NCBI RefSeq assembly: GCF_017347085.1
Contig: NZ_JADPSA010000048.1
Coordinates: 62,001 to 126,000, forward strand
Length of the DNA stretch: 64,000 nt
From: Nesterenkonia sp. E16_10
GTDB lineage: Bacteria; Actinomycetota; Actinomycetes; Actinomycetales; Micrococcaceae
Direction: 5' to 3'
This document shows, in pieces, positions 1 through 64,000 of the stretch. Each line of letters begins with the position of its first letter. Positions within the stretch are counted from its first letter, which is position 1. Under the pieces are notes generated by a model, which ran no database searches, was not told the DNA's origin, and saw nothing but the letters and a program-made list of their open reading frames with translations. Both the position numbers and the translations under genes were made by a program.

Positions 1-340
1 AGAGGTTGTAGCCCTGGAAGACCATCGCCGAGCGGGTGCGCAGCGATTCCTTCTCCCGGCGCGTGGTCTTGGCGGAGAAGGTCACGGCCGGGCCCCCGGA
101 GAACTCCACGGTGCCGGCGTCGGGCTGTTCCAGTCCGTTGAGGCAGCGCAGCACGGTGGTCTTGCCGGAGCCGGAGGGCCCGACGAGCGCGAGCACCTGT
201 CCGGGCTGCACGGCCAGGTCGATGGAGCGCAGCACCTCGTTGTCTCCGAAGGACTTGTTCAGTCCCGAGACGCGCAGCAGCGGATCGCTGGGGGTGACGG
301 CCGGTGCGGGGTCGGTGCGTGAAAAGTCAGTGGGCGACAT
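1..340 (-). CDS. Polar amino-acid ABC transporter ATPase (3' end cut by window edge)
   Basis: Amino-terminal 113 codons of an ABC ATPase that would energise the adjoining amino-acid permease. The protein opens [13 protein letters not shown], and a Walker A motif GPSGSGKTT follows at about residue 49. A Q-loop MVFQGYNL falls just before the window edge. The signature and Walker B motifs lie outside. The ATG at 340 overlaps the permease stop by 14 bases, so the genes are translationally coupled. Family membership (PAAT-type ATPase, GlnQ/TcyC-like) follows from the motifs and from the neighbouring permease and binding protein. Confidence 0.93.
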
Positions 341-1004
341 AGCGGTCCAATCTGCGCTCGAGCCGGTCCTGCACGGTGGAGAGCACCAGGCAGAAGACCC
401 AGTAGATCATGGCGGCCTCCACGTAGATCAGCATGAACTCCTGGCTGAAGGCGGCGATCTCCTGGGCCACCCGGAACAGCTCGGTGACCAGGATCAGCGA
501 GGCCAGCGAGGTGTCCTTGACCAGCGAGATGAAGGTGTTCGACAGCGGCGGCACCGAGACCCGTGCGGCCTGCGGCAGGATCAGCCGGCGCAGCGCTTGA
601 TTGCGGGACATCCCGATCGTGTAGCCGGCCTCCCACTGGCCCTTGGGCACCGAGAGGATGGCGGCACGGATGACCTCGGCCGCGTAGCCGCCGACGTTCA
701 TCGAGAACGCGATCGCCGCGCTGGGCCACGGGTCGATGGTGAGTCCCACCGAGGGCAGGCCGTAGAAGATCACGAAGAGCTGCACCAGCAGCGGGGTGCC
801 GCGGATCACCGAGATATAGGCTCGGGCGATCCCGGAGAACAGCCGGTTCCCGCTGATCCGCATCAGCGCCAGCACCAGGGCAAGCACGAGGCCGAGCGTG
901 AAGCTCACCAGGGTCAGCGGGATGGTCCCGGTCAGGCCCCCGCGCAGCAGCGGCCAGAACGAGTCGATGGCCAGCTGCCAGTCGATGTCGGGCAGTTCCA
1001 TCAT
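327..1004 (-). CDS. Polar amino-acid ABC transporter permease (TcyB/HisM-like)
   Basis: A 225-residue inner-membrane permease of the polar amino-acid family. Hydrophobic segments cover about residues 15-45, 55-80, 85-110 and 185-210. The N-terminal helix leads into the family stretch [17 protein letters not shown] at about 88-104. The EAA-type coupling loop follows ([20 protein letters not shown], about 132-151). The start overlaps the upstream binding-protein stop as ATGA, and its own stop overlaps the ATPase gene. A cystine or other polar amino acid is the likely substrate, inferred only from resemblance to TcyABC-type systems. Confidence 0.92.
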
Positions 1005-1828
1005 TCCGTGACGTCGGCGCCGAAGTACTTCTCGGAGATCTCGGTGAGCGTGCCGTCCTCGGACAGGGTGGCCAGCGCCTCATCCACTGCCTCGACCAGG
1101 GATTCGCTGCCCTGCCGGAAGGTCAGTGCCGACTGGGACTGATCCTCGGTCTCGGCGGCGATCTTGATGTTCTCGTTGCCCTCGGTCTCCTGGTAGTCCA
1201 GGTAGGTGAGCTTGTCGTTGATCGTGGCGTCCACCCGGCCCTGCTCGAGCAGGGTCACCGACTGGGCCCATCCCTCGACGGCTTCGACCTCGGCACCGGA
1301 CTCCCGGGCAAGCTCGTTCCAGTTCGAGGTCAGCGACTGCGCGGTGGTGGCGCCCTCGAGGTCCTCGAAGCTGGTGATCTCCTCGTTCTCCGCCAGTGTC
1401 ACGACCACGCCGTTGGACACGGTGTACGGCGCGGAGAAGAGGTAGCTCTCCTCGCGGTCCTCGGTGATGGAGACCTGGTTGGCGATCACGTCGAAGCGCG
1501 CCGAGTCGAGACCAGCGAACATCGCGTCCCACTGGGTCTCCTCGAACTCCGCCTCCACCCCGAGCTCCTGCGCCACTGCGGTCACGATCTCCACGTCGTA
1601 GCCGGTCAAATCGCCGGCGCCACCCTCGTGGAAGCTGAATGGACGGTAGGTGCCCTCGGTCCCCACGGTGAGCGTGCCAGATTCCTGCACCTCTTCCAGG
1701 GTCAGTCCCGAGGCCGGCTCCTCTGCGGACGCGCCGTCCTGCTGCGCCTCGTCGCCTCCGCCGCAGGAGGCCAGCGTCAGGGCCGCAGCCGCAGAGAGGG
1801 CGAGGGTGGTCAGCAGGCGGGTGGTCAT
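1001..1828 (-). CDS. Amino-acid ABC transporter substrate-binding lipoprotein (cystine-type)
   Basis: A 275-residue extracytoplasmic binding protein. It has a short signal peptide and lipobox LTLASC (Cys at about 22), followed by an acidic linker. The type-II periplasmic binding fold starts at [18 protein letters not shown]. Further family landmarks are [18 protein letters not shown] and the C-terminal [12 protein letters not shown]. It resembles the cystine-binding FliY/TcyA group more than glutamine binders, but substrate identity is inference. It is the first gene of the cluster running leftwards and lies 134 bases downstream of metQ, so it may have its own promoter. Confidence 0.9.
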
Positions 1829-1962
1829 AGGTGATGCCCCTAGGGTGAAGCGTCGGCGAGGGCCGGCGTGCGGTGGTCAGGTCATGGACAGGCACAGAAC
1901 GGTAGCACTCGGCCAGCGCGGGCCCGGGCGCTCTGTTACGCCATACGTCGCCCGGCGCCGGC

Positions 1963-2802
1963 TCAGAAGGCCGGCATCAGCGTCTCGTCATGCTCCTCGA
2001 TGAGGAAGTCCCGGACCTCGTCACTGGTCATGGCGCGTTCCAGAGCCTCGATCTTCTCGGTGTCCAGGTCACCCTCGCGGGCCACCAGCGAGATCGCGAA
2101 GCGTTCGTCGATGTTCTCCTCCACGGCGATGGCGTCCTCCGGGGTCAGGCCGAGGCTGGAGATGTAGGTCGGGTAGTTGAAGACCGCGGCGATGCCGTCC
2201 TCCTCATAGGCCGAGGTCAGGTTCAGCAGGTCCACCTGGACCCACTCAAGGTCCTTCGGGTTCTCCTCGACGTCGGCGAGGGTGCCCTCGAAGCCGACCC
2301 CCTCGGCCAGCGTGATCAGCCCCTGATCGGCCAGGATCGCCAGCGCGCGGCCCTCATTGGATTCGTCATTGGGCAGCGCGATCTGGGCGCCGTCGGGGAT
2401 CTCCTCCATCGAGTCGTAGTCCCGGGAGTAGAAGCCGACTCGGGCGTTGTAGATCGGCTGGACGACGGCGAGCTCGGCGTCGTGCTCCGCGTTATAGGCC
2501 TGCATATAGGGCTGGTGCTGGGCGAAGTTCGCGTCGACCTCGCCGTCGGCGAGCAGCCGGTTGTACTGGACGTTGTCGCTGACCTCGACGAGCTCGATGG
2601 TGTACCCGTCCTGCTCCGCGACCTCCGCGGCGGCCTCGACCACATCGGTCATCGGCGTGGTGTGCGAGGCGACCTGGATCAGCGTGTCCTCACCCTCGGC
2701 GCCGCTCTCCCCGGAGGCACAGCCGGCGGTGGCGAAGAGGGCAAGGACGACGGCGGCCCCGCTGAGCGCGCGGACTGGACGGTTCTGCAGTTCGGAAGTC
2801 AA
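1963..2802 (-). CDS. metQ: Methionine ABC transporter substrate-binding lipoprotein MetQ
   Basis: NlpA/MetQ-family lipoprotein of 279 residues that captures methionine for the MetNI transporter. The chosen TTG start at 2802 has a good ribosome-binding site (GAGGAG seven bases upstream); a longer reading to 2895 lacks one. A signal peptide with lipobox ATAGC leads into the binding domain. Landmarks are QVASHTTPMTDVVEAAAEVA, NFAQHQPYMQAYN and ALPNDESNEGRALAILADQGLI, all typical of MetQ. It is the third gene after metN and metI; the 139-base gap to metI carries short direct repeats. Confidence 0.92.
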   Translation of the reverse strand: MTSELQNRPVRALSGAAVVLALFATAGCASGESGAEGEDTLIQVASHTTPMTDVVEAAAEVAEQDGYTIELVEVSDNVQYNRLLADGEVDANFAQHQPYMQAYNAEHDAELAVVQPIYNARVGFYSRDYDSMEEIPDGAQIALPNDESNEGRALAILADQGLITLAEGVGFEGTLADVEENPKDLEWVQVDLLNLTSAYEEDGIAAVFNYPTYISSLGLTPEDAIAVEENIDERFAISLVAREGDLDTEKIEALERAMTSDEVRDFLIEEHDETLMPAF

Positions 2803-2910
2803 GATGCTCCTCGTTCGGATGGTCGGACCCATGCCGGGCCCGGTGGTTTCAACGACGCCGACGCGCAGGTTATGCCGCGGCTTCGGGTCATACACCCGTG
2901 CGCCGGAGTC

Positions 2911-2952
2911 GAGCGTGATCTTTCAGCGTGACCTCTCAGCCTCAGCGTGACC
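2911..2952. repeat. Short direct repeats in the metI-metQ gap
   Basis: TCAGCGTGACC occurs at 2923-2933 and again at 2942-2952, a 19-base period, with a degenerate copy (GAGCGTGATC) at 2911-2920. The second copy overlaps the metI stop codon. No riboswitch-like fold was recognised. The copies may be a slippage duplication of the metI 3' end. Confidence 0.6.
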
Positions 2953-3619
2953 GGTGGTCCAGCGCCATGGAGAGTCTCGTCCCGAAGGTTTGGATCAGCA
3001 TCACCAGCACCACGATCAACGCGATGGTCACGTACATGATGTCGTATTCATAGCGCTGGTAGCCGTAGCGGATCGCGAAGTCACCGACCCCGCCCCCGCC
3101 CACGACGCCCATGATGGTGGAGTAGGAGATCATCGAGATCGTCACCGTGGTCATCGAGAGCACCAGCCCGGAACGCGCCTCGGGGTAGAGGAACCGGGTG
3201 ACCAGCTGGAAGGTGTTGGCGCCCAGGGAATCGGCGAGCTCCACGGTGTCGCGTGGGATCTCCACCAGGGTCTGCTCCACCCAGCGGGCGTAGAGCGCCA
3301 CGGCGACGAAGGAGAGCGGGACCGCGGCGGCGGTGGTCCCGAAGGAGGTGCCCACCGCCCAGCGGGTGAACGGGATCAGCGCCACCACGAAGAGCAGGAA
3401 CGGGACCGAACGGACCACGTTGACGAAGCCGTTGAGCCCGCTGTAGAGCCAGCCGCGCTCCTTCGGTCCGCCGCGGCGGGCCAGGTACATCCCGGTGCCC
3501 ATGGGCAGCCCGATCAGCACCGCGGCGAGCAGCGACCAGCCCAGCATCGCGCCGGTCTCCACGATGGAGGTGACGATCTCGCCCCGGTACTCCCCGAGGC
3601 GCTGGGCCAGCTCATTCAC
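2942..3619 (-). CDS. metI: Methionine ABC transporter permease MetI
   Basis: A 225-residue permease of the D/L-methionine importer. It contains the MetI family pattern: an N-terminal helix at about 22-45, RSVPFLLFVVALIPFTRW at about 70-87, and the coupling loop ELADSLGANTFQLVTRFLYPEA at about 126-147. The C-terminal helix is VTIALIVVLVMLIQTFGTR. The start overlaps the metN stop (ATGA at 3616-3619). Length and motif order match the family closely. Confidence 0.95.
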   Translation of the reverse strand: MNELAQRLGEYRGEIVTSIVETGAMLGWSLLAAVLIGLPMGTGMYLARRGGPKERGWLYSGLNGFVNVVRSVPFLLFVVALIPFTRWAVGTSFGTTAAAVPLSFVAVALYARWVEQTLVEIPRDTVELADSLGANTFQLVTRFLYPEARSGLVLSMTTVTISMISYSTIMGVVGGGGVGDFAIRYGYQRYEYDIMYVTIALIVVLVMLIQTFGTRLSMALDHRSR

Positions 3620-4428
3620 TCCTGGTCCCCCTCGAGGTACTTCCGGGCGCGCTCCGAGTAGCTGTCGAAGGACTCGCGGGCCTGCAGGCGTGCGATCTCG
3701 GCGATGCCGGTGAGCCGACCGGACTCCAGGATCGCGGCGCGGTCGCAGGCGCCACGGATGACATCGAGCTCATGGCTGACCAGCAGGATCGAGGTGCCCA
3801 TCTCGGCGCGCACGCGCAGCAGGGTCGCCATGACCTCGTCGGTGTGCTGGCTGTCCAACGAGGAGGTGGGCTCGTCGCAGAGCAGAATGTCGGGCTCATT
3901 GACCAGGGCACGGGCGATCGCCACGCGCTGCTTCTCTCCCCCGCTGAGCTGGGCCGGATGCTTCGACGCCTGGGCCCCCATGTTCACGAAGTCCAGCATC
4001 TCCCGGGCCCGGTCCGCCGAGGCGGCCTCGGCACCGGGGCGCCGACGCGGGCCGAGACCGCGCTCTGCAAGTCCGCCGAGCCTCTGGTGCAGGTTCAGCG
4101 GCAGCGCGACATTGGCCAGGACGGTCTTGTTCGCCAACAGGTTGAACTGTTGGAAGACCATCCCGATCCGCCGGCGCTGGGCGCGTCGGTCCCGTGGGCG
4201 CAGCGCGGCAAGGTTGACCCCGTTCACGGTGACGGCCCCGGAGCTGGGCAGCTCCAGCGCGTTGACCATGCGCAGCAGCGTGGACTTGCCCGACCCGGAC
4301 TCCCCGACCACGCCGAAGATCTCGGACTCCCCGACGCTGAGGCTGACCTCATGCAGCGCGTGGACCGATCCGGCGCGGCGGGCACCTGGCTGGGTGTAGC
4401 TCTTGGTGACCTGATCGAACTCGATCAT
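3616..4428 (-). CDS. metN: Methionine ABC transporter ATPase MetN (short, no NIL domain)
   Basis: A 270-residue ABC ATPase that powers methionine uptake. Walker A is GESGSGKST (about 41-49), the Q-loop is MVFQQFNLL, the signature is LSGGEKQRVAIARAL (about 162-176), and Walker B is ILLCDEPTSSLD. A 20-25-residue basic/Ala-rich insertion (about 117-140, GLAERGLGPRRRPG) sits between Q-loop and signature. The protein ends shortly after the ATPase core. It therefore lacks the C-terminal NIL/ACT regulatory domain that makes many MetN proteins about 340 residues and gives transinhibition by methionine. Confidence 0.94.
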   Translation of the reverse strand: MIEFDQVTKSYTQPGARRAGSVHALHEVSLSVGESEIFGVVGESGSGKSTLLRMVNALELPSSGAVTVNGVNLAALRPRDRRAQRRRIGMVFQQFNLLANKTVLANVALPLNLHQRLGGLAERGLGPRRRPGAEAASADRAREMLDFVNMGAQASKHPAQLSGGEKQRVAIARALVNEPDILLCDEPTSSLDSQHTDEVMATLLRVRAEMGTSILLVSHELDVIRGACDRAAILESGRLTGIAEIARLQARESFDSYSERARKYLEGDQE

Positions 4429-4459
4429 CGGTGAAGCGGGACTGAGTGTGGGAACAGGA

Positions 4460-4936
4460 TCAGCTCAGACCATAGGCGATCAGCGAGCCGGACCAGTCCT
4501 CGATCCCGGGCCAGTCACGGTAGTCCGCGTTCTCCGGCGCCTTGACCACCTTGAGCTGCAGCTTCTCGAAGAAGCTGAGCTTCTCGGCGTCGATGGCACC
4601 ACGGAAGTAGGTGACCTCGCGGTGCGGGTAGCTGCGCAGCGTCTCCGCCAGCTCGGGCTTGAGGCTGGGACCGCCGCCGGAGGCGAAGAGGAACAGCGGC
4701 TTGCCGCCGAGCTCGGTGCGATGCGCGTCGAGGAACATCTTCGCGGGGCCCCAGAGCTTGTCCCGGTAGACCGGCAGCCCCATGACCACGTTGTCGGTCT
4801 CGAAGAGCCACTGCCCGGCCTCGGAGATGTCCTTGACGTGGGCGGAGACGCCCCGGTTCTTCAGCGTGGCGGCGATATGCTCGCCGATCTCCGCGGTGGA
4901 GCCGTGTTTGCTCGCAACAACGACCATCGTGGTCAT
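4460..4936 (-). CDS. Flavodoxin-domain protein (HemG-like fold)
   Basis: A 158-residue FMN-binding flavodoxin-fold protein. The N-terminal strand-loop MVVVASKHGSTAEIGEHIA has the phosphate-binding pattern of flavodoxins. FETDNVVMGLPVYRDKLWGPAK supplies the second flavin-contacting loop, and LFLFASGGGP the third. It belongs to the flavodoxin family that includes menaquinone-dependent protoporphyrinogen oxidase (HemG). The substrate here is unknown. It lies 31 bases upstream of metN on the same strand and has a good sigma-70 promoter, so it probably heads the metNIQ transcript. Confidence 0.85.
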   Translation of the reverse strand: MTTMVVVASKHGSTAEIGEHIAATLKNRGVSAHVKDISEAGQWLFETDNVVMGLPVYRDKLWGPAKMFLDAHRTELGGKPLFLFASGGGPSLKPELAETLRSYPHREVTYFRGAIDAEKLSFFEKLQLKVVKAPENADYRDWPGIEDWSGSLIAYGLS

Positions 4937-4957
4937 GGTTCATCCGCCCTCTCGCAG

Positions 4958-4986
4958 AAACTATGGTGCTGATCTGAGCCTATCAA
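4958..4986 (-). promoter_or_regulatory. Sigma-70-type promoter for the flavodoxin-metNIQ block
   Basis: On the minus strand, TTGATA (4981-4986) and TAGTTT (4958-4963) are separated by exactly 17 bases. This is close to the housekeeping consensus and ends about 20 bases before the flavodoxin start codon. The predicted transcription start is near 4951. Confidence 0.65.
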
Positions 4987-5030
4987 CGCAGGTGGCGCTG
5001 TGGGAGCGCCGGGACCTCCGAGCTGAGTGA

Positions 5031-7022
5031 TCACCGAACTCCGCGCAGGTCCAGGGTCAGCTCGCTCTGCGCGCCAGCTTCGAGCGTGACGGGGATGCCC
5101 CAGTCCTGCTGATAGAGGTGGCAGGCGGCGTGCATCGGGATCTCTTCGCCGGGGGCGCCATCGCAGGCCGCGGCGCGGGCCGTGATGTGCAGGACTCCCT
5201 CGGTGACCTCGGGGTTCAGCCGCAGCGTACGGCTCAGCCCCTCGGAGTTCCCCGCGCCCTCGATCAGCAGGTGCTCCGGGGAGGATGAGACCTTCAGCTG
5301 GGTGGGGTCACCCCAACGGTCATCGAGCTTCTGACCTGTGGGAGCGGCGAAGCCGATGGCCAGCGAGAACTCCCCCGGTGCCACCGCGGTGGCCGGGCGC
5401 TGGCTCTGCGTGGCGCCCTCATCCACGGTGAGGTACTCCTTGGGCACCGCGATCCGGACCAGCTCGTGGGCGTTGGTCTCCACCACCAGCAGGCTGCTGC
5501 CGTCGGCGTCGAGCAGCACGTCGGAAGGCTCCTTGAGGCCGCGGGCCACGGTGGAGACGCTGGCGGCCACGGTGGTGCCGTCCGCGGCGAGGTGCTCGCC
5601 GCGGTAGCGCCGGATCGCCCCGTTATAGGTGTCGGCCAGCAGCACCGAGCCGTCCGGCAGCGCGGTCACCCCGAGCGGGTGCTGCAGCCGGGCCTGCTCG
5701 GGGGCGCCGTCGCGGAACCCGAAGTCGAAGAGCCCCTCACCGATGAGCGTCTGCACGGCCGGGGCCGGGGCCGCTGCCGCGCCCTTGGCCGCGGCACCGG
5801 TGCGGAGCACCCGCAGCGAGGAGGTCTCGGAGTCGGCGATCCAGAGGTCCCCGGCAGCGTCCTCGGTGAGTCCGGAGGTCTGGGCGAACCAGGCCTGGTC
5901 GGCATCGCCGTCGAGCAGGCCCTCGAGTCCGGTGCCGGCGAAGATCGAGAGCTCCCCGGTGAGGGGGTCGAAGGTGAAGATCTGATGCGTCCCGGCCATG
6001 GCGATGACCACCAGGCCCAGGGTCTGGGACCACAGGACGTCCCAGGGTGAGGACAGCGAGACGCTGCGCGGGTCGTTGCCCAGGCTGCCGGACTCCACGG
6101 CGCCGGCCCGGGCGCGCTCGGCGTCGAGCAGTCGCTGCACGCCGTTGCCGGCCAGAGTGGTGACCTCTCCGGTCTCGGCGTTGATCCCGCGCAGCCGGTG
6201 GTTGACCGTATCGGCGACCACGATGTCGTAGCCGACCTGCTGGGCCAGCTCCGCAGGAAGCACGGTCAGTCCCTGTGGCTCGTTGAAGCGCGCAGCGTCC
6301 GCAGCGCCGTCGTGATGACCCTTCTGCAGGTCCTCTCCCCCGCCCCAGGACCGGACCACGGTCGCCAGGTCGGAGTCGAGCTCCACGATCCGGTGATGAC
6401 CGGTGTCGGAGACCAGGAAGTGGCCCTGCGCGGCCTGGGATCCTCCCAGGTCCCGGGCGACCGGGATGGCCTTGCCCGGGAAGCGCAGGGTGCGTGAGAC
6501 CGGCTCGGGCGGCACATAGGGGCCGTCGCCGCGGTGCAGCGTGCCCTTGGCCTCGTGCTCGGTGACCAGCTCCTCGACCAATGAGGTCAGCCCGGCCACG
6601 TGGCCCTCACCGGCGAGGTTCGCGGCGATGTAGCCCTCGGGGTCGATGACCACCAGGGTCGGCCAGGCGCGCGCCGAGTAGGCCTGCCAGGTCACCAGGT
6701 TCGGATCATCCAGGACCGGGTGGGCGATCTCGTAGCGCTCGACGGCGGCGGCAAGCGCGTCGGGATCGGCCTCGTGCTCGAATTTCGGCGAATGCACGCC
6801 CACGGTGACCAGGACGTCGCTGAAGCGCTGCTCCAGCGGGCGCAGCTCGTCGAGCACATGCAGGCAGTTGATGCAGCAGAAGGTCCAGAAGTCCAGGATG
6901 ACGATCTTGCCGCGCAGGTCCTGGAGCGAGACGTCCTTGCCGCCGGTGTTCAGCCAGCCCCGTCCCAGAAGCTCGGAGGCGCGCACCCGCTCGGCACGGC
7001 GAATCGTCTCGGTCTGCGTCAT
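5031..7022 (-). CDS. Thioredoxin-like/NHL-repeat protein (NHLRC2-type)
   Basis: A 663-residue protein with an N-terminal TlpA/thioredoxin-like domain and an NHL beta-propeller, the NHLRC2 arrangement. The redox motif WTFCCINCLHVL (about 47-58) holds a CxxC pair. NHL-type blades appear at about 190-510, with repeated patterns such as VSDTGHHRIVELD, VADTVNHRLRGI, IADSETSSLRVL and LADTYNGAIRRY. A beta-rich C-terminal tail follows. There is no signal peptide, so a cytoplasmic location is likely. It is the last gene of a four-gene operon with the CopD-CtaG fusion, 27 bases after the lipoprotein gene. Its role is not established. Confidence 0.88.
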   Translation of the reverse strand: MTQTETIRRAERVRASELLGRGWLNTGGKDVSLQDLRGKIVILDFWTFCCINCLHVLDELRPLEQRFSDVLVTVGVHSPKFEHEADPDALAAAVERYEIAHPVLDDPNLVTWQAYSARAWPTLVVIDPEGYIAANLAGEGHVAGLTSLVEELVTEHEAKGTLHRGDGPYVPPEPVSRTLRFPGKAIPVARDLGGSQAAQGHFLVSDTGHHRIVELDSDLATVVRSWGGGEDLQKGHHDGAADAARFNEPQGLTVLPAELAQQVGYDIVVADTVNHRLRGINAETGEVTTLAGNGVQRLLDAERARAGAVESGSLGNDPRSVSLSSPWDVLWSQTLGLVVIAMAGTHQIFTFDPLTGELSIFAGTGLEGLLDGDADQAWFAQTSGLTEDAAGDLWIADSETSSLRVLRTGAAAKGAAAAPAPAVQTLIGEGLFDFGFRDGAPEQARLQHPLGVTALPDGSVLLADTYNGAIRRYRGEHLAADGTTVAASVSTVARGLKEPSDVLLDADGSSLLVVETNAHELVRIAVPKEYLTVDEGATQSQRPATAVAPGEFSLAIGFAAPTGQKLDDRWGDPTQLKVSSSPEHLLIEGAGNSEGLSRTLRLNPEVTEGVLHITARAAACDGAPGEEIPMHAACHLYQQDWGIPVTLEAGAQSELTLDLRGVR

Positions 7023-7049
7023 GCGGGATCTCCCTTGAGTCGTGCCTGG

Positions 7050-7928
7050 TTATTCTGCGGTCCCCAGCGCCGCGGAGGCTTCCGCGGCGATGGCCTCGGC
7101 GATGGACGTGAACTCCGCCGAGCCAGCCGCCTCACCCCCGGTGAAGGAGACCATGATGATGTCATCATCCACCTGCGTGAACAGGATCTGGGCGTGAGTT
7201 GTTCCATCATCGCCGGTGCGCTGCCAGGAGTACGCCGCGGTGTTCTCCGCCTGCTCGGCAGGGACCTCGGCCTGTTCCTGCAGGTCCGGCTCCTCGATGC
7301 GCAGCACGTAGTCGAGCCCGTCCAGCGTGAACTCGGTGTCCTGACAGGATTCGAGCAGCTCCGCGACGTTCTCCAGATGCTCGGCCACCCGCTCCCGGTC
7401 GGCCTCGCCCTCCAACGTGGCCAGCTCGATGGATCCGGCCCCGGAGAAGCTCTCGGCGAAGTAGTCCGCGCGCACGCTCTGCTCACCGAGCAGCAGCGGG
7501 GAGAAGTCGACCGCCGCCAGCGGCCGCGCACAGGACTCGGGGCTCACCTGCACCTCGGGGTCCTCCCCGGCCAGGGAGTTCTCCTCGAGCAGCTCTCGAT
7601 AAGAGGACGCGACCTCATCGGAGACGAATCCCTGCTCGGTGAAGCCGAAGCTCGCGGCGCGCTGGGCCCCCTGCGCCGCGGCACCGATCAGCCGGTCCGG
7701 GGCGCTCAGCCCCGCGGCGCCCTCCACGACGTTCTCGCCTGCGCCGCCGCTCTCGCCCGCGTCGTCGCTCTCGCCTGCGCCCTCGCTCTCGCCCGCGCCC
7801 TGGCCGACCCCGGCGTGGTCGGCGTCATCCGGCGCCGTCTCCTGCGGATCGGCCCCGCAGGCGCCCAGCAGCAGCACCGCGATGAGCCCGGCGCTGATCC
7901 TAGGCAGCCGCGGCCTCGCTGGTGTCAT
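7050..7928 (-). CDS. Lipoprotein of unknown function in the CtaG operon
   Basis: A 292-residue predicted lipoprotein that I do not recognise. The signal peptide ends in lipobox LLLGAC (Cys about 24). A low-complexity linker built on repeats of GAGES/DAGES/GAGEN units (about 40-65) follows, then a soluble acidic domain of about 210 residues with two widely spaced Cys (about 155 and 210). The start codon overlaps the CtaG stop (ATGA at 7925-7928), implying translational coupling. Context suggests a role outside the membrane near copper or cytochrome-oxidase assembly. That is inference only. Confidence 0.8.
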   Translation of the reverse strand: MTPARPRLPRISAGLIAVLLLGACGADPQETAPDDADHAGVGQGAGESEGAGESDDAGESGGAGENVVEGAAGLSAPDRLIGAAAQGAQRAASFGFTEQGFVSDEVASSYRELLEENSLAGEDPEVQVSPESCARPLAAVDFSPLLLGEQSVRADYFAESFSGAGSIELATLEGEADRERVAEHLENVAELLESCQDTEFTLDGLDYVLRIEEPDLQEQAEVPAEQAENTAAYSWQRTGDDGTTHAQILFTQVDDDIIMVSFTGGEAAGSAEFTSIAEAIAAEASAALGTAE

Positions 7929-10069
7929 CGTGGTCCGTCCCGTTCCGCCATCTCGGCGAACATGTCGTTGTAGTCGTTGAGCTCCGCATCCCCGGTGCGG
8001 TCGGCCTCGCGGTCCAGCCGCTTGGTCTCTCGCCTGTCCTCACGGGACCAGATGACCCCTGCGATGAAGGACATCAGGATCGCCGGGATCTCGCCCAGCG
8101 CCCACATCAGCTCGCCGCCGCTGCGCTGATCCTCCAGCGCGGTGAATCCCCAGTCGTAGCCCATGTTGCCGAACCAGGCGGCCTGGATCAGCTGGTCCGA
8201 GCTGGTCATCGCCACGGCCAGGAAGGCGTGGAACACCATGGTGGCCAGCAGGATGATCAGCCGCATCGGGTGCGCGGGCCGGGCCGGCAGCGGATCCTGA
8301 CCGATCAGCACCAGCGCGAAGATGTATCCGGTGGCAAGGAAGTGGAAGATCATCAGCTCATGACCCACGTGGTACTCCAGCACGAGTCCGAAGATCGGGG
8401 TGTAGTAGAAGATCAGCAGCGAGCCGGCGAAGTTCACCGCCGCGACGATCGGGTGGGTGACGATCTTGGAGAAGCGGGAGTGCACCAGCCAGAGGATCCA
8501 TTCGCGCGGGCCGCGGGTCCCGTCGGTGCGCACGTCCAACGAGCGCAGCGCCAGCGTCACCGGGGCACCCATGACCATGAAGATCGGGGCGACCATGGTC
8601 AGGGTCATGTGCTGGATCATGTGTCCGGAGAACAGCACCATCCCGTAGACCGCCGGACCGCCGGAGGTGACCCAGAGCAGCACCAGCAGCCCGAAGAGCC
8701 AGCTGGCCGCGCGCAGCAGCGACCAGGAGTCCCCGCGCCGGCGCATCCGCAGCATCGCGAGCACGTACCAGGCGGCGAGGAAGACGACGATCGCGACCCA
8801 CAGCCAGTCCGGGCGCCAGAGGGTCAGCCAGAGGGTCCCGCTGGGCTCGGGCGGCAGGTCATAGCCGGTGAGCAGCCGGGCGGGTGTGGCGTCCGGGGGC
8901 AGGTCCTCCGGCACCGGCGGGGCGGTGCGGCCCAGGATCGTGCTGACCCCGATGACCGCGGCCATGATCGCGACCTCCACCAGGATCAGCTGGAAGAGCA
9001 GGCCCGCCGGACGCGCGCCGCTGCTCAGCCGAGGAATGATCCAGGAGCGGTGCATCCACCCGATGGCCGCCAGGGCCAGGGTGGCCAGCAGCTTCGCGGA
9101 GAGCATCAGGCCATAGCTGGTGGAGGTGAGCTGTCCGAGCGTATCGATGCGCAGGCTGGCGTTGATGACCCCGGAGGCCGCCACGGTGAGCAGTGCCAGC
9201 CCGGCCAGGGCCGAGTAGCGCCGGAGCAGCGTCTCGGTCATCCCGGGCGCCGGCTTCGGGCCCCTCGGTGCCGTCTCGGCGTCACCTGCGGCGCCGGGTC
9301 GCTGCGGGTTCGCGGCGTCACGGCTCAGCGCCGGGCCGAGCAGCGCGAGGACCACCAGACCACCGACCCAGATCACGACGCCGAGCAGGTGCAGCCCCAG
9401 CGAATTGACCGCCGCGTAGTGGTCGTCGCCGGAGGCCGAGTGCCCGACCAGCGCCATCGGCAGGATTGCGGTGAGTCCGAGCACCGCGATGAAGAACAGT
9501 CCGCCCGGAGCCCGCACGGCGGTGACCAGGGTGGCGAAGACCGCGGCGATCAGCACCACCGCGGCCCAGGCCTGTCCGGTGGCGATGGACTGCACGTATC
9601 CGAAGAATCCGGAGGCGAAGGAGTCCGAGGCGGAGACCTCGAGTCCGGAGAGCGAGGAGAAGCTCAGCACCAGCACGGCCACGGCCGCCACGGTCCAGAC
9701 CACGCCGGCCAGGCCGGCGATCTGCATGGTCCGGGTGAAGAGCGGATGTTCCGCGGCCGGAGCCTGGTGATCCTGCAGCTTCTTGCGGCGCCGCGGACCG
9801 GCCTGGGGCGGGACCGCAACGGTGGCCAGGATGACCGCGGCGATCGCGGTGGCCATGGAGAGGTGGTGGAGGAACCGGGCGATCGGCAGCCCCCACCGGG
9901 TGAGCGCACCCGGGTCCGAGAGTTCACCGGGGTCGTTGACGCCGCTGAGCACGCCCGTCACGATCAGGGCCAGCAGGCCCGCGCAGAGCGCGGCCGCGGT
10001 CAGTGGCAGCGGAGCGGTCCAGAACCGGTCCGGCGTCTTGCGCGCAAGCGTAGGCGCGGAGCTGCTCAC
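7925..10069 (-). CDS. CopD-CtaG fusion: copper resistance D / cytochrome c oxidase assembly protein
   Basis: A 714-residue polytopic membrane protein. The N-terminal half (to about 390) has the multi-helix CopD pattern, including conserved His-containing helices (IARFLHHLSMA, LLGVVIWVGGL). The C-terminal half is a CtaG/caa3_CtaG domain with the motifs VLFSGHMIQHMTLTMVAPIF and HFLATGYIFALVLIG. Such fusions are known in Micrococcaceae. The GTG start at 10069 overlaps the preceding small gene as GTGA. A longer reading to 10342 is rejected because its N terminus is the antisense-like shadow of that gene. Likely roles are copper import and delivery to cytochrome oxidase. Confidence 0.9.
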   Translation of the reverse strand: MSSSAPTLARKTPDRFWTAPLPLTAAALCAGLLALIVTGVLSGVNDPGELSDPGALTRWGLPIARFLHHLSMATAIAAVILATVAVPPQAGPRRRKKLQDHQAPAAEHPLFTRTMQIAGLAGVVWTVAAVAVLVLSFSSLSGLEVSASDSFASGFFGYVQSIATGQAWAAVVLIAAVFATLVTAVRAPGGLFFIAVLGLTAILPMALVGHSASGDDHYAAVNSLGLHLLGVVIWVGGLVVLALLGPALSRDAANPQRPGAAGDAETAPRGPKPAPGMTETLLRRYSALAGLALLTVAASGVINASLRIDTLGQLTSTSYGLMLSAKLLATLALAAIGWMHRSWIIPRLSSGARPAGLLFQLILVEVAIMAAVIGVSTILGRTAPPVPEDLPPDATPARLLTGYDLPPEPSGTLWLTLWRPDWLWVAIVVFLAAWYVLAMLRMRRRGDSWSLLRAASWLFGLLVLLWVTSGGPAVYGMVLFSGHMIQHMTLTMVAPIFMVMGAPVTLALRSLDVRTDGTRGPREWILWLVHSRFSKIVTHPIVAAVNFAGSLLIFYYTPIFGLVLEYHVGHELMIFHFLATGYIFALVLIGQDPLPARPAHPMRLIILLATMVFHAFLAVAMTSSDQLIQAAWFGNMGYDWGFTALEDQRSGGELMWALGEIPAILMSFIAGVIWSREDRRETKRLDREADRTGDAELNDYNDMFAEMAERDGPR

Positions 10070-10329
10070 GCTCCGTCGTCCCGTCGTGGATCTGGATCCT
10101 GCCGGGGGTCCTGTCGGGGATTCTTTCGGGGGTTCTGCCGGGGGCCGTCGGTCTCGGTGTCCTGCTGGGACTGCGCCTGCCAGCGTGCCGAGTCCTGCAT
10201 CTTGCGTCGGACCAGCACGATGACCAGCACGAGCACGAGCAGGCTGCCGATGCCGAAGACCAGCGGGGCCCAGTCGGGGAGCTCGGGCGCGGCAGGTGCG
10301 GCCGCGGTGAATGTGAGTGGGACTGTCAT
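10066..10329 (-). CDS. Small single-pass membrane protein, first gene of CtaG operon
   Basis: An 87-residue protein beginning MTVPLTFTAAAPAAPELPDW. One hydrophobic helix (about 23-42, PLVFGIGSLLVLVLVIVLV) is followed by RRK and a hydrophilic tail rich in Gln, Arg, Asp and Pro with tandem NPRQDPRQDP-like units. The orientation suggests an outside N terminus and a cytoplasmic tail. It overlaps the CopD-CtaG start by four bases, which is strong evidence that it is translated. No family was recognised. Confidence 0.7.
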   Translation of the reverse strand: MTVPLTFTAAAPAAPELPDWAPLVFGIGSLLVLVLVIVLVRRKMQDSARWQAQSQQDTETDGPRQNPRKNPRQDPRQDPDPRRDDGA

Positions 10330-10405
10330 GGCGGGACTGCACCTTCCTTGGGCCCTCGGGGCTTGGGCGTCCAACGATTCTACGCCGCGTAGAAGACCCG
10401 GCGCA

Positions 10406-10455
10406 GACGACGTCGGCCCCTCGCCCGAGTCTTGGGGCGAGGGGCCGACGTCGTC
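10406..10455. terminator. Perfect 21-bp hairpin downstream of hup
   Basis: Arms 10406-10426 and 10435-10455 are perfectly complementary over 21 bases with an 8-base loop. It lies 50 bases beyond the HU stop codon. It has no U-tract on either strand, which is common for actinobacterial terminators. It probably separates the HU gene from the CtaG operon. Confidence 0.75.
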
Positions 10456-10504
10456 AGCTGGGCCGCGACGGCTCCGTGTCACACGGTGCCGCGGCTCATC
10501 AGGC

Positions 10505-10789
10505 TCATTTGCCGGTGGCGGCGGCCTTCAGCTTGGAACCTGCGGAGAGCTTCACGGAGTAGCCCTCCGGGATCTGGATGGTCTCACCGGTCTGCGGGTT
10601 GCGTCCGGTGCGGGCGGCGCGCTTGGTGCGCTCCACGGCCAGCCAACCGGGAATGGTGACCTTCTCGCCCTTGGAAACCTGCTCGGTGAAGACCTCGAAG
10701 ACTGAATCCAGCACGCCGTTGACGGCGGCCTGGGAGTTTCCGGACTTCTCTGCGACTGCTGCGACGAGCTCGCTGCGGTTCAGTGCCAT
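10505..10789 (-). CDS. hup: HU-family DNA-binding protein
   Basis: A 94-residue nucleoid protein, MALNRSELVAAVAEKSG at the start. It has the HU beta-arm pattern GRNPQTGETIQIPEG (about 61-75) and the C-terminal PEGYSVKLSAGSKLK. The length is typical of the short HU form, without the Lys/Ala-rich tail of mycobacterial HupB. The ATG at 10789 is chosen because AGGAGG lies about eight bases upstream; a longer in-frame reading to 10840 is not needed. It is monocistronic, between a strong downstream hairpin and a long upstream region. Confidence 0.96.
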   Translation of the reverse strand: MALNRSELVAAVAEKSGNSQAAVNGVLDSVFEVFTEQVSKGEKVTIPGWLAVERTKRAARTGRNPQTGETIQIPEGYSVKLSAGSKLKAAATGK

Positions 10790-11035
10790 GTGTTTGTCCT
10801 CCTGGACGTATTCGGTGGCAGTCCCCGGCATGACCTGCACGGTGTGTGCTGTCTACGCGATGTTCTGCGTCGACGGACCGGTCATGCCGCGTGGGGCTTT
10901 CAGAACGGCAACTTACCACGCAGGCCCGGTGGAACCAGCATGGAACCGCGTGATCCTGGGCCAGAACGCCGTATTTCCCCTTGCGCGAACGCCTCGGAGG
11001 CTCATGGGAACGGGTGATATGAACAATAAATCCTC

Positions 11036-11151
11036 GAACAAAAAAACCACCCGCGGGAGGGCTGATGCTGTTCCTCCAGGGGGTGAGGAACAGCAGCCTC
11101 CGCGCGGGTGGCGGTCTTTGTGAAGCTCGACCGTGACGACGCTCGAGCTTC
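11036..11151 (-). ncRNA. Candidate small RNA with two hairpins and U-tract terminator
   Basis: The predicted start near 11151 coincides with hairpin 1: perfect 9-bp arms 11143-11151 and 11122-11130 with a 12-base loop. Hairpin 2 spans 11047-11111, with a long stem (CCACCCGCG side paired to CGCGGGTGG, CTGTTCCTC paired to GAGGAACAG), a C-rich 8-base loop and seven U residues at 11040-11046. The architecture is a short independent transcript of about 110-115 nt. I do not recognise a known family. An alternative is a tandem rpsN terminator or a terminated HU leader. Confidence 0.5.
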
Positions 11152-11157
11152 GGGTCC

Positions 11158-11185
11158 AATCTACAGCAGAATGTGTATTGGACAA
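11158..11185 (-). promoter_or_regulatory. Promoter-like element of the candidate small RNA
   Basis: On the minus strand, TTGTCC (11180-11185) and TAGATT (11158-11163) are spaced by 16 bases. It lies directly downstream of the rpsN terminator and about seven bases before hairpin 1 of the candidate RNA. Confidence 0.5.
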
Positions 11186-11188
11186 CCA

Positions 11189-11228
11189 CTGACGGGGTGG
11201 GTCACTCGGAAGTGACCCACCCCGTCAG
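11189..11228 (-). terminator. rpsN operon terminator hairpin
   Basis: Arms 11189-11206 and 11211-11228 pair perfectly over 18 bases around a 4-base loop, starting 29 bases after the rpsN stop. The distal side is only weakly U-rich. Confidence 0.8.
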
Positions 11229-11256
11229 CCAGGATCCTGCTTTCAGCCTCGGCTGA

Positions 11257-11562
11257 TCACCAGGAAGACTTGGTGATGCCGGGAAGCTCACCCTTGTGCG
11301 CCATGTCGCGGAAACGGATGCGCGAGATGCCGAACTTCTGGAAGGTGCCGCGGGGGCGACCATCGATGGAGTCGCGGTTGCGCACGCGGATCGGGGAAGC
11401 ATCGCGGGGAAGCTTCTGCAGACCCACGCGAGCCGCCTCGCGGTCCTCGTCGGAGGCGTTGGGATCAACGAGGGTCTTCTTGAGCTGCAGACGCTTCTCG
11501 GCGTAGCGCTCAACGATGACCTTGCGCTGTTCGTTCTTTGCGATCTTGGATTTCTTGGCCAT
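11257..11562 (-). CDS. rpsN: 30S ribosomal protein S14, cysteine-free form
   Basis: A 101-residue S14 with the conserved C-terminal signature: [33 protein letters not shown] and a final KSSW. It has no Cys, so it is the zinc-independent (C-minus) long form, unlike the 61-residue zinc-ribbon form. It is the last gene of rpmB-rpmG-rpsN, two bases after rpmG, and is followed by a strong hairpin. Confidence 0.97.
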
Positions 11563-11564
11563 GA

Positions 11565-11732
11565 TCAGCGCTCCTCTCGGAAGTCGACGTGCTTGCGAAC
11601 GACCGGATCGTACTTCTTGAGCACGATGCGGTCGGGGTTGTTGCGGCGGTTCTTACGGGTCACGTAGGTGAACCCGGTGCCTGCCGTCGACTTCAGCTTG
11701 ATGATGGGACGTACGTCCTTGTCCTTGGCCAT
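11565..11732 (-). CDS. rpmG: 50S ribosomal protein L33, cysteine-free form
   Basis: A 55-residue L33: [18 protein letters not shown], then [13 protein letters not shown] and a C-terminal [11 protein letters not shown]. The CxxC pairs of zinc-binding L33 are absent. Its ATG shares one base with the rpmB stop (TAATG at 11732), indicating translational coupling. Confidence 0.96.
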
Positions 11733-11968
11733 TAGAGCTTCTCACCCTTCTCGATCAGCTCGGCAACGACAACGTCGATGCCGCGGACGTCGATGGTCTT
11801 GATGCCCTTGACGGACAAGGTCAGCGTCACATTGCGTCCCAATGAAGGAACCCAGTAGCGCTTCTTCTGGATGTTCGGGTCGAACCGGCGCTTGGTGCGC
11901 CGATGCGAGTGGGAGATCGAGTTGCCGAACTGCGGCCCCACTCCGGTCACCTGGCAACGTGCTGCCAT
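11732..11968 (-). CDS. rpmB: 50S ribosomal protein L28 (RpmB2-like)
   Basis: A 78-residue L28, [29 protein letters not shown] and so on, written here only as landmarks [16 protein letters not shown] and [10 protein letters not shown]. It has a single Cys and none of the second CxxC pair, so it matches the zinc-independent RpmB2 type. The ATG at 11968 has GAGGAG upstream. In mycobacteria and Streptomyces such an rpmB-rpmG-rpsN set is a Zur-controlled alternative. I saw no palindromic Zur-type site upstream here, so these may be the main copies. Confidence 0.95.
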
Positions 11969-12304
11969 GATCACTCCTCTTGCGTAAGTACGTGAATGTA
12001 TACGGGCGGTCCCCGATTCTGGGTCCCGCCACCAGCTATGACACCGTTACTTGCGAGGACGGACCAGGCTGGGTGAGATCCAACCGAAGTGTCTTCTCAT
12101 TCGTCCAGCGAAACGCCGGACGGACGGTGGTGCTTGATGTGGTGCACTGGAATCCAGGCTTCACAATCGCCGCGCTGCTTTCCGGCGCCGATACCCATGC
12201 AGCCCCCGCTCCAAGAGGACACGCATGTGCACAGCGCAGCACGGCTTGCGACTGTCTATGCTAGCCGGGGCGCGGCCATTCGGCAAAGCGGGTGAGCGGC
12301 CGGG
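11969..12304. other. 336-base divergent intergenic region rpmB / EamA transporter
   Basis: No gene was supported. It holds the rpmB ribosome-binding site and must contain divergent promoters. It is less GC-rich than neighbouring coding DNA around 11985-12060. I could not assign -35/-10 pairs with confidence, and no Zur-like palindrome is evident. Confidence 0.5.
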
Positions 12305-13288
12305 GTGATCAGCGGCGGTACAGTCAAGGCCGTGACTGCGAATCAGGGCATGACCCAGGACCATGGCGTGGCGACAGACCCCACCCACACCCGTTCGGTG
12401 CTTCCGGTGCTGGCCATCATCGCCACGGTGCTCATGTGGGCCTCCTCCTTCGTCCTGATCCGTTTCTCCGCCGGGGAGCTCTCCCCCGGGCCCCTCGCGC
12501 TGCTGCGGCTGCTCGCCGGAGCGGCGACGCTGAGCATCCTGCTGCTCTGGGTCCGGCGCGGGAGGCTGACGCTGCCCACCCGGCCGGCGCTGGCGCTGAC
12601 CGCGCTGTTCGGGGTGATCTGGTTCGCGCTCTACACCGTGGTGTTCAACCTGGCCGGTCACTACATCGACGCCGGGACCATCGCGATGGTGGTCAACCTG
12701 GCCCCGCTGATGGTCGGCGTCGGGGCCGTGGTGTTCTTCAAGGAGTCCTTCTCCACTCGGCTCTTCCTCGGCATGGTGGTCTCGCTGTGCGGCATCGGAC
12801 TGATCACCGTGGCCGGCTCCACGGGCCAGCTGGCCCTGGCCGGGCTGGGCATCGCGCTGATCGCCGCGTTCCTCTATGCCGCCGGCATGCTGATCCAGAA
12901 GCTGGCGCTGCGGCACACCGACCCGCTGACCGCCACCTGGCTGGCCTGCGCCGCGGGCACGGTCGCGCTGCTGCCCTTCCTCGGCGCCACCTGGGCCGAG
13001 CTGCAGACCACCTCGACACCGGTGGTGCTGGGCGCGATCTATATGGGGATCGGCCCCACCGCGCTGGGCTTCTGGTTCTGGGGCTACGCGATGAACCACT
13101 TCCCCACCGGCAAGGTGGCCGCCAGCACGCTGGCGGTCCCCGCCGTCGTCGTGGTGATGTCCTGGCTGACGCTGGGCGAGATCCCGCCGCTGCTGGGGAT
13201 CATCGGCGGCGCCGTGACGCTGACCGGCGTGGCTATCGCACAGCTTCGCCGGCCTGCGCGGCCCGTGCGGCCCGTGCGAGCGGACTGA
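12305..13288 (+). CDS. EamA-family (DMT) transporter
   Basis: A 327-residue drug/metabolite transporter with two EamA repeats and about ten helices. Landmarks are VLAIIATVLMWASSFVLIRF, FNLAGHYIDAGTIAMVVNLAP, FLYAAGMLIQKLALRHTD and GPTALGFWFWGYAMNHFPTGKVA. The GTG at 12305 is the longest reading; an internal ATG at 12350 is also possible since the first 30 residues are not conserved-looking. Its 3' end overlaps the convergent amidase gene by 56 bases. The substrate is unknown. Confidence 0.9.
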   Translation: MISGGTVKAVTANQGMTQDHGVATDPTHTRSVLPVLAIIATVLMWASSFVLIRFSAGELSPGPLALLRLLAGAATLSILLLWVRRGRLTLPTRPALALTALFGVIWFALYTVVFNLAGHYIDAGTIAMVVNLAPLMVGVGAVVFFKESFSTRLFLGMVVSLCGIGLITVAGSTGQLALAGLGIALIAAFLYAAGMLIQKLALRHTDPLTATWLACAAGTVALLPFLGATWAELQTTSTPVVLGAIYMGIGPTALGFWFWGYAMNHFPTGKVAASTLAVPAVVVVMSWLTLGEIPPLLGIIGGAVTLTGVAIAQLRRPARPVRPVRAD

Positions 13289-14696
13289 CCGGTGCGCTGA
13301 ACTTCTCCCCGCTGGCCAGCTCATAGGCGCGGGCCGCGCGCAGCACCGAGCGGTCCCGGGTCCGCGCGGCGACGATCTGCAGCCCTACCGGCAGTCCGCC
13401 ACCGGTGAGCCCGCAGGGCACCGAGACCGCGGGCTGCTGGGTCATGTTGAACGGGATGGTGTAGGGGGTCCAGCTGGTCCACAGGTCCGAGGGCCAACCC
13501 TCCGGGGCCTGGCGGCTCGCATCGAAGGCGGGGATCGGCATGGTGGGGGTCACCAGCAGGTCGTACTTCTGGTGGAAGGCTCCCATCCGCACCCCCATGT
13601 CCATGCGCACCCCGGTGGCGCTGAGGTAGTCCAGCGCCGAGGCGTCGGCGTACTGCTCGATCCCGGCGCGCAGTCCCGGGTCGACCTGTTCAAGCGCGCC
13701 CGGGCCATAGGCCTCCAGCACCTTCGCCGCGCCGGTGAACCAGAGCACGTGGAAGGCCTCCACGGGATCCGTGATGTCGGGATTGACCTGCTCCACCTCG
13801 GCCCCGAGCGAGGCCAGCAGCGCGACCGCCTCATCCACCCGCGCCTGGACCTCGGGATCGTTGGAGCCGAAGCCCAGAGTCGGCGAGTAGCCGATCCGCA
13901 CCCCAGCCAGCGAGGCGCCGTCGACCTCGAGGTCGGCGAGTTCCGCCGAGAAGGGGCGCGTCTGTGAGGGCAACGCGGACCAGTCGCGGGCGTCGAAGCC
14001 GGCGATCACATCGAGCAGCAGCGCGGTGTCGGTCACGGTGCGCGCCATCGGCCCGGCATGGGCCAGGGTGCCGAAGGGGCTTGCCGGGTACATCGGCACG
14101 GTGCCGTAGGTGGCCTTGATCGCCACGGTGCCGGTGAACGACGCCGGGATCCGCACCGATCCGCCGCCGTCGGTCCCCACTGCCCAGGGGCCCATTCCGG
14201 CGCCGACCGCGGCCGCGGCTCCTCCGGAGGAGCCCCCGGAGGTCAGTGCGGGGTCCCAGGGATTGGTGGTCGCGCCGAAGCGCAGCGAGTCGGTGGTGCC
14301 CTTCCAGGCGAACTCCGGGGTCGTGGTCTTGCCCAGCAGCACCGCACCGGTCTCGCGCAGCCGTGCCACACAGGGAGCGTCGTAGTCCCAGGGGCCTGCC
14401 TCGTCGATCAGCCGGCTGCCGCGCAGCGTGGGCCAGCCCACGGTCGGAAAGATGTCCTTGATCGAGGTGGGCACCCCGTCTCCGGGACCCAGCGTGTCCC
14501 CGGAGGCCCAGCGCCGGGCCGAGCCACGGGCGGAGTCCAGGGCAGATTCACGGTCCACCAGCACGAAGGCGTTGAGCGCGTCGTTGTGCGCGTCGATCTG
14601 CTCCAGAGCGGCCTCGGTGGCGTCCACCGGGGTGAAGTCGCCGGTGCGGTAGCCCGCGAGAAGCTCGACGGCGGTCAGGTCAGCAAGGTGCGCCAT
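13233..14696 (-). CDS. Amidase (amidase signature family)
   Basis: A 487-residue amidohydrolase. The Ser-cisSer-Lys triad is visible: Lys in TSIKDIFPT (about 79), Ser in TSGGSSGGAAAAVG (about 152-153) and the nucleophile in GTDGGGSVRIPA (about 176). The length is typical. ATG 14696 is chosen because GAGGAGG lies about seven bases upstream; a longer reading to 14741 lacks a better site. The end overlaps the EamA transporter gene in antisense. Substrate class (glutamyl, aryl or aliphatic amide) cannot be deduced. Confidence 0.92.
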   Translation of the reverse strand: MAHLADLTAVELLAGYRTGDFTPVDATEAALEQIDAHNDALNAFVLVDRESALDSARGSARRWASGDTLGPGDGVPTSIKDIFPTVGWPTLRGSRLIDEAGPWDYDAPCVARLRETGAVLLGKTTTPEFAWKGTTDSLRFGATTNPWDPALTSGGSSGGAAAAVGAGMGPWAVGTDGGGSVRIPASFTGTVAIKATYGTVPMYPASPFGTLAHAGPMARTVTDTALLLDVIAGFDARDWSALPSQTRPFSAELADLEVDGASLAGVRIGYSPTLGFGSNDPEVQARVDEAVALLASLGAEVEQVNPDITDPVEAFHVLWFTGAAKVLEAYGPGALEQVDPGLRAGIEQYADASALDYLSATGVRMDMGVRMGAFHQKYDLLVTPTMPIPAFDASRQAPEGWPSDLWTSWTPYTIPFNMTQQPAVSVPCGLTGGGLPVGLQIVAARTRDRSVLRAARAYELASGEKFSAPVSPLARAARAAQAGEAVR

Positions 14697-14761
14697 GCGC
14701 CCCTCCTCAAGATCTGGAGTCCGAAGACTCGTCTGGTGCAACAGGGTGGATGGGTGGATCC

Positions 14762-14824
14762 CGGTTCAGCGTCTTGTTATCGCGGTTCAGCGTCTTGGTA
14801 CCGCGGTTCAGCGTCTTGATTCAG
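14762..14824. repeat. Three tandem 21-bp repeats
   Basis: The unit CGGTTCAGCGTCTTG plus six variable bases occurs at 14762, 14783 and 14804. The third copy runs into the stop codon of the D-2-hydroxyacid dehydrogenase gene. It sits in the 124-base gap before the amidase gene and is likely a slippage expansion. Confidence 0.75.
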
Positions 14825-15825
14825 TGCCGCGGGACGTATCCCTTGGCGGTGTCCACGATGTTCTTCAGCTCCGCGCCGTCGAGCCAGCGCCGCGCGTTCT
14901 CCACGAACTGCTCCGCGAGCGCCGGGCGCCAGCCCAGCACGTCTCCGGACATATGGGCGGAGATGGTCACGGATTCCATGGCCCACAACGGCGAGTCCGC
15001 CGGCAGCGGCTCTTTTTCGAAGACGTCGAGGGTGGCACGCGCGAGGCGCCCGTCCTGGAGCGCCTGGACCAGCGCCGTCTCGTCCACCGATTCCCCGCGA
15101 CCGATGTTGATCAGGTGGGCGCCGCGGCGCACTGCGGCCAGGGACTGCTCACTGATCAGCCCGATGGTCTGCGCGGTGAGCGGCGCGGCATTGATGATGT
15201 GATCGAATCCGCCGATGTGGCTCGGCAGGTCCGCGCTCTCCACCACGGTCCCAAAGTCTGGGTCCTGCTCCCGGGCGGTGCGCCCGGCACCGGTGACTTC
15301 GATCCCGACCGCGCGCAGCAGCCGTGCCGTCTCGCGCCCGATGGCACCGGTGCCGATGATCAGCGCGCTGGTTCCCTGAACCCTGAGCGTCTCGCGGTGC
15401 ACCCATTGCCGCTGCTGCTGGTGGCGCAGACTCGCGGCGAAGTCCTTCGCGTGGGCGAAGATCGCGGCCAGGACATACTCCGCGATCGGACGGTCGAAGA
15501 TGCCCTGCGCGTTGGTCACGGTGACCTCAGATCTGCGCAGCTCCTCGAACATCAGCGCATCCACTCCGGCGGCAGCGACGTGGATCCACTCCAGGGAGTC
15601 GGCCTGCGGCCAGGCCTGCTGCACGGCCGGGGAGAAGAAGTCCCAGAGGAACAGCGCCTGGGCGCCCTCGAGGGCGGAGCCGAGTCCTGCGGCATCGGTG
15701 TACCTGACCTCGGCCAGGCCTTCGATTGACTCGAGCCCCTCGGGCCGCTGAAGCTGCGCAGGGTCCTGGGCCGCCGCCTCAGCGCGGGGACACAGCACCG
15801 TGATGATCGGTCTCGCTGCGGTCAT
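14821..15825 (-). CDS. D-2-hydroxyacid dehydrogenase
   Basis: A 334-residue NAD-dependent 2-hydroxyacid dehydrogenase, reducing a 2-oxoacid or oxidising the D-hydroxyacid. The nucleotide-binding motif is IIGTGAIGRETARLL (about 178-192). Catalytic residues are Arg in NIGRGESVDE (about 250), Glu in LDVFEKEPLP, and His in ISAHMSGDVLG (about 295). ATG 15825 has AGGTGAGC just upstream, and the region beyond it (to 15954) is not protein-like. It is divergent from a GntR regulator, which probably controls it. Confidence 0.92.
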   Translation of the reverse strand: MTAARPIITVLCPRAEAAAQDPAQLQRPEGLESIEGLAEVRYTDAAGLGSALEGAQALFLWDFFSPAVQQAWPQADSLEWIHVAAAGVDALMFEELRRSEVTVTNAQGIFDRPIAEYVLAAIFAHAKDFAASLRHQQQRQWVHRETLRVQGTSALIIGTGAIGRETARLLRAVGIEVTGAGRTAREQDPDFGTVVESADLPSHIGGFDHIINAAPLTAQTIGLISEQSLAAVRRGAHLINIGRGESVDETALVQALQDGRLARATLDVFEKEPLPADSPLWAMESVTISAHMSGDVLGWRPALAEQFVENARRWLDGAELKNIVDTAKGYVPRH

Positions 15826-15942
15826 GCTCACCTGCCTGTTTCTGGCCCGTGGTCTCGGCCCGGTGGGGCCCGTGGTCTCGGCCCGTCTCTGGTCTGCTGA
15901 CCTATCATCTTCAGGTGCGGCTATGCTATGAATACCCGTGAA

Positions 15943-15956
15943 GATTGTCAACAATC
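15943..15956. promoter_or_regulatory. Candidate GntR/FCD operator
   Basis: GATTGTCAACAATC is an inverted repeat with 6-base arms and a 2-base centre, between the divergent dehydrogenase and gntR genes and 11 bases before the gntR start. Its form resembles TTGTNNACAA-type sites of FadR/VanR-subfamily regulators. It is probably an autoregulatory site. Confidence 0.55.
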
Positions 15957-15966
15957 CGGAGATATC

Positions 15967-16635
15967 ATGAGCGTCGCGTCAGGCTTCCAGCCCGTCCCCC
16001 GAGAGTCCACATCCGCGCTGATCACCCGACAGCTGCGCGAAGGGATCATGCGCGGCACGCTGCCCGCCGGCGCCCAGCTCTCCGAGGTCAGCCTGGCGGC
16101 GGAGTTCGGCGTCAGCCGCGGCCCGCTGCGCGAGGCCATGCAGCGCCTGGTCCAGGAGGGCCTGGTGCGCAGCGAGCTCAATCGCGGACTCTTCGTCAAG
16201 GAGCTGGACGAGACAGAGATCCGCGACCTCTACCTGACCCGCACCGCGATCGAGACCGCCGCAGCACGCGCGGTGGCCCACGGCGAGACGGTGACCGAGA
16301 GCCTCGAACGCCTGCGCGCCCGCGCCAGGGCGATGGCCGAGGCCGCGGCCGCCGAGGACCTGCAGGCGCTGGCAGATGCGGACTTCGCGTTCCACGAGGA
16401 GCTGGTCAACCTGGCCGGGAGCCCCCGGCTGCACCGGGTCCACGAGACCCTGATGGTGGAGACCCGGATGTGTCTGACCGCGCTGCAGGGGACCTACTTC
16501 GACCCCGAGGACCAGGTCTCGGAACATACACGCATCGTCGAGGCCATCGCGGCCGGCGATGACGCCGCGATGGTGCGCGAGATCGAGGAGCATATGCAGG
16601 AGGCCCTGGATCGCCTGGTCAGAGCGGCTCGATGA
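15967..16635 (+). CDS. GntR-family regulator with FCD domain
   Basis: A 222-residue transcription factor. The winged HTH covers about residues 13-78 (GAQLSEVSLAAEFGVSRGPLREAMQRLVQEGLV is the recognition region). The all-helical FCD ligand domain covers 85-215, with metal/ligand-site landmarks DADFAFHEELVNLAG and EHTRIVEAIAAGD containing the usual Asp and His ligands. ATG 15967 is preferred (GGAG upstream) over a reading from 15928. Effector is unknown; a hydroxy- or oxoacid is plausible given the divergent dehydrogenase. Confidence 0.92.
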   Translation: MSVASGFQPVPRESTSALITRQLREGIMRGTLPAGAQLSEVSLAAEFGVSRGPLREAMQRLVQEGLVRSELNRGLFVKELDETEIRDLYLTRTAIETAAARAVAHGETVTESLERLRARARAMAEAAAAEDLQALADADFAFHEELVNLAGSPRLHRVHETLMVETRMCLTALQGTYFDPEDQVSEHTRIVEAIAAGDDAAMVREIEEHMQEALDRLVRAAR

Positions 16636-16706
16636 ACCCTGCACACACCCCTGGAACCTCGCACCCACCCATGGTCCAGCGCCGCAGACGGCGATAGGGT
16701 CAGAGG

Positions 16707-17708
16707 ATGGAATTCAGATACCTCGGACATTCAGGCTTGAAGATCTCAGAGATCACCTATGGCAACTGGCTGACCCATGGCTCGCAGATCGAGAACGATG
16801 TGGCCACCCAGTGCGTCCACGCCGCGCTGGACGCCGGGATCACGACCTTCGACACCGCTGACGTCTACGCCAACACCGTGGCCGAACAGGTCCTCGGCGA
16901 TGCGCTCGCCGGGCAGCGCCGGGAGTCCCTGGAGATCTTCACCAAGGTCTACTTCCCCACCGGCCCCAAGGGTCACAATGACACCGGGCTCTCTCGCAAA
17001 CACATCCTGGAATCGATCAATTCTTCACTGACCCGGCTCGGCACCGACTACGTCGATCTCTATCAGGCGCACCGCTATGACTACGAGACGCCGCTGGAGG
17101 AGACCATGCAGGCCTTCGCCGACGTGGTGCGCTCCGGCAAGGCGCTCTATATCGGGGTCTCGGAGTGGAACGCCGAGCAGCTGCGTGCGGGACACGCGCT
17201 GGCCAAGGATCTGGGTGTGCAGCTGATCAGCAATCAGCCGCAGTACAACATGCTCTGGCGCGTGATCGAGCCCGAGGTGGTCCCGACCTCCGAGGAGCTC
17301 GGCATCTCGCAGATCGTCTGGTCACCCATCGCCCAGGGCGTCCTGACCGGGAAGTATCTGCCGAATCAACCTGCTCCGGAGGGCTCCCGCGCCTCGGACC
17401 AGGAGGCCGGAAAGTTCATCGAGCGGTACATGGACGACGAGATCCTCACCGCGGTGCAGAACCTCAAGCCGATCGCCGCGGATCACGGCCTGGATCTCGC
17501 GCAGCTGGCCGTGGCATGGGTGCTGCAGAACCCCAACGTCGCCTCGGCGCTGGTCGGCGCCTCCCGCCCGGAACAGATCTCCGGAAACGTCGCGGCCGCC
17601 GGCGTCCGCCTCGACGATGCCGCGATGCATGCCATCGACGCGGTGATCGGCGATCTGGCCGAACAGGATCCACGTCTGACCAAGTCCCCTGAGACGCGCA
17701 TCGGCTGA
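16707..17708 (+). CDS. Aldo/keto reductase (Kv-beta/YghZ-like)
   Basis: A 333-residue NADPH-dependent aldo/keto reductase. The TIM-barrel catalytic tetrad is visible: Asp and Tyr in TFDTADVYANTVAE (about 50-57), Lys in EIFTKVYFP (about 79) and His in DLYQAHRYDYETP (about 119). The C-terminal cofactor segment ALVGASRPEQISGNVAA is characteristic of the AKR6/12 groups. It lies 71 bases after gntR on the same strand. The physiological substrate is unknown. Confidence 0.93.
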   Translation: MEFRYLGHSGLKISEITYGNWLTHGSQIENDVATQCVHAALDAGITTFDTADVYANTVAEQVLGDALAGQRRESLEIFTKVYFPTGPKGHNDTGLSRKHILESINSSLTRLGTDYVDLYQAHRYDYETPLEETMQAFADVVRSGKALYIGVSEWNAEQLRAGHALAKDLGVQLISNQPQYNMLWRVIEPEVVPTSEELGISQIVWSPIAQGVLTGKYLPNQPAPEGSRASDQEAGKFIERYMDDEILTAVQNLKPIAADHGLDLAQLAVAWVLQNPNVASALVGASRPEQISGNVAAAGVRLDDAAMHAIDAVIGDLAEQDPRLTKSPETRIG

Positions 17709-17740
17709 CGCCTGCCTCCCCCAGGGTCTCCCGACACGAC

Positions 17741-17843
17741 GAGACGCAGGCGGCACCCGACCCGCCCGGCCGCGCACCGCACCGCGCTGGTTGGGCGCTG
17801 AACGGGCGCTGGATGGGTGCCGGATGGGTGCCGCCTGCGTCTC
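17741..17843. repeat. Widely spaced perfect 18-bp inverted repeat
   Basis: GAGACGCAGGCGGCACCC at 17741-17758 is exactly inverted at 17826-17843, with 67 bases between. The interior contains short repeats of GGATGGGTGCC and GGGCGCTG. It lies 32 bases after the aldo/keto reductase stop and could be its terminator or a REP-like element. No transposase or target duplication was seen. Confidence 0.75.
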
Positions 17844-17974
17844 AGGATGCGGGAGCCTTTACCGTTTCGTTATGAAAATGCGAGCCCAAACCGTAGACTG
17901 GCCGCTGGATTGAAGACATGGACAGCCGCCTGAACATGGCGCGCAGCTACACACCGGTGCGGGGGCGGATCTGA

Positions 17975-19186
17975 ATGAGACCAGGAGCACGTTGGCTCGG
18001 CCCGCTCTGCTGCACGGCCCTGGTGAGCACCGCGCTCCTGGCAGGCTCCACGGCGGCCGTCGCAACCGGGGATGAGGGAGCTGCAACCTCCGCCTCACCC
18101 ACCCCGGAGCCCACTCCAGAGCAGCTGGACCCCACGACGGAGCCCACGGATGCGCCATCCGGACTGGGGATCCCTGATCCGGAACCCTCGGGGTCGCAGC
18201 CCACCGACTCCGAGGAGTCTCAGCCCTCCGAATCTCAGCCCACGGAGTCTCAGCCCACCGAGCCTGAACCCACCGAGCCTGAACCCACTGAGCCGCTCCC
18301 CACAACTCCCGCGCCCACCGATCCTGGGACCCCGGAGCCTGAGCCCGAACCGGAGCCCGAACCGGAGCCGGAGCCGGAGCCCACAGAAGAAGAGACTCCG
18401 CCGCCGTTCCCCACCGATCCGGAGCAGCCGAGCCCCGCGCCCACCCAGCCTGAGGCCTACCTCAGCTGCGGCTCCGCCTTCGCGGCGCCGGGCCAGACCG
18501 AGACGCTTCGTCTGCAGATGAGCAGCGGGCTGACCGACCTCACGGTCGGCTCGAGCCTGACCGGGGCAACCATCTGGGTCGAGGACGGAGTGGTCTACTA
18601 CCAAGCGCCCTCACCACTGCCGCCGGGTGCCTCACAGGACGACTTCTCGATCCGGGCGCTCACCCCGAGCGGCGAGCGGGTCTCCGACCGATGCAACATC
18701 GGACTGCAGTCCAGCGCAGAGGACGCCGAGGACCTGCCCCAGCCAACCCCGCCCCAGCCGGTTGAGCCCGAGCCGATCGCGCCAGAGGAGCCCACCACCG
18801 GTGAGGACCTCGAGGCCCCGGGCCGACCAGAGACCTCAGCCGCACCGGAGTCGACCGAGACCCCGGGCACCGCGAGCACACCCGCGGAGCCCGAGCAGAA
18901 CTTCAGCGGCCCACCAATACCAGGGATGCCCGACTACTCGCTCCCGCAGCCGGGACTACCCAGCACCGAGCCCTCGGCGTCGGACTCACAGCCGACCCCG
19001 GACCGCGAGAGAGCCGGGGAGTCGGGGCGGGAAGGCGACACTGGGCAGGAGGAGGACTCCGAGCTGGCCGCAACCGGACTGAGCACGCTGCATGCGGTCA
19101 CCGCCGTGGCCCTGGCCCTCTTCGCCATCCTTGCTGGTGCCGCCGCGGTGATCCTGGCCAGTCGCCGGTCGCGCTCGCCCCGCTGA
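17975..19186 (+). CDS. LAXTG-anchored surface protein with Pro/Glu/Thr repeats
   Basis: A 403-residue secreted protein. The signal peptide (about 1-30) ends near AVATG. Residues 40-165 are a Pro-Glu-Thr-Ser stalk built from repeated QPTES/EPTEP and PEPE units. A small domain of about 90 residues with two Cys (about 169 and 235) follows, then a second Pro/Glu-rich stretch. The C terminus has LAATG, a hydrophobic helix and a basic tail RRSRSPR, the layout of a class E sortase (LAXTG) signal. It is probably wall-anchored. The binding function of the central domain is unknown. No sortase gene is in the window. Confidence 0.87.
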   Translation: MRPGARWLGPLCCTALVSTALLAGSTAAVATGDEGAATSASPTPEPTPEQLDPTTEPTDAPSGLGIPDPEPSGSQPTDSEESQPSESQPTESQPTEPEPTEPEPTEPLPTTPAPTDPGTPEPEPEPEPEPEPEPEPTEEETPPPFPTDPEQPSPAPTQPEAYLSCGSAFAAPGQTETLRLQMSSGLTDLTVGSSLTGATIWVEDGVVYYQAPSPLPPGASQDDFSIRALTPSGERVSDRCNIGLQSSAEDAEDLPQPTPPQPVEPEPIAPEEPTTGEDLEAPGRPETSAAPESTETPGTASTPAEPEQNFSGPPIPGMPDYSLPQPGLPSTEPSASDSQPTPDRERAGESGREGDTGQEEDSELAATGLSTLHAVTAVALALFAILAGAAAVILASRRSRSPR

Positions 19187-19219
19187 TCCACTGAGCCGCC
19201 GAGCCGCCGAGCCGCTGCT

Positions 19220-19804
19220 TCAGGACCGCCCTGCGGTGTGGGAACTCTGCTCCCAGGTGTTGGGTGCAGGCTTCCGGGCGGCCGGAAGCGCCGCATCGCG
19301 CCGCCAGGACTGAAGCTCCTGGCTCACCGTGAGATCCTCGGGCACCTCATGGCCGAGCTCCCGGATGACGCCGAGGATATCGGCATTGGAGACCGGCCCG
19401 TCACTGGAGAGCAGCCGTCCCGCGACATGGGCCCGCACGTAGATCTCACCGTCGAGAACTGCTCGCTGCTCGAAGTAGAAGCACTTCTCATCGAAGCCGA
19501 TCATTCGGGTGTGGATCTCGAACCGCTTCATGAACGTGACCGAGCGCCGGAAGGTGATCTGTTCCGCTTGGACCACCGGGGACCATCCGCGACTGCGCAT
19601 CTGCGCCCAGAGTCCGCAGCGAGCCATCAGATCGAAGCGACCCAGGTCAAAGAGCGAGAAGTATTGGCCGTTGTTGATGTGCAGCGCGATGTCGACGTCG
19701 GTGGGCAGGGCGCGCAGCGGGAGCACCGAGGATTCCCAGGGAGTCATGGTGGGTCGACGGCGGGCGCGGAGCAGCACCAAGAGGGTGCGGAAGATCACAT
19801 GCAT
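19220..19804 (-). CDS. Acyl-CoA thioesterase-like protein (hotdog fold, THEM6-type)
   Basis: A 194-residue predicted hotdog-fold thioesterase. The family pattern is TDVDIALHINNGQYFSLFDLGRFDLM (about 35-60, quoted only as landmarks DIALHINNGQYF and DLGRFDLM), in which Asp/Asn and the helix resemble 4-hydroxybenzoyl-CoA thioesterases. FRRSVTFMKRFEIHTRMIGFD gives the next strands. It probably hydrolyses an acyl-CoA. It converges on the surface-protein gene with 33 bases between stops. Confidence 0.8.
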   Translation of the reverse strand: MHVIFRTLLVLLRARRRPTMTPWESSVLPLRALPTDVDIALHINNGQYFSLFDLGRFDLMARCGLWAQMRSRGWSPVVQAEQITFRRSVTFMKRFEIHTRMIGFDEKCFYFEQRAVLDGEIYVRAHVAGRLLSSDGPVSNADILGVIRELGHEVPEDLTVSQELQSWRRDAALPAARKPAPNTWEQSSHTAGRS

Positions 19805-19859
19805 AGGAGCAGTCTGCCATAAGCTACCAGCGGGTAATAAGTTGGCCGCCGCCCGAGCG

Positions 19860-20669
19860 TCAGGGCGTGCCGGCGGAGGACGCGGAGGTCAGGCCGGAGG
19901 GCCCGTGCTCGGCGGGACGCAGCACATAACCGGCGCCTCGAACGGTGTGGATCATCCGGGGCATATCGGCCTCGATCTTCTTGCGCACGTAGGAGATGTA
20001 GAGCTCCACGATGTTGGCCTGTCCGGCGAACTCGTACTCCCAGACCTGCTGCAGGATCTCAGCCTTGGGGAGCACCGTCCGGGCATGGCGCATCAGGAGC
20101 CGAAGCAGGCGAAACTCGGTGTCTGAGAGGTCGATGTCTCGACCGCCGCGGCGCACGGTGCGCGCGGCGGTGTCCAGCTCGAGATCCCCGACTAACAGGC
20201 GCTCCCCCTCGGTGCGTTCCGGAAGCCGCGCCGTGATGAAGTGGAGCCGTCGCAGCGCCTCGGGGACCGAGATGGGTCCCGTCATATGGTCGTCCTGCGG
20301 GCGCACGGTCTCGAGCAGTCCCTGCAGGTCGACGTCGGCGTCGAACCAGTGCAGCACCGCGGAGGGCTCGGTGTTCGCGCGCAGATCCTCCAGGACCCTC
20401 TCGACATCGCTGACCCGCCTGCTGGAGCGCGCGTCCACCACGAAGAGTCCCGGGGCATCGACCTGCAGCGCCTGCCGGGCAGTCTCCGCGCTCGAGGCCA
20501 GCAGCACCTTCACATCGATCCCCCGCAGCCGCTGGCTCAGCTCCGAGGCCGCCGGGGAGGGCCCGCCGAGGATGAGCACCGGCGAGGAGATCAACAGCGC
20601 GGCCGGTGCTGAGTGCGCAGACGCGGTCGGGAGCCCGTGCAGCGGCCCGGAACTGTTCTCACCCGCCAT
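19860..20669 (-). CDS. OmpR-type DNA-binding regulator with degenerate receiver
   Basis: A 269-residue protein with a C-terminal OmpR winged helix (about 165-250): IDLSDTEFRLLRLLMRHARTVL, then the recognition helix NIVELYISYVRKKIE and HTVRGAGYVLR. The N-terminal region folds like a receiver (SSPVLILGGPSPAASELSQRL to LFVVDARSS) but lacks the paired acidic residues of a phosphorylation pocket. No histidine kinase is adjacent. ATG 20669 follows GGGAGG; readings to 20744 are not supported. It is divergent from ald. Confidence 0.83.
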   Translation of the reverse strand: MAGENSSGPLHGLPTASAHSAPAALLISSPVLILGGPSPAASELSQRLRGIDVKVLLASSAETARQALQVDAPGLFVVDARSSRRVSDVERVLEDLRANTEPSAVLHWFDADVDLQGLLETVRPQDDHMTGPISVPEALRRLHFITARLPERTEGERLLVGDLELDTAARTVRRGGRDIDLSDTEFRLLRLLMRHARTVLPKAEILQQVWEYEFAGQANIVELYISYVRKKIEADMPRMIHTVRGAGYVLRPAEHGPSGLTSASSAGTP

Positions 20670-20756
20670 CACACCTCCCGCATCGCTGGACCAAACTGCC
20701 TCCTCAGGACGTGGCAGATGTCCAGGAACTCTACAGACTGCCAAGCCCTGAGCCTA

Positions 20757-20790
20757 GGGTGAAGTCCCAGACTCAACAACAGCTTCACCC
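20757..20790. promoter_or_regulatory. Inverted repeat in the regulator/ald divergent region
   Basis: GGGTGAAG (20757-20764) and CTTCACCC (20783-20790) are 8-base complementary arms 18 bases apart. They lie within the 245-base region between the orphan regulator and alanine dehydrogenase. It may be a paired operator or a leader stem; function is unproven. Confidence 0.35.
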
Positions 20791-20914
20791 CTGAGCCCTC
20801 AAGAGCCGGCATGGGTTTCATGAAAGACTGGACTCGGTGACCGACATCACCCTTGATCTGTCACCGGTTCACCGCAGCGCACACGCCCCACCCGGCATAT
20901 ATCGAGGAGAACAG

Positions 20915-22027
20915 ATGATCATCGGAGTCCCCGCCGAAGTGAAGAACAATGAGTTCCGCGTGGCCCTGACCCCGGCCGGCACGGTCGACCTCACCGCCCG
21001 TGGGCACCGGGTGCTGGTCGAGAGCGGAGCCGGCACCGGCTCCGGCTTCACCGATCAGGACTTCCGCGCCGCGGGCGCGGAGATCCTCGACGGCGTCGAT
21101 GAGGTCTGGGAGCAGGCGGAGATGGTCCTCAAGGTCAAGGAGCCGCAGGCCGAGGAGTTCCCCCGGATGCGGGCCGGGCAGGTGCTCTTCACCTACCTGC
21201 ACCTCGCGGCAGAGCCCGCCTGCGCCCGCGCGCTGCAGGAGCGCGGCGTCACCGCGATCGCCTACGAGACCGTCACCGGCACCCACGGCCTGCCGCTGCT
21301 GGCGCCGATGAGCGAGGTCGCCGGGCGACTGGCCCCCCAGGTGGGCGCGTATCACCTGATGCACTCCCAGGGTGGTCCCGGCATCCTGATCGGCGGTGTC
21401 CCGGGCGCGCGTCCGGCGAAGGTGGTGGTCATCGGCGGCGGCAAGGCCGGAGAGCAGGCGGCGCTGACCGCGCTGGGCATGGGCGCCGACGTGACCGTGC
21501 TGGACCTGAACATCGAACGTCTCCGGGAGCTCTCCGCGCTCTCCGGGCGCGGGCTGACGACCCTGGCCTCGAACACCCTGACCCTGACCGAGGAGGTCGC
21601 GGCCGCGGACCTGGTGATCGGCTCGGTGCTGGTGCCCGGAGCGACCGCGCCGAAGCTGGTGACCCGTGAGATGGCCGCGGCCATGCGTCCCGGCTCGGTG
21701 CTGGTGGACATCGCCATCGATCAGGGCGGCTGCTTTGAAGGGTCGCGCCCCACCACCCACGCCGACCCGACCTTCACCATCGGGGAGCAGATCTACTACT
21801 GCGTGGCGAACATGCCCGGGGCGGTGCCGCACACCTCCACGGCTGCGCTGACGAACTCCACGCTGCGCTTCATCTTCGCCCTGGCGGACAAGGGCTGGAA
21901 GCAGGCGCTGCGCGAGGACCCGCACCTGGCCAACGGACTCAACGTGCACGCAGGCGATCTCACCAACGCCCCGGTGGCCGAGGCACTGGGGGCGCGGTAC
22001 CGCGCCCTGGCCGACGTGCTGGCCTGA
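20915..22027 (+). CDS. ald: Alanine dehydrogenase
   Basis: A 370-residue NAD-dependent L-alanine dehydrogenase interconverting alanine and pyruvate plus ammonia. Landmarks are MIIGVPAEVKNNEFRVALTP at the start, the catalytic Lys in MVLKVKEPQ (about 75), His in LFTYLHLAAE (about 96), and the Rossmann motif VVVIGGGKAGEQAA (about 169-182). ATG 20915 has GAGGAGA nine bases upstream, and the length matches the family, so the longer reading from 20837 is rejected. Confidence 0.97.
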   Translation: MIIGVPAEVKNNEFRVALTPAGTVDLTARGHRVLVESGAGTGSGFTDQDFRAAGAEILDGVDEVWEQAEMVLKVKEPQAEEFPRMRAGQVLFTYLHLAAEPACARALQERGVTAIAYETVTGTHGLPLLAPMSEVAGRLAPQVGAYHLMHSQGGPGILIGGVPGARPAKVVVIGGGKAGEQAALTALGMGADVTVLDLNIERLRELSALSGRGLTTLASNTLTLTEEVAAADLVIGSVLVPGATAPKLVTREMAAAMRPGSVLVDIAIDQGGCFEGSRPTTHADPTFTIGEQIYYCVANMPGAVPHTSTAALTNSTLRFIFALADKGWKQALREDPHLANGLNVHAGDLTNAPVAEALGARYRALADVLA

Positions 22028-22075
22028 CCGGCTCCCGACCGCCAGCGGCCGAAGCGCCTCAGAGGCTGAAGCGCA

Positions 22076-23191
22076 TCAGAGGCTCTGGCGGTCGGCCAGC
22101 CGACGTCCCGGCACCTCGGTGAAGTAGGTCTCCACGAGCTCGGCATTCACCTCGTGGATCTCGGCAGGGCTCCAGCGCGGGGCCCGGTCCTTGTCGATGA
22201 TCTGCGCCCGGATGCCCTCGCGGAAGTCCCAGGAGCGCAGCATGTGCACCGCGATGGTGAACTCAGCCTGGAGCGCGACCGGCAGCGTGAGCTCCTCGGC
22301 GTCCCGGATGGCGCGATGCGCGACCTTCAGCGAGACCGGAGACTTCTCTCGCAGCGACTTTGCGGCGATCGCCGCGGCCTCCTGGCTCGCGGCGAGCTCA
22401 TCCAGTCGCTGGAGCACCCCCTCCACGCTCGGTTCGGCGTAGGCGTCATCGATCCAGCCGCGCGAACTCTCCAGCGTGGAGGTACGGGAGCTGCGAGTGA
22501 ACCGGGGCAGCACCGCCTCCACCGGCTCGGTGCTCAGTGCCTGGGTCAGCTCCGGCAGCGTCTCGCTCGGGACCTCGACGTCGGCAAGGCCCAGCGCGAT
22601 CGCGTCGGCCGCGTCGAGATGCGAGCCGGTGAACCCTGCGTGCAGCCCCAGCCGGCCAGGCGCCCGGGAGAGCAGCCAGGTGCCTCCCACATCGGGACAG
22701 AATCCGATCGTGGTCTCGGGCATCCCGGCGCGAGTGCGCTCGGTGACGATCCGATGCGAGCCGTGGGCGGAGACTCCGATGCCGCCGCCGAGCACCAGGC
22801 CGTCCATCAGTGCGATATAGGGCTTGGGATACTCGGAGATGGCGAGGTTGAGCGCATACTCATGGGCCAGGAACGTCTCGCTGGCAAAGTCGGCGGCGTA
22901 CCCGGGGACGCCTGCGGGCAGGATCCCGCCGCCGTCCTGCTTCTGGAGCGCGACCATCTCCTGGTAGAGGCTGGCCACATCCCCACCGGCGCAGAGCCCA
23001 CGGTCTCCGGCGCCGCGGATCAGCACCTGGAGCACCCGATCATCCTCGGCCCAGTCCTGCAGCTGGACCAGCATGGACTCACACATCAGCTGGGTCAGCG
23101 CATTGACCGCCCGGGGGCGATTCAGCGTGATGATGCCGAGGTGTCCGCGCAGCTCAAAGGCCACATCGCCGGTATACGTCTCCCTGCCCAT
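22076..23191 (-). CDS. Enoyl-CoA hydratase/isomerase family, 3-hydroxyisobutyryl-CoA hydrolase-like
   Basis: A 371-residue crotonase-fold protein. The oxyanion-hole segments are GLCAGGDVASLYQ (about 65-77) and LVLGGGIGVSAHGSHRI (about 131-147). The acidic catalytic loop MPETTIGFCPDVGGTWLLSR (about 156-175) and the long C-terminal region (ECH_2) fit 3-hydroxyisobutyryl-CoA hydrolase, a step of valine degradation. The branched-chain oxoacid dehydrogenase nearby supports this. The promoter has TAACCT seven bases before ATG, suggesting a leaderless mRNA. Confidence 0.88.
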   Translation of the reverse strand: MGRETYTGDVAFELRGHLGIITLNRPRAVNALTQLMCESMLVQLQDWAEDDRVLQVLIRGAGDRGLCAGGDVASLYQEMVALQKQDGGGILPAGVPGYAADFASETFLAHEYALNLAISEYPKPYIALMDGLVLGGGIGVSAHGSHRIVTERTRAGMPETTIGFCPDVGGTWLLSRAPGRLGLHAGFTGSHLDAADAIALGLADVEVPSETLPELTQALSTEPVEAVLPRFTRSSRTSTLESSRGWIDDAYAEPSVEGVLQRLDELAASQEAAAIAAKSLREKSPVSLKVAHRAIRDAEELTLPVALQAEFTIAVHMLRSWDFREGIRAQIIDKDRAPRWSPAEIHEVNAELVETYFTEVPGRRLADRQSL

Positions 23192-23281
23192 GTGAGCGAG
23201 GTTACACGGGGTGGGTGCATCTGGCCCAACAGAGCCCTCGGAGAGAGTCTCGCGGCGCGGGTCAGGCCCGCAGGGGGCGGA

Positions 23282-24127
23282 TCAGGCGTTCCAGAGACCG
23301 TAGGAGTCCGCCAGGGAGGCGATCTTCTGAGCGCGTGCCAGGCGCGGGAGGTAGGAGCCGTCGCCGATGGAGCCGCCGGCCTCGTGGGCCTCGATCAGCT
23401 CGCGGGCCCAGTTCAGCTCATCCGCCGAGGGCGCCAGTCCGGTGTTGATGTGCTCGACCTGGGCTCGGTTGAGCGAGAGCTTGCCGGTCATCCCCATGCT
23501 GGCGGTGACCTGGCAGGCTTCGGCCGTCTGCTCCGGGTCGGCGTCTGCCGCCGTCGGGCCGTCGATGGCTCCGGGGAGTCCGCCGACGCGCGAGGCGATC
23601 ACCAGGCGGGCTCGTGCATAGGCCAGCGCCATCGGATCCGCGGAGACTCCGACGTCCTTGCGGAAGTCATTGGTGCCGAAGGCCAGCCGGAAGGTCCCCG
23701 GGGCCGAGGCGATCTGCGTGGCGTTCTCCACCCCGAGGGCGGACTCGATGAGCGCGATCACCGGGGTGCCGGCACGCAGGCGCATGGCGGTGTAGGTCAC
23801 CTGCTCGGGATGCTCGGTCTCGGCCAGCATCACTCCGCGCAGCCCCTCGGCGCGCGAGAGGGCCGCCAGGTCGGCCTCCCAGTGCTCGGAGGTGGTGGGG
23901 CTGACCCGCACCCAGGCCGTCATCCCGCCGTTGAGCGCGCGCAGCACCGCCTCGCGGGCCGCGACCTTCCCATCATCGGGAACCGAAGCCTCCAGATCGA
24001 AGATCACCGAATCGGCCTCGCTGGCCAGCCCGGGAGCGAAGTCCTGCTCCCTGGCGGCGTTGATCAGCAGCCACGAGCGGGAGAGTTTGGCGGGCAGCGC
24101 AGCCGCGCGACGGTTCCGGATGGGCAT
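23282..24127 (-). CDS. HpcH/HpaI aldolase/citrate lyase beta-like (CitE family)
   Basis: A 281-residue CitE-like TIM-barrel enzyme. Metal and CoA ligands are suggested by SVIFDLEASVPDDGK (about 40-54), WVRVSPTTSEHW, and the Glu-containing VIALIESALGVENA (about 122-135). LAFGTNDFRKDVG supplies the Asp ligand. Substrates of this family include malyl-, citramalyl- and methylmalyl-CoA. No CitD/CitF partners are present, so it is not a citrate lyase complex. The substrate remains open. It is transcribed with the downstream hydrolase gene (90-base gap). Confidence 0.87.
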   Translation of the reverse strand: MPIRNRRAAALPAKLSRSWLLINAAREQDFAPGLASEADSVIFDLEASVPDDGKVAAREAVLRALNGGMTAWVRVSPTTSEHWEADLAALSRAEGLRGVMLAETEHPEQVTYTAMRLRAGTPVIALIESALGVENATQIASAPGTFRLAFGTNDFRKDVGVSADPMALAYARARLVIASRVGGLPGAIDGPTAADADPEQTAEACQVTASMGMTGKLSLNRAQVEHINTGLAPSADELNWARELIEAHEAGGSIGDGSYLPRLARAQKIASLADSYGLWNA

Positions 24128-24684
24128 TGCCCCAGCCTACCGGAGAAGGCCGGGACGGCTGGCGGCGGGTGGCCTGGGTCACCGCTGGGTCGCCGCTGGG
24201 TCGCCGATGGGTCAGCCACTGGGTCAGCCGCATCCCGGGAGCATGTCTCGACCCCGGGATTCAGAGGTGTTGACATCGGCGAGACCGGACCTCAGAATAA
24301 GATCAATTGAACTTCAAGTTTGAAATACATCGCTTGGACTTCGATTCCGGACGCGGCTCCAGGTTTCCCCGAATCACCTGGCCGACGTCGCCCCGTGGGG
24401 AGGAGCTGCTGGCTGGGTGCAGGACCGCCGCCCCGGTCTGCACCCGGTCTCCTCGACCACACAGCGGGTGGAAGGCGACCCCCGTCACCGCGCCTTCCAC
24501 TCGCAGGGGCCCGGGAGCGCCGGTCCGGACGTGCCGGCCCTCACCCACCGCCCTCACCCGCAGCTCTCACCCACCTCCCTCACCCGCTGCTCCAGGCCTG
24601 CCGCTCGGCCCGGCGCGGGATCCGAGCCGCTGCTCAGCGGGCCATGGATTCGGTCTGCGCGGGTGCAGCTTCTATTGTGGTGCC
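24128..24684. other. 557-base intergenic region with repeats and a MarR-like site
   Basis: No gene was supported. It contains tandem copies of a CTGGGTCGCC-like unit (24172-24225), an AT-rich island with TTGAA/TTCAA inverted repeats (24307-24324), a hairpin (arms 24415-24421 and 24439-24445), and four CTCACCC copies (about 24540-24590). Promoters for the CitE-like gene (minus) and the GerMN lipoprotein (plus) must lie here. Confidence 0.6.
24307..24324. promoter_or_regulatory. Candidate MarR-type operator
   Basis: TTGAACTTCAA (24307-24317) and the overlapping TTCAAGTTTGAA (24313-24324) form two interlocked inverted repeats in an unusually AT-rich patch. The shape resembles MarR-family sites. 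No MarR gene is in the window, so the regulator would be encoded elsewhere. Confidence 0.4.
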
Positions 24685-25395
24685 ATGACCCTGACCTCCC
24701 GGCGCCGTGCATATGCCCGGCTCAGCGCTGGCTGCCTCGGGCTCGCGGTGCTGATCGTCGGCTGCGGCTCTCCAGATCCAGCTCCGGAGGAGCCGGAGGC
24801 GCCGAGCAACGCGATCCAGCAGCCCGAGGTCGAGGCTGACGACTCGGTGCGGCTTCCGCTGGCCATGGTGAGCCCCGACGGGCAGGCTCAGGCGGCTCCG
24901 CTGGACGGCAATGGCACCCTGGAGGACGAACAGGCCCCCGGCAGCCCGGTGGAGGAGACCCCTGAGGGCACCGCCGCGCAGGAGATCGAGATTGCCCGGA
25001 CCGCGCCCTTCGGCTGTGACGACACCGTCTCGGTGGTCCGCTCCGTGCCGATGGTCACCGAGGACCCCGCGACGGCGGCCCTGGAGTTCCTGATCGATGA
25101 CCAGCTCTCCTCCCACGGCTCACCGGCGTTCCTGAACCCGCTCGCCGCCTCCGAGGAGCTCAGCGTGGAATCGGTGGAGGTCGAAGGCGATCTGGTGCGC
25201 GTGGCCCTGAGCGGCGAGCCGGTCACCGAGGGGGAATGTCAGTCCTGGCAGATCCTGACCCAGATCGAGACCACGGCCCGCGTCGCGACCGGGGCCAGCT
25301 CCAGCGAAGTCACCGTGGACGCCGAGCCGCTGGCCGAGCTGTTCGGGCTTCCGGCCGACCGGGAGCCCCTGGAGATCCTGGAAGTCACCCGCTAG
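24685..25395 (+). CDS. GerMN-domain lipoprotein
   Basis: A 236-residue lipoprotein. The signal peptide carries lipobox LIVGC (Cys about 26), followed by an acidic, Pro/Glu-rich linker. The C-terminal GerMN-like domain (about 110-230) includes ALEFLIDDQLSSHGSPAFLNPL and SVEVEGDLVRVALSG. In Gram-positives GerMN lipoproteins sit at the cell surface; in non-spore-formers the function is poorly known. ATG 24685 is preceded by TATTGT six bases upstream, compatible with a leaderless mRNA. The stop overlaps the E2 gene stop (CTAG). Confidence 0.8.
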   Translation: MTLTSRRRAYARLSAGCLGLAVLIVGCGSPDPAPEEPEAPSNAIQQPEVEADDSVRLPLAMVSPDGQAQAAPLDGNGTLEDEQAPGSPVEETPEGTAAQEIEIARTAPFGCDDTVSVVRSVPMVTEDPATAALEFLIDDQLSSHGSPAFLNPLAASEELSVESVEVEGDLVRVALSGEPVTEGECQSWQILTQIETTARVATGASSSEVTVDAEPLAELFGLPADREPLEILEVTR

Positions 25396-26897
25396 TCGAT
25401 CAGCAGGCCCGGCTGCTCCATGACCGCGGCGACGTCGGAGATGAACCGCCCGGCGAGATCGCCGTCGATCAGCCGGTGATCGAAGGAACCGCCGATCACC
25501 ATGACATCGCGCGGCACGATCTGTCCCTCCACGACCCAGGGCTTCTTCCGCACCGCGCCGAGCGCCACGATCGAGGCCTGGCCCGGGGGAAGGATCGGGG
25601 TTCCGCTGTCCAGTCCGAGGCTGCCGATGTTGGTGATCGAGACGGTGCCGCCCTGCATCTCTCCCGGAGTGGTCCTGCCTTCGCGGGCGTCGATGGTCAG
25701 CTGGGTCAGCGCCGCGGCCAGACCGCGGGTGTTGAAGGCATGGGCCTCGTGGATCACCGGCACCACCAGCCCCCGCGGGGTCGCGGCGGCGATCCCGAGG
25801 TTCAGGTAGTTCCGCAAGGTGTAGTGCGTGTCATGCCAGGTGGCATTGACCTGCGGGTTGCGCCGAGCCGCCCAGATGATCGCCTTGGCCGCGAAGAGCA
25901 TCGGGGACACGCTGAGCCCGGCATAGGAGGGGTCGTTCTTCAACGCCTGGCGCAGCTCCATGGTGCGGGTGACGTCGACCTCCTTGAACACCGAGACATG
26001 CGGCACGGTGGTCGCCGAGGCGGTCACGTTGCGCGCAGTGGCCTTGCGCACGCCACGGACCTGGATGTTCTCCTCGCGGGGCCCGTCATAGAGCAGGCCC
26101 GCCTCCTCCGGGGTGGTCTTGCGCCGCCCCGGGGCAGGCGCCCCGGGCGCGGGGACCTGGCCGGAGGCGCGCTGTTCCAGCTTCTGCCTCGCCTGACGCT
26201 CCACGTCGTCCCGGGTGATCTGCCCGTTGCGTCCGGAGCCGACGAGCTCCCAGACGGCGACGCCGAGCCGCTTGGCCAGGGCCCTCACCGGAGGGCTGGC
26301 CCTGGCGACGATGTCGGCGATGTCGGGGTAGCCGCCGCCGGCAGGTGCCGGGGAAGCGATATCGAGACCCTCCAGGTCCACCAGGTCAGGTGAGGTGGAC
26401 CGGGTGCGTGTGCGGCGCACGGCGGAGTCCGCCTTGGGACCGGAGCCCACCAGGGCTTCGTTCTGCGCAGGGCTCTCCGGGGCCTCCCGGGCGGCAGCGT
26501 CGCGCTCGGCACCCTCACGCTTCTGGGCGGCGGACTTCTTCGCCCGGGCCGAGCGTGAGCGGCCCGGCTTCTCTTCGGCGGCGGGCGGCTCGGCGGGCTC
26601 CTGCGCCGCGGGCTCGGCGGCCGCTTCCGGGGCAGAGCCCGCGTCCGGCGTCGCTTCACCCTCGGCGGCGATCCGGATCAGCGGCGCCCCCACCTCGAGC
26701 GTCTCGCCCTCTGCGGCGAGCAGCTCGGTGACCACCCCGGCGAAGGGCACCGGCAGCTCGACCAGCGACTTGGCGGTCTCGATCTCGACCACGATGTCGT
26801 TGACCTCGACGGTCGCACCCACGGTGGTGCGCCAGGTGACGACCTCGGCCTCGGTCAGGCCCTCGCCGACGTCGGGAAGGTTGAAGGTCTCAGCCAT
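25392..26897 (-). CDS. bkdC: Branched-chain 2-oxoacid dehydrogenase E2 (dihydrolipoyl acyltransferase)
   Basis: A 501-residue E2 subunit transferring acyl groups to CoA. One lipoyl domain occupies about 1-77 with lipoyl Lys in VEIETAKSLVELP (about 44). An Ala/Glu-rich linker follows. The peripheral subunit-binding domain is at about 205-240 (VRALAKRLGVAVWELVGSG), and the catalytic domain ends in SFDHRLIDGDLAGRF, containing the His-x3-Asp-Gly active site. It lies two bases after the E1beta gene. The branched-chain assignment follows from the separate E1alpha and E1beta subunits; a pyruvate or acetoin substrate cannot be excluded. Confidence 0.92.
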   Translation of the reverse strand: MAETFNLPDVGEGLTEAEVVTWRTTVGATVEVNDIVVEIETAKSLVELPVPFAGVVTELLAAEGETLEVGAPLIRIAAEGEATPDAGSAPEAAAEPAAQEPAEPPAAEEKPGRSRSARAKKSAAQKREGAERDAAAREAPESPAQNEALVGSGPKADSAVRRTRTRSTSPDLVDLEGLDIASPAPAGGGYPDIADIVARASPPVRALAKRLGVAVWELVGSGRNGQITRDDVERQARQKLEQRASGQVPAPGAPAPGRRKTTPEEAGLLYDGPREENIQVRGVRKATARNVTASATTVPHVSVFKEVDVTRTMELRQALKNDPSYAGLSVSPMLFAAKAIIWAARRNPQVNATWHDTHYTLRNYLNLGIAAATPRGLVVPVIHEAHAFNTRGLAAALTQLTIDAREGRTTPGEMQGGTVSITNIGSLGLDSGTPILPPGQASIVALGAVRKKPWVVEGQIVPRDVMVIGGSFDHRLIDGDLAGRFISDVAAVMEQPGLLID

Positions 26898-26899
26898 GC

Positions 26900-27895
26900 T
26901 CAGGCACTCCTCTGGTAGCTGAAGCTGCGGTCCACGGCCTCGAGCATCCGGTCGATGTCCGGAAGGTACCGGTGCTCCTGGGCTGAGGGTGGATACGGCA
27001 TATGGAATCCGCCCACGCGCAGCACCGGTGCCAGCAGCCGGTGGTGCGCCCGCTCGGCGACCCGTGCGGCGATCTCGCCGCCGATGCCGCCGAAGGTCGG
27101 CGCCTCGTGGGCGACGATGAGCCGCTGGGTCTTCGCCGCGGAGCGCGCGATGGTCTCGTCGTCGAGCGGGCTGATCGAGCGGATGTCCACCACCTCGATG
27201 CTGCGGCTCTCGGCGCGGGCGGCCTCGGCGGCGGCCAGCGCCACCGGAACCAGCGGGCCGTAGGTGGCGATGGTGGCGTCGGTGCCCTCGCGGAGCACCT
27301 GGGCGCGGAACGCGTCCGGCGCCGGGTTGTCCAGGTCGACCTTCCCCTTGAGCCAGTAGCGTCGCTTCGGCTCCAGGATGATCACCGGGTCATCGCTGAC
27401 GATCGCCTGACGAGTCATCCAATAGGCGTCCTGCGGGTTGGACGGGGCCAGGATGCGCAGCCCGGCGGTGTGCGCGAAGAGCGCCTCCGGGGATTCCGAA
27501 TGGTGCTCGATCGACCCGATGTGTCCGCCGTAGGGCAGCCGAATCGTGACCGGGACCTTGACCCGACCGTCGGTGCGGTTGTGCATCTTCGCCAGCTGGG
27601 TGGTGATCTGGTTGAACGCGGGGAAGACGAAGCCGTCGAACTGGATCTCGGCCACCGGGCGGTAGCCGCGCATCGCCATGCCGATGCTGGTACCGACGAT
27701 GCCGGACTCCGCCAGCGGGGAGTCGATCACCCGGTGGGGGCCGAACTCGGCCTGCAGCCCCTCGGTGACCCGGAAGACTCCGCCGAGCGCGCCGATGTCC
27801 TCGCCGATGAGCAGCGTCTTCTGGTCCGCGGCGAGCTCATCGCGCAGGGCCGCGGTGATCGCCTTGGCCATGACCATCTCTTTGATCGCGCTCAT
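26900..27895 (-). CDS. bkdB: 2-oxoacid dehydrogenase E1 beta subunit
   Basis: A 331-residue E1beta chain that completes the thiamine-diphosphate active site with E1alpha. Landmarks are LLIGEDIGALGGVFRVTEGL (about 29-48), VIDSPLAESGIVG, IRLPYGGHIGSIEHHSESPEA and ILEPKRRYW. ATG 27895 overlaps the E1alpha stop as ATGA. A longer upstream reading to 28132 merely shadows E1alpha. The C-terminal half is a transketolase-C domain. Confidence 0.95.
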   Translation of the reverse strand: MSAIKEMVMAKAITAALRDELAADQKTLLIGEDIGALGGVFRVTEGLQAEFGPHRVIDSPLAESGIVGTSIGMAMRGYRPVAEIQFDGFVFPAFNQITTQLAKMHNRTDGRVKVPVTIRLPYGGHIGSIEHHSESPEALFAHTAGLRILAPSNPQDAYWMTRQAIVSDDPVIILEPKRRYWLKGKVDLDNPAPDAFRAQVLREGTDATIATYGPLVPVALAAAEAARAESRSIEVVDIRSISPLDDETIARSAAKTQRLIVAHEAPTFGGIGGEIAARVAERAHHRLLAPVLRVGGFHMPYPPSAQEHRYLPDIDRMLEAVDRSFSYQRSA

Positions 27896-29091
27896 CCTGC
27901 GGTGCCCGCCTCCGTCTGCTCTTCCGCGAATCCTGCTTCGTAGTCCTTCAGCCAGGCCTTCTCGGTCTCCACCTGGCGGTGCGGCTCCGAGTACACGGTG
28001 TCGAAGACGCGGTCCAGGTCGATCGGCTCCAGGGCCAGCACGGACTTGCGCATGTCCGCCGCGAGGTCCTTGTACTCGGCGTCGACCTCGGCGAAGAAGC
28101 CCTCGTCGGCGTGGCCTGCGGAGCTGAGCCACGAGCGGTAGCGCGCGATCGGGTCCCGGCCCTTCCAGAGCTCCTCCTCCTCGGAGCTGCGGTACTTCGT
28201 GGGGTCATCGGCGGTGGTGTGGGCGCCCATCCGGTAGGTGACCGATTCGATGAGCTTGGGCCCGCTGCCGGCCCGGATATCCCCGGAGAGCTTGGACGCC
28301 ACCGCGTAGCTGGCGAGCACATCGTTGCCGTCGACCCGCACGCCTTCGAACCCGTAGCCCTTGGCGCGATTGACCAGCGGTCCGCGGGACTGGGTCCGGG
28401 TGGGCACCGAGATCGCCCAGTGGTTGTTCTGGATGAAGTAGAGCAGCGGCAGCTCATAGGAGGCGGCGAAGACCATGGATTCGTGGGCGTCGCCCTGGCT
28501 GGTGGCGCCGTCGCCGATGCAGGCCACGACGATCTCGTCCTCGGCGCGGTCCCGGGGCACGCTGTCGGTGCGCCGGTCCTGCTTGATGCCCATGGCCCAG
28601 CCGGCGGCGTGCAGGGTCTGCGAGGCCAGCACCAGGGTGTAGACGTGGAAGTTGTGCTCGCGCGGGTCCCAGCCGGTGTGCCGGGTGGCCCGGAACATGG
28701 TCAGCAGCTCCTCGGGGGAGATTCCGCGGTAGAGCGCCATGGCGTGCTCGCGGTAGGTGGGGAAGACCATGTCGGAGGACTTGATCGCCGCGATGGTGCC
28801 CACCTGGGCGGCCTCCTGGCCCAGCGCCGGGGCCCAGAGCGCCAGCTGTCCCTGACGCTGCAGCGAGGTGGCCTCGGCGTCGAGCCGACGCTCCATCGCC
28901 ATATAGCGATAGAGCTCGCGCAGCTTCTCGGCGCTCAGCTCCGCGATGAACGGGCTGTAGACCTCGTTCTCGGCGAGCTTCCCCTCCGGGGTGAGCAGCT
29001 GGACGGGCTGCACCTCTTCTGGCTGCACAGTGTGATCCTCTCCGACGGCACCGCTGATCGACGCCCTGCGGGCAGGACGACCATCGCTCAT
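27892..29091 (-). CDS. bkdA: 2-oxoacid dehydrogenase E1 alpha subunit
   Basis: A 399-residue thiamine-diphosphate-dependent decarboxylase. The ThDP motif is GDGATSQGDAHES to FIQNNHWAIS (about 195-230). The phosphorylation-loop-like segment YRMGAHTTADDPTKYR follows at about 290. ATG 29091 is chosen; an alternative GTG at 29133 would overlap the aminotransferase by 28 bases and adds residues with no conservation evident. It is the first dehydrogenase gene after hisC and probably cotranscribed with it. Confidence 0.93.
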   Translation of the reverse strand: MSDGRPARRASISGAVGEDHTVQPEEVQPVQLLTPEGKLAENEVYSPFIAELSAEKLRELYRYMAMERRLDAEATSLQRQGQLALWAPALGQEAAQVGTIAAIKSSDMVFPTYREHAMALYRGISPEELLTMFRATRHTGWDPREHNFHVYTLVLASQTLHAAGWAMGIKQDRRTDSVPRDRAEDEIVVACIGDGATSQGDAHESMVFAASYELPLLYFIQNNHWAISVPTRTQSRGPLVNRAKGYGFEGVRVDGNDVLASYAVASKLSGDIRAGSGPKLIESVTYRMGAHTTADDPTKYRSSEEEELWKGRDPIARYRSWLSSAGHADEGFFAEVDAEYKDLAADMRKSVLALEPIDLDRVFDTVYSEPHRQVETEKAWLKDYEAGFAEEQTEAGTAG

Positions 29092-29105
29092 TGTGTCAGC
29101 TCGAC

Positions 29106-30212
29106 TCAGGCTTGGAATCTGTAGGTCCGGCACAACTCGATGAACCGATCGTTGGCCTCGACCTCACCGATCGTGACTCGCACACCCTCACCGTTGAAGC
29201 CACGGACCGCCAGCGCCTGGAGCCCGGCAGCCTCGGCGAAGGCGGCGGTCTGCTCCCCGAGCGGGAGCCAGACGAAGTTGCCCTGGGCCTCGGGGATGCT
29301 CCAGCCGGCTTCGGCCAGCGCCGCAGTGACCCGGTCGCGCTCGGAGACCAGGGAGTCCACCCGCTCAAGGACCTGGTCGAGATGTTCCAGCGAGGCCAGC
29401 GCCGCGACCTCGGCCACGGTGGACACGCTGAAGGGTGCCGCGACCACCCGCAGGTGGCGGGTGATCTCCGGGCCGGCGATCGAGTAGCCGACGCGCAGCG
29501 CAGCCAGGCCGTGCGCCTTCGAGAAGGTCCGCAGCACCGCCACATTGGGGTGCTTCCGGTACAGCGCGAGCGCATCCAGCGGATCCTCGGTGCGGACGAA
29601 CTCCTGGTAGGCCTCATCGATGACCACGACGACGTCGCCGGGCACCTTGGCCAGGAACGCCTCCACCTCGTGGTGCCGCAGCGCCGGGCCGGTGGGATTG
29701 TTCGGGGTGCACAGCATCAGCACCTTGGTCTTCTCGGTGATCGCCGCGAGCATCGCCTCGAGGTCGTGTCGCCCGTCTTCGAGCACCGGGACCGTGACGT
29801 CCTTGGCGCCGGCGGTGCGCACCACGATCGGGTAGGCCTCGAAGGAGCGCCAGGCGTAGATGACCTCGTCCTGGCTGCCGTCGCTGTTGGATCCGGCGAA
29901 GGCGTTGATGATCTGGGTCAGCGCCCCGAGGCTGCCGGTGCCGGCCACGATGTCTTCCACCGGGACGTCCAGGAGCTTCGCGAGCCCGGCACGCAGGTTC
30001 TCGGCGTTGGGGTGCGGGTAGCGGTGCAGGGTGTCCACTTCCGCCATGGCCCGGGCCACCTCGGGAACCGGCCCCAGCGGGTTCTCATTGGAGGAGAGCT
30101 TGAACGGCGTGAGCCCCTCGGCCGCCTGTGGCGGCTTGCCTGCGGCATAGGCGGGCAGAAGGCTGACGCTTTCCCGTGGGGTGATCGACCCGGCGCGTGA
30201 GAACATAGTCAT
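29106..30212 (-). CDS. Histidinol-phosphate/aromatic aminotransferase (HisC family)
   Basis: A 368-residue PLP aminotransferase. Landmarks are FKLSSNENPLGP (substrate loop), MLCTPNNPTGPAL (about 175-187), VVIDEAYQEFV and the PLP Lys in LRTFSKAHGLAALRVGY (about 230). Length and motifs fit HisC or the aromatic aminotransferase Pat. Next to a 2-oxoacid dehydrogenase, it may serve amino-acid catabolism rather than histidine synthesis. ATG 30212 lies seven bases after TAGGAT, consistent with a leaderless mRNA; readings to 30284 overlap the divergent gene. Confidence 0.88.
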   Translation of the reverse strand: MTMFSRAGSITPRESVSLLPAYAAGKPPQAAEGLTPFKLSSNENPLGPVPEVARAMAEVDTLHRYPHPNAENLRAGLAKLLDVPVEDIVAGTGSLGALTQIINAFAGSNSDGSQDEVIYAWRSFEAYPIVVRTAGAKDVTVPVLEDGRHDLEAMLAAITEKTKVLMLCTPNNPTGPALRHHEVEAFLAKVPGDVVVVIDEAYQEFVRTEDPLDALALYRKHPNVAVLRTFSKAHGLAALRVGYSIAGPEITRHLRVVAAPFSVSTVAEVAALASLEHLDQVLERVDSLVSERDRVTAALAEAGWSIPEAQGNFVWLPLGEQTAAFAEAAGLQALAVRGFNGEGVRVTIGEVEANDRFIELCRTYRFQA

Positions 30213-30213
30213 C

Positions 30214-30603
30214 GTGAGAATCCTACTGGCAATTATTCTGAATGCCCTGGCCCTCGCCGCCGCGGCCTTCCTCATTCCCGGCATCTACATGGACGGCGCC
30301 GAACAGGGCACCGGGGTGACGATCCTGGCCTTCCTCTTCGTGGGAGCCGTCTTCGGTCTGGTCAATGTGGTCATCAAGCCGATCATCTCGCTGCTCTCAC
30401 TTCCGATCACCTGCCTGACCCTGGGCCTGTTCGCCGTGGTCATCAATGCGGGCATGCTGATGCTCACCGCCTGGCTGACCTCCTGGACTCCGGTGCACTT
30501 CGTGGTCGAGGACTTCTTCTGGAGCGCGGTGCTGGGCTCGATCGTCGTGGCCCTGGTCTCGGCGCTGCTCAACCGTTTCATCCTGCGCCCGCTCGAGGCC
30601 TGA
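30214..30603 (+). CDS. Four-helix membrane protein (phage holin family 4-like, PF04020)
   Basis: A 129-residue integral membrane protein with four hydrophobic helices (about 1-22, 32-56, 58-85, 98-122). The central motif FGLVNVVIKPIISLLSLPITCLTLGLF has the NxxIKP..LPIT..T.G pattern of the YvlD/PF04020 group; only the pieces NVVIKPI and LPITCLTLGLF are quoted as diagnostic. It is a housekeeping membrane family, not evidence of a phage. GTG 30214 is favoured; a GTG at 30181 is an alternative. Its 3' half is overlapped in antisense by the hydrolase gene. Confidence 0.8.
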   Translation: MRILLAIILNALALAAAAFLIPGIYMDGAEQGTGVTILAFLFVGAVFGLVNVVIKPIISLLSLPITCLTLGLFAVVINAGMLMLTAWLTSWTPVHFVVEDFFWSAVLGSIVVALVSALLNRFILRPLEA

Positions 30604-32064
30604 TCCGCCTCCCGCGGGGTCCTGATCCAGGCCTCCGGCCAGCTCCGCGATGACCTCCTCGAGCTCATCCACCCCCGTCGAGTCCCATTCGGTGGAATAG
30701 ACCGTGGCGCCGTGGTCTCCCCGCAACGAATCGTTGAGCTCCGCGAGGTGGGCGCGCTGACCCACATCCAGGTGTTGTGACTCCTGGGCCTCGAGGAGCC
30801 GAATGGCCTCGATGTTGTGCGCGTAGTCGTGGCTGGCACCGAAGACTCCCCCGGGCTCGGCCTGCGGGTCCTGATGCTCATAGCTGATCTGGACCCGCTC
30901 AGCGGAGAGCTCGCTCGGTGCGCCCAGCAGCTTCGGAACCGGGTCGTTGGCGTCCTGGAAGCTGGTGGTCCTGACCCCGGGAAGCGTCGTGCCTTCTCGC
31001 GCCGGGGCCGCCACGGTGGCCACCTGGGAGATTCGGTACCTGCTGGCCAGCCTGCCGCCGGCGGCGATGTTGCGCGCATGCAGTCCACCCAGCGAGTACC
31101 CGGTGATGACCAGCTCGTCCCCCGGCTGGGCCCCGGAGCCCTGCAGCGCCTGATCGATCACCTCCTGCAGGTGTGCCGAATCGTTGGTTCCGGCGTCCAG
31201 CAGGCTGCTGAGCCCACGGCCCGCGCTCAGGTCCAGCTCACCCCGTGCCAGGTCGTCCCGGTCGATCTCCTCCAGACCTTCGGGAAGCTCCAGTCCTGGG
31301 AGGTGGATGACGTGCCGGGCGCGACCCCCGGGCTGGGGTCGGGAGGAGATGCTGAAGTCTCCGAGCCTCGCGACCTCGGCCTGCGCCTGCAGGTGCTCAC
31401 TGAGCGTGTTCACCTCGGTCGCCGCGAGGGCTTGGGTCTCCCGGCTCAGGCGCTGCCTGCTCTCCCTGGAGATCCGGCGAGCCTTTTCCAGCAGCGACTG
31501 ATGCACCAGTCCCAAGGCCTCCCGGGAGGAGCGCAGCACCGGCTGCTTCCTGGCGAGCCGCTTCAGCAGCAGTTGGAACCCCTGACCCAGGTTCACCAGA
31601 GCAGTACGGCCCCAGGCGTCGGCGAGCGCCTTGTCCCCCTGGGGATCCAGCAGGTGTGGCTGGATCTGCGGGTACTGTCCCAGGTGTCTGGCGGTGCCCA
31701 TCGACTGCACCAGCAGCGCCTCGATCTCCCGGTAGCGCCCGTGCGCGATGCCCACGGCGCGCGCGGTCTCCCCCATGGCCCAGGCAGCCACCGAGGTCTC
31801 GGCCAGGCTGATCCCGAGCTGCGCCCCCAGCAGCGGGATCCTGAAATGCAGCGCGATCCCAGCGACCGATCCGAACAGCTCCGCGCTGATGCCGCTGAGC
31901 GCGCGGCCCTGCTCCTCCGCAAGGGCCTCGGCGCGGCTCAGGCTCTGGGCCGCGGCCTGCAGGCTCTGGAGCACCAGGTTCAGCTCGGTGGGACCCCCAT
32001 GGGCCTGCACGGTGTAGCTGCGCGGGGCGGGCTCGCCGTAGTGATCCTCGGTGATGACGAACAT
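30397..32064 (-). CDS. Alpha/beta-hydrolase with long helical N-terminal domain
   Basis: A 555-residue protein. Residues 1-235 are helical and Ala/Leu/Gln/Arg-rich, without a signal peptide. Residues 240-475 form a lipase-like hydrolase: nucleophile Ser in GYSLGGLHARNIA (about 345), candidate Asp in TSFQDANDPVPKL, and His in GASHDYAHN. The last 70 residues are hydrophilic, low-complexity and lie antisense to the four-helix membrane protein gene, so the reading frame may have extended after loss of an earlier stop. It begins six bases after a WXG-like gene. A secreted or toxin-like lipase is possible; substrate unknown. Confidence 0.75.
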   Translation of the reverse strand: MFVITEDHYGEPAPRSYTVQAHGGPTELNLVLQSLQAAAQSLSRAEALAEEQGRALSGISAELFGSVAGIALHFRIPLLGAQLGISLAETSVAAWAMGETARAVGIAHGRYREIEALLVQSMGTARHLGQYPQIQPHLLDPQGDKALADAWGRTALVNLGQGFQLLLKRLARKQPVLRSSREALGLVHQSLLEKARRISRESRQRLSRETQALAATEVNTLSEHLQAQAEVARLGDFSISSRPQPGGRARHVIHLPGLELPEGLEEIDRDDLARGELDLSAGRGLSSLLDAGTNDSAHLQEVIDQALQGSGAQPGDELVITGYSLGGLHARNIAAGGRLASRYRISQVATVAAPAREGTTLPGVRTTSFQDANDPVPKLLGAPSELSAERVQISYEHQDPQAEPGGVFGASHDYAHNIEAIRLLEAQESQHLDVGQRAHLAELNDSLRGDHGATVYSTEWDSTGVDELEEVIAELAGGLDQDPAGGGSGLERAQDETVEQRRDQGHDDRAQHRAPEEVLDHEVHRSPGGQPGGEHQHARIDDHGEQAQGQAGDRK

Positions 32065-32070
32065 CGACGC

Positions 32071-32613
32071 TCACTCCCGTGCCGCCGCCAGGCGGGCCAG
32101 CGGAAGCCCGCCGTGGGACTGCACGAACCGCAGAAAGCCCTCGGCACTCTCCGAAGCCTCTCGCGCACCGCTCACCAGGGCCCGAGCCGCATGTTCAGCG
32201 CCGACCGCCGGCACCCCCACGCGGGCGGCGTCTGCGGCGTCCACCACAGCCCCCGCTACCACCCCTGCCACCACCCCCGTCACGACCCCCGTCGCATCCA
32301 GCGTCGCCTCCAGCGCCGCCGCCAGCACCCGCGCCTGGTCTGCCGCCCGGCGCAGATCTGCCGCGATCAGCCGGGCGCTGGCCGAGATCTCGGAGATCCT
32401 CGACTGCCGTCTGCGGCATTGCGCCACGTGGTGCACGGTCACGGCGAGGAAGGCCCGACCGGCGGGCGAATGCCACTGGACCTCCTCGGCTCCGGTCAGG
32501 ATGGCCTGCACACACTCCTCGGCTCGCTGCGCCACGACGTCCAGCCGCAGCGCCGCCTGCTCATGGTGCGCCGCGGCCTCATCAAACTGCGCGGCGGCCC
32601 GGGAGAAGACCAT
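32071..32613 (-). CDS. WXG100-like helical protein with glycine-zipper segment
   Basis: A 180-residue Ala-rich helical protein. VQWHSPAGRAFL (about 47-58) resembles the W-x-G turn region of WXG100/ESX-type proteins (here Trp-His-Ser-Pro-Ala-Gly). A segment GVVTGVVAGVVAGAVV (about 107-122) has the regular small-residue spacing of a glycine zipper. There is no signal peptide. ATG 32613 follows AGGAGCG. The gene sits six bases before the helical-hydrolase gene, so they likely work as a pair. Family assignment is inference from motif and context; no ESX secretion genes are in the window. Confidence 0.65.
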   Translation of the reverse strand: MVFSRAAAQFDEAAAHHEQAALRLDVVAQRAEECVQAILTGAEEVQWHSPAGRAFLAVTVHHVAQCRRRQSRISEISASARLIAADLRRAADQARVLAAALEATLDATGVVTGVVAGVVAGAVVDAADAARVGVPAVGAEHAARALVSGAREASESAEGFLRFVQSHGGLPLARLAAARE

Positions 32614-32824
32614 GGGTGCTCGCTCCTCATCTCGTCAGGGCCAATATCTCGTCAGGGCCGGTTGCGCGGTGATGCGGTGCTGGGCCGGCCTGCAACCAGC
32701 TGACACTGGCCAATCTAGGCACCCTCACCCGGCGGCGTCGGCGGTTCGCGCAGAGGGTGGAGTACCCGGGCGGGCGGCGTCGTCCTCGCCGGTGCTGGGG
32801 AAAACTCATGAAAGAATCCAAGCC

Positions 32825-34270
32825 ATGGCCAACTCCCTTGATTCCGCTGCGTCCACCGTCTCTCCGACCCGCGTCCGGCTCAGCGATGCGCAGCCGCAGA
32901 TCGCCCTGGGCGCCCTGGACGGCCGCTACCGCAGCGCGGTGGCACCGCTGGTGGACCACCTCTCGGAGGCGGCGCTGAATCGGCACCGCATCCATGTGGA
33001 GGTCGAATGGTTCATCCACCTCTGCGCCGAGCAGGTGCTTCCCGGGCTCCCTGCGCTGAGTGAGGAACAGGTCAGCGGGCTGCGCAGCATCGTCACCGAG
33101 TTCGGCACGGAACAGCTCGAGGAGCTCGGCGCCATCGAGGCGCAGACCCACCACGACGTGAAGGCGGTGGAGTACTTCATCGCGCGCCGGCTCGAGGGGC
33201 TGGGGCTGAGCGAGCTCACCCCGCTGGTGCACTTCGCCTGCACCAGTGAGGACATCAACAACCTCTCCTACGCGCTGGGGATCCGCGACGCCGTGGCGCA
33301 GGTCTGGCTGCCCGCCGCTCGCACCACCCTGGACGGGCTGGCGGCGCTGGCCCAGGACGCCGCCGAGGTGCCGATGCTCTCGCGCACCCACGGACAGCCG
33401 GCCACCCCGACCACGCTGGGCAAGGAGGTCGCGGTCTTCGTGCACCGGCTGCGCCGCCAGCTGCGCCGGATCGAGTCCCAGGAGTTCCTGGGCAAGATCA
33501 ACGGGGCCACCGGCACCTACGCCGCGCACCTGGCCGCCGCCCCCGACGCCGACTGGCCTGCCCTGGCGCAGCGCTTCGTGGAGAAGCTGGGCCTGACCTT
33601 CAACCCGCTGACCACCCAGATCGAGTCCCACGACTACCAGGCGGAGCTCTATGCGGACATGGCCCGGTTCAACCGGATCCTGCACGGGCTCTGCGTGGAC
33701 GTCTGGAGCTACATCTCCATCGGGTTCTTCCGGCAGATCCCGGTGGCCGGCGCCACCGGCTCCTCGACCATGCCGCACAAGGTCAACCCGATCCGCTTCG
33801 AGAACGCCGAGGCCAACCTGGAGATCTCCAACGCGCTGCTCGACGCGCTGGGCTCCACTCTGGTGGAGTCCCGCTGGCAGCGCGATCTCACCGACTCCTC
33901 CGGTCAGCGCAACATCGGCACCGCGATGGGCCACTCGGTGCTGGCGCTGAGCAATATGAGCAAGGGGCTCAAGCAGCTCGACGTCGCCGCCGACGTCATC
34001 GCGGCGGACCTCGACTCCAACTGGGAGGTCCTCGGGGAGGCGATCCAGACCGTGATGCGCGCCGAGGCCATCGCCGGCGTGGACTCCATGGAGAACCCCT
34101 ATGAGCGGCTCAAGGAGCTGACCCGCGGCCGCCGGGTGGACGCCGAGAAGCTCAAGGAATTCGTCACCGGACTCGGACTCAGCCAGGACGCCGAGGCCCG
34201 ACTGGCCCAGCTGACCCCCGGCGGGTACACCGGCCTGGCAGCCGCGCTGGCCGAGCAGTTCGGCCGCTAG
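32825..34270 (+). CDS. purB: Adenylosuccinate lyase
   Basis: A 481-residue fumarase/aspartase-superfamily lyase of purine synthesis, cleaving adenylosuccinate and SAICAR. Landmarks are ALDGRYRSAVAPL near the start, THHDVKAVEYFI (about 115), FACTSEDINNLSYAL, LSRTHGQPATPTTLGKE with catalytic His, and the signature TGSSTMPHKVNPIRFENAE (about 315). ATG 32825 gives the expected length; upstream readings into the divergent region are rejected. Confidence 0.97.
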   Translation: MANSLDSAASTVSPTRVRLSDAQPQIALGALDGRYRSAVAPLVDHLSEAALNRHRIHVEVEWFIHLCAEQVLPGLPALSEEQVSGLRSIVTEFGTEQLEELGAIEAQTHHDVKAVEYFIARRLEGLGLSELTPLVHFACTSEDINNLSYALGIRDAVAQVWLPAARTTLDGLAALAQDAAEVPMLSRTHGQPATPTTLGKEVAVFVHRLRRQLRRIESQEFLGKINGATGTYAAHLAAAPDADWPALAQRFVEKLGLTFNPLTTQIESHDYQAELYADMARFNRILHGLCVDVWSYISIGFFRQIPVAGATGSSTMPHKVNPIRFENAEANLEISNALLDALGSTLVESRWQRDLTDSSGQRNIGTAMGHSVLALSNMSKGLKQLDVAADVIAADLDSNWEVLGEAIQTVMRAEAIAGVDSMENPYERLKELTRGRRVDAEKLKEFVTGLGLSQDAEARLAQLTPGGYTGLAAALAEQFGR

Positions 34271-34277
34271 GCGCCGC

Positions 34278-34910
34278 ATGGACCAGGGAAACTCTGACCA
34301 GGGAGCCCTCGATCACGGAGCCTCTGATCACGGGACCTTCGCCGAGGACCACCGGACCCAGTATCAGCGCCTGCGCGACGGGCACTGGTACCGGGCCGAT
34401 GAAGAGATCCTCGCGCGGGCCTCAGCGGCGCATCAGCTGGCTCACCGCTACAGCCAGGCCGCGGCCCAGGGCGAGGACGACGCCGCCGCCGCGCTGCTGC
34501 CCCAGCTGATCGGTGAGCTCGGTGAAGACGTGGCGATCCGTCCCCCGCTCTCGGTGGACTACGGAGCGCATATGTCCATCGGCGACCGGGTCTTCATCAA
34601 CACCGGCCTGGTGGCTCTCGACGTCGCCCCCATCCGGATCGGGGCCGACTGCCTGCTCGGTCCCAATGTGCAGCTGCTGACCCCGATCCACCCCCTGGAG
34701 CCCGGCCCGCGCCAGCAGAAGTGGGAGTCGGCGGAGCCGATCACGCTGGAGGAGAACGTGTGGCTCGGCGGCGGCGTCGTCGTCTGCCCCGGGGTCACCA
34801 TCGGTCGCAACTCCGTGATCGGAGCAGGCTCCGTGGTCACCCGCGACATCCCCGCGAACTGCGTGGCCGTGGGCAATCCCGCGCGGGTCATCCGGGCGCT
34901 GGGGAGCTGA
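34278..34910 (+). CDS. Maltose/galactoside O-acetyltransferase-like protein
   Basis: A 210-residue left-handed beta-helix acetyltransferase. The N-terminal Mac domain contains DGHWYRADEEILARASAAHQL. Hexapeptide turns cover about 95-205 (MSIGDRVFINTGLVALD, IRIGADCLLGPNVQLL, VWLGGGVVVCPGVTIGRNSVIGAGSVV). The catalytic His is in LTPIHPLEPG (about 137). The first 20 residues are low-complexity with repeated DQG/DHG units, so a later start is possible. It follows purB by seven bases. Acceptor sugar unknown. Confidence 0.88.
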   Translation: MDQGNSDQGALDHGASDHGTFAEDHRTQYQRLRDGHWYRADEEILARASAAHQLAHRYSQAAAQGEDDAAAALLPQLIGELGEDVAIRPPLSVDYGAHMSIGDRVFINTGLVALDVAPIRIGADCLLGPNVQLLTPIHPLEPGPRQQKWESAEPITLEENVWLGGGVVVCPGVTIGRNSVIGAGSVVTRDIPANCVAVGNPARVIRALGS

Positions 34911-35031
34911 AGCCCCGCGGAAGCAGGTCTGGTGACGCAGCTGCGGTCGCCAGGCGCTCAGTGCTTCCGCTGCGCTCGGGGCCGGGTCAGAATGGCCAGG
35001 TCCAGCTGAGATCCACCACGGAAGGCTCCCC

Positions 35032-35442
35032 ATGACCATCGGCCTGACCCCCTACCTGCAGTTTCCCGGAACAGCCCGCCAGGCTCTGGAGTTCTACCAC
35101 TCGGCCCTCGGCGGCGAGCTGGAGATGATGACCTTCGCCCAGGGCATGGGCGCCGAGGATGAGACCCAGGACCTGATCATGCATGGGTCGCTGTTCCTCG
35201 ATCGGGGCATCCACCTGATGGCCGCCGATGCGCCCCCAGGCATGACCAGCGTGCTGGGGACGGTGTCGCTGAGCAACAGTGAAGCCGACGACGCCGAGCA
35301 CGGAACCCTGGTGCAGTGGTGGGAGAAGCTCTCCGAGGGGGCGCAGATCACCGAGCCGCTGGCGAAGTCACCCTGGGGAGACAGCTTCGGGATGCTCACC
35401 GATAAGTTCGGAGTCCCCTGGATGGTCAATGCATCGCGCTGA
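35032..35442 (+). CDS. VOC-fold protein (PhnB/glyoxalase-like)
   Basis: A 136-residue single-domain vicinal-oxygen-chelate protein. It starts MTIGLTPYLQFPGTARQALEFYHSALGG, the PhnB-type opening (landmarks YLQFPGTARQALEFY). IMHGSLFLDRGIHLMAADAPP and WGDSFGMLTDKFGVPWMVN complete the two beta-alpha-beta-beta-beta modules. The function is unspecified in this family. It is 121 bases after the acetyltransferase and converges on the carotenoid operon. Confidence 0.88.
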   Translation: MTIGLTPYLQFPGTARQALEFYHSALGGELEMMTFAQGMGAEDETQDLIMHGSLFLDRGIHLMAADAPPGMTSVLGTVSLSNSEADDAEHGTLVQWWEKLSEGAQITEPLAKSPWGDSFGMLTDKFGVPWMVNASR

Positions 35443-35479
35443 GCGGCACCCGGCGCGGAGGGTCACCAGGTGCCGGCTC
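35441..35479. terminator. Hairpin between convergent VOC and crtEb genes
   Basis: GAGCGGCACC (35441-35450) pairs with GGTGCCGGCTC (35469-35479) with one bulged base and an 18-base loop. It spans the gap between two convergent stop codons and could terminate both transcripts. No U-tract. Confidence 0.5.
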
Positions 35480-36344
35480 ACCAGCTCCAGACCAGCAACA
35501 GGGTCCCGAGCAGCCCGCAGCCGTAGTTCAGCCAGATGAACCTGCGCCAGGCGGAGTTCACCGCGGCCGAACCGTCATCGGTGACGTTGAACCAGGGCAG
35601 CGAGATCGCCACATAGGGGATCACCAGCAGTGCGGCCAGCGGGGTCGGCCAGGGGGTGAGCAGCAGCAGCACCCCGGCGCCGACCCAGAGCAGCACCGCC
35701 ATGCGCACGGTGCGGCGGGCCCCGATCGCGGTGGCCACCGAGGAGATCCCACCCTCACGATCGGGCACCACATCCTGGACCGCACCGAAGGCGTGGGCGG
35801 CCATCCCCCAGAGGAAGAAGGCTCCCAGGATGATCATCACCGTGGGCCCGGGGGTGACGCCGAACCGGTCATGGGCGAGCGTGAAGCCGACCACGGCGGG
35901 GCTGACGAAGTGGGTGCTGGAGGTCAGCGAGTCCAGGAACGGGCGCTCCTTGAAGCGCAGCCCCTTCACCGAGTAGGCGGCCACGGCGAACAGGCTCACC
36001 AGCATCGCGGCCCAGGTGGCGGGGCCGCCGCCGAGCATCAGCAGCAGCGCCGGCGGCACCGTGCTCAGCGCCGAGATCCACAGCACCGTCGAATGCAGCG
36101 CCGGATCTAACAGCGCGCCCTCGATGCCGCCCTTGCGCGGATTGCGCAGGTCGGATTCGTAGTCGAAGACATCGTTGATCCCGTACATCGCCACGTTATA
36201 AGGGACCAGGAAGAACAGCGCGCCGAGCATGAGCACCCAGTCGATCTCCCGCGCGGCGAAGAGATAGGCGGCGGCGAAGGGAAAGGCGGTGTTGATCCAG
36301 CTGAAGGGACGCGAGGAGAGCAGCAGCTGACGGATCAGGCTCAT
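35478..36344 (-). CDS. crtEb: UbiA-family prenyltransferase, lycopene elongase
   Basis: A 288-residue membrane prenyltransferase with about eight helices. The first Asp-rich motif is YGINDVFDYESDLRNP (about 53-68) and the second is FGAVQDVVPDREGG (about 186-199). In the C50 pathway this enzyme adds C5 units to lycopene. The assignment rests on its position directly after the crtYe/crtYf pair, overlapping crtYf by ATGA. It is the last gene of the operon. Confidence 0.9.
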   Translation of the reverse strand: MSLIRQLLLSSRPFSWINTAFPFAAAYLFAAREIDWVLMLGALFFLVPYNVAMYGINDVFDYESDLRNPRKGGIEGALLDPALHSTVLWISALSTVPPALLLMLGGGPATWAAMLVSLFAVAAYSVKGLRFKERPFLDSLTSSTHFVSPAVVGFTLAHDRFGVTPGPTVMIILGAFFLWGMAAHAFGAVQDVVPDREGGISSVATAIGARRTVRMAVLLWVGAGVLLLLTPWPTPLAALLVIPYVAISLPWFNVTDDGSAAVNSAWRRFIWLNYGCGLLGTLLLVWSW

Positions 36345-36679
36345 TCAGCGACCCGCTCGGCGTCGGGTTCAGCACCGTGGCCGGGCTCAGTGGTCCTGCG
36401 CCGACGCAGCAGATGCCAGGCGGCGGGCAGCAGCAGCACCGCGGCCAGCGAGTAGCTGAAGTCCTCCAGCGGCGCGAGCCCCAGATAGAGGCCCATCAGG
36501 TGCTCGTGGCCGTAGCGCACGATGTCCAGTCCGATGATCACATTGTCGAAGACCGCGGTGAGGCTCAGCAGCACGACGGTGCTCAGCGCGACCGCGCCCC
36601 AGTGGATCTCGCGGCGCAGCAGCACCGCGGCGAGCACCGCCGGGACCATGAAGGCCAGGCTCAGCCAGAGATACGCCAT
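36341..36679 (-). CDS. crtYf: C50 carotenoid cyclase subunit (CrtYf/CrtYh type)
   Basis: A 112-residue three-helix lycopene-cyclase-domain protein: LSLAFMVPAVLAAVLLRR, then VVLLSLTAVFDNVIIGLDIVRYG with the family FDNxxI...V.Y motif, and GLAPLEDFSYSLAAVLLLPAAWH. One half of the heterodimeric C50 epsilon/gamma-cyclase. Starts one base after crtYe ends. Ye versus Yf naming follows gene order. Confidence 0.9.
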   Translation of the reverse strand: MAYLWLSLAFMVPAVLAAVLLRREIHWGAVALSTVVLLSLTAVFDNVIIGLDIVRYGHEHLMGLYLGLAPLEDFSYSLAAVLLLPAAWHLLRRRRTTEPGHGAEPDAERVAE

Positions 36680-37036
36680 CTAGGAACCCCCTCCGCCGTG
36701 AACGCTCGATCGACTCCGCTGGCTCCTGTGCCGCAGCAGCTTCGCGGCCCCGGTGTAGAGGATCATGGTGCACAGGCTCAAGAACGCCAGGAACACCGGT
36801 TCCTCCAGCGGCATCTCAGGTCCGAGCACCACGCCGGTGAGGTAGCGGCTCTCACCCATCAGGAAGATTCCCAGCCCGATCCCGGCGAAGTCCCAAAGCA
36901 GGAAGAAGACGACGCCGAGCAGGGTCACCGCCGCGGCCGCCCGCGCGTCGGCGAAGAAGAACAGCCGGAAGCGCCGATCGATGAGCAGCATGGCGCAGGC
37001 CGCTGCCAGCAGCCCGGCGAGGTAGAGGAAGGACAC
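36680..37036 (-). CDS. crtYe: C50 carotenoid cyclase subunit (CrtYe/CrtYg type)
   Basis: A 118-residue membrane protein forming the other cyclase half. Landmarks are MLLIDRRFRLFFFADARAAA, LLWDFAGIGLGIFLMGESRYLTG (family WDxxGIxxG motif) and PLEEPVFLAFLSLCTMILY. It begins six bases after crtI and abuts crtYf. Partner enzymes in decaprenoxanthin and sarcinaxanthin clusters have the same sizes. Confidence 0.9.
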   Translation of the reverse strand: MSFLYLAGLLAAACAMLLIDRRFRLFFFADARAAAAVTLLGVVFFLLWDFAGIGLGIFLMGESRYLTGVVLGPEMPLEEPVFLAFLSLCTMILYTGAAKLLRHRSQRSRSSVHGGGGS

Positions 37037-37042
37037 GCTCGC

Positions 37043-38707
37043 TCAGCCCGCCTGCCCGACGGTGTCGGCCCCCAGCGACTCGGGGCCCAGCGACTCGGGG
37101 CTCAGCGGACCGGCGCTGTAGTCCCGGCGCAGGTGCTTGAGCACCAGCTCCGCGCTGATCAGACACATCGGCACACCGATCCCGGGAGCCACGGTGCCCC
37201 CGGCGTAGTAGAGCCCGCGCACCTTCGGCGAGACGTTCTGCGGGCGGAACATCGCGGACTGCCGGAGCGTGTGGGCCTGGCCCAGCACCGAACCCCGCCA
37301 GGAGTTGTAGTCGGCCGCGAAGTCGGCCGGCCCGATCGTCTCGCGCAGCACGATCCTCTCCTCGAAGTCCTCGATCCCGCCCCAGCCGCCGATCTGCTCG
37401 ATGGCGGCCTGCGCGATGGCCTCCACGGTCGGGTCCCCGGCGCCGTCGCGGCCACCGGCTCCCAGGGAGACATCCGCCGGGACCGGGATCAGCACGAAGA
37501 GGTTCTCGTGACCCTCGGGCGCCAGGCCCGGCTCGCTCGCGCTGGCCCGGCAGACATAGGAGGAGGCCGGGGTCGGGACGGAGGGGTTCTCCCCGAAGAT
37601 GGACTCGAAGTTCGCGGTCCAGTCCCTAGTGAAGAACAGCGAGTGATGCGCGAGCTCCGGGAGCTCTCCGCGCACACCGAGCATCACCAGCACCGCGCCG
37701 GGGCCGGAGGTGACCTTCTCCCACCAGGCCTCGGGGTAGCTGCGGTCCGCCTCGGAGAGCAGCCTGGTCTCGGTGTGGTGCAGATCCGCTGCCGAGACCA
37801 CATGATCCGCATGCTCGGTGTGCACCCGTCCCTGGGCGTCGCGCCAGCGCACGCCCGTGGCCACGCGCTGCGGGCCGGTCCTGAACCTGGAGCCCAGGCG
37901 GGAGCCCGATGCGGAGCGAGGGTCTGCCTCGGTGAGGATCTCGGTGACCTCTGCCCCGGTGGTGATCTGCGCTCCGGCAGCTTCGGCCAGGCGTCGGAAG
38001 CTCGCGAGGACCTCCCAGAATCCGCCCATCGGGTAACGCACGCCGTCGTCGAGGTCCAGGGCGCTCATCAGGTGGTACATCGCCGGCGCGTCCTGCGGAC
38101 GAGTGCCGAGGAAGACCGCCGGGTAGCCGAGGATCTGGCGCAGCACCGGGTGCTTGAACCGGCGCTGCACGAAGCGCTCCAGCGAGGTCAGCAGCAGCTG
38201 GGCCAGCTCCGGGGCGGACTTCAGCACCTCGGGCACCGCCAGGTTGTGCAGTCGTTTGAACGGGTTGTAGAGGAAGCGTCGCTCGGCGATCGCGGTGGTG
38301 CGCTTGGCCGAGGCGATGTATCGCTCCAGGGCCGGTCCGCTGCCGGGCTCGAGCTCCTCGAAGAGGGCTCGGACCCGCTCCGCCCCCTTGGGCAGGTCCA
38401 CCGGGGCCGGCGGCGCCTGGCCGGGGTGGGGCTCGGAGTAGACCCGGTAGGCGGGGTCCAGGTCGACCAGGGTGAGCTGCTCCTCCGCCGTGGTGCCCAT
38501 CAGGTTGTAGAAGTGCTCGAACACCGAAGGCATCAGGTACCAGGACGGGCCGGTGTCGAACTGGAATCCGTCCTCCGCCAGCATCCCGGCGCGACCACCG
38601 GTGCGGAATCCCTTCTCCAGGACCAGGACGTCATGACCCTCTCGGGCCAGCAGCGCGGCGCTGGCGAGTCCGGCAACTCCGGCGCCGATCACTATGGTGC
38701 GTGGCAT
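37043..38707 (-). CDS. crtI: Phytoene desaturase
   Basis: A 554-residue FAD enzyme converting phytoene to lycopene. It begins MPRTIVIGAGVAGLASAALLA with the dinucleotide-binding GxGxxG motif and FDTGPSWYLMP at about 50. The C-terminal FAD signature is VRGLYYAGGTVAPGIGVPMCLISAE (landmarks YYAGGTVAPGIGVPM). The ATG overlaps the crtB stop (TGATG). A low-complexity tail with repeated GPESLG units follows the conserved end. The longer reading to 38950 shadows crtB. Confidence 0.94.
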   Translation of the reverse strand: MPRTIVIGAGVAGLASAALLAREGHDVLVLEKGFRTGGRAGMLAEDGFQFDTGPSWYLMPSVFEHFYNLMGTTAEEQLTLVDLDPAYRVYSEPHPGQAPPAPVDLPKGAERVRALFEELEPGSGPALERYIASAKRTTAIAERRFLYNPFKRLHNLAVPEVLKSAPELAQLLLTSLERFVQRRFKHPVLRQILGYPAVFLGTRPQDAPAMYHLMSALDLDDGVRYPMGGFWEVLASFRRLAEAAGAQITTGAEVTEILTEADPRSASGSRLGSRFRTGPQRVATGVRWRDAQGRVHTEHADHVVSAADLHHTETRLLSEADRSYPEAWWEKVTSGPGAVLVMLGVRGELPELAHHSLFFTRDWTANFESIFGENPSVPTPASSYVCRASASEPGLAPEGHENLFVLIPVPADVSLGAGGRDGAGDPTVEAIAQAAIEQIGGWGGIEDFEERIVLRETIGPADFAADYNSWRGSVLGQAHTLRQSAMFRPQNVSPKVRGLYYAGGTVAPGIGVPMCLISAELVLKHLRRDYSAGPLSPESLGPESLGADTVGQAG

Positions 38708-39582
38708 CAGTGGGTCTCCAGTCGGGTGGTCAGGGCGGCCCGGGCGGCCAGTCCAGCTTTGCAGGCGTTGGAGACCCGGACCCGTGAGTGGTAGAGCTCC
38801 TGCACCGGGGTCGCGGCGATCTTCTCCAGCAGCGCCTCGAAGAGCGCGCAGGCGCTGCGCACCGCGGTGCGTGCGTCGCGCGGGAGCAGCGGCATCGCGG
38901 ACCGGGCCTCGGCGAGCTGACTGCGCACGGTGTCCACCCAGGCTTGGCATTGCGCCTCGGTGAGTCCCTCGCCGCCGCCCAGGTAGTCGCGGCCGAGCTC
39001 GTCGGTGTCCTCGGCCAGGTCGCGCAGGAAGTTGATGTTCTGGAACGCCGCGCCCAGCGCGCGGGCACCGCCGACGAGGGTCTCGCGTTCAGCCTCGGTG
39101 CGGTGCTCCTCGCGCAGGAACACCTGCAGGCACATCAGCCCGATCACCTCGGCGGAGCCGTAGACGTAGTCCGCGTGCTCGGCGGCGCCATAGGCGGCGG
39201 GCTCGAGATCGGCGCGCATCGAGTCGAAGAAGGGATCGATCAGATCCAGCCCGATCTGGGCCTCGATCGCGGTGCGCGCGAAGGCATGGACCACCAGGTC
39301 GGTGCTGTAGCCACGGCTCAGCGCGCGCCGGGTCTCCTCGGCGTAGTGCTCGAGCGCCTCGGCCTTCTGCGCCGGGTCCAGTCCGGCCGCGCTGGCGGCG
39401 CCGTCGACGACCTCGTCGGCGACCCGGACCAGGGCGTAGATGCTGCGCACATGGCTGCGGTGGCGCGGGCCCAGCAGCCGGGTGGCCAGTCCGAAGGAGG
39501 TCGAGTAGGAGGAGATCACCCGGTCCGCCGTGGCTCGCGCGGTGGAGGTGAAGTGCTCTGCCGGATCGGTGGGTGCGCTCAC
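38707..39582 (-). CDS. crtB: Phytoene synthase
   Basis: A 291-residue squalene/phytoene synthase condensing two GGPP molecules. Asp-rich motifs are visible in SIYALVRVADEVVDG (about 47-61) and FLRDLAEDTDELGRDYLG (about 185-202). SSYSTSFGLATRLL supplies the N-terminal motif. The GTG start overlaps the idi stop (GTGA), and the end overlaps crtI, indicating tight coupling. Confidence 0.94.
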   Translation of the reverse strand: MSAPTDPAEHFTSTARATADRVISSYSTSFGLATRLLGPRHRSHVRSIYALVRVADEVVDGAASAAGLDPAQKAEALEHYAEETRRALSRGYSTDLVVHAFARTAIEAQIGLDLIDPFFDSMRADLEPAAYGAAEHADYVYGSAEVIGLMCLQVFLREEHRTEAERETLVGGARALGAAFQNINFLRDLAEDTDELGRDYLGGGEGLTEAQCQAWVDTVRSQLAEARSAMPLLPRDARTAVRSACALFEALLEKIAATPVQELYHSRVRVSNACKAGLAARAALTTRLETH

Positions 39583-40151
39583 GCGGGGGCGCTCCAGCCA
39601 GCCTGCTCCGAGCCCTCGAGCGCCGCCATGGCCTCGAGCTGCTCGACCATCCAGGGGCTGAACGCGAAGGGCGCGTCCGCCGCGGCGCGCTTGACCGCGT
39701 CCAGGTCAGCCCACTGCCACTGGCTGACCTCGTCCGGCACCGGGGTCAGCTCCGAGGCCAGGACCGCGGTGAAGACCGGGCAGATCTCGTTCTCGACGAC
39801 GCCGCTGGCATCCACCGCGCGGTACCGGAACTCCGGCAGCGTCGCGCGGATCTCGGTCAGCTCCGCGCCGAGCTCCTGGCGGGCCCTGCGACGCACCGCC
39901 TCGGTGAGCTCCTCCTCCGGGCCCGGGTGTCCGCAGAAGCTGTTGGTCCACACACCGGGCCAGGTGGTCTTCGACAGGGCCCGGCGGGTGATCAGCAGTC
40001 GGCCCGAGGTGTCGAAGAGGTAGCAGGAGAACCCCAGATGCAGCGGGGTCTCGAGGGTATGCACCGTGGCCTTGAGGGCGGAGCCCACCGGCGCTCCGGC
40101 CTCCGAGAGGAGGACTACGTGTTCCTGAGTGGAGGAGGCGCCTGAGGTCAT
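39579..40151 (-). CDS. idi: Isopentenyl-diphosphate delta-isomerase, type I
   Basis: A 190-residue Nudix-fold isomerase of IPP and DMAPP. The catalytic Cys is in WTNSFCGHPGPEEE (about 73) and the catalytic Glu in VVENEICPVF (about 122). LHLGFSCYLFDTSGRLLITRRA gives the metal-site His region. It is the first gene of the carotenoid operon, which supplies DMAPP for prenyl chain and C50 elongation steps. Confidence 0.95.
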   Translation of the reverse strand: MTSGASSTQEHVVLLSEAGAPVGSALKATVHTLETPLHLGFSCYLFDTSGRLLITRRALSKTTWPGVWTNSFCGHPGPEEELTEAVRRRARQELGAELTEIRATLPEFRYRAVDASGVVENEICPVFTAVLASELTPVPDEVSQWQWADLDAVKRAAADAPFAFSPWMVEQLEAMAALEGSEQAGWSAPA

Positions 40152-40359
40152 GGATCGAGCATATCTACTGAAGCCGCTCCTGTGCGGAACGCGTCACAGC
40201 CGCGGCCCGGATAAGACGTGACCCCCGCCAGGAGCTGACTCGCAGAGGACTTACACAGAGTCCGGGCAGAGGACGATGTTAGATTGACCGCTACGTGCCG
40301 CGGCACGGCCTTATATGCCGAGGACGCCGCGGAGATCTTCGAGCGAGGACGTGGGCCAG

Positions 40360-41829
40360 ATGGCAACAGCAGCGGTGACCGGAGCAACTGGATATATCGG
40401 AGGACGGCTGGTGCCCCAGCTGCTCCGCGCAGGGCACGAGGTCCGGGTGCTCACGCGCCGCGCCGAGGCGCTGCGCGACGTTCCCTGGCGAGACGAGGTC
40501 ACCGTCGTCGAAGGTGACCTCACCGACCCGGAGGCGGCGAAGGAGCTCTGTGAGGGCGCCGACACCGCATATTTCCTGGTCCACTCGATGACCTCGGACC
40601 GCAGCTTCGAGGAGCTCGACGAACGCTGCGCCGAGGTGCTGGGCGCCGCGGCGAAGGAGGCCGGCGTCGGGCATATCGTCTACCTGGCCGGCCTGCACCC
40701 GGACACCGCCGAAGGTGAGCTCAGCGCCCACCTGCGCTCCAGGGTCCATGTCGGTGAGGTGCTGGAGTCCAGCGGCGTGCCCACCCTGACTCTGCAGGCC
40801 GGGCTGGTGATCGGTTCCGGCTCCGCCAGCTTCGAGATGATCCGCCACCTCACCGACGTGCTCCCGGTCATGCCCGCACCGAAATGGGTGCTCAACCAGA
40901 TCCAGCCCATCGCGGTGCGCGATGCGCTGCACTACCTGACCCGCGCGATGGACATCGAGCTGAGCTCCAGCGTCCGGGCCGACATCGGTGGCCCCGATGT
41001 GCACAGCTACGCGCAGCTGATGAAGATCTACGCCCGCACCGCGGAGCTCAACGAGCCCCGGGTGATCGCGCTCCCGGTGCTCACCCCCTGGCTCGCCGCC
41101 CAGTGGGTCAACCTGGTCACCCCGATCCCGCGCACGCTGGCGATCCCGCTGGTGGAGTCGCTGCAGCACGACTGTGTGGTCAAGGACCAGATCATCGACG
41201 AGATCATCGCCCCGCCCGAGGAAGGACTCACCGACTACGAGACCTCGGTGCGGCTGGCCCTGGACAAGATCTCCGCCGATCGGGTGGAGACCACCTGGGC
41301 CGCGGCCCATCCGCTCGACGTGCCCTCGGAGTCCCTGCCCTCGGACCCGGACTGGACCGGACGCTCGGTGCTGGTCGACGAGCGCGAGCGGCTCTCCACC
41401 GCCTCCCCGGAAGCGGTCTTTGCGGTCATCGAGGGCATCGGCGGGGAGACCGGATACTTCTCGCTCTCCCGCGCCTGGGCGCTGCGCGGCCTCGCCGACA
41501 AGCTGGTCGGCGGCGTGGGCATGGGACGTGGCCGGCGCAGCCGGGGTCAGCTCGCCCTGGGCGACACCCTGGACTGGTGGCGCGTGGAGGATCTGGAACG
41601 CGGCCGGCTGCTGCGCCTGCGCGCCGAGATGAAGGTGCCGGGGCAGGCCTGGCTGGAGTTCATGGTGGAGCCGGAGGGAACCGGGTCCCGCTATCGGCAG
41701 CGCGCGATCTTCTTCCCCCGCGGCCTTGCCGGTCGCGCCTACTGGCTAGGCGTGACCCCCTTCCACGCCATCATCTTCAAGAAGATGGCGGCCCGGATCC
41801 TCGCCGAGGCCGAGCAGGCGAGCGCCTGA
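40360..41829 (+). CDS. NAD(P)-binding SDR-like protein with C-terminal DUF2867 domain
   Basis: A 489-residue protein. Residues 1-290 form an atypical SDR (NmrA-like) domain with TGATGYIGGRLVPQLLRAGH (cofactor motif) and DTAYFLVHSM. The rest is a DUF2867 domain, DTLDWWRVEDLERGRLLRLRAEM to a hydrophobic FHAIIFKKMAARIL end. It has no assigned substrate. ATG 40360 is chosen, with GAGGAC about 10 bases upstream; GTG 40351 and ATG 40315 are alternatives. It is divergent from the carotenoid operon, sharing a 208-base promoter region. Confidence 0.83.
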   Translation: MATAAVTGATGYIGGRLVPQLLRAGHEVRVLTRRAEALRDVPWRDEVTVVEGDLTDPEAAKELCEGADTAYFLVHSMTSDRSFEELDERCAEVLGAAAKEAGVGHIVYLAGLHPDTAEGELSAHLRSRVHVGEVLESSGVPTLTLQAGLVIGSGSASFEMIRHLTDVLPVMPAPKWVLNQIQPIAVRDALHYLTRAMDIELSSSVRADIGGPDVHSYAQLMKIYARTAELNEPRVIALPVLTPWLAAQWVNLVTPIPRTLAIPLVESLQHDCVVKDQIIDEIIAPPEEGLTDYETSVRLALDKISADRVETTWAAAHPLDVPSESLPSDPDWTGRSVLVDERERLSTASPEAVFAVIEGIGGETGYFSLSRAWALRGLADKLVGGVGMGRGRRSRGQLALGDTLDWWRVEDLERGRLLRLRAEMKVPGQAWLEFMVEPEGTGSRYRQRAIFFPRGLAGRAYWLGVTPFHAIIFKKMAARILAEAEQASA

Positions 41830-41874
41830 GACCGAGCCGGATCGGTGGGGTCCGAAAGATTTTTCAGATTTCCA

Positions 41875-41901
41875 CCATCCGATCCTGATCTCGCTCCGAA
41901 C
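41875..41901 (+). promoter_or_regulatory. SigK-type ECF promoter of the fasciclin gene
   Basis: CCATCC (41875-41880), 15 bases, CCGAAC (41896-41901). The identical pair with identical spacing occurs before the molybdoenzyme gene. The form resembles the mycobacterial SigK motif as I recall it (CCATCC then CCGAAT-like). It gives a leader of about 70 bases. Confidence 0.75.
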
Positions 41902-41979
41902 TCTGCGTACATGGCCTGGTCGACACCACGATCAGTGGCTGTGAACCAGACCAACGTGCGACCAACAGGAGATTCAGTC

Positions 41980-42717
41980 ATGAAGACCGAGATTCGTAAA
42001 ACTTCTTCCCTGCTCGGCATCGGCATGGTGGCCCTGCTCGGCCTCAGCGCCTGTGGCGGCGACGCCGAGGAGCCGGCTGCAGAGTCCGACCAGGAGATGA
42101 CCGAGGAGACCGAGGGCACCGACGCCGAGGCCACCGAGGAAGAGCCCATGGACGAAGAGTCGATGGAGTCCGAGGAGCCCATGGATGACGAGTCCATGGA
42201 TGAATCTGACCCAGCGGCGAACCTGGTCGGGGCCTCCTGTGAGGCATATGCCGAGGAAGTCCCCGAGGGTGACGGCTCCGTCGGCGGCATGGCCGAGGAT
42301 CCAGTGGCCACCGCTGCCTCGAACAACCCGATGCTGACCACGCTGACCGCGGCAGTCTCCGGTGAGCTGAACCCCGACGTCGACCTGGTGGACACGCTCA
42401 ACGGTGACGAGTTCACCGTGATCGCCCCCACCGATGACGCCTTCGCCGAGATCCCTGAGGAAGACCTCAACGCAGTGGTCGAGGACGCCGACATGCTCAC
42501 CGAGGTGCTGACCTACCACGTCATCCCCGGCCAGCTGGCTCCCGATGAGATCGCCGGTGAGCACGAGACCGTCAACGGCGCCACCGTGACCATCGAGGGC
42601 GAGGGCGATGACTTGATGTTCGACGACGCCGGCCTCGTCTGCGGCGGCGTGATGACCTCCAACGCCACCGTCTACATGGTCGACGCTGTCCTGATGCCGG
42701 CAGCTGCCGAGGAGTGA
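41980..42717 (+). CDS. Fasciclin-domain lipoprotein (MPT83-like)
   Basis: A 245-residue lipoprotein with signal peptide and lipobox GLSAC (Cys about 24). A strongly acidic linker follows, rich in Glu, Asp and Met with repeated [16 protein letters not shown] units (about 45-70). The FAS1 domain (about 95-240) shows [37 protein letters not shown] and a C-terminal [15 protein letters not shown]1 domains mediate adhesion or surface interactions. MPT83/MPT70 in mycobacteria are SigK targets, matching the sigK-rskA pair downstream. ATG 41980 follows AGGAGA. Confidence 0.93.
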
Positions 42718-42769
42718 TCCTCGGCGGGAATGGTTGCTGAAGACCGTTCCTGACCAGGCCTGAATCGAA

Positions 42770-42820
42770 GACGGCGGCGCTCGGCACCCACCCATCTGTT
42801 GGGGTGCGGGCGCCGCCGTC
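42770..42820 (+). terminator. Terminator hairpin after fasciclin gene
   Basis: GACGGCGGCGC (42770-42780) pairs with GCGCCGCCGTC (42810-42820), and GCACCC (42784-42789) with GGGTGC (42802-42807), around a small internal loop. It starts 53 bases after the fasciclin stop. U-tract absent. Confidence 0.75.
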
Positions 42821-42894
42821 CTCGGTTGCGGTCACACAGCGGCCGGAACCGGTGGATGCAGAGATCACTCTCCGGGGTGTGGCATCCTGTGGGG

Positions 42895-43503
42895 ATGCAT
42901 GAGACAGGAAATCCGGGGTCAGCCGCCGAGGGCGTACATGCTCCGGTGGATGCCTCCGCAGATCCCTGCGGTGCCCTGCTGCTGAAGATTCAGCAGGGCG
43001 ATGAGCTCGCCTTCGAGCAGCTCTACCGGGAGCAGGGTTCGATCCTGTTGGCCACCGCGCTGCGAGTGCTGCGGAACAGATCACTGGCGGAAGAGGTTCT
43101 CCAAGAGATCTTCACCGAGGTCTGGGTCAACTGCCACAGCTACCGCGCCCAGGCCGGCACCGGACGCGCATGGTTGACCACCATGTGTCGACGCCGAGCG
43201 ATCGACCGGGTCCGAGCGGTACAGGCCCAGCAGAACAGAGATTTCACCCAAGGGGTGAAAGAGGCCCACGTGGTGGAGCCCGACGTCCAGGACACAGTCC
43301 TCACTCAGGTGGAGGCGGCCCGCGCGCAGACCGCGCTGCAGACCCTTCCCGAAGAGCAGGCCACCGCCATCGCGATGGCCTACTACCAAGAGCTTTCACA
43401 CTCCGAGATCGCGCAGCGACTTGATGTCCCGCTCGGAACCGTGAAATCTAGAATACGAGACGGCATGCGAAGACTCAGGGCCCAGCTAGGAGGTGCCGGA
43501 TGA
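42895..43503 (+). CDS. sigK: ECF sigma factor SigK
   Basis: A 202-residue ECF sigma factor. Region 2 (about 30-95) has DELAFEQLYREQGSILLATALRVL, AEEVLQEIFTEVW and RAWLTTMCRRRAIDRVR. Region 4 (about 140-195) has LPEEQATAIAMAYYQELSHSEIAQRLDVPLGTVKSRI, quoted as landmarks SHSEIAQRLDVPLGTVKSR. It directs core polymerase to the SigK promoters flanking it. ATG 42895 is chosen from spacing. It overlaps rskA by ATGA. No exact copy of the CCATCC/CCGAAC element was seen before it. Confidence 0.93.
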   Translation: MHETGNPGSAAEGVHAPVDASADPCGALLLKIQQGDELAFEQLYREQGSILLATALRVLRNRSLAEEVLQEIFTEVWVNCHSYRAQAGTGRAWLTTMCRRRAIDRVRAVQAQQNRDFTQGVKEAHVVEPDVQDTVLTQVEAARAQTALQTLPEEQATAIAMAYYQELSHSEIAQRLDVPLGTVKSRIRDGMRRLRAQLGGAG

Positions 43504-44360
43504 ACGCCGATCGCGAATACCTGGCAGCCGGCCTCGCCCTCGGGACGCTGGCAGACGCCGAGATGCTCGAGGCCCTTGACCTCGAAGCCGCAGACCCCGA
43601 TTTCGCCGAAGCGGTCGCGTCCTTCCATGAGACGCTCGGACTGCTCTCCGAGACCGACGACGCCATCGCCCCCAGCGCCGAGACCTCTGCGGCGATCCTG
43701 AACATCCCGCGCCAGCACCAGCAGGCCGTTGCGGATCAGGCGGCTCATCCCGCCGACCCCACCGCCGATGATGCCGACGAGACCGCTCACGCCTCGATTC
43801 CTCACGCCGACACCGCCCACGTCGCGACCCCGGACTCGACCACCCCGGACTCGACCACTCCGGTCTCCACAGCCCCGGCTCGCCGGCGGCGTCCGAGCAC
43901 CGCGCTCTTCGCCCTGGCGGCCTCCACGCTGCTGCTGATCTCCGCCGTGCTGGCGGGCGCGCTGATCAACCAGCAGCAGGACACCAGCCAGATCGAGGAG
44001 TCGCTCACCGTGGCCGAGGCCGAGCGCGAACGTGCCGAACGGCTGCTCAGCGCCTCGGACCTGGCCTTCATCGAAGCCGAGGCGACCGTGGGCGGGCAGC
44101 TCAGCCTGGCCTATTCGGTCTCCGAGCAGATGCTGCACCTGACCCCGCGCGATATGCCCGAGCTCGACGAGGATCAGACCATGCAGCTGTGGCTGATCGA
44201 TGAGGAGGGCCCGCGCAGCGCCGGCCTGATGACCGGTGCCAGCACCGAGCTGCTCACGGACCTCCCGATGACTCAGGACATGACCTTCGGGGTCACCGTG
44301 GAGCCCGCAGGAGGCTCCGAGGAGCCGACCAGCGACCCCGTGGTGCTCGCGGATCTATAA
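43500..44360 (+). CDS. rskA: Anti-sigma-K factor RskA
   Basis: A 286-residue membrane anti-sigma factor. The N-terminal helical domain (about 1-75, LAAGLALGTLADAEMLEAL) would bind SigK in the cytoplasm. A Thr/Pro/Asp-rich linker contains a repeated STTPDSTTPV stretch (about 118-128). One membrane helix lies at about 136-160 (LFALAASTLLLISAVLAGALI, preceded by RRRR). The extracytoplasmic RskA domain (about 195-286) includes MQLWLIDEEGPRSAGLM and TFGVTVEPAGGS. Regulated intramembrane proteolysis would release SigK, as known in mycobacteria. Confidence 0.92.
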   Translation: MNADREYLAAGLALGTLADAEMLEALDLEAADPDFAEAVASFHETLGLLSETDDAIAPSAETSAAILNIPRQHQQAVADQAAHPADPTADDADETAHASIPHADTAHVATPDSTTPDSTTPVSTAPARRRRPSTALFALAASTLLLISAVLAGALINQQQDTSQIEESLTVAEAERERAERLLSASDLAFIEAEATVGGQLSLAYSVSEQMLHLTPRDMPELDEDQTMQLWLIDEEGPRSAGLMTGASTELLTDLPMTQDMTFGVTVEPAGGSEEPTSDPVVLADL

Positions 44361-44374
44361 GCTGGGCTCGAGAA

Positions 44375-44401
44375 CCATCCAAAGGCGCCTTCGCTCCGAA
44401 C
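44375..44401 (+). promoter_or_regulatory. Second SigK-type ECF promoter, before the molybdoenzyme
   Basis: CCATCC (44375-44380), 15 bases, CCGAAC (44396-44401). The -10 element ends seven bases before the ATG at 44409, so the mRNA is probably leaderless. It lies only 15 bases after the rskA stop. Confidence 0.75.
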
Positions 44402-44408
44402 TCATGAC

Positions 44409-46085
44409 ATGACTGAGACAGTGCACGAGACCCCCGGAACCACCGGCCGCGGACCCTCACGACCGCCCACCCGCCGGCGGCGCGTGATTCCGCACCTGAT
44501 CGCCGGGGTCCTCGCCGCAGCGATCTTCCTCGGTGTGGCAGATCTGATCTCTCAGTTCTTCGGACCGGCGTCCTCACCGCTGGTCTCGCTGGGCTCCACG
44601 ATCATCACGCTCTCCCCCAGCTGGCTGCAGGACTTCGCGATCTCCTACTTCGGCAGCAACAACAAGCTGGTGCTCTACCTGAGCATGGGCGTGGTCGGGA
44701 TGATCCTGGCCGCCCTGATCGGGGCACTGGCCCGTCGCAGCCTGCGCCTGGGCGCAGGCCTGTTCTCCGCCGTCGCGGTGGTCCTGCTGATCGTGGTGCT
44801 GCTGCGCCCCGAGACCTCCCCGCTGGATGTGGTGCCTACGCTGATCGGCGCCGGGCTCGGCCTCCTGAGCCTGCTGCTGCTCAGCGGCGCCGCCACCGGG
44901 TTCACCCGGGAGGTCGCTGAGGATCCTGCTGGCCCCGCGGATCAGGGCCGCCCGGCGCAGACCCGGCGCGCCAGCACCGCCGGTCCCAGCACCGATGACG
45001 AGCGCGCCCACTCGCGGCGCCGCTTCCTGAGCCTGGCCGCCGTCGGGACCGCCGTCGCCGCCGGCTCGATCACCTTCGGACGCTCGGTCAATGCCTTCGG
45101 TGTGGGCGCCGGAGAGGCGGCGGCCCGTCTGGTGCTGCCCACTCCCGCGGTGCGCGCCCCCGCCATCCCGGCCGGTGCCAGCGTCGGGGTGGACGGGGTG
45201 CCACCGTTCATCACCCCGAACAACGACTTCTACCGGATCGACACCGCGCTGGTGGTTCCGGAGCTCTCCCCCCAGGACTGGACGCTGCGGATCCATGGCC
45301 TGGTCGAGGAAGAGGTCACGATCGACATGACCGAGCTGCTGGACCTGCCGCTCGAGGAGCACCACATCACGCTGGCCTGCGTCTCGAACCCGGTGGGCGG
45401 AGACCTGCTCGGCAACGCCACCTGGCTGGGCTACCCGATCCGCGAGCTGCTCGCCCGGGCTCGTCCGCTGGGCGAGGCCGATATGGTGCTCTCCCGCTCG
45501 GTCGACGGCTGGACGGCCTCGACCCCGCTGGAGGTGCTCACCGACGAGGACCGCGCCTGCCTGCTCGCGGTGGGCATGAACGGCGAGCCGCTGCCGGCTC
45601 AGCACGGCTACCCGGCCAGGCTGGTGGTCCCAGGCCTCTACGGCTACGTCTCGGCCACCAAATGGGTCACCGAGCTGGAGGTCACCCGCTTCGACGCGGA
45701 GACCGCCTACTGGACCGACCGCGGCTGGGACGCCGAGGGACCGATCCTGGTCGCCTCGCGCATCGACGTGCCCCGCCCGCTGGCCAGGGTTCCCGGCGGC
45801 GAGGAGCTCGTCGTCGCCGGCACCGCCTGGGCCCAGCATGAGGGCGTCGCCGACGTCGAGGTCCGCCTGGACGACGGCGAGTGGGAGTCCGTCGAGCTGG
45901 CCGATGAGGTCAACATCGACACCTGGCGGCAGTGGCGCCACACCTTCGCCGACGTCGAATCCGGACGCCACTCGGTGTCGGTTCGCGCGATCAACGCCGC
46001 CGGGGAGACCCAGACCGACGAGCGCCGGGACCCGATCCCGAACGCCGCCACGGGTCAGCACCGGATCGAGTTCAGCGTGGAGTGA
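44409..46085 (+). CDS. Membrane-anchored sulfite-oxidase-family molybdopterin oxidoreductase
   Basis: A 558-residue protein. Four hydrophobic helices (about 22-42, 92-112, 115-137, 140-165) precede an SRRRFLSLAAVGTAVAAG segment (about 203-220) resembling a Tat-type signal or fifth helix. The molybdopterin domain follows (PFITPNNDFYRIDTALVVPE, then the Mo-ligand Cys in LACVSNPVGGDLLGNATW at about 328, and HGYPARLVVPGLYGY). A Mo-co dimerisation domain ends the protein. The catalytic site would face outside. A related membrane enzyme exists in mycobacteria (Rv0218-like). Its electron partner and substrate are unknown. Confidence 0.9.
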   Translation: MTETVHETPGTTGRGPSRPPTRRRRVIPHLIAGVLAAAIFLGVADLISQFFGPASSPLVSLGSTIITLSPSWLQDFAISYFGSNNKLVLYLSMGVVGMILAALIGALARRSLRLGAGLFSAVAVVLLIVVLLRPETSPLDVVPTLIGAGLGLLSLLLLSGAATGFTREVAEDPAGPADQGRPAQTRRASTAGPSTDDERAHSRRRFLSLAAVGTAVAAGSITFGRSVNAFGVGAGEAAARLVLPTPAVRAPAIPAGASVGVDGVPPFITPNNDFYRIDTALVVPELSPQDWTLRIHGLVEEEVTIDMTELLDLPLEEHHITLACVSNPVGGDLLGNATWLGYPIRELLARARPLGEADMVLSRSVDGWTASTPLEVLTDEDRACLLAVGMNGEPLPAQHGYPARLVVPGLYGYVSATKWVTELEVTRFDAETAYWTDRGWDAEGPILVASRIDVPRPLARVPGGEELVVAGTAWAQHEGVADVEVRLDDGEWESVELADEVNIDTWRQWRHTFADVESGRHSVSVRAINAAGETQTDERRDPIPNAATGQHRIEFSVE

Positions 46086-46091
46086 TCGCGG

Positions 46092-47270
46092 TCAGGGTGA
46101 ACCGTTCTGGAACGCGAGGATCCGGCGCAGCCCTTCAGCCACCATCGCCTCCCCCGGGGCCAGGCTGAGCCGGACCCAGTGGTGTCCCGCCTCCGGATCG
46201 AAGTCGGTGCCCGGCACGATGGCGACGCCGGCCTCTTCCAGAAGCGCCGCGCAGTAGCTCGGGGAGTCCTGGAACCGCCGCAGCTGCTCGCCCAGGTGGG
46301 CGTAGACGTAGAAGGCGCCGTCGGCAGGGGCAACCTCGCCCCAGCCCAGCTGCGGAATCAGTCCCAGCACCCGCTCGCGTGCCGCGGCATACCCGCTGAC
46401 CTGGGAGGCGGCGAAGTCCAGCGAGGCCGGCGTGAAGGCCTGCACGGCCGCGAGCTGGGTGGCGTGCGGCGGACAGAGGGCCACATTGCCGGCAAGTCGG
46501 GAGACCGGATCCACCAGATGTTCGGGGAGCACCATCCAGCCCAGCCGCCAGCCGGGCATCCCCCAGTACTTGGAGAAGGACGAGATCACCACGGCCTGCT
46601 CGCCCATCTCGGCGGCGCTCACGTTCTCCGCCCCGTAGCTGATCCCGTGGTAGATCTCGTCGCTGATCAGCTGGACCTCGTGATCGGCGCACCAGGCGGT
46701 GAGCTCAGCCAGCTTCCCGCGTTCGATCATGGTGCCGGTGGGATTCGCCGGGGAGGCCAGGATCAGCCCGGCCAGGCTGTTGCCGGCTTCGAGCTGTGCC
46801 TGCAGCTGGGCGATCGTCGGCTGGAAGCGCTCCTGAGGGCCGCAGTCCAGGTCCACCACCTCGATGCCGAGCGCGGTGAGGATGTTGCGGTAGGCGGGAT
46901 AGCCGGGGCGGGCCAGCGCCACCCGGTCCCCCGGGTCGAAGGCCGCCAGGAAGCTGAGCATGAAGGCTCCGGAGGACCCGGTGGTGATCGCGATCCGCGA
47001 CGGCGGCACGCTCACCCCGTACCAGCTCGCGTAGTGCTGCGCGATCGCCTCCCGCAGCGGGGCGATCCCCATCGCGGCGGTGTAGTTCAGCACCGTGTTG
47101 CCGGCGTGGATCTCTGCGGCGGCCTGATTGACCGCGATCGGAGCCCCGGAGCCGGGCTCCCCCGCGGTCAGCGAGACGACGTCCCGGCCTGCGGCGCGCA
47201 TGGCGTCGATCCGGGCCAGGATGCTCATCACCTCGAATCCGGGCACCTGTGATCTCTGCGAGGGCATCAT
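46092..47270 (-). CDS. Class I/II PLP aminotransferase
   Basis: A 392-residue fold-type-I aminotransferase (AspC/AlaT-like). Landmarks are VVSLTAGEPGSGAP (about 35), ILASPANPTGTMI (about 167), LISDEIYHGISYG and the PLP Lys in VISSFSKYWGMPGWRLGW (about 236). The C-terminal Arg that binds the substrate carboxylate is in HHWVRLSLAPGE. The start is either of two adjacent ATG codons (47270 or 47267). It converges on the molybdoenzyme with six bases between stops. Substrate is not determined. Confidence 0.9.
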   Translation of the reverse strand: MMPSQRSQVPGFEVMSILARIDAMRAAGRDVVSLTAGEPGSGAPIAVNQAAAEIHAGNTVLNYTAAMGIAPLREAIAQHYASWYGVSVPPSRIAITTGSSGAFMLSFLAAFDPGDRVALARPGYPAYRNILTALGIEVVDLDCGPQERFQPTIAQLQAQLEAGNSLAGLILASPANPTGTMIERGKLAELTAWCADHEVQLISDEIYHGISYGAENVSAAEMGEQAVVISSFSKYWGMPGWRLGWMVLPEHLVDPVSRLAGNVALCPPHATQLAAVQAFTPASLDFAASQVSGYAAARERVLGLIPQLGWGEVAPADGAFYVYAHLGEQLRRFQDSPSYCAALLEEAGVAIVPGTDFDPEAGHHWVRLSLAPGEAMVAEGLRRILAFQNGSP

Positions 47271-47296
47271 GGCTCCAGCCTATAGACTCACTGCCT

Positions 47297-48103
47297 ATGC
47301 GCCGCTCAGCCAGGACCCGACTCCTCCCCGGCGCGCTGCTGCTGGCGCTGCTCTCCGGCTGCGCGAACGCCCCCGATTCAGGCGCCCCTGATGCAGACAC
47401 ACCCGACGCCGAGACCGGGCAGCCGCTGCGGGTCCTCGCGGCCGCCTCGCTGCAGGAGGTGATGGATCCGCTGGTCCAGGAGTTCACCGAGAGGACCGGC
47501 GTCCCGGTTCAGCTGAGCTCGGGGGGCTCCGCCGACCTGCTCTCCCAGCTTACGCAGGGTGCTCCGGGTGATCTCTTCGTCCCCGCCGATGAGCCGACCA
47601 TGGAACGTGCGCAGGATGCCTCCCTGATCCGGCAGGACCCCTCGGTCATCGCCTCGAACACCCTGGTCATCGCGGTGCCTTCGGGGAACCCGGGGCGGAT
47701 CGGGACCTTGGCGGACCTCGCCGATCCTCAACACGCGCTGGTCCTCTGCGCCCCCCAGGTCCCGTGCGGCGCGGTGGCGCAGCAGCTGGCACAGGCCGCG
47801 GACGTGACCCTGGCTCCGGACAGCGAGGAGCTGGCGGTCACCGATGTGCTGGGCAAGGTGCGCAGCGCCGAGGCCGACGCCGGCCTGGTCTACTCCACCG
47901 ACGCGCTGCGCGCCGGTGAGGAGGTCGAGACCATCCGCATCGAGGAGGCCGCCGAGTTCCCGAACCGGTATCCGGCGGCGGTGCTGGCCGGAGCCGAGCA
48001 GCCGGAGCTCGCCGCGGAGTTCATCGAGCTGCTGCTCAGCGAGTCCGGCCAGTCGGCGTTGGAGCAGGCAGGATTCGGCCCGGCGTCGGAGGCTTCCGGA
48101 TGA
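47297..48103 (+). CDS. modA: Molybdate ABC transporter substrate-binding lipoprotein ModA
   Basis: A 268-residue lipoprotein with lipobox LLSGC (Cys about 20). The ModA pattern is VLAAASLQEVMDPLVQEFTERTG, then SSGGSADLLSQLTQGAPGDLFVPADE (landmarks SSGGSADLL and GDLFVPAD) and EADAGLVYSTDALR. The ATG at 47297 lies eight bases after TAGACT, consistent with a leaderless transcript; a reading from 47249 is rejected because it precedes the signal peptide. It overlaps modB by ATGA. Confidence 0.92.
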   Translation: MRRSARTRLLPGALLLALLSGCANAPDSGAPDADTPDAETGQPLRVLAAASLQEVMDPLVQEFTERTGVPVQLSSGGSADLLSQLTQGAPGDLFVPADEPTMERAQDASLIRQDPSVIASNTLVIAVPSGNPGRIGTLADLADPQHALVLCAPQVPCGAVAQQLAQAADVTLAPDSEELAVTDVLGKVRSAEADAGLVYSTDALRAGEEVETIRIEEAAEFPNRYPAAVLAGAEQPELAAEFIELLLSESGQSALEQAGFGPASEASG

Positions 48104-48865
48104 GCCGCCGACCGACCGGCGGGGCAGCTCTGCCGCGCTGGGTCCTGTTCCCCGCCGCCGCCGCCGCGGTGTTCATCCTGCTGCCCATCTTCGCCCTGCT
48201 GACCCGGATCGAGCTTGCCGAGCTTCCCCGCCTGCTCAGCTCGGAGGCGGCGCTGTCCGCGCTGTGGCTGAGCCTGCGCACCTCAGTGACGGCCACGCTG
48301 CTGTGCACCGTCCTCGGCGTGCCGCTGGCCCTGGTGCTCAGCCACGCCACCTTCCGCGGCAGCGGGATCCTGCGCACACTGATCCTGCTGCCCCTGGTGC
48401 TGCCCCCGGTGATCGGGGGCATCGCGCTGCTGAACACCTTCGGCCGGCAGGGACTGCTCGGTGAGAGCCTCGAGCTGCTCGGCGTGCAGATCGCCTTCTC
48501 CACCGCGGCGGTGGTGCTGGCGCAGACCTTCGTGTCGCTGCCGTTCATGGTGATCGCCGTGGAGTCCGCGTTGCGCGGGGTGCAGAAGGAGGTGATGGAG
48601 GCCGCCGTCGTCGACGGGGCCGGGCCCACCCAGCTGCTGCGCAGCATCGTGCTGCCGCTGATCCTCCCGGGGCTGGCCTCCGGGGTGGTGCTGGCCTTCG
48701 CGCGTTCCCTCGGCGAGTTCGGCGCCACGATCGCCTTCGCCGGGAGCCTGCAAGGGGTCACCCGCACGCTGCCGCTCGAGATCTACCTGCAGCGCGAGAC
48801 CGATCCGGACGCGGCCGTGGCGCTCTCGGTGCTGCTGATCCTGGTGGCGGTGGTGGTGATCGGTC

Positions 48866-51295
<2,430 letters not shown>

Positions 51296-51310
51296 CTCAG
51301 CCCGGCCCGG

Positions 51311-52726
51311 TCACTCTTCCGCGGCGGCGAGCTGGCCGCAGGCGCCGTCGATCTCCTTGCCGCGGGTGTCGCGCAGCGTGGTCGGCACCCCGAGGGACTC
51401 GAGCCGGTTCACGAAGGCGCGCATCACCTCGGGCTCCGAGGATGTCCAGATCGATCCCGGCGTGGGGTTCAGCGGGATCGGGTTCACATGCACCCAGCCA
51501 CGACCGCGGGCGTTGAGCTTCTCGGCCAGCAGCTCGGCGCGCCACTGGTGATCGTTCATGTCCTTGATCAGCGCGTACTCGATGGAGACCCGCCGGCCGG
51601 TGGTCTTGTAATAGTGGTACGCGGCGTCGATGGCCTCATCGGCCTTCCAGCGCGAGTTCACCGGGATCAGCTCATCGCGCAGCTCATCGTCGGGGGCATG
51701 CAGGCTCAGCGCGAAGGTGATCGGCAGGTTCTCATCGGCGAGCTTCCGGATCGCCGGGACCAGTCCCACGGTGGAGATGGTGATCCCGCGGGCGCTCATC
51801 CCGAGGCCCTCCGGGGCAGGGTCCACCATGCGGCGCACCGCGTTCATCACGCGCTTATAGTTCGCCAGCGGCTCGCCCATCCCCATGAAGACGATGTTGG
51901 AGACCCGCTGTGGGCCAACACCCGAGGACGACGACGCACCCTTGCCCGCGGCTGCCGACTCCTCGGACTCGGCGAAGTCGGTCTCCTCGCCCAGGGCTGC
52001 GTGATCGGCCTCCTCGGCGATCTCCGCGGCATTGGGGGCGTCGAGCTCCCCGGCCGCGATCGCCCGGTTGGCCTGCACGATCTGGTCCACGATCTCGGCG
52101 GAAGACATGTTGCGGGTCAGCCCGTTCTGCCCGGTGGCGCAGAAGGGACAGTTCATCCCGCAGCCACACTGCGAGGAGATGCACAGCGTGATCCGGCTGC
52201 GGTAGCGCATCAGCACCGACTCGACCATGGCACCGTCGAAGAGCCGCCAGAGGAACTTGATCGTGGCGCCGTCGTCGGTCTTGAGCCGGCGGACCTCGGT
52301 GAGCAGCGGCGGCAGGAACTCCTCGACCAGCTGCTCGCGGGTCTCCGCGGGCAGATCGGTCATCTGCTCCGGGTCTGAGGTGTAGTGCCGGAAGTAATGC
52401 ACCGAGAGCTGCTTGGCGCGGAAGCCGGAGATGCCCAGCTCCGTGGCGCGCGCGGTGCGCTCATCCAGGGTCATGTCCGCCAGGTGCTTCGGCGGCTGCT
52501 TGACCTTCGGCTGGGCGAACTGCAGCTTCGGGCGCCCCTCGGCGTCCATGGGCTGCTGCCAACCCTCGGCCTTGGGCCGGATCTGCGGCCGTGCCGCGTC
52601 CACCGGCGGTCCGGCGGGCGCGCCGGCGGAGTTTCGTGCTGGCGGCGCGCCGGCGGCCGTGCGGGCCGAGCCCCGCTTGGGCGCGGAGCTGGACGGTTCG
52701 GGGCGTGGGCTCTTCGAAGGTGACAT
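51311..52726 (-). CDS. rlmN: 23S rRNA (adenine2503-C2)-methyltransferase RlmN with insertion
   Basis: A 471-residue radical-SAM methyltransferase modifying A2503 of 23S rRNA (and some tRNAs). The cluster motif is [13 protein letters not shown] (about 188-200), [14 protein letters not shown] follows, and the C-terminal catalytic Cys is in GACGQL. An acidic insertion (about 225-270, [17 protein letters not shown]) splits the usual spacing between cluster and GEP motifs. The first 60 residues are low-complexity Pro/Ala/Ser/Arg, so a later start is possible. Confidence 0.94.
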
Positions 52727-52797
52727 CGCATCGATTGTCCCACGGGCGCGGGTGTTGCGGTATGCCCGCTCCGCAGTCCGCCCGGCAACCGGGGCGC

Positions 52798-53802
52798 TCA
52801 GCTGGCGCGGCCCTGTTTCCAGTAGCCCATGAAGGAGACCTGCTTCCGGCTGAGCCCGATGTCCTTGACCAGATGTCGGCGCAGACCGGTGATCACCCCG
52901 GCCTCCCCGGCCAGCCAGGCGTACTCGCGGAAGCCGTCGGCATCGCCGACCTCCCAGAGCATGTCACCCTCGGCGAGATCCGCGAGATCCTCCGCGCCGG
53001 AGGGCGCACCCACCGGTTCACCGCGGGTCGGCTGCCAGGAGGAGCGGCGCTGGGCGAAGATCTCGGCGCGACGCCGGCCCCAGTTCTGCACCGCGCTGGT
53101 CAGCGGCTCACCGCGCGGCGCGTCCTCTCGGGGCAGCCAGTAGATCTCCACGCCGGAGCGGTTGACCACGTCAAGGGCATCCGCGCGGGTGGGGATCTCC
53201 AGGTAGGCCTCGCCGTGGATCCGTTCGGGCAGCATCTCCAGGATCGCGCAGATCGCGGGCACCGCGGTCTCGTCCCCGGCCAGCAGGACGTCCCGGGCGG
53301 TGTGCGGGTTGAACTCGATGCCGCCGCCGGCTCGGGCGGAGCGACCGTCGGGGCCGATGATGACCAGCTCATCGCCGATCTCGGCGCGCATCGCCCAGGC
53401 TGAGGCCGGGCCCTCGGTGCCGTGGACCACGAAGTCCACGTCGATCTGGTGCTCCCAGGGCCGGATATTGCGCACGGTGTAGGTCCTGATCGGATTGCGC
53501 TGCGCCTCGGGAAGCTGACGCCAGGCGTTGTACCAGGCCATCATCTCCGGCTGCGGCTCCTGGAAGAGCCCCAGCTCGGGCAGCGTCCCGTCGGCGCGAG
53601 GCAGCAGCAGCTTGATCCGCTGGTCCAGACCGCCGGTGTGGAAGTGGCGCAGCTCCTCGGCCTGCAGTGTGAAGCGCAGGTAGTTCGGGCTCAGCCGCCG
53701 GACCTCGACGACGACCGTGGAATACGCGCGCTGCGGATTCAGCGTGGCGGGGTCATTCACGACGGACTCCGCCAGCGCAGCGTGGCTTGAGCGCAGGCTC
53801 AT
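52798..53802 (-). CDS. Siderophore-interacting protein (NAD(P)H ferric-siderophore reductase)
   Basis: A 334-residue SIP-family flavoprotein that reduces ferric siderophores after import. The FAD-binding motif is [23 protein letters not shown] (landmark RTYTVR), followed by [13 protein letters not shown] and the NAD-binding segment [17 protein letters not shown]. It ends near [12 protein letters not shown], a family hallmark. ATG 53802 overlaps the binding-protein stop (ATGA), so it is coupled to iron uptake. The longer reading to 53946 is a shadow of that gene. Confidence 0.94.
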
Positions 53803-54839
53803 GGTGCCACGGTCTCCTCGATCTCCGGGGCAAGCTCCTCCAGCGCGTAGATCTGCGCCTCGGGGGTGCCCAGCGAGAACGCGTTGGCCAGGTCGCCGGT
53901 GATCACCAGGTCCCGGCCGTCCTGCACCGCGGGGATGCTCATCCACCCTTCGTCCTCGGTGATCTCGGACTCCTCGATGAAGATCGGGAATCCGACGAGC
54001 AGGTCGGCGTCGAGCAGCTCGAGCTGCTCATCGGAGATGTTCACGCTGAACTCGTCCTCCCCGCCGAGCTCGGCGATCTCGGGGTTCTGTTCGAAACCGA
54101 GATTTTCCAGGAAGCCGACCCGGCCATCGGCCTCGGTATAGGCGCCCCAGCCCTCGGCGGTCCGGGTGGCCACCGTCATGGACTGGCCCTCCCAGTCGGG
54201 ATTCTCCTGCGCGACCGCCGCGAAGGCCTCCTCCTGCTCGGCGAGCATCTCCTCACCGGCCTCTGGCTGCCCCAGTGCGGCCGCAATCATGCGCACCTGC
54301 TCCTCCGGCTCGGTCAGGTAGTTCGCACCCTCGGGGGCCACGCCCACGGTCGGAGCGATCGAGCTCAGCCGGTCATAGCGCTCCTGGTCGCCCGAGCTGC
54401 GCACGTCCAGGATCAGGTCCGGTTCCAGCGCGGCCACCGCCTCATAGGAGAGCTCCAGCGTGCCCAGCATCTCCGGGGATTCGGTGTAGGTGTTCTCCAC
54501 CCATGGTCCGATGCCCTCCGGGTCCTCGAAGCCGAGCCAGTCCGAGGCGCCCACCGGTTCGACGCCGAGATCCAGCGCCAGTTCAGCGTCGCCCCAGCCC
54601 AGGGCGACGACGCGCTCTGGTGCCTGCTCGATGGTGACCTCGCCGAACTCTGTCTCGATGCTCGCGGGGTAGGCCCCGGCCGCGTCCTCGGCCTCCTCGC
54701 CGCCGCCTGCCTCGCCGTCGTCCTGCGCGGAGGAGTCCGCGCAGCCGGAGAGAAGCAGTGCGGCGGTGGCTGCCAGGGCGATGCCGACCGAGGCGGAGCG
54801 CCGCGCGTGAGGACCAGCGAGCTGGCGAGATCCGTTCAA
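53799..54839 (-). CDS. Iron-siderophore ABC transporter substrate-binding lipoprotein
   Basis: A 346-residue class-III (FecB/FepB-like) binding protein. Signal peptide with lipobox LLLSGC (Cys about 32), an acidic linker, then ERVVALGWGDAELALDLGVEPVG and YEAVAALEPDLILDVRSSG. The inter-lobe helix and VNISDEQLELLDADLLVGFPI complete the fold. TTG 54839 is chosen for its AGGAGC site; a reading to 54929 extends into the promoter region. The gene is divergent from the two permease genes. Confidence 0.92.
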   Translation of the reverse strand: MNGSRQLAGPHARRSASVGIALAATAALLLSGCADSSAQDDGEAGGGEEAEDAAGAYPASIETEFGEVTIEQAPERVVALGWGDAELALDLGVEPVGASDWLGFEDPEGIGPWVENTYTESPEMLGTLELSYEAVAALEPDLILDVRSSGDQERYDRLSSIAPTVGVAPEGANYLTEPEEQVRMIAAALGQPEAGEEMLAEQEEAFAAVAQENPDWEGQSMTVATRTAEGWGAYTEADGRVGFLENLGFEQNPEIAELGGEDEFSVNISDEQLELLDADLLVGFPIFIEESEITEDEGWMSIPAVQDGRDLVITGDLANAFSLGTPEAQIYALEELAPEIEETVAP

Positions 54840-54957
54840 GAGGGTGCTCCTAGTGATGAAAGGATGTGAGGGTGGCCTGTTGACCACCCATCCAGAATAG
54901 ATCAAATTAGAACACGAGACAGTACCCATTTCCGACTAAGGCGAGACTCATCCCGGT
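54840..54957. promoter_or_regulatory. Divergent promoter region of the siderophore uptake genes
   Basis: A 118-base AT-richer gap. On the minus strand TATTCT (about 54895-54900) is a candidate -10. Around 54932-54945, CGACTAAGGCGAGAC shows only partial similarity to DtxR/IdeR half-sites; iron control is expected but not demonstrated. Confidence 0.35.
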
Positions 54958-56019
54958 ATGACCCTAGATTCAGGCACGCTCAGACGCCCTGGGGTGCACT
55001 CGCATGCCCTGGGTCGCAGTGCCACCCCGCGCACCACTCTCGCCCTGGCCCTTGGTCTGTTCATCCTGGCGCTGCTGTGCGCGGCGAGCATCAGCATCGG
55101 CAGCCGCGGCATCGGGCTGGACACGGTCTTCTCGGCGCTGAGCGGCGGGGAGGTCAGCGCCAACGATCGGTACGCGGTGCTGGGACTGCGCCTGCCGCGC
55201 ACGCTGGCCGCCGTCGTCGTCGGGACCGCTCTGGCGGTGGCGGGAGCGCTGATGCAGTCGCTGACCCGGAACCCGCTGGCCGAACCGGGCCTGCTCGGAG
55301 TCTCCGCCGGCTCGGCCTTCGCCGTGGCGATCGCCATCGTGGGCTTCGGGATCACCTCCCCGGTGGGCTACATCTGGTTCGCCCTGGCCGGAGCCTTCTT
55401 CGCCACGGTCGCGGTGGCGCTGATCGGCGGCATGTCCTCGGGCAAGGTGGATCCGATGCGGATGGTGCTGGCCGGGGTGGCGCTGTCCGCGGTGCTCTCC
55501 GGGATCATCGGGGCGCTGCGCGTCGCGGATCCGCGCACCTTCGGCGCGCTGCAGGTCTGGGAGGCCGGGATCCTCGCCGGGCGCGGCCTCGACGTCACAC
55601 TGACCGTGGCCCCGCTGGTGCTGCTCGCGCTGATCGTGGCGCTGCCGCTGGGCAAGGGGCTGAACACGCTGGCGCTCGGCGATGAGCTGGCGGCGGCCCT
55701 GGGCGTCTCGCTGTGGAAGACCCGGGTGCTGAGCATCCTGGCGATCACGGTGCTGGCCGGGGGCGCCGCGGCGATCGCCGGACCGATTGCGTTCATCGGG
55801 CTGATGGTCCCGCATGCGGCGCGCTTCTTCGCCGGGGCGGACCAGCGCTGGGTGCTGCTGCTCTCGATGATCTTCGGCCCGATTCTGATGCTCACCGCAG
55901 ACATCGCGGCCCGGCTGATCGTCTGGCCCGGGGAGATGCCGGTCGGGCTGGTCAGTGCGCTGATCGGTGCACCGGTGCTGGTGCTGCTGATCCGCCGGCG
56001 CAAGGCGCTGAAGCTGTGA
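54958..56019 (+). CDS. FecCD-family iron-siderophore permease (first)
   Basis: A 353-residue permease of the BtuC/FecCD family with about ten helices. Landmarks are LRLPRTLAAVVVGTALAVAGALMQSLTRNPLAEPGLLG (quoted as RLPRTLAAVV and QSLTRNPLAEPGLLGVSAG), and FIGLMVPHAARFF near the coupling region (about 277-289). It follows the divergent promoter and overlaps the second permease by GTGA, forming a heterodimeric channel. No ATPase follows. Confidence 0.95.
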   Translation: MTLDSGTLRRPGVHSHALGRSATPRTTLALALGLFILALLCAASISIGSRGIGLDTVFSALSGGEVSANDRYAVLGLRLPRTLAAVVVGTALAVAGALMQSLTRNPLAEPGLLGVSAGSAFAVAIAIVGFGITSPVGYIWFALAGAFFATVAVALIGGMSSGKVDPMRMVLAGVALSAVLSGIIGALRVADPRTFGALQVWEAGILAGRGLDVTLTVAPLVLLALIVALPLGKGLNTLALGDELAAALGVSLWKTRVLSILAITVLAGGAAAIAGPIAFIGLMVPHAARFFAGADQRWVLLLSMIFGPILMLTADIAARLIVWPGEMPVGLVSALIGAPVLVLLIRRRKALKL

Positions 56020-57095
56020 CCGCGACGCGCGAACCCCTCACCCGCACCCACGACCGTCCCCATCGCCGCACCCGTCGCCCCCGTCGCCCCCTTCGATCCC
56101 TCCGTCCCCTTCGCTCCTGGCTCGTGGGCCTCGGGCTGTGTCTGGGCATCCTGGTCCTGAGCGTGACCGCGCTCGGCATGGGCGACTACCCGCTGAGCCC
56201 GGTCGAGGTGCTCACCGCACTCGCCGGAGGCGGCGGCTTCGACGCCACCGTGGTGCTGGAGTGGCGGCTGCCGCGGATCACCGCCGCGCTGGTCTTCGGC
56301 ACCGCACTGGCGCTCTCCGGCGCGCTGTTCCAGACGCTGACCCGCAACCCGCTGGGCTCCCCGGACATCATCGGCTTCTCCACCGGCGCCTACACCGGGG
56401 TGCTGCTCGCCACGGTGGGGATCGGCGGGTTCACCATGGCCGACGGGCTGATCGGCACCTCGCTGGGCGCGCTGATCGGCGGTCTGGGCACCGCGCTGCT
56501 GGTGTATTTCCTGGCCTACCGCGACGGCATGCAGGGGTTCCGGCTGATCGTGGTGGGCATCGGGGTAACCGCGGCGCTGCATGCGGTGAACTCCTGGATC
56601 CTGCTGCGCGCGCAGACCGAGACCGCCATGGGCGCGGCGATCTGGGGTGCCGGCTCGCTGGGCCTGACCAGCTGGTCCGCGGTGCTCCCGGCCATCACGA
56701 TCGTGCTTGCGGCGCTGCCGCTGCTGCTGATCTGCGTCCGGCCGCTGCGCCAGCTGGAGCTCGGCGACGACGTGGCGGCCTCCCACGGGGTCCGCGTGGA
56801 GCCGACCCGGCTCGCGATCCTCGGGATCGGGGTGCTGCTGACGGCACTGGTCACCGCCGCCACCGGGCCGATCGCCTTCGTCGCACTGGCGGCCCCACAG
56901 ATCGCTCGGCTGCTGGCCCGCTCGCCGGGGATCCCGCTGGTGCATTCCGCGCTGATGGGCGCGCTGGTGCTGCTCGGATCCGACATCATCGCGCAACAGG
57001 CGCTGGCCCAGCCGATCCCGGTCGGGATGGTCACCGTGGTGCTCGGCGGCGGCTACCTGGCGGCCCTGCTGGCCTACCAGGCGCGAAGGGGCTGA
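56016..57095 (+). CDS. FecCD-family iron-siderophore permease (second)
   Basis: A 359-residue FecCD permease. The first 35 residues are basic, with repeated HRRTRRPRRPLRS units, then helices begin. Landmarks are EWRLPRITAALVFGTAL, QTLTRNPLGSPDIIGFSTGA and GPIAFVALAAPQIARLL (about 284-300). GTG 56016 overlaps the preceding stop. Readings starting at 55713 shadow the first permease. Confidence 0.94.
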   Translation: MTATREPLTRTHDRPHRRTRRPRRPLRSLRPLRSWLVGLGLCLGILVLSVTALGMGDYPLSPVEVLTALAGGGGFDATVVLEWRLPRITAALVFGTALALSGALFQTLTRNPLGSPDIIGFSTGAYTGVLLATVGIGGFTMADGLIGTSLGALIGGLGTALLVYFLAYRDGMQGFRLIVVGIGVTAALHAVNSWILLRAQTETAMGAAIWGAGSLGLTSWSAVLPAITIVLAALPLLLICVRPLRQLELGDDVAASHGVRVEPTRLAILGIGVLLTALVTAATGPIAFVALAAPQIARLLARSPGIPLVHSALMGALVLLGSDIIAQQALAQPIPVGMVTVVLGGGYLAALLAYQARRG

Positions 57096-57137
57096 TCAGC
57101 TGGTCAACTGGCCGGCTGGCCGGCTGGTCAGCTGATC
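57094..57137. terminator. Hairpin between convergent permease and amidohydrolase genes
   Basis: GATCAGCTG (57094-57102) and CAGCTGATC (57129-57137) form 9-base arms. The interior is built from CTGGCCGG repeats that can pair further. It spans the 32-base gap between two convergent stops and includes both. Confidence 0.55.
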
Positions 57138-58756
57138 CCGTCGTGGGTCAGCCGGCCACCGAGCAGGGTCGCGGAGACCCCCATCTCGCGCAGCCCCGAG
57201 CCGGAGAAGCCACTGCCGCCATGTTCGCCGCCGCCGTGTTCGCCGCCGCCGAGCGGATCGGTCTCCAGCAGCACCAGGTCCGCCGCATCCCCCACGCTGA
57301 GCTGATGCCCTCCCCCGCCTGAGCCTCCCCCCGCGGTGCCGCCGCGGGTGGCCGCGGCGAGCGCAGTGGCTCGGTCCAGGCGCTGCTCGGGATGCCAGGC
57401 GTCCCGGCCGTCGCGACTGCGGCTGACCGCCGCGGCGATGGCCACCCAGGGATCCAGCGCGGCGACCGGGGCGTCGGAGCCCAGTCGCAGCGGCACCCCG
57501 GCGCGGGTGAGCGCGTCCAGCGGGAAGGCCCGGTCGGTGCGCCCGGCCCAGTAGGCGTCGGCCACATCGCGGTCATCCATGGCATGTTCGGGCTGCACGC
57601 TGGCGGTGAGCCCGAGCTGGGCGAAGCGCGGGATGTCCTCCCAGCGCAGCAGCTGGGCGTGCTCGATCACGCCTGGCATCGCCAGCGCCTCGAAGGCATC
57701 GAGCACCGCAGAGTTGGCCCGGTCTCCGATCGCATGGATCGCCGCGGCGATCCCGCCATCGCGGGCCTGGCGCATCACGTCCTGGAGCTCCTCCATGGGC
57801 ACGGTCTGCATCCCGCAGCTGTGCGGATGCCCCAGGTCCACCTCGGGGTAGGGGTCCCAGCACCAGGCGGTGCGGGTGTTCAGCGAACCGTCGGAGATCA
57901 CCTTCAGCGGCCCCATGGTCACCAGACCGCGCTCGTCGAGCACGTCTCCGGTGCGGATCCCGGCCAGCAGCGCGGACTGCAGCCGGTCGGGCCAGACCGA
58001 GACCTCCACGCGCAGCGAGTCCACCCCCGCCGCGGTGCGCAGCGGCCAGGCCGAGATGTTGTCCGCGTTCTCAAACTCCACGATCCCCACCACTCCGCGC
58101 TGCGCCGCCGCCTGCGCGGTCTGCCGGTAGATCTCCGGGGTCAGCGCGGCCGGGTCCTGCAGCTGGTCCATCACCGCGAAGGAGTCCGCCTCGCGCAGCA
58201 GCCCGCTGGCGTCGGTGGAGACCCCCAGTCGGGACTGCAGCGCCGTGTTGAGCCACATGCAGTGCAGATCCCCGCTGATCAGCCCCACCGGCACCGCCCC
58301 GGTCGCCTCATCCAGACTGCTCAGCGAGGGCAGGTCGGGCCAGAGCCCATCGCGGAACCCGTAGCCGACGACGCCGGAGCCCGCCGAGTCAGCACCTGCC
58401 GCGGCGAGCTCCGGATCGGAGCTCAGCGCACCGCGCACCAGCTGCAGCACCTCGGCGGCGCTGGTGGTCGCGGCGAGGTCGAGCCGCCGTCGCGCGATCA
58501 CCCACTGGGTGAAGTGGACATGGTGATCCCACAGCCCGGGGATCAGGAAGCGGCCATCGGCGTCCAGGGCGTCGCCTCGCGGGCCCTCGGAGCCAACCTG
58601 CCGCACAGCCTGCCCGGCAGGCATGATCCCGGCGATCCGCCCATCGCGCAGCTGCACATCGCGCAGCCCGCTGCTCCCAGCGCCCGGGAGCCGCACGTTG
58701 CGCAGTGTCAGCGGTTCGGGATGCCGCGATCCAGGATTCATCGATCCAGGCGTCAT
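57128..58756 (-). CDS. Amidohydrolase (YtcJ/NfdA-like)
   Basis: A 542-residue metal-dependent amidohydrolase family protein. The metal-binding HxH is in LWDHHVHFTQW (about 75-85). AIHAIGDRANSAVLDAFE and IEHAQLLRWEDIPRF provide further His ligands, and LRLGSDAPVAALDPW the conserved Asp. A Gly/Glu/His-rich low-complexity stretch (about 505-525, repeated GEHGG) lies near the C terminus. The start overlaps the PaiB-like gene stop (ATGA). Substrate unknown; relatives act on formamides and related amides. Confidence 0.88.
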   Translation of the reverse strand: MTPGSMNPGSRHPEPLTLRNVRLPGAGSSGLRDVQLRDGRIAGIMPAGQAVRQVGSEGPRGDALDADGRFLIPGLWDHHVHFTQWVIARRRLDLAATTSAAEVLQLVRGALSSDPELAAAGADSAGSGVVGYGFRDGLWPDLPSLSSLDEATGAVPVGLISGDLHCMWLNTALQSRLGVSTDASGLLREADSFAVMDQLQDPAALTPEIYRQTAQAAAQRGVVGIVEFENADNISAWPLRTAAGVDSLRVEVSVWPDRLQSALLAGIRTGDVLDERGLVTMGPLKVISDGSLNTRTAWCWDPYPEVDLGHPHSCGMQTVPMEELQDVMRQARDGGIAAAIHAIGDRANSAVLDAFEALAMPGVIEHAQLLRWEDIPRFAQLGLTASVQPEHAMDDRDVADAYWAGRTDRAFPLDALTRAGVPLRLGSDAPVAALDPWVAIAAAVSRSRDGRDAWHPEQRLDRATALAAATRGGTAGGGSGGGGHQLSVGDAADLVLLETDPLGGGEHGGGEHGGSGFSGSGLREMGVSATLLGGRLTHDGIS

Positions 58757-59451
58757 CGGGCACCTCCGCCCAGTGCTGCACGATTCACCCGTTCCATCCG
58801 ATCGGCCAGTGCCGGATCGGCGTAGGGACCGTTGCCGCGAAGCTCCTCGATGATGCTTCGCACCGAATCCATCGGCTTGTCCTGACTCATCTTCTCCTTG
58901 GCCTCGATCCTGGTGACGCGCATCCGGAAGCCGACCGTGCCGCGCACGATCCGTTGGGCGTATTCGCTGTTCTCCTGCGTCGCGTCGAGCAGGTGCGGGT
59001 CCGGGAGCGGGCTCTCGAAGTGCTCCACCAGCCGGTGCAGCACGTCTAAGTTCTCGGCATCCGAGAGCACCTCGGGCACCCCGTAGAGGTGCGCCACGGC
59101 GAAGTTCCAGGTGGGCACGTTGGGTCGGTAGCCGTACCAGCTCGGGGAGATATAGCCGTGCGGGCCCTGGATGATGGCAAGCAGCTCGCTCGGCTCGGTC
59201 GCCCCGGCAGCCGGCGCTCCTTCGCCGCCCAGCCCGAGCTTGACCTCATCGGGCCGCCCGACGTGGCTGAGCAGCACCAGCGCGCCGTCGTCCTCGGCCT
59301 GGCCCTCGGCCTCCTCCTGCAGCAGCACCGGATAGTGCGAGGCGACGAGCCCGGCCGGGGTGTGCGCCACGAAGGTGCACCAGGGGTGCTGCCTGATCAG
59401 GTCCTTGAGGGCCTCGAGATCCTCGAGGGCGTAGTCCGGGTTATGCCGCAT
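58753..59451 (-). CDS. FMN-binding PaiB-like protein
   Basis: A 232-residue protein of the PaiB/FMN-binding-2 family (split-barrel flavin fold). Landmarks are FVAHTPAGLVASHYPVLL, AIIQGPHGYISPSWYG (family core) and VPTWNFAVAHLYG. B. subtilis PaiB is described as a negative regulator of sporulation genes, but a direct DNA-binding role is not certain. ATG 59451 lies six bases after TATCCT, suggesting a leaderless mRNA; a longer reading to 59523 is rejected. Divergent from the carboxypeptidase. Confidence 0.9.
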   Translation of the reverse strand: MRHNPDYALEDLEALKDLIRQHPWCTFVAHTPAGLVASHYPVLLQEEAEGQAEDDGALVLLSHVGRPDEVKLGLGGEGAPAAGATEPSELLAIIQGPHGYISPSWYGYRPNVPTWNFAVAHLYGVPEVLSDAENLDVLHRLVEHFESPLPDPHLLDATQENSEYAQRIVRGTVGFRMRVTRIEAKEKMSQDKPMDSVRSIIEELRGNGPYADPALADRMERVNRAALGGGAR

Positions 59452-59500
59452 CCCACTAGGATAGGGAGCTGCCCTGGCCCCACCAAGTGGAAGGACCGCC

Positions 59501-60949
59501 GTGAGCCACACCAGCGGACTCACCGCCCTGGAGCCGCTGACCAGCGCGGAGATCCTGGAACGGGCGGCAGGCCTGCCGGCAGTGCAGCACTACCCCAGCG
59601 TCGATGAGCTGCATGAGGCCTTCGCCGCGCTGGCCGCGCAGCATCCCGAGCAGATGAGCGTGACGCGGCTGGGGCATTCCCGCGCCGGGGAGCCGATCCT
59701 GCTCTACTCGATCACCGGTGAGGATGACGAGGAGGCCCGGGTCCTCTCCGGGCTGCTCGCCGGCGGGGTGCACCCGAACGAGCCGATCGGCTCCTGGACC
59801 ATGCTGCACCTGGCCGAGCAGCTGCTCACCGAGGAGCGGCTGCGGCGCTCCCTGGCCAGCAGCTGGCACTTCCTGCCCTGTGCTGATCCGGACTCGATGC
59901 GGCTGAACGAGGGCTGGTTCCACGCGCCCGAGGACCGCGAGCTGTATTTCCAGAACTTCTACCGTCCGGCGGGCCCGGAACAGGTGGAGTGGACCTTTCC
60001 GTTCCGGTACAAGGCGGCGCACTTCGACGCGATGCTGCCCGAGACCCACGCCCTGCAGCGCGCCATCGATCTGACCCGGCCCGACTTCTACCTGCCGCTG
60101 CACAACGCCGAGTCCGGCGGGGCCTATTACTACCTCTCGGACACCCTCTGTGCCGCCCCGGGCTCCCGTGTGGAGCCGCTGCATGAGCTGCTCAGCGAGC
60201 TCCCGGCGGCCATGGGCGTCCCGCTGCACCGCGGAGAGCCCGAGGCGGCGCACTTCGAGATCCTCTCCCCCGGGATCTTCGCCATGGGCAGTCTCGAGGA
60301 GGCCTACGACTGGGTGGAGGCGCTGGGGCTGGACCCCTTCCCGGAGGGGTCCACCGGGGAGTCCTCCACCGGCTACGCGAGTCGCTGCGGCACCCTCTCG
60401 ATGGTGGCGGAGATGCCGCAGTGGAAGCATCGGCTCGCCGATGACATCAGCCCCGGCGGCGCGTCCTACGCGTCTGCCCTGCGGGATCAGGCCGCGGCGC
60501 TGAGCGCCTCGGGCGTGCTGCTGATGGGAGTGCTGGGGCGCCTGGGGACGAGTGCTGCTCCCGAGCCGCCGCTGCTGCGCGCCAGCCGCGCGTTCCTTCC
60601 CCTGCTGGGCCAGGCCGCGCAGTCCCAGCGCGCCCGGGCCGAGGATCCGGCCGCTCAGCGCGAGGCGACCGTGGCCGAGCTCCACGGCCTGCAGGGCATC
60701 CTGCATATGTTGCGGCTGCGCTTCGGTGGCATGTTCCTGCGCGCGCTGGAGGAGCTGGGCCAGGCGGGGTCGCCGGGGGCGGCCAGCCTGGCCGAAGAGC
60801 TCTCCCCGGTCTACGAGAACTGGATGTCCGAGGCTGCCGAGCAGGAGCAGGATCTCGAGCCCATCCCGATCAAGGACGCCGCCGGGCTGCAGTACGGCGC
60901 GGTCCTCGCCCTGGCGGCGCACACGCTGCGGGTACGCCAGGGCGGCTGA
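59501..60949 (+). CDS. M14-family zinc carboxypeptidase
   Basis: A 482-residue predicted metallocarboxypeptidase without a signal peptide. The HxxE zinc motif is in AGGVHPNEPIGSWTM (about 88-102), with the third ligand His in FYLPLHNAESGGAYYY (about 198). Substrate-binding Arg and catalytic Glu candidates are in DPDSMRLNEGWF and SMVAEMPQW. GTG 59501 has GGAAGG about nine bases upstream. The C-terminal 120 residues are helical and not part of the catalytic core. Cytoplasmic peptide substrate unknown. Confidence 0.85.
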   Translation: MSHTSGLTALEPLTSAEILERAAGLPAVQHYPSVDELHEAFAALAAQHPEQMSVTRLGHSRAGEPILLYSITGEDDEEARVLSGLLAGGVHPNEPIGSWTMLHLAEQLLTEERLRRSLASSWHFLPCADPDSMRLNEGWFHAPEDRELYFQNFYRPAGPEQVEWTFPFRYKAAHFDAMLPETHALQRAIDLTRPDFYLPLHNAESGGAYYYLSDTLCAAPGSRVEPLHELLSELPAAMGVPLHRGEPEAAHFEILSPGIFAMGSLEEAYDWVEALGLDPFPEGSTGESSTGYASRCGTLSMVAEMPQWKHRLADDISPGGASYASALRDQAAALSASGVLLMGVLGRLGTSAAPEPPLLRASRAFLPLLGQAAQSQRARAEDPAAQREATVAELHGLQGILHMLRLRFGGMFLRALEELGQAGSPGAASLAEELSPVYENWMSEAAEQEQDLEPIPIKDAAGLQYGAVLALAAHTLRVRQGG

Positions 60950-60995
60950 GGCGGCTCAGGCGGGTGACGCGGCTCAGGCGGATGACGCGGCTCAG
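60945..60995. repeat. Short tandem repeats between convergent genes
   Basis: About three copies of an 18-base GACGCGGCTCAGGCGGAT-like unit fill the 42-base gap and both flanking stop codons. It resembles the slippage repeats at 14762-14824. Confidence 0.65.
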
Positions 60996-63900
60996 TCCAC
61001 CGGCTGCTTGAGCTCCTCGGCCAGCCGGTGGAAGTCCCGCGCCGGGTTTCCGAAGCGGTGCAGGGTCATCGAGACGGCCTGCTCCTTGAGCCAGTAGCGC
61101 AGCTCCACACGGCCGGAGGCGGTGACCTCGTCGGGGAGCAGCGCCACCTCCGGACGGTCCGCCAGCTTCGTGCGCAGCGCAGGGTCCACGGCACCGAGCA
61201 TGCGCACCCGGACGCCCACTCCGCGGTCATGACCCCCGGCGGCCAGGGCCTCGGCGAACTCACCCGTGGTCTCCTCGGTGGGCGTGAGCTGCAGCGTCCG
61301 GCTCCCGAGTTCCAAGGCCTTCGCGGTCGCGGCCGGCAGCTTGGGGCAGGCGGAGATGCGCACCTCGGCCCCGGCACGCTGTGCGGCGATCAGCGCGCGC
61401 AGCACCTGGACCGCGGTGGCGTCGACGCCCACACGCAGCAGCACGTCCTCGCCGAGGTAGCGGAAGATGTTGGCCTCGCTGCCCAGACCGGTGCGGTCGG
61501 CGGGCCTGCCGAACTCGGTCTCCCACCAGTGCTGGTCATCGGCGGCAGCCGCCGCGAGCCACGCCCGATCCGCTCCGGAGACGATCCCGGAGCCGACCGC
61601 TGACTCGATCAAGGTGGCCACGGTCTGCTCCAGCGGCGCTTCGGCGGAACCTGCGGCCGGCAGCTCGGAGCCGACGGTGTCATCTTCCCAGCGACCGAAG
61701 AGCATGACGTAGTTGGGGCCCCCGGCCTTGGATCCCAGGCCCACCGAGGACTGCTTCCAGCCTCCGAAGGACTGGCGCTGGACGATGGCTCCGGTGATGC
61801 CTCGATTGACATAGGCGTTTCCTACTTGAACCCTGTCGAGCCAGGTGGCCACCTCGCTGGGCTCCAGCGAATGGATGCCTCCGGTGAGGCCGAAGTCGAC
61901 CTGGTTCTGCAGGTCGATCGCCTCCTTGAGGTCTGAGGCCTTCATCAGACCCAGCACCGGGCCGAAGACCTCGGTGAGGTGGAAGAAGGAGCCCGGCTTC
62001 ACGCCGTCCTTGATTCCCGGGGACCAGAGCAGACCGGTGTCGTCGAGCTGCTTCGGCTCCAGCAGCCAGGACTCGCCGGGCTCAAGGGTGGTCAGTGCCC
62101 GGCGCAGCTTCTCGCTGGGCTCCTCGGTCAGCGGGCCCACCGTGGCGGCGAGGCTGCTCGGCCAGTCCACGATCATCGAGGAGGCGGCGTCGACCAGCTG
62201 GCGCCGGAACCGCTCGGAGTCATAGACGCTGTCCACCAGGATCCCCAGCGAGGCGGCGGAGCATTTCTGCCCGGCATGGCCGAAGGCCGAGTTGACCAGG
62301 TCTGCCACCGCGAGGTCGCGATCCGCCGAGGGCGTGATGACCAGGGCGTTCTTCCCGGAGGTCTCCGCGTTGATCGCCAGGGAGGGCTTCCAGGAGCGGA
62401 ACATCGCCGCGGTCTCGGAGGCCCCGGTGAGGATCACCCGGTCCACGCCGTCGTGCGAGACCAGCCGCTTGCCGTCCGCGCCTTCGAAGGGATAGACCCC
62501 GTGCAGCACCTCCCGAGGCACGCCGGCGTCCCAGAGTGCGTCCAGGATCGCCATGGAACAGTGCGGGGTGTGGTTCGAGGGCTTGTGGATCACCGCGGCG
62601 CCTGCGGCGAGCGCGGCGAAGGTGCCGCCGGCCGGGATGGCCAGCGGGAAGTTCCACGGCGGGGTGATCAGCACCAGCCGATCCGGGATGAAGCGGGCAT
62701 GTTCGACCTGTTCGATTTCAAGCGCGCTGTGCGCGTAGTAGCGGGCGAAGTCGATCGCCTCGGAGATCTCCGGATCCGTCTGCGCCACGGACTTGCCCAC
62801 CTCGGCGGCGGCGATGGAGACCAGGTGGCCGCGACGCGCGGCGAGGATGTCGGCCGCCCGGTAGAGGATGCGTGCGCGTTCGACGGCGGGGCGCGCCGCC
62901 CACGGCTCGGCAGCCGCGCGGGCCTGCGCGACCAGCTCGTCGATCCGGTCGCCGCTGATCTTCTCCGGCAGCGACTGTGCCTCGAGCCAGCCCGGCTCGG
63001 AGGCGCGATCGATCGCCTGGGCGGCCCAGCGCTGGTTCGCCGGCAGCGACGGATCGGTATCGGGCTCGTTGGCGAAGGGCGGGAGGGCGGCGTCGTCGTC
63101 CTTGAACGCTTCGGCGCCCTGCTCAGACTCGGCGCTCCGGTCCTGGGTGTGCTGCGGGCTGGGCGCGGTGTGGCCATGCTTGCTGAGGATCTCCTCCAGC
63201 AGCGCGAGCGAGCCGCGGAAGCGCTGGGCCTCGCGCTCGAAGACTTCGCTGCTGCGGCCGGATTCATCCACGGACAGATCGAAGATGCCGGACATGAAGT
63301 TCTCGCTGGCGGCGTTCTCCTCGAGCCGCCGGACCAGGTAGGAGATGGCCACGTCGAACTCGGCGGGACGCACGGCCGGCACGTAGAGCAGCAGCTGGCC
63401 GACGTCGGCGCTGACCGCTTCGGCCTGTTCGGTGGCCATGCCCTGGAGCATCTCGAACTCCATCTGCCCGGTGACCCCGCGCTGGGCGCCGAGCAGGTGG
63501 GCGAAGGCGATGTCGAACAGGTTGTGCCCGGCCACGCCGATCCGCACCCCGGCCATGTTCTCTTCGGTCAGCAGCCAGTGCAGGACCAGCTTGTAGTTCG
63601 CGTCGGTGGCCTCCTTGGACTCACAGGTGACCTGGGGCCAGCCGGCGATCTCGCCGTGGACCTTCTCCACAGCCAGGTTCGCACCCTTGACCAGCCGGAT
63701 CTTGATCCCGGCTCCGCCGGCCGCGACGCGGGCGTTGGCGAACTCTGCAAGCTCCTGGGTCGCTGCGAGCGCGTCCGGGAGGTAGGCCTGCAGCACGATG
63801 CCGCCCTCATAGTGCTTCAGCTCGGGGCGGGAGAGCAGGGTCTTGAAGACCGCGATGGTCAGGTTGAGATCGCGGTACTCCTCCATGTCCAGGTTGATGA

Positions 63901-64000
63901 ACTTCGATCCGGCGGGCGCCTTCGCCGCCTCCTGGTACATCGGGATCAGCCGGGCGACCACGTAGTCCACGGTCGCCTCGAATCCCCACATGGAGATCTG
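60992..64000 (-). CDS. putA: Bifunctional proline dehydrogenase / glutamate-semialdehyde dehydrogenase PutA (5' end cut)
   Basis: C-terminal 1002 codons of a PutA-type enzyme oxidising proline to glutamate. The PRODH domain is partly present, with KFINLDMEEYRDLNLTIAVF (landmark NLDMEEYRDL) and IRLVKGANLAVEKV near the start. A variable linker (about 270-320) follows. The aldehyde dehydrogenase domain has LITPPWNFPLAIPAGG, INAETSGKNALVI with the catalytic Glu pattern, and the nucleophile Cys in FGHAGQKCSAAS. The reading continues past the right edge, so perhaps 150 residues are missing. It converges on the M14 gene. Confidence 0.95.
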   Translation of the reverse strand, partial: QISMWGFEATVDYVVARLIPMYQEAAKAPAGSKFINLDMEEYRDLNLTIAVFKTLLSRPELKHYEGGIVLQAYLPDALAATQELAEFANARVAAGGAGIKIRLVKGANLAVEKVHGEIAGWPQVTCESKEATDANYKLVLHWLLTEENMAGVRIGVAGHNLFDIAFAHLLGAQRGVTGQMEFEMLQGMATEQAEAVSADVGQLLLYVPAVRPAEFDVAISYLVRRLEENAASENFMSGIFDLSVDESGRSSEVFEREAQRFRGSLALLEEILSKHGHTAPSPQHTQDRSAESEQGAEAFKDDDAALPPFANEPDTDPSLPANQRWAAQAIDRASEPGWLEAQSLPEKISGDRIDELVAQARAAAEPWAARPAVERARILYRAADILAARRGHLVSIAAAEVGKSVAQTDPEISEAIDFARYYAHSALEIEQVEHARFIPDRLVLITPPWNFPLAIPAGGTFAALAAGAAVIHKPSNHTPHCSMAILDALWDAGVPREVLHGVYPFEGADGKRLVSHDGVDRVILTGASETAAMFRSWKPSLAINAETSGKNALVITPSADRDLAVADLVNSAFGHAGQKCSAASLGILVDSVYDSERFRRQLVDAASSMIVDWPSSLAATVGPLTEEPSEKLRRALTTLEPGESWLLEPKQLDDTGLLWSPGIKDGVKPGSFFHLTEVFGPVLGLMKASDLKEAIDLQNQVDFGLTGGIHSLEPSEVATWLDRVQVGNAYVNRGITGAIVQRQSFGGWKQSSVGLGSKAGGPNYVMLFGRWEDDTVGSELPAAGSAEAPLEQTVATLIESAVGSGIVSGADRAWLAAAAADDQHWWETEFGRPADRTGLGSEANIFRYLGEDVLLRVGVDATAVQVLRALIAAQRAGAEVRISACPKLPAATAKALELGSRTLQLTPTEETTGEFAEALAAGGHDRGVGVRVRMLGAVDPALRTKLADRPEVALLPDEVTASGRVELRYWLKEQAVSMTLHRFGNPARDFHRLAEELKQPVD

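Follow-up and report, generated by a model that had tools for sequence, protein, structure and literature searches.

In mycobacteria, a cassette of mpt83, sigK and rskA has been described together with the SigK regulon (PMC7509140 in its accessible part, citing Veyrier 2008). According to the same portion of that article, the SigK-RskA signal is still unknown, and the available part of PMC8965627 mentions that RskA fell upon UV exposure in Nesterenkonia sp. Act20. The fasciclin-sigK-rskA cassette is already known. Molybdoenzyme, CHRD and NRPS genes as SigK targets seem to be new, with Veyrier 2008 lying outside the comparison, and the tiny-protein/NRPS unit is apparently undescribed so far. 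No report joining SigK, fasciclin and molybdopterin or sulfite oxidase was found in the literature (Veyrier 2008 being outside the scope), nor anything relevant on ECF19 with fasciclin or on CCATCC with SigK.

The window analyzed here is a stretch of 64,000 nucleotides from a Nesterenkonia genome of 3.30 Mb. SigK probably turns on five genes in this genome via near-identical start signals, and the same wiring probably recurs in many relatives. Two of these signals lie in the window, among the following features:

41875..41901, + strand: putative SigK-type promoter of the fasciclin gene (exact CCATCC-N15-CCGAAC; sequence-based).
41980..42717, + strand: fasciclin lipoprotein gene, 245 aa, with an acidic Met-rich linker (PF02469, 88.3 bits, cut-off 22).
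42763..42827, + strand: terminator-like hairpin in the spacer between the fasciclin gene and sigK (a fold of -47.9 kcal/mol inside 42761-42840).
42880..42888, + strand: TGGCATCCT, extended -10-like element of sigK, 6 nt 5' of the ATG.
42895..43503, + strand: sigK, ECF sigma factor, 202 aa (Sigma70 region 2 and region 4 matches).
43500..44360, + strand: rskA, membrane anti-sigma factor, 286 aa (PF10099 RskA_C, 80.4 bits, cut-off 29.4).
44375..44401, + strand: putative SigK-type promoter of the molybdoenzyme gene (exact CCATCC-N15-CCGAAC; sequence-based).
44409..46085, + strand: membrane-anchored molybdoenzyme, 558 aa, sulfite oxidase superfamily (PF00174, 147.7 bits, cut-off 24).
47294-48103, + strand: ModA-like binding protein gene (PF13531, 165.6 bits; presumptive Mod name).
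48100-48903, + strand: ModB-like permease gene (PF00528, 61.6 bits; presumptive Mod name).

The ModA-like and ModB-like genes represent a putative molybdate uptake function near the molybdoenzyme, which does not imply that they belong to the regulon. An upstream operon of the Rv0449c type was not seen at the window locus.

CCATCC and CCGAA are what we take to be the SigK consensus. The identical sites that had been predicted at 41875-41901 and 44375-44401 are the only occurrences of CCATCC-N15-CCGAAC in the window (two exact matches versus a mean of 0.02 expected; 0 out of 100 shuffles with two), and sigK (start at 42895) and rskA (43500-44360) indeed lie between them. Both sites share the extended form CCATCC-N12-GCTCCGAAC, comprising 15 fixed positions. 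A fasciclin gene with a SigK-type site stands beside sigK, as in the mpt83-sigK-rskA cassette. For SigK, the best NCBIfam model is NF007228 (SigK), whose cut-off of 226 is missed at 176.2 bits, and the best PDB match is 4nqw (SigK; E 1e-30). RskA exceeds the cut-off of NF052375 (104.3 versus 100 bits), and its assignment follows from the PF10099 domain and the overlap of its gene with the sigK stop. The two conserved cysteines of mycobacterial SigK (133 and 183) are missing, as an alanine stands opposite the first in the 4nqw alignment and no cysteine occurs after residue 100. This is compatible with membership of the SigK family, because the pair is present in 56% of ECF19 according to the accessible part of PMC7509140.

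Across the own genome, the extended form occurs five times exactly, never with one mismatch and 17 times with two. At up to three mismatches, 194 matches were obtained versus 88 in the reversed control; therefore, the strict pattern alone is informative. All five exact sites are located 8-79 nt upstream of a correctly oriented gene. Two of these genes encode the fasciclin lipoprotein and the molybdoenzyme, two others CHRD-like surface proteins, and the fifth a tiny protein with a trimodular NRPS gene behind it. The genome-wide search for CCATCC-N14-17-CCGAA(C/T) proposed in the original prediction gave ten matches versus one in the reversed control. Five of these ten carry the extended form, 8-79 nt ahead of a gene. 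The remaining matches (L001, L002, L004, L005 and L008) were set aside, as no convincing downstream gene was recognized by eye. The idea of a small SigK regulon agrees with the comparative data, but the two window sites do not define it, because three further identical sites precede the genes for the two CHRD-like proteins and the tiny-protein/NRPS unit.

In the genus, 46 sites are present in 21 out of 30 genomes, with none in the reversed control, and five gene families account for the downstream genes of 44 of them. The two sites without an assigned family (G009:C2:340077 and G018:C1:155160) were set aside by eye; they are followed only by frames of 68 aa and 62 aa, respectively. The sites track sigK, occurring in 18/19 genomes with sigK and 3/11 without, with the reservation that the related genomes compared are non-independent. 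In 18 of the 19 genus sigK loci, sigK-rskA is flanked by sites. The site of the fasciclin gene is found in 18/18 genus loci with all four genes (15 exact, three with CAATCC), at 72-102 nt upstream of the start. Sites, positions, conservation and co-occurrence with sigK are thereby established by the sequences, and the comparative data speak for SigK-type promoters ahead of both the fasciclin gene and the molybdoenzyme. SigK binding and the transcription starts are what we infer from them. The best explanation, which we consider probable, is that both sites are promoters for SigK-RNA polymerase in an RskA-controlled regulon of five loci. An unlikely alternative is that they serve another ECF sigma factor of similar specificity and not, or not only, the adjacent SigK. 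Two genomes (G013 and G014) carry a second SigK-like gene, and the lipoprotein gene that adjoins it bears the same site; the sites may therefore not be specific for the window SigK. In addition, G010, G014 and G028 have sites and no sigK match at E < 1e-60. Nonetheless, G010 and G028 are only 79% and 82% complete, the fasciclin gene of G028 is near a contig end, and sites both flank sigK-rskA itself and co-occur with sigK.

Of 18 genus loci, 17 have the end of CCGAA 8-9 nt upstream of the molybdoenzyme ATG; the remaining locus has the site ahead of a broken molybdoenzyme gene. Among 80 named molybdoenzyme loci, 38 have the element end 6-9 nt upstream of the start codon (exactly 8 in 33) versus 0.04 in the shuffled control, which supports the predicted leaderless start and fits a leaderless SigK promoter. 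The molybdoenzyme start at 44409 is probably leaderless as well. No sigK is present within the flank examined in 27 of these 38 loci, and all 12 of the 27 genomes tested for a SigK-like gene were positive. The link is limited to some lineages, since 42 out of 80 named loci are without the leaderless element and seven such genomes also contain a SigK-like gene. A family-wide scan with the looser CCATCC-N14-17-CCGAA-N7-10-ATG matched in 183 out of 295 genomes and is uninformative; many of the listed sites recur in similar sequence, like coding words. When the spacing was shifted 1-3 nt off that of the true sites, a scan gave 14 matches, spread over 10 of the 12 genomes covered, with two in controls. 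Read-through from sigK-rskA as the main source of molybdoenzyme expression, which would leave the site at 44375 little weight, would suit a gene that lies 48 nt beyond rskA in the same orientation, as well as Brachybacterium (L165 and L185), where the molybdoenzyme start coincides with the rskA stop or adjoins it without an intervening site. This explanation is nevertheless improbable, as site and spacing are retained where the molybdoenzyme is unlinked from sigK (the 27 loci) or, with altered gene order, precedes the cassette (six Brevibacterium loci).

SigK itself appears to depend on a different element. TG(A/G)CA(T/A)N(C/A)T occurs 6-7 nt upstream of an in-frame sigK start in 19/19 genus sigK loci, the starts having been picked among in-frame ATG/GTG codons using this element itself, and sigK may well be leaderless from its own -10-like element. 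The original prediction also described a degenerate element, CCATCT-N15-CCGCCG at 42792-42818, which is present as stated in the terminator before sigK. It was regarded as a possible weak autoregulatory copy. In favor of this, its spacing is correct, it lies upstream of sigK, and direct SigK-type sites do precede sigK elsewhere (G027 and 10/12 Arthrobacter-group sigK loci). We reject such a weak feedback promoter as very improbable, given that the element forms the loop and 3' arm of the strong hairpin, that 0.70 matches to the looser CCATCY-N15-CCGMMS are expected in the window (three found, including both exact sites), that the element is kept at the same place in only 2 of 17 relatives (L094 and L096) and lost in the others, and that sigK has its own element in 19/19 loci.

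The other candidate targets would extend the regulon beyond the window. A SigK-type site precedes the tiny-protein/NRPS unit in 22 of 25 loci (that of L306 being truncated) and is retained across five families. The tiny protein ends in LQIGQFQ. A 32-position tail profile, of ungauged sensitivity, matched only the own genome in a class-wide search of 394 genomes. The GVDTG sorting tail scores 34.1 bits (cut-off 29) in one own CHRD-like paralogue and 22.5 in the other. Neither has a Pfam CHRD match, and a Brachybacterium relative carries the domain at 29.4 bits (cut-off 24.1). The CHRD-like genes of Arthrobacter wenxiniae and Brachybacterium tyrofermentans adjoin the sigK locus, each with their own sites.

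Under the favored SigK reading, RskA, a membrane protein, would keep SigK inactive until RskA is lost in response to an extracytoplasmic signal, for which UV-B and oxidative damage are possible candidates. Active SigK would start five loci, i.e., those of the fasciclin protein, the molybdoenzyme, two CHRD-like sortase-anchored surface proteins and the tiny-protein/NRPS unit. The molybdoenzyme mRNA would be leaderless, its first base being that of the ATG. The sigK-rskA pair would have a basal leaderless promoter of the housekeeping type, and any feedback on sigK would come from read-through of the fasciclin promoter past the terminator. Likewise, we infer the signal, as well as a function in redox protection or repair of the envelope. 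More tentatively, Micrococcales SigK might direct an envelope redox-defence programme that counts the leaderless, extracytoplasmic molybdoenzyme and the tiny-protein/NRPS unit among its conserved members. SigK would then induce an NRPS product that serves as a signal, chelator or protectant and is perhaps assembled together with the tiny peptide or around it, and the RskA signal would be UV-B or oxidative damage. With a regulon this small, a promoter that hardly varies and one strain of the genus reported to lose RskA upon UV exposure, the signal and function of SigK-RskA become testable. The molybdoenzyme site kept away from sigK and the NRPS-unit site across five families suggest roles beyond fasciclin antigens, and the fixed 8-nt spacing would offer a clean case of leaderless expression from an ECF promoter.

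Compared with known systems, the molybdoenzyme shares the Oxidored_molyb domain (PF00174), which places it in the sulfite dehydrogenase/sulfite oxidase/MsrP superfamily, and profile-level similarity to solved sulfite dehydrogenases (2ca4, E 7.6e-23); cysteine C324 is invariant among the aligned relatives. It remains below all four NCBIfam equivalog cut-offs (SorA 103.9/600, SoxC 88/420, SorT 67.2/570 and MsrP 64.3/207 bits) and, unlike the superfamily, appears to combine an N-terminal membrane part with an internal twin-arginine motif, SRRRFL. Similar to the GVDTG/CHRD proteins with class F sortase, the own CHRD-like proteins have a sorting tail and adjoining class F sortase genes, whereas their genes lie behind SigK-type sites and Pfam CHRD is not matched. 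As in the mycobacterial cassette, as far as the accessible text describes it, sigK and rskA adjoin a gene for a fasciclin-type lipoprotein that has a SigK site, and the promoter directly before sigK is, here putatively, not SigK-regulated. In contrast to that cassette, two SigK cysteines reported to be important are missing here, and the molybdoenzyme, the CHRD-like sortase substrates and the tiny-protein/NRPS unit also carry the site.

The motif CCATCC-N15-CCGAAC was predicted at two places in the window, and both copies are exact: one (41875-41901) precedes the fasciclin lipoprotein gene and the other (44375-44401) the molybdoenzyme gene, with sigK (42895-43503, + strand) and rskA (43500-44360, + strand) in between. 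Two exact matches in 64 kb compare with a mean of 0.02 expected, and 0 of 100 shuffles contained two, so the pair is not due to chance. CCATCC/CCGAA is what we take to be the mycobacterial SigK consensus. The 15 positions common to both sites, CCATCC-N12-GCTCCGAAC, occur five times in the own genome (G000; 3.30 Mb, 51 contigs, 98.75% complete), with no match at one mismatch and 17 at two. Only this strict form is informative, since up to three mismatches yield 194 matches versus 88 for the reversed control. The looser pattern of the original prediction (CCATCC-N14-17-CCGAA(C/T)) gave 10 matches genome-wide versus 1 for its reversed control. The two window sites are real but would not make up the whole regulon, as the extended form precedes five genes.

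Genes behind the five sites of the own genome (spacing between the CCGAA end and the start codon)
Window 41980-42717, + strand: fasciclin lipoprotein gene, 79 nt
Window 44409-46085, + strand: molybdoenzyme gene, 8 nt
Other contigs: genes of two paralogous secreted proteins, about 73 and 75 nt
L012:7357-7602 (contig C22): 81-aa protein gene, about 69 nt, with a non-ribosomal peptide synthetase (NRPS) gene 70 nt further on

Neither secreted paralogue has a significant Pfam match. A relative beside the Brachybacterium sigK locus, with a site of its own, scores as CHRD. One of the two paralogues carries a GVDTG sorting tail above cut-off, near a CHRD protein and two class F sortase genes (one passes its class F cut-off, 166.2 of 166; the other, at 159.1, does not). 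The CHRD-like target proteins carry an HIH motif, and the fasciclin lipoprotein has a Met-rich linker. On contig C32 of the own genome, two sortase genes, a CHRD/GVDTG protein, the GVDTG target and a cytochrome b5-like lipoprotein are clustered (L013:6634-15505). The same contig holds two partial sigK-like matches (L088, 15450-15707; L093, 8846-9100) of 86 and 85 residues at 55% and 48% identity, perhaps sigK fragments. In the window, ModA- and ModB-like molybdate uptake genes (47294-48903) lie 1.2 kb past the molybdoenzyme, with an aminotransferase gene on the opposite strand in between.

Across 30 Nesterenkonia genomes, the own genome included, CCATCC-N12-13-GCTCCGAA occurs 46 times in 21 genomes, against 0 for the reversed control. 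By inspection, the genes that follow encode the molybdoenzyme (n = 13), fasciclin (n = 11), CHRD-like proteins (n = 11), a Met-rich lipoprotein of about 460 aa (n = 6) and the tiny 81-aa protein with NRPS (n = 3), with none assigned for two. At E ≤1e-20, 21 of the 30 genomes have a sigK match, and E below 1e-60, a threshold picked post hoc with the list already seen, leaves 19. Sites occur in 18/19 genomes with sigK and 3/11 without (Fisher p 2.2e-4), or 17/18 versus 1/8 when only the 26 genomes of at least 90% completeness are counted (p 9e-5), although kinship among the genomes makes these p values too small. G022, the only genome with sigK but no match, carries a slightly different site sequence before its molybdoenzyme. 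The three exceptions with sites and no sigK at this threshold are G010 (79% complete), G028 (82%), whose fasciclin gene lies near a contig end, and G014, where another SigK-like gene adjoins the target. In G013 and G014, this second SigK-like gene adjoins a Met-rich two-repeat lipoprotein with the same site (L109:4199-6334, L113:4222-6275); the G013 protein scores 226.4 against the SigK cut-off of 226, above the window SigK.

The order fasciclin-sigK-rskA-molybdoenzyme is kept in 18 of 19 genus sigK loci, window included. In the remaining genome (G027), neither the fasciclin gene nor the molybdoenzyme was found within the 11 kb taken, and a SigK-type site stands directly ahead of sigK. The fasciclin site is present in 18/18 loci (15 exact, three CAATCC), 72-102 nt ahead of the start, and the molybdoenzyme site in 17/18 at 8 or 9 nt (16 exact, one with a mismatch). 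A variable fasciclin leader and a fixed molybdoenzyme spacing are the pattern that leaderless transcription predicts, which argues for the leaderless molybdoenzyme start originally proposed. In the eighteenth locus (L110; G015, 62% complete), a site lies 8 nt ahead of an ATG and the molybdoenzyme gene has frame breaks. Its sigK also has an internal TGA; the damage reflects decay or sequencing error.

Outside the genus, the best 80 of at least 578 molybdoenzyme relatives in named genomes were taken, and their upstream sequence was matched against a 13-position element required to end 6-9 nt ahead of an in-frame ATG or GTG. At least 11 positions match in 38 of these 80 loci, versus 0.04 per 80 in shuffled upstream sequence, at a spacing of 8 nt (n = 33), 9 nt (n = 3) or 6 nt (n = 2). 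Eleven of the 38 have fasciclin, sigK and rskA alongside, six of them in Brevibacterium with the molybdoenzyme ahead of the fasciclin gene. The other 27 all belong to Arthrobacter, Pseudarthrobacter or Paenarthrobacter and lack sigK in the flank covered, which extends at most 6 kb upstream and less far in a few loci. The leaderless element is missing from 42 of the 80, 12 of which have at least fasciclin and rskA alongside; five of these 12 (L153, L155, L156, L161, L171) carry a leadered CAATCC-N15-CCGAA. In two Brachybacterium loci, the start of the molybdoenzyme gene coincides with the rskA stop or adjoins it. A SigK match (E ≤1e-25) was found in all 19 genomes tested of the 80, weakly in Promicromonospora; of these 19, 12 carry a leaderless site unlinked to sigK and seven carry no site. 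SigK alone thus does not imply the molybdoenzyme link.

Upstream of sigK, the degenerate element CCATCT-N15-CCGCCG (42792-42818) had been proposed as a weak autoregulatory copy. This idea fails: the element lies within a hairpin (-47.9 kcal/mol), in its loop and 3' arm, and is kept in place in just 2 of 17 relatives (L094, L096), with one further match elsewhere (L104). All 19 genus sigK loci instead have TG(A/G)CA(T/A)N(C/A)T 6-7 nt ahead of an in-frame start, a count that leans towards the element because the start was chosen among in-frame ATG/GTG codons by that same element. We read it as an extended -10 element recognised by the housekeeping sigma factor; the sigK mRNA would be leaderless. 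Among the best sigK loci of the tested named genomes, 16/19 have a SigK-type site; in the Arthrobacter group it lies ahead of sigK itself in 10/12 loci, an arrangement suggestive of direct autoregulation in this group.

Within the family, 7 of 295 genomes, from 3 of 32 genera, encode a relative of the 81-aa protein. In each of the seven, its gene is preceded by a SigK-type site and followed by an NRPS gene (recognised in G009 and G019 by its length and N-terminus), and all seven genomes have a SigK-like gene. An order-wide search of 396 genomes added 18 relatives in five families, each with an NRPS homologue downstream; the strict site is present in 15 (0.04 expected from shuffles), and the other three have a one-mismatch site at about the same distance. 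Overall, 22/25 loci carry the strict site and 25/25 a site within one mismatch. A class-wide search of 394 genomes with a 32-position tail profile, which recovered the own genome alone, found no further case. The own protein (...LQIGQFQ) matches no Pfam or NCBIfam model; the tail is conserved (GPL and IGQFQ or LGQFQ), while lengths and N-termini vary. The trimodular own NRPS (L282:672-11378, C22; other loci of the tiny-protein/NRPS unit, L289-L292 and L302-L319) combines three condensation, three adenylation and three carrier domains with a thioesterase. Downstream of it lies an ABC ATPase gene whose product resembles DrrA through a C-terminal match that falls below cut-off.

Among the predicted targets, the sulfite-oxidase-type enzyme, the fasciclin lipoprotein and the CHRD-like proteins are exported or sit in the membrane, and they may serve in envelope redox protection or repair. 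The anti-sigma factor has an RskA C-terminal domain, and loss of RskA would activate SigK. In Nesterenkonia sp. Act20, whose genome carries the cassette and both of its sites (L099, L144), RskA abundance falls after UV exposure and is later restored, the available text leaving the gene unspecified (PMC8965627). Fasciclin, molybdenum, sulfite and CHRD proteins all go unmentioned in the main text of that study, which so lends no support to target induction.

In the literature searched, which does not include a 2008 paper on SigK regulon evolution, no report describes the molybdoenzyme, CHRD proteins or NRPS as SigK targets. The cassette of fasciclin gene, sigK and rskA, together with a SigK site, is already known (PMC7509140). 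The same text reports a thiol switch for mycobacterial SigK, which has two cysteines; in the window SigK, alanine stands opposite the first of these and the second half is free of cysteine. Judged from these residues, a thiol switch is unlikely here and RskA loss the likelier trigger. The promoter directly ahead of mycobacterial sigK is not SigK-regulated and feedback runs via an upstream promoter, with which our reading of the genus sigK promoter would agree (PMC7509140).
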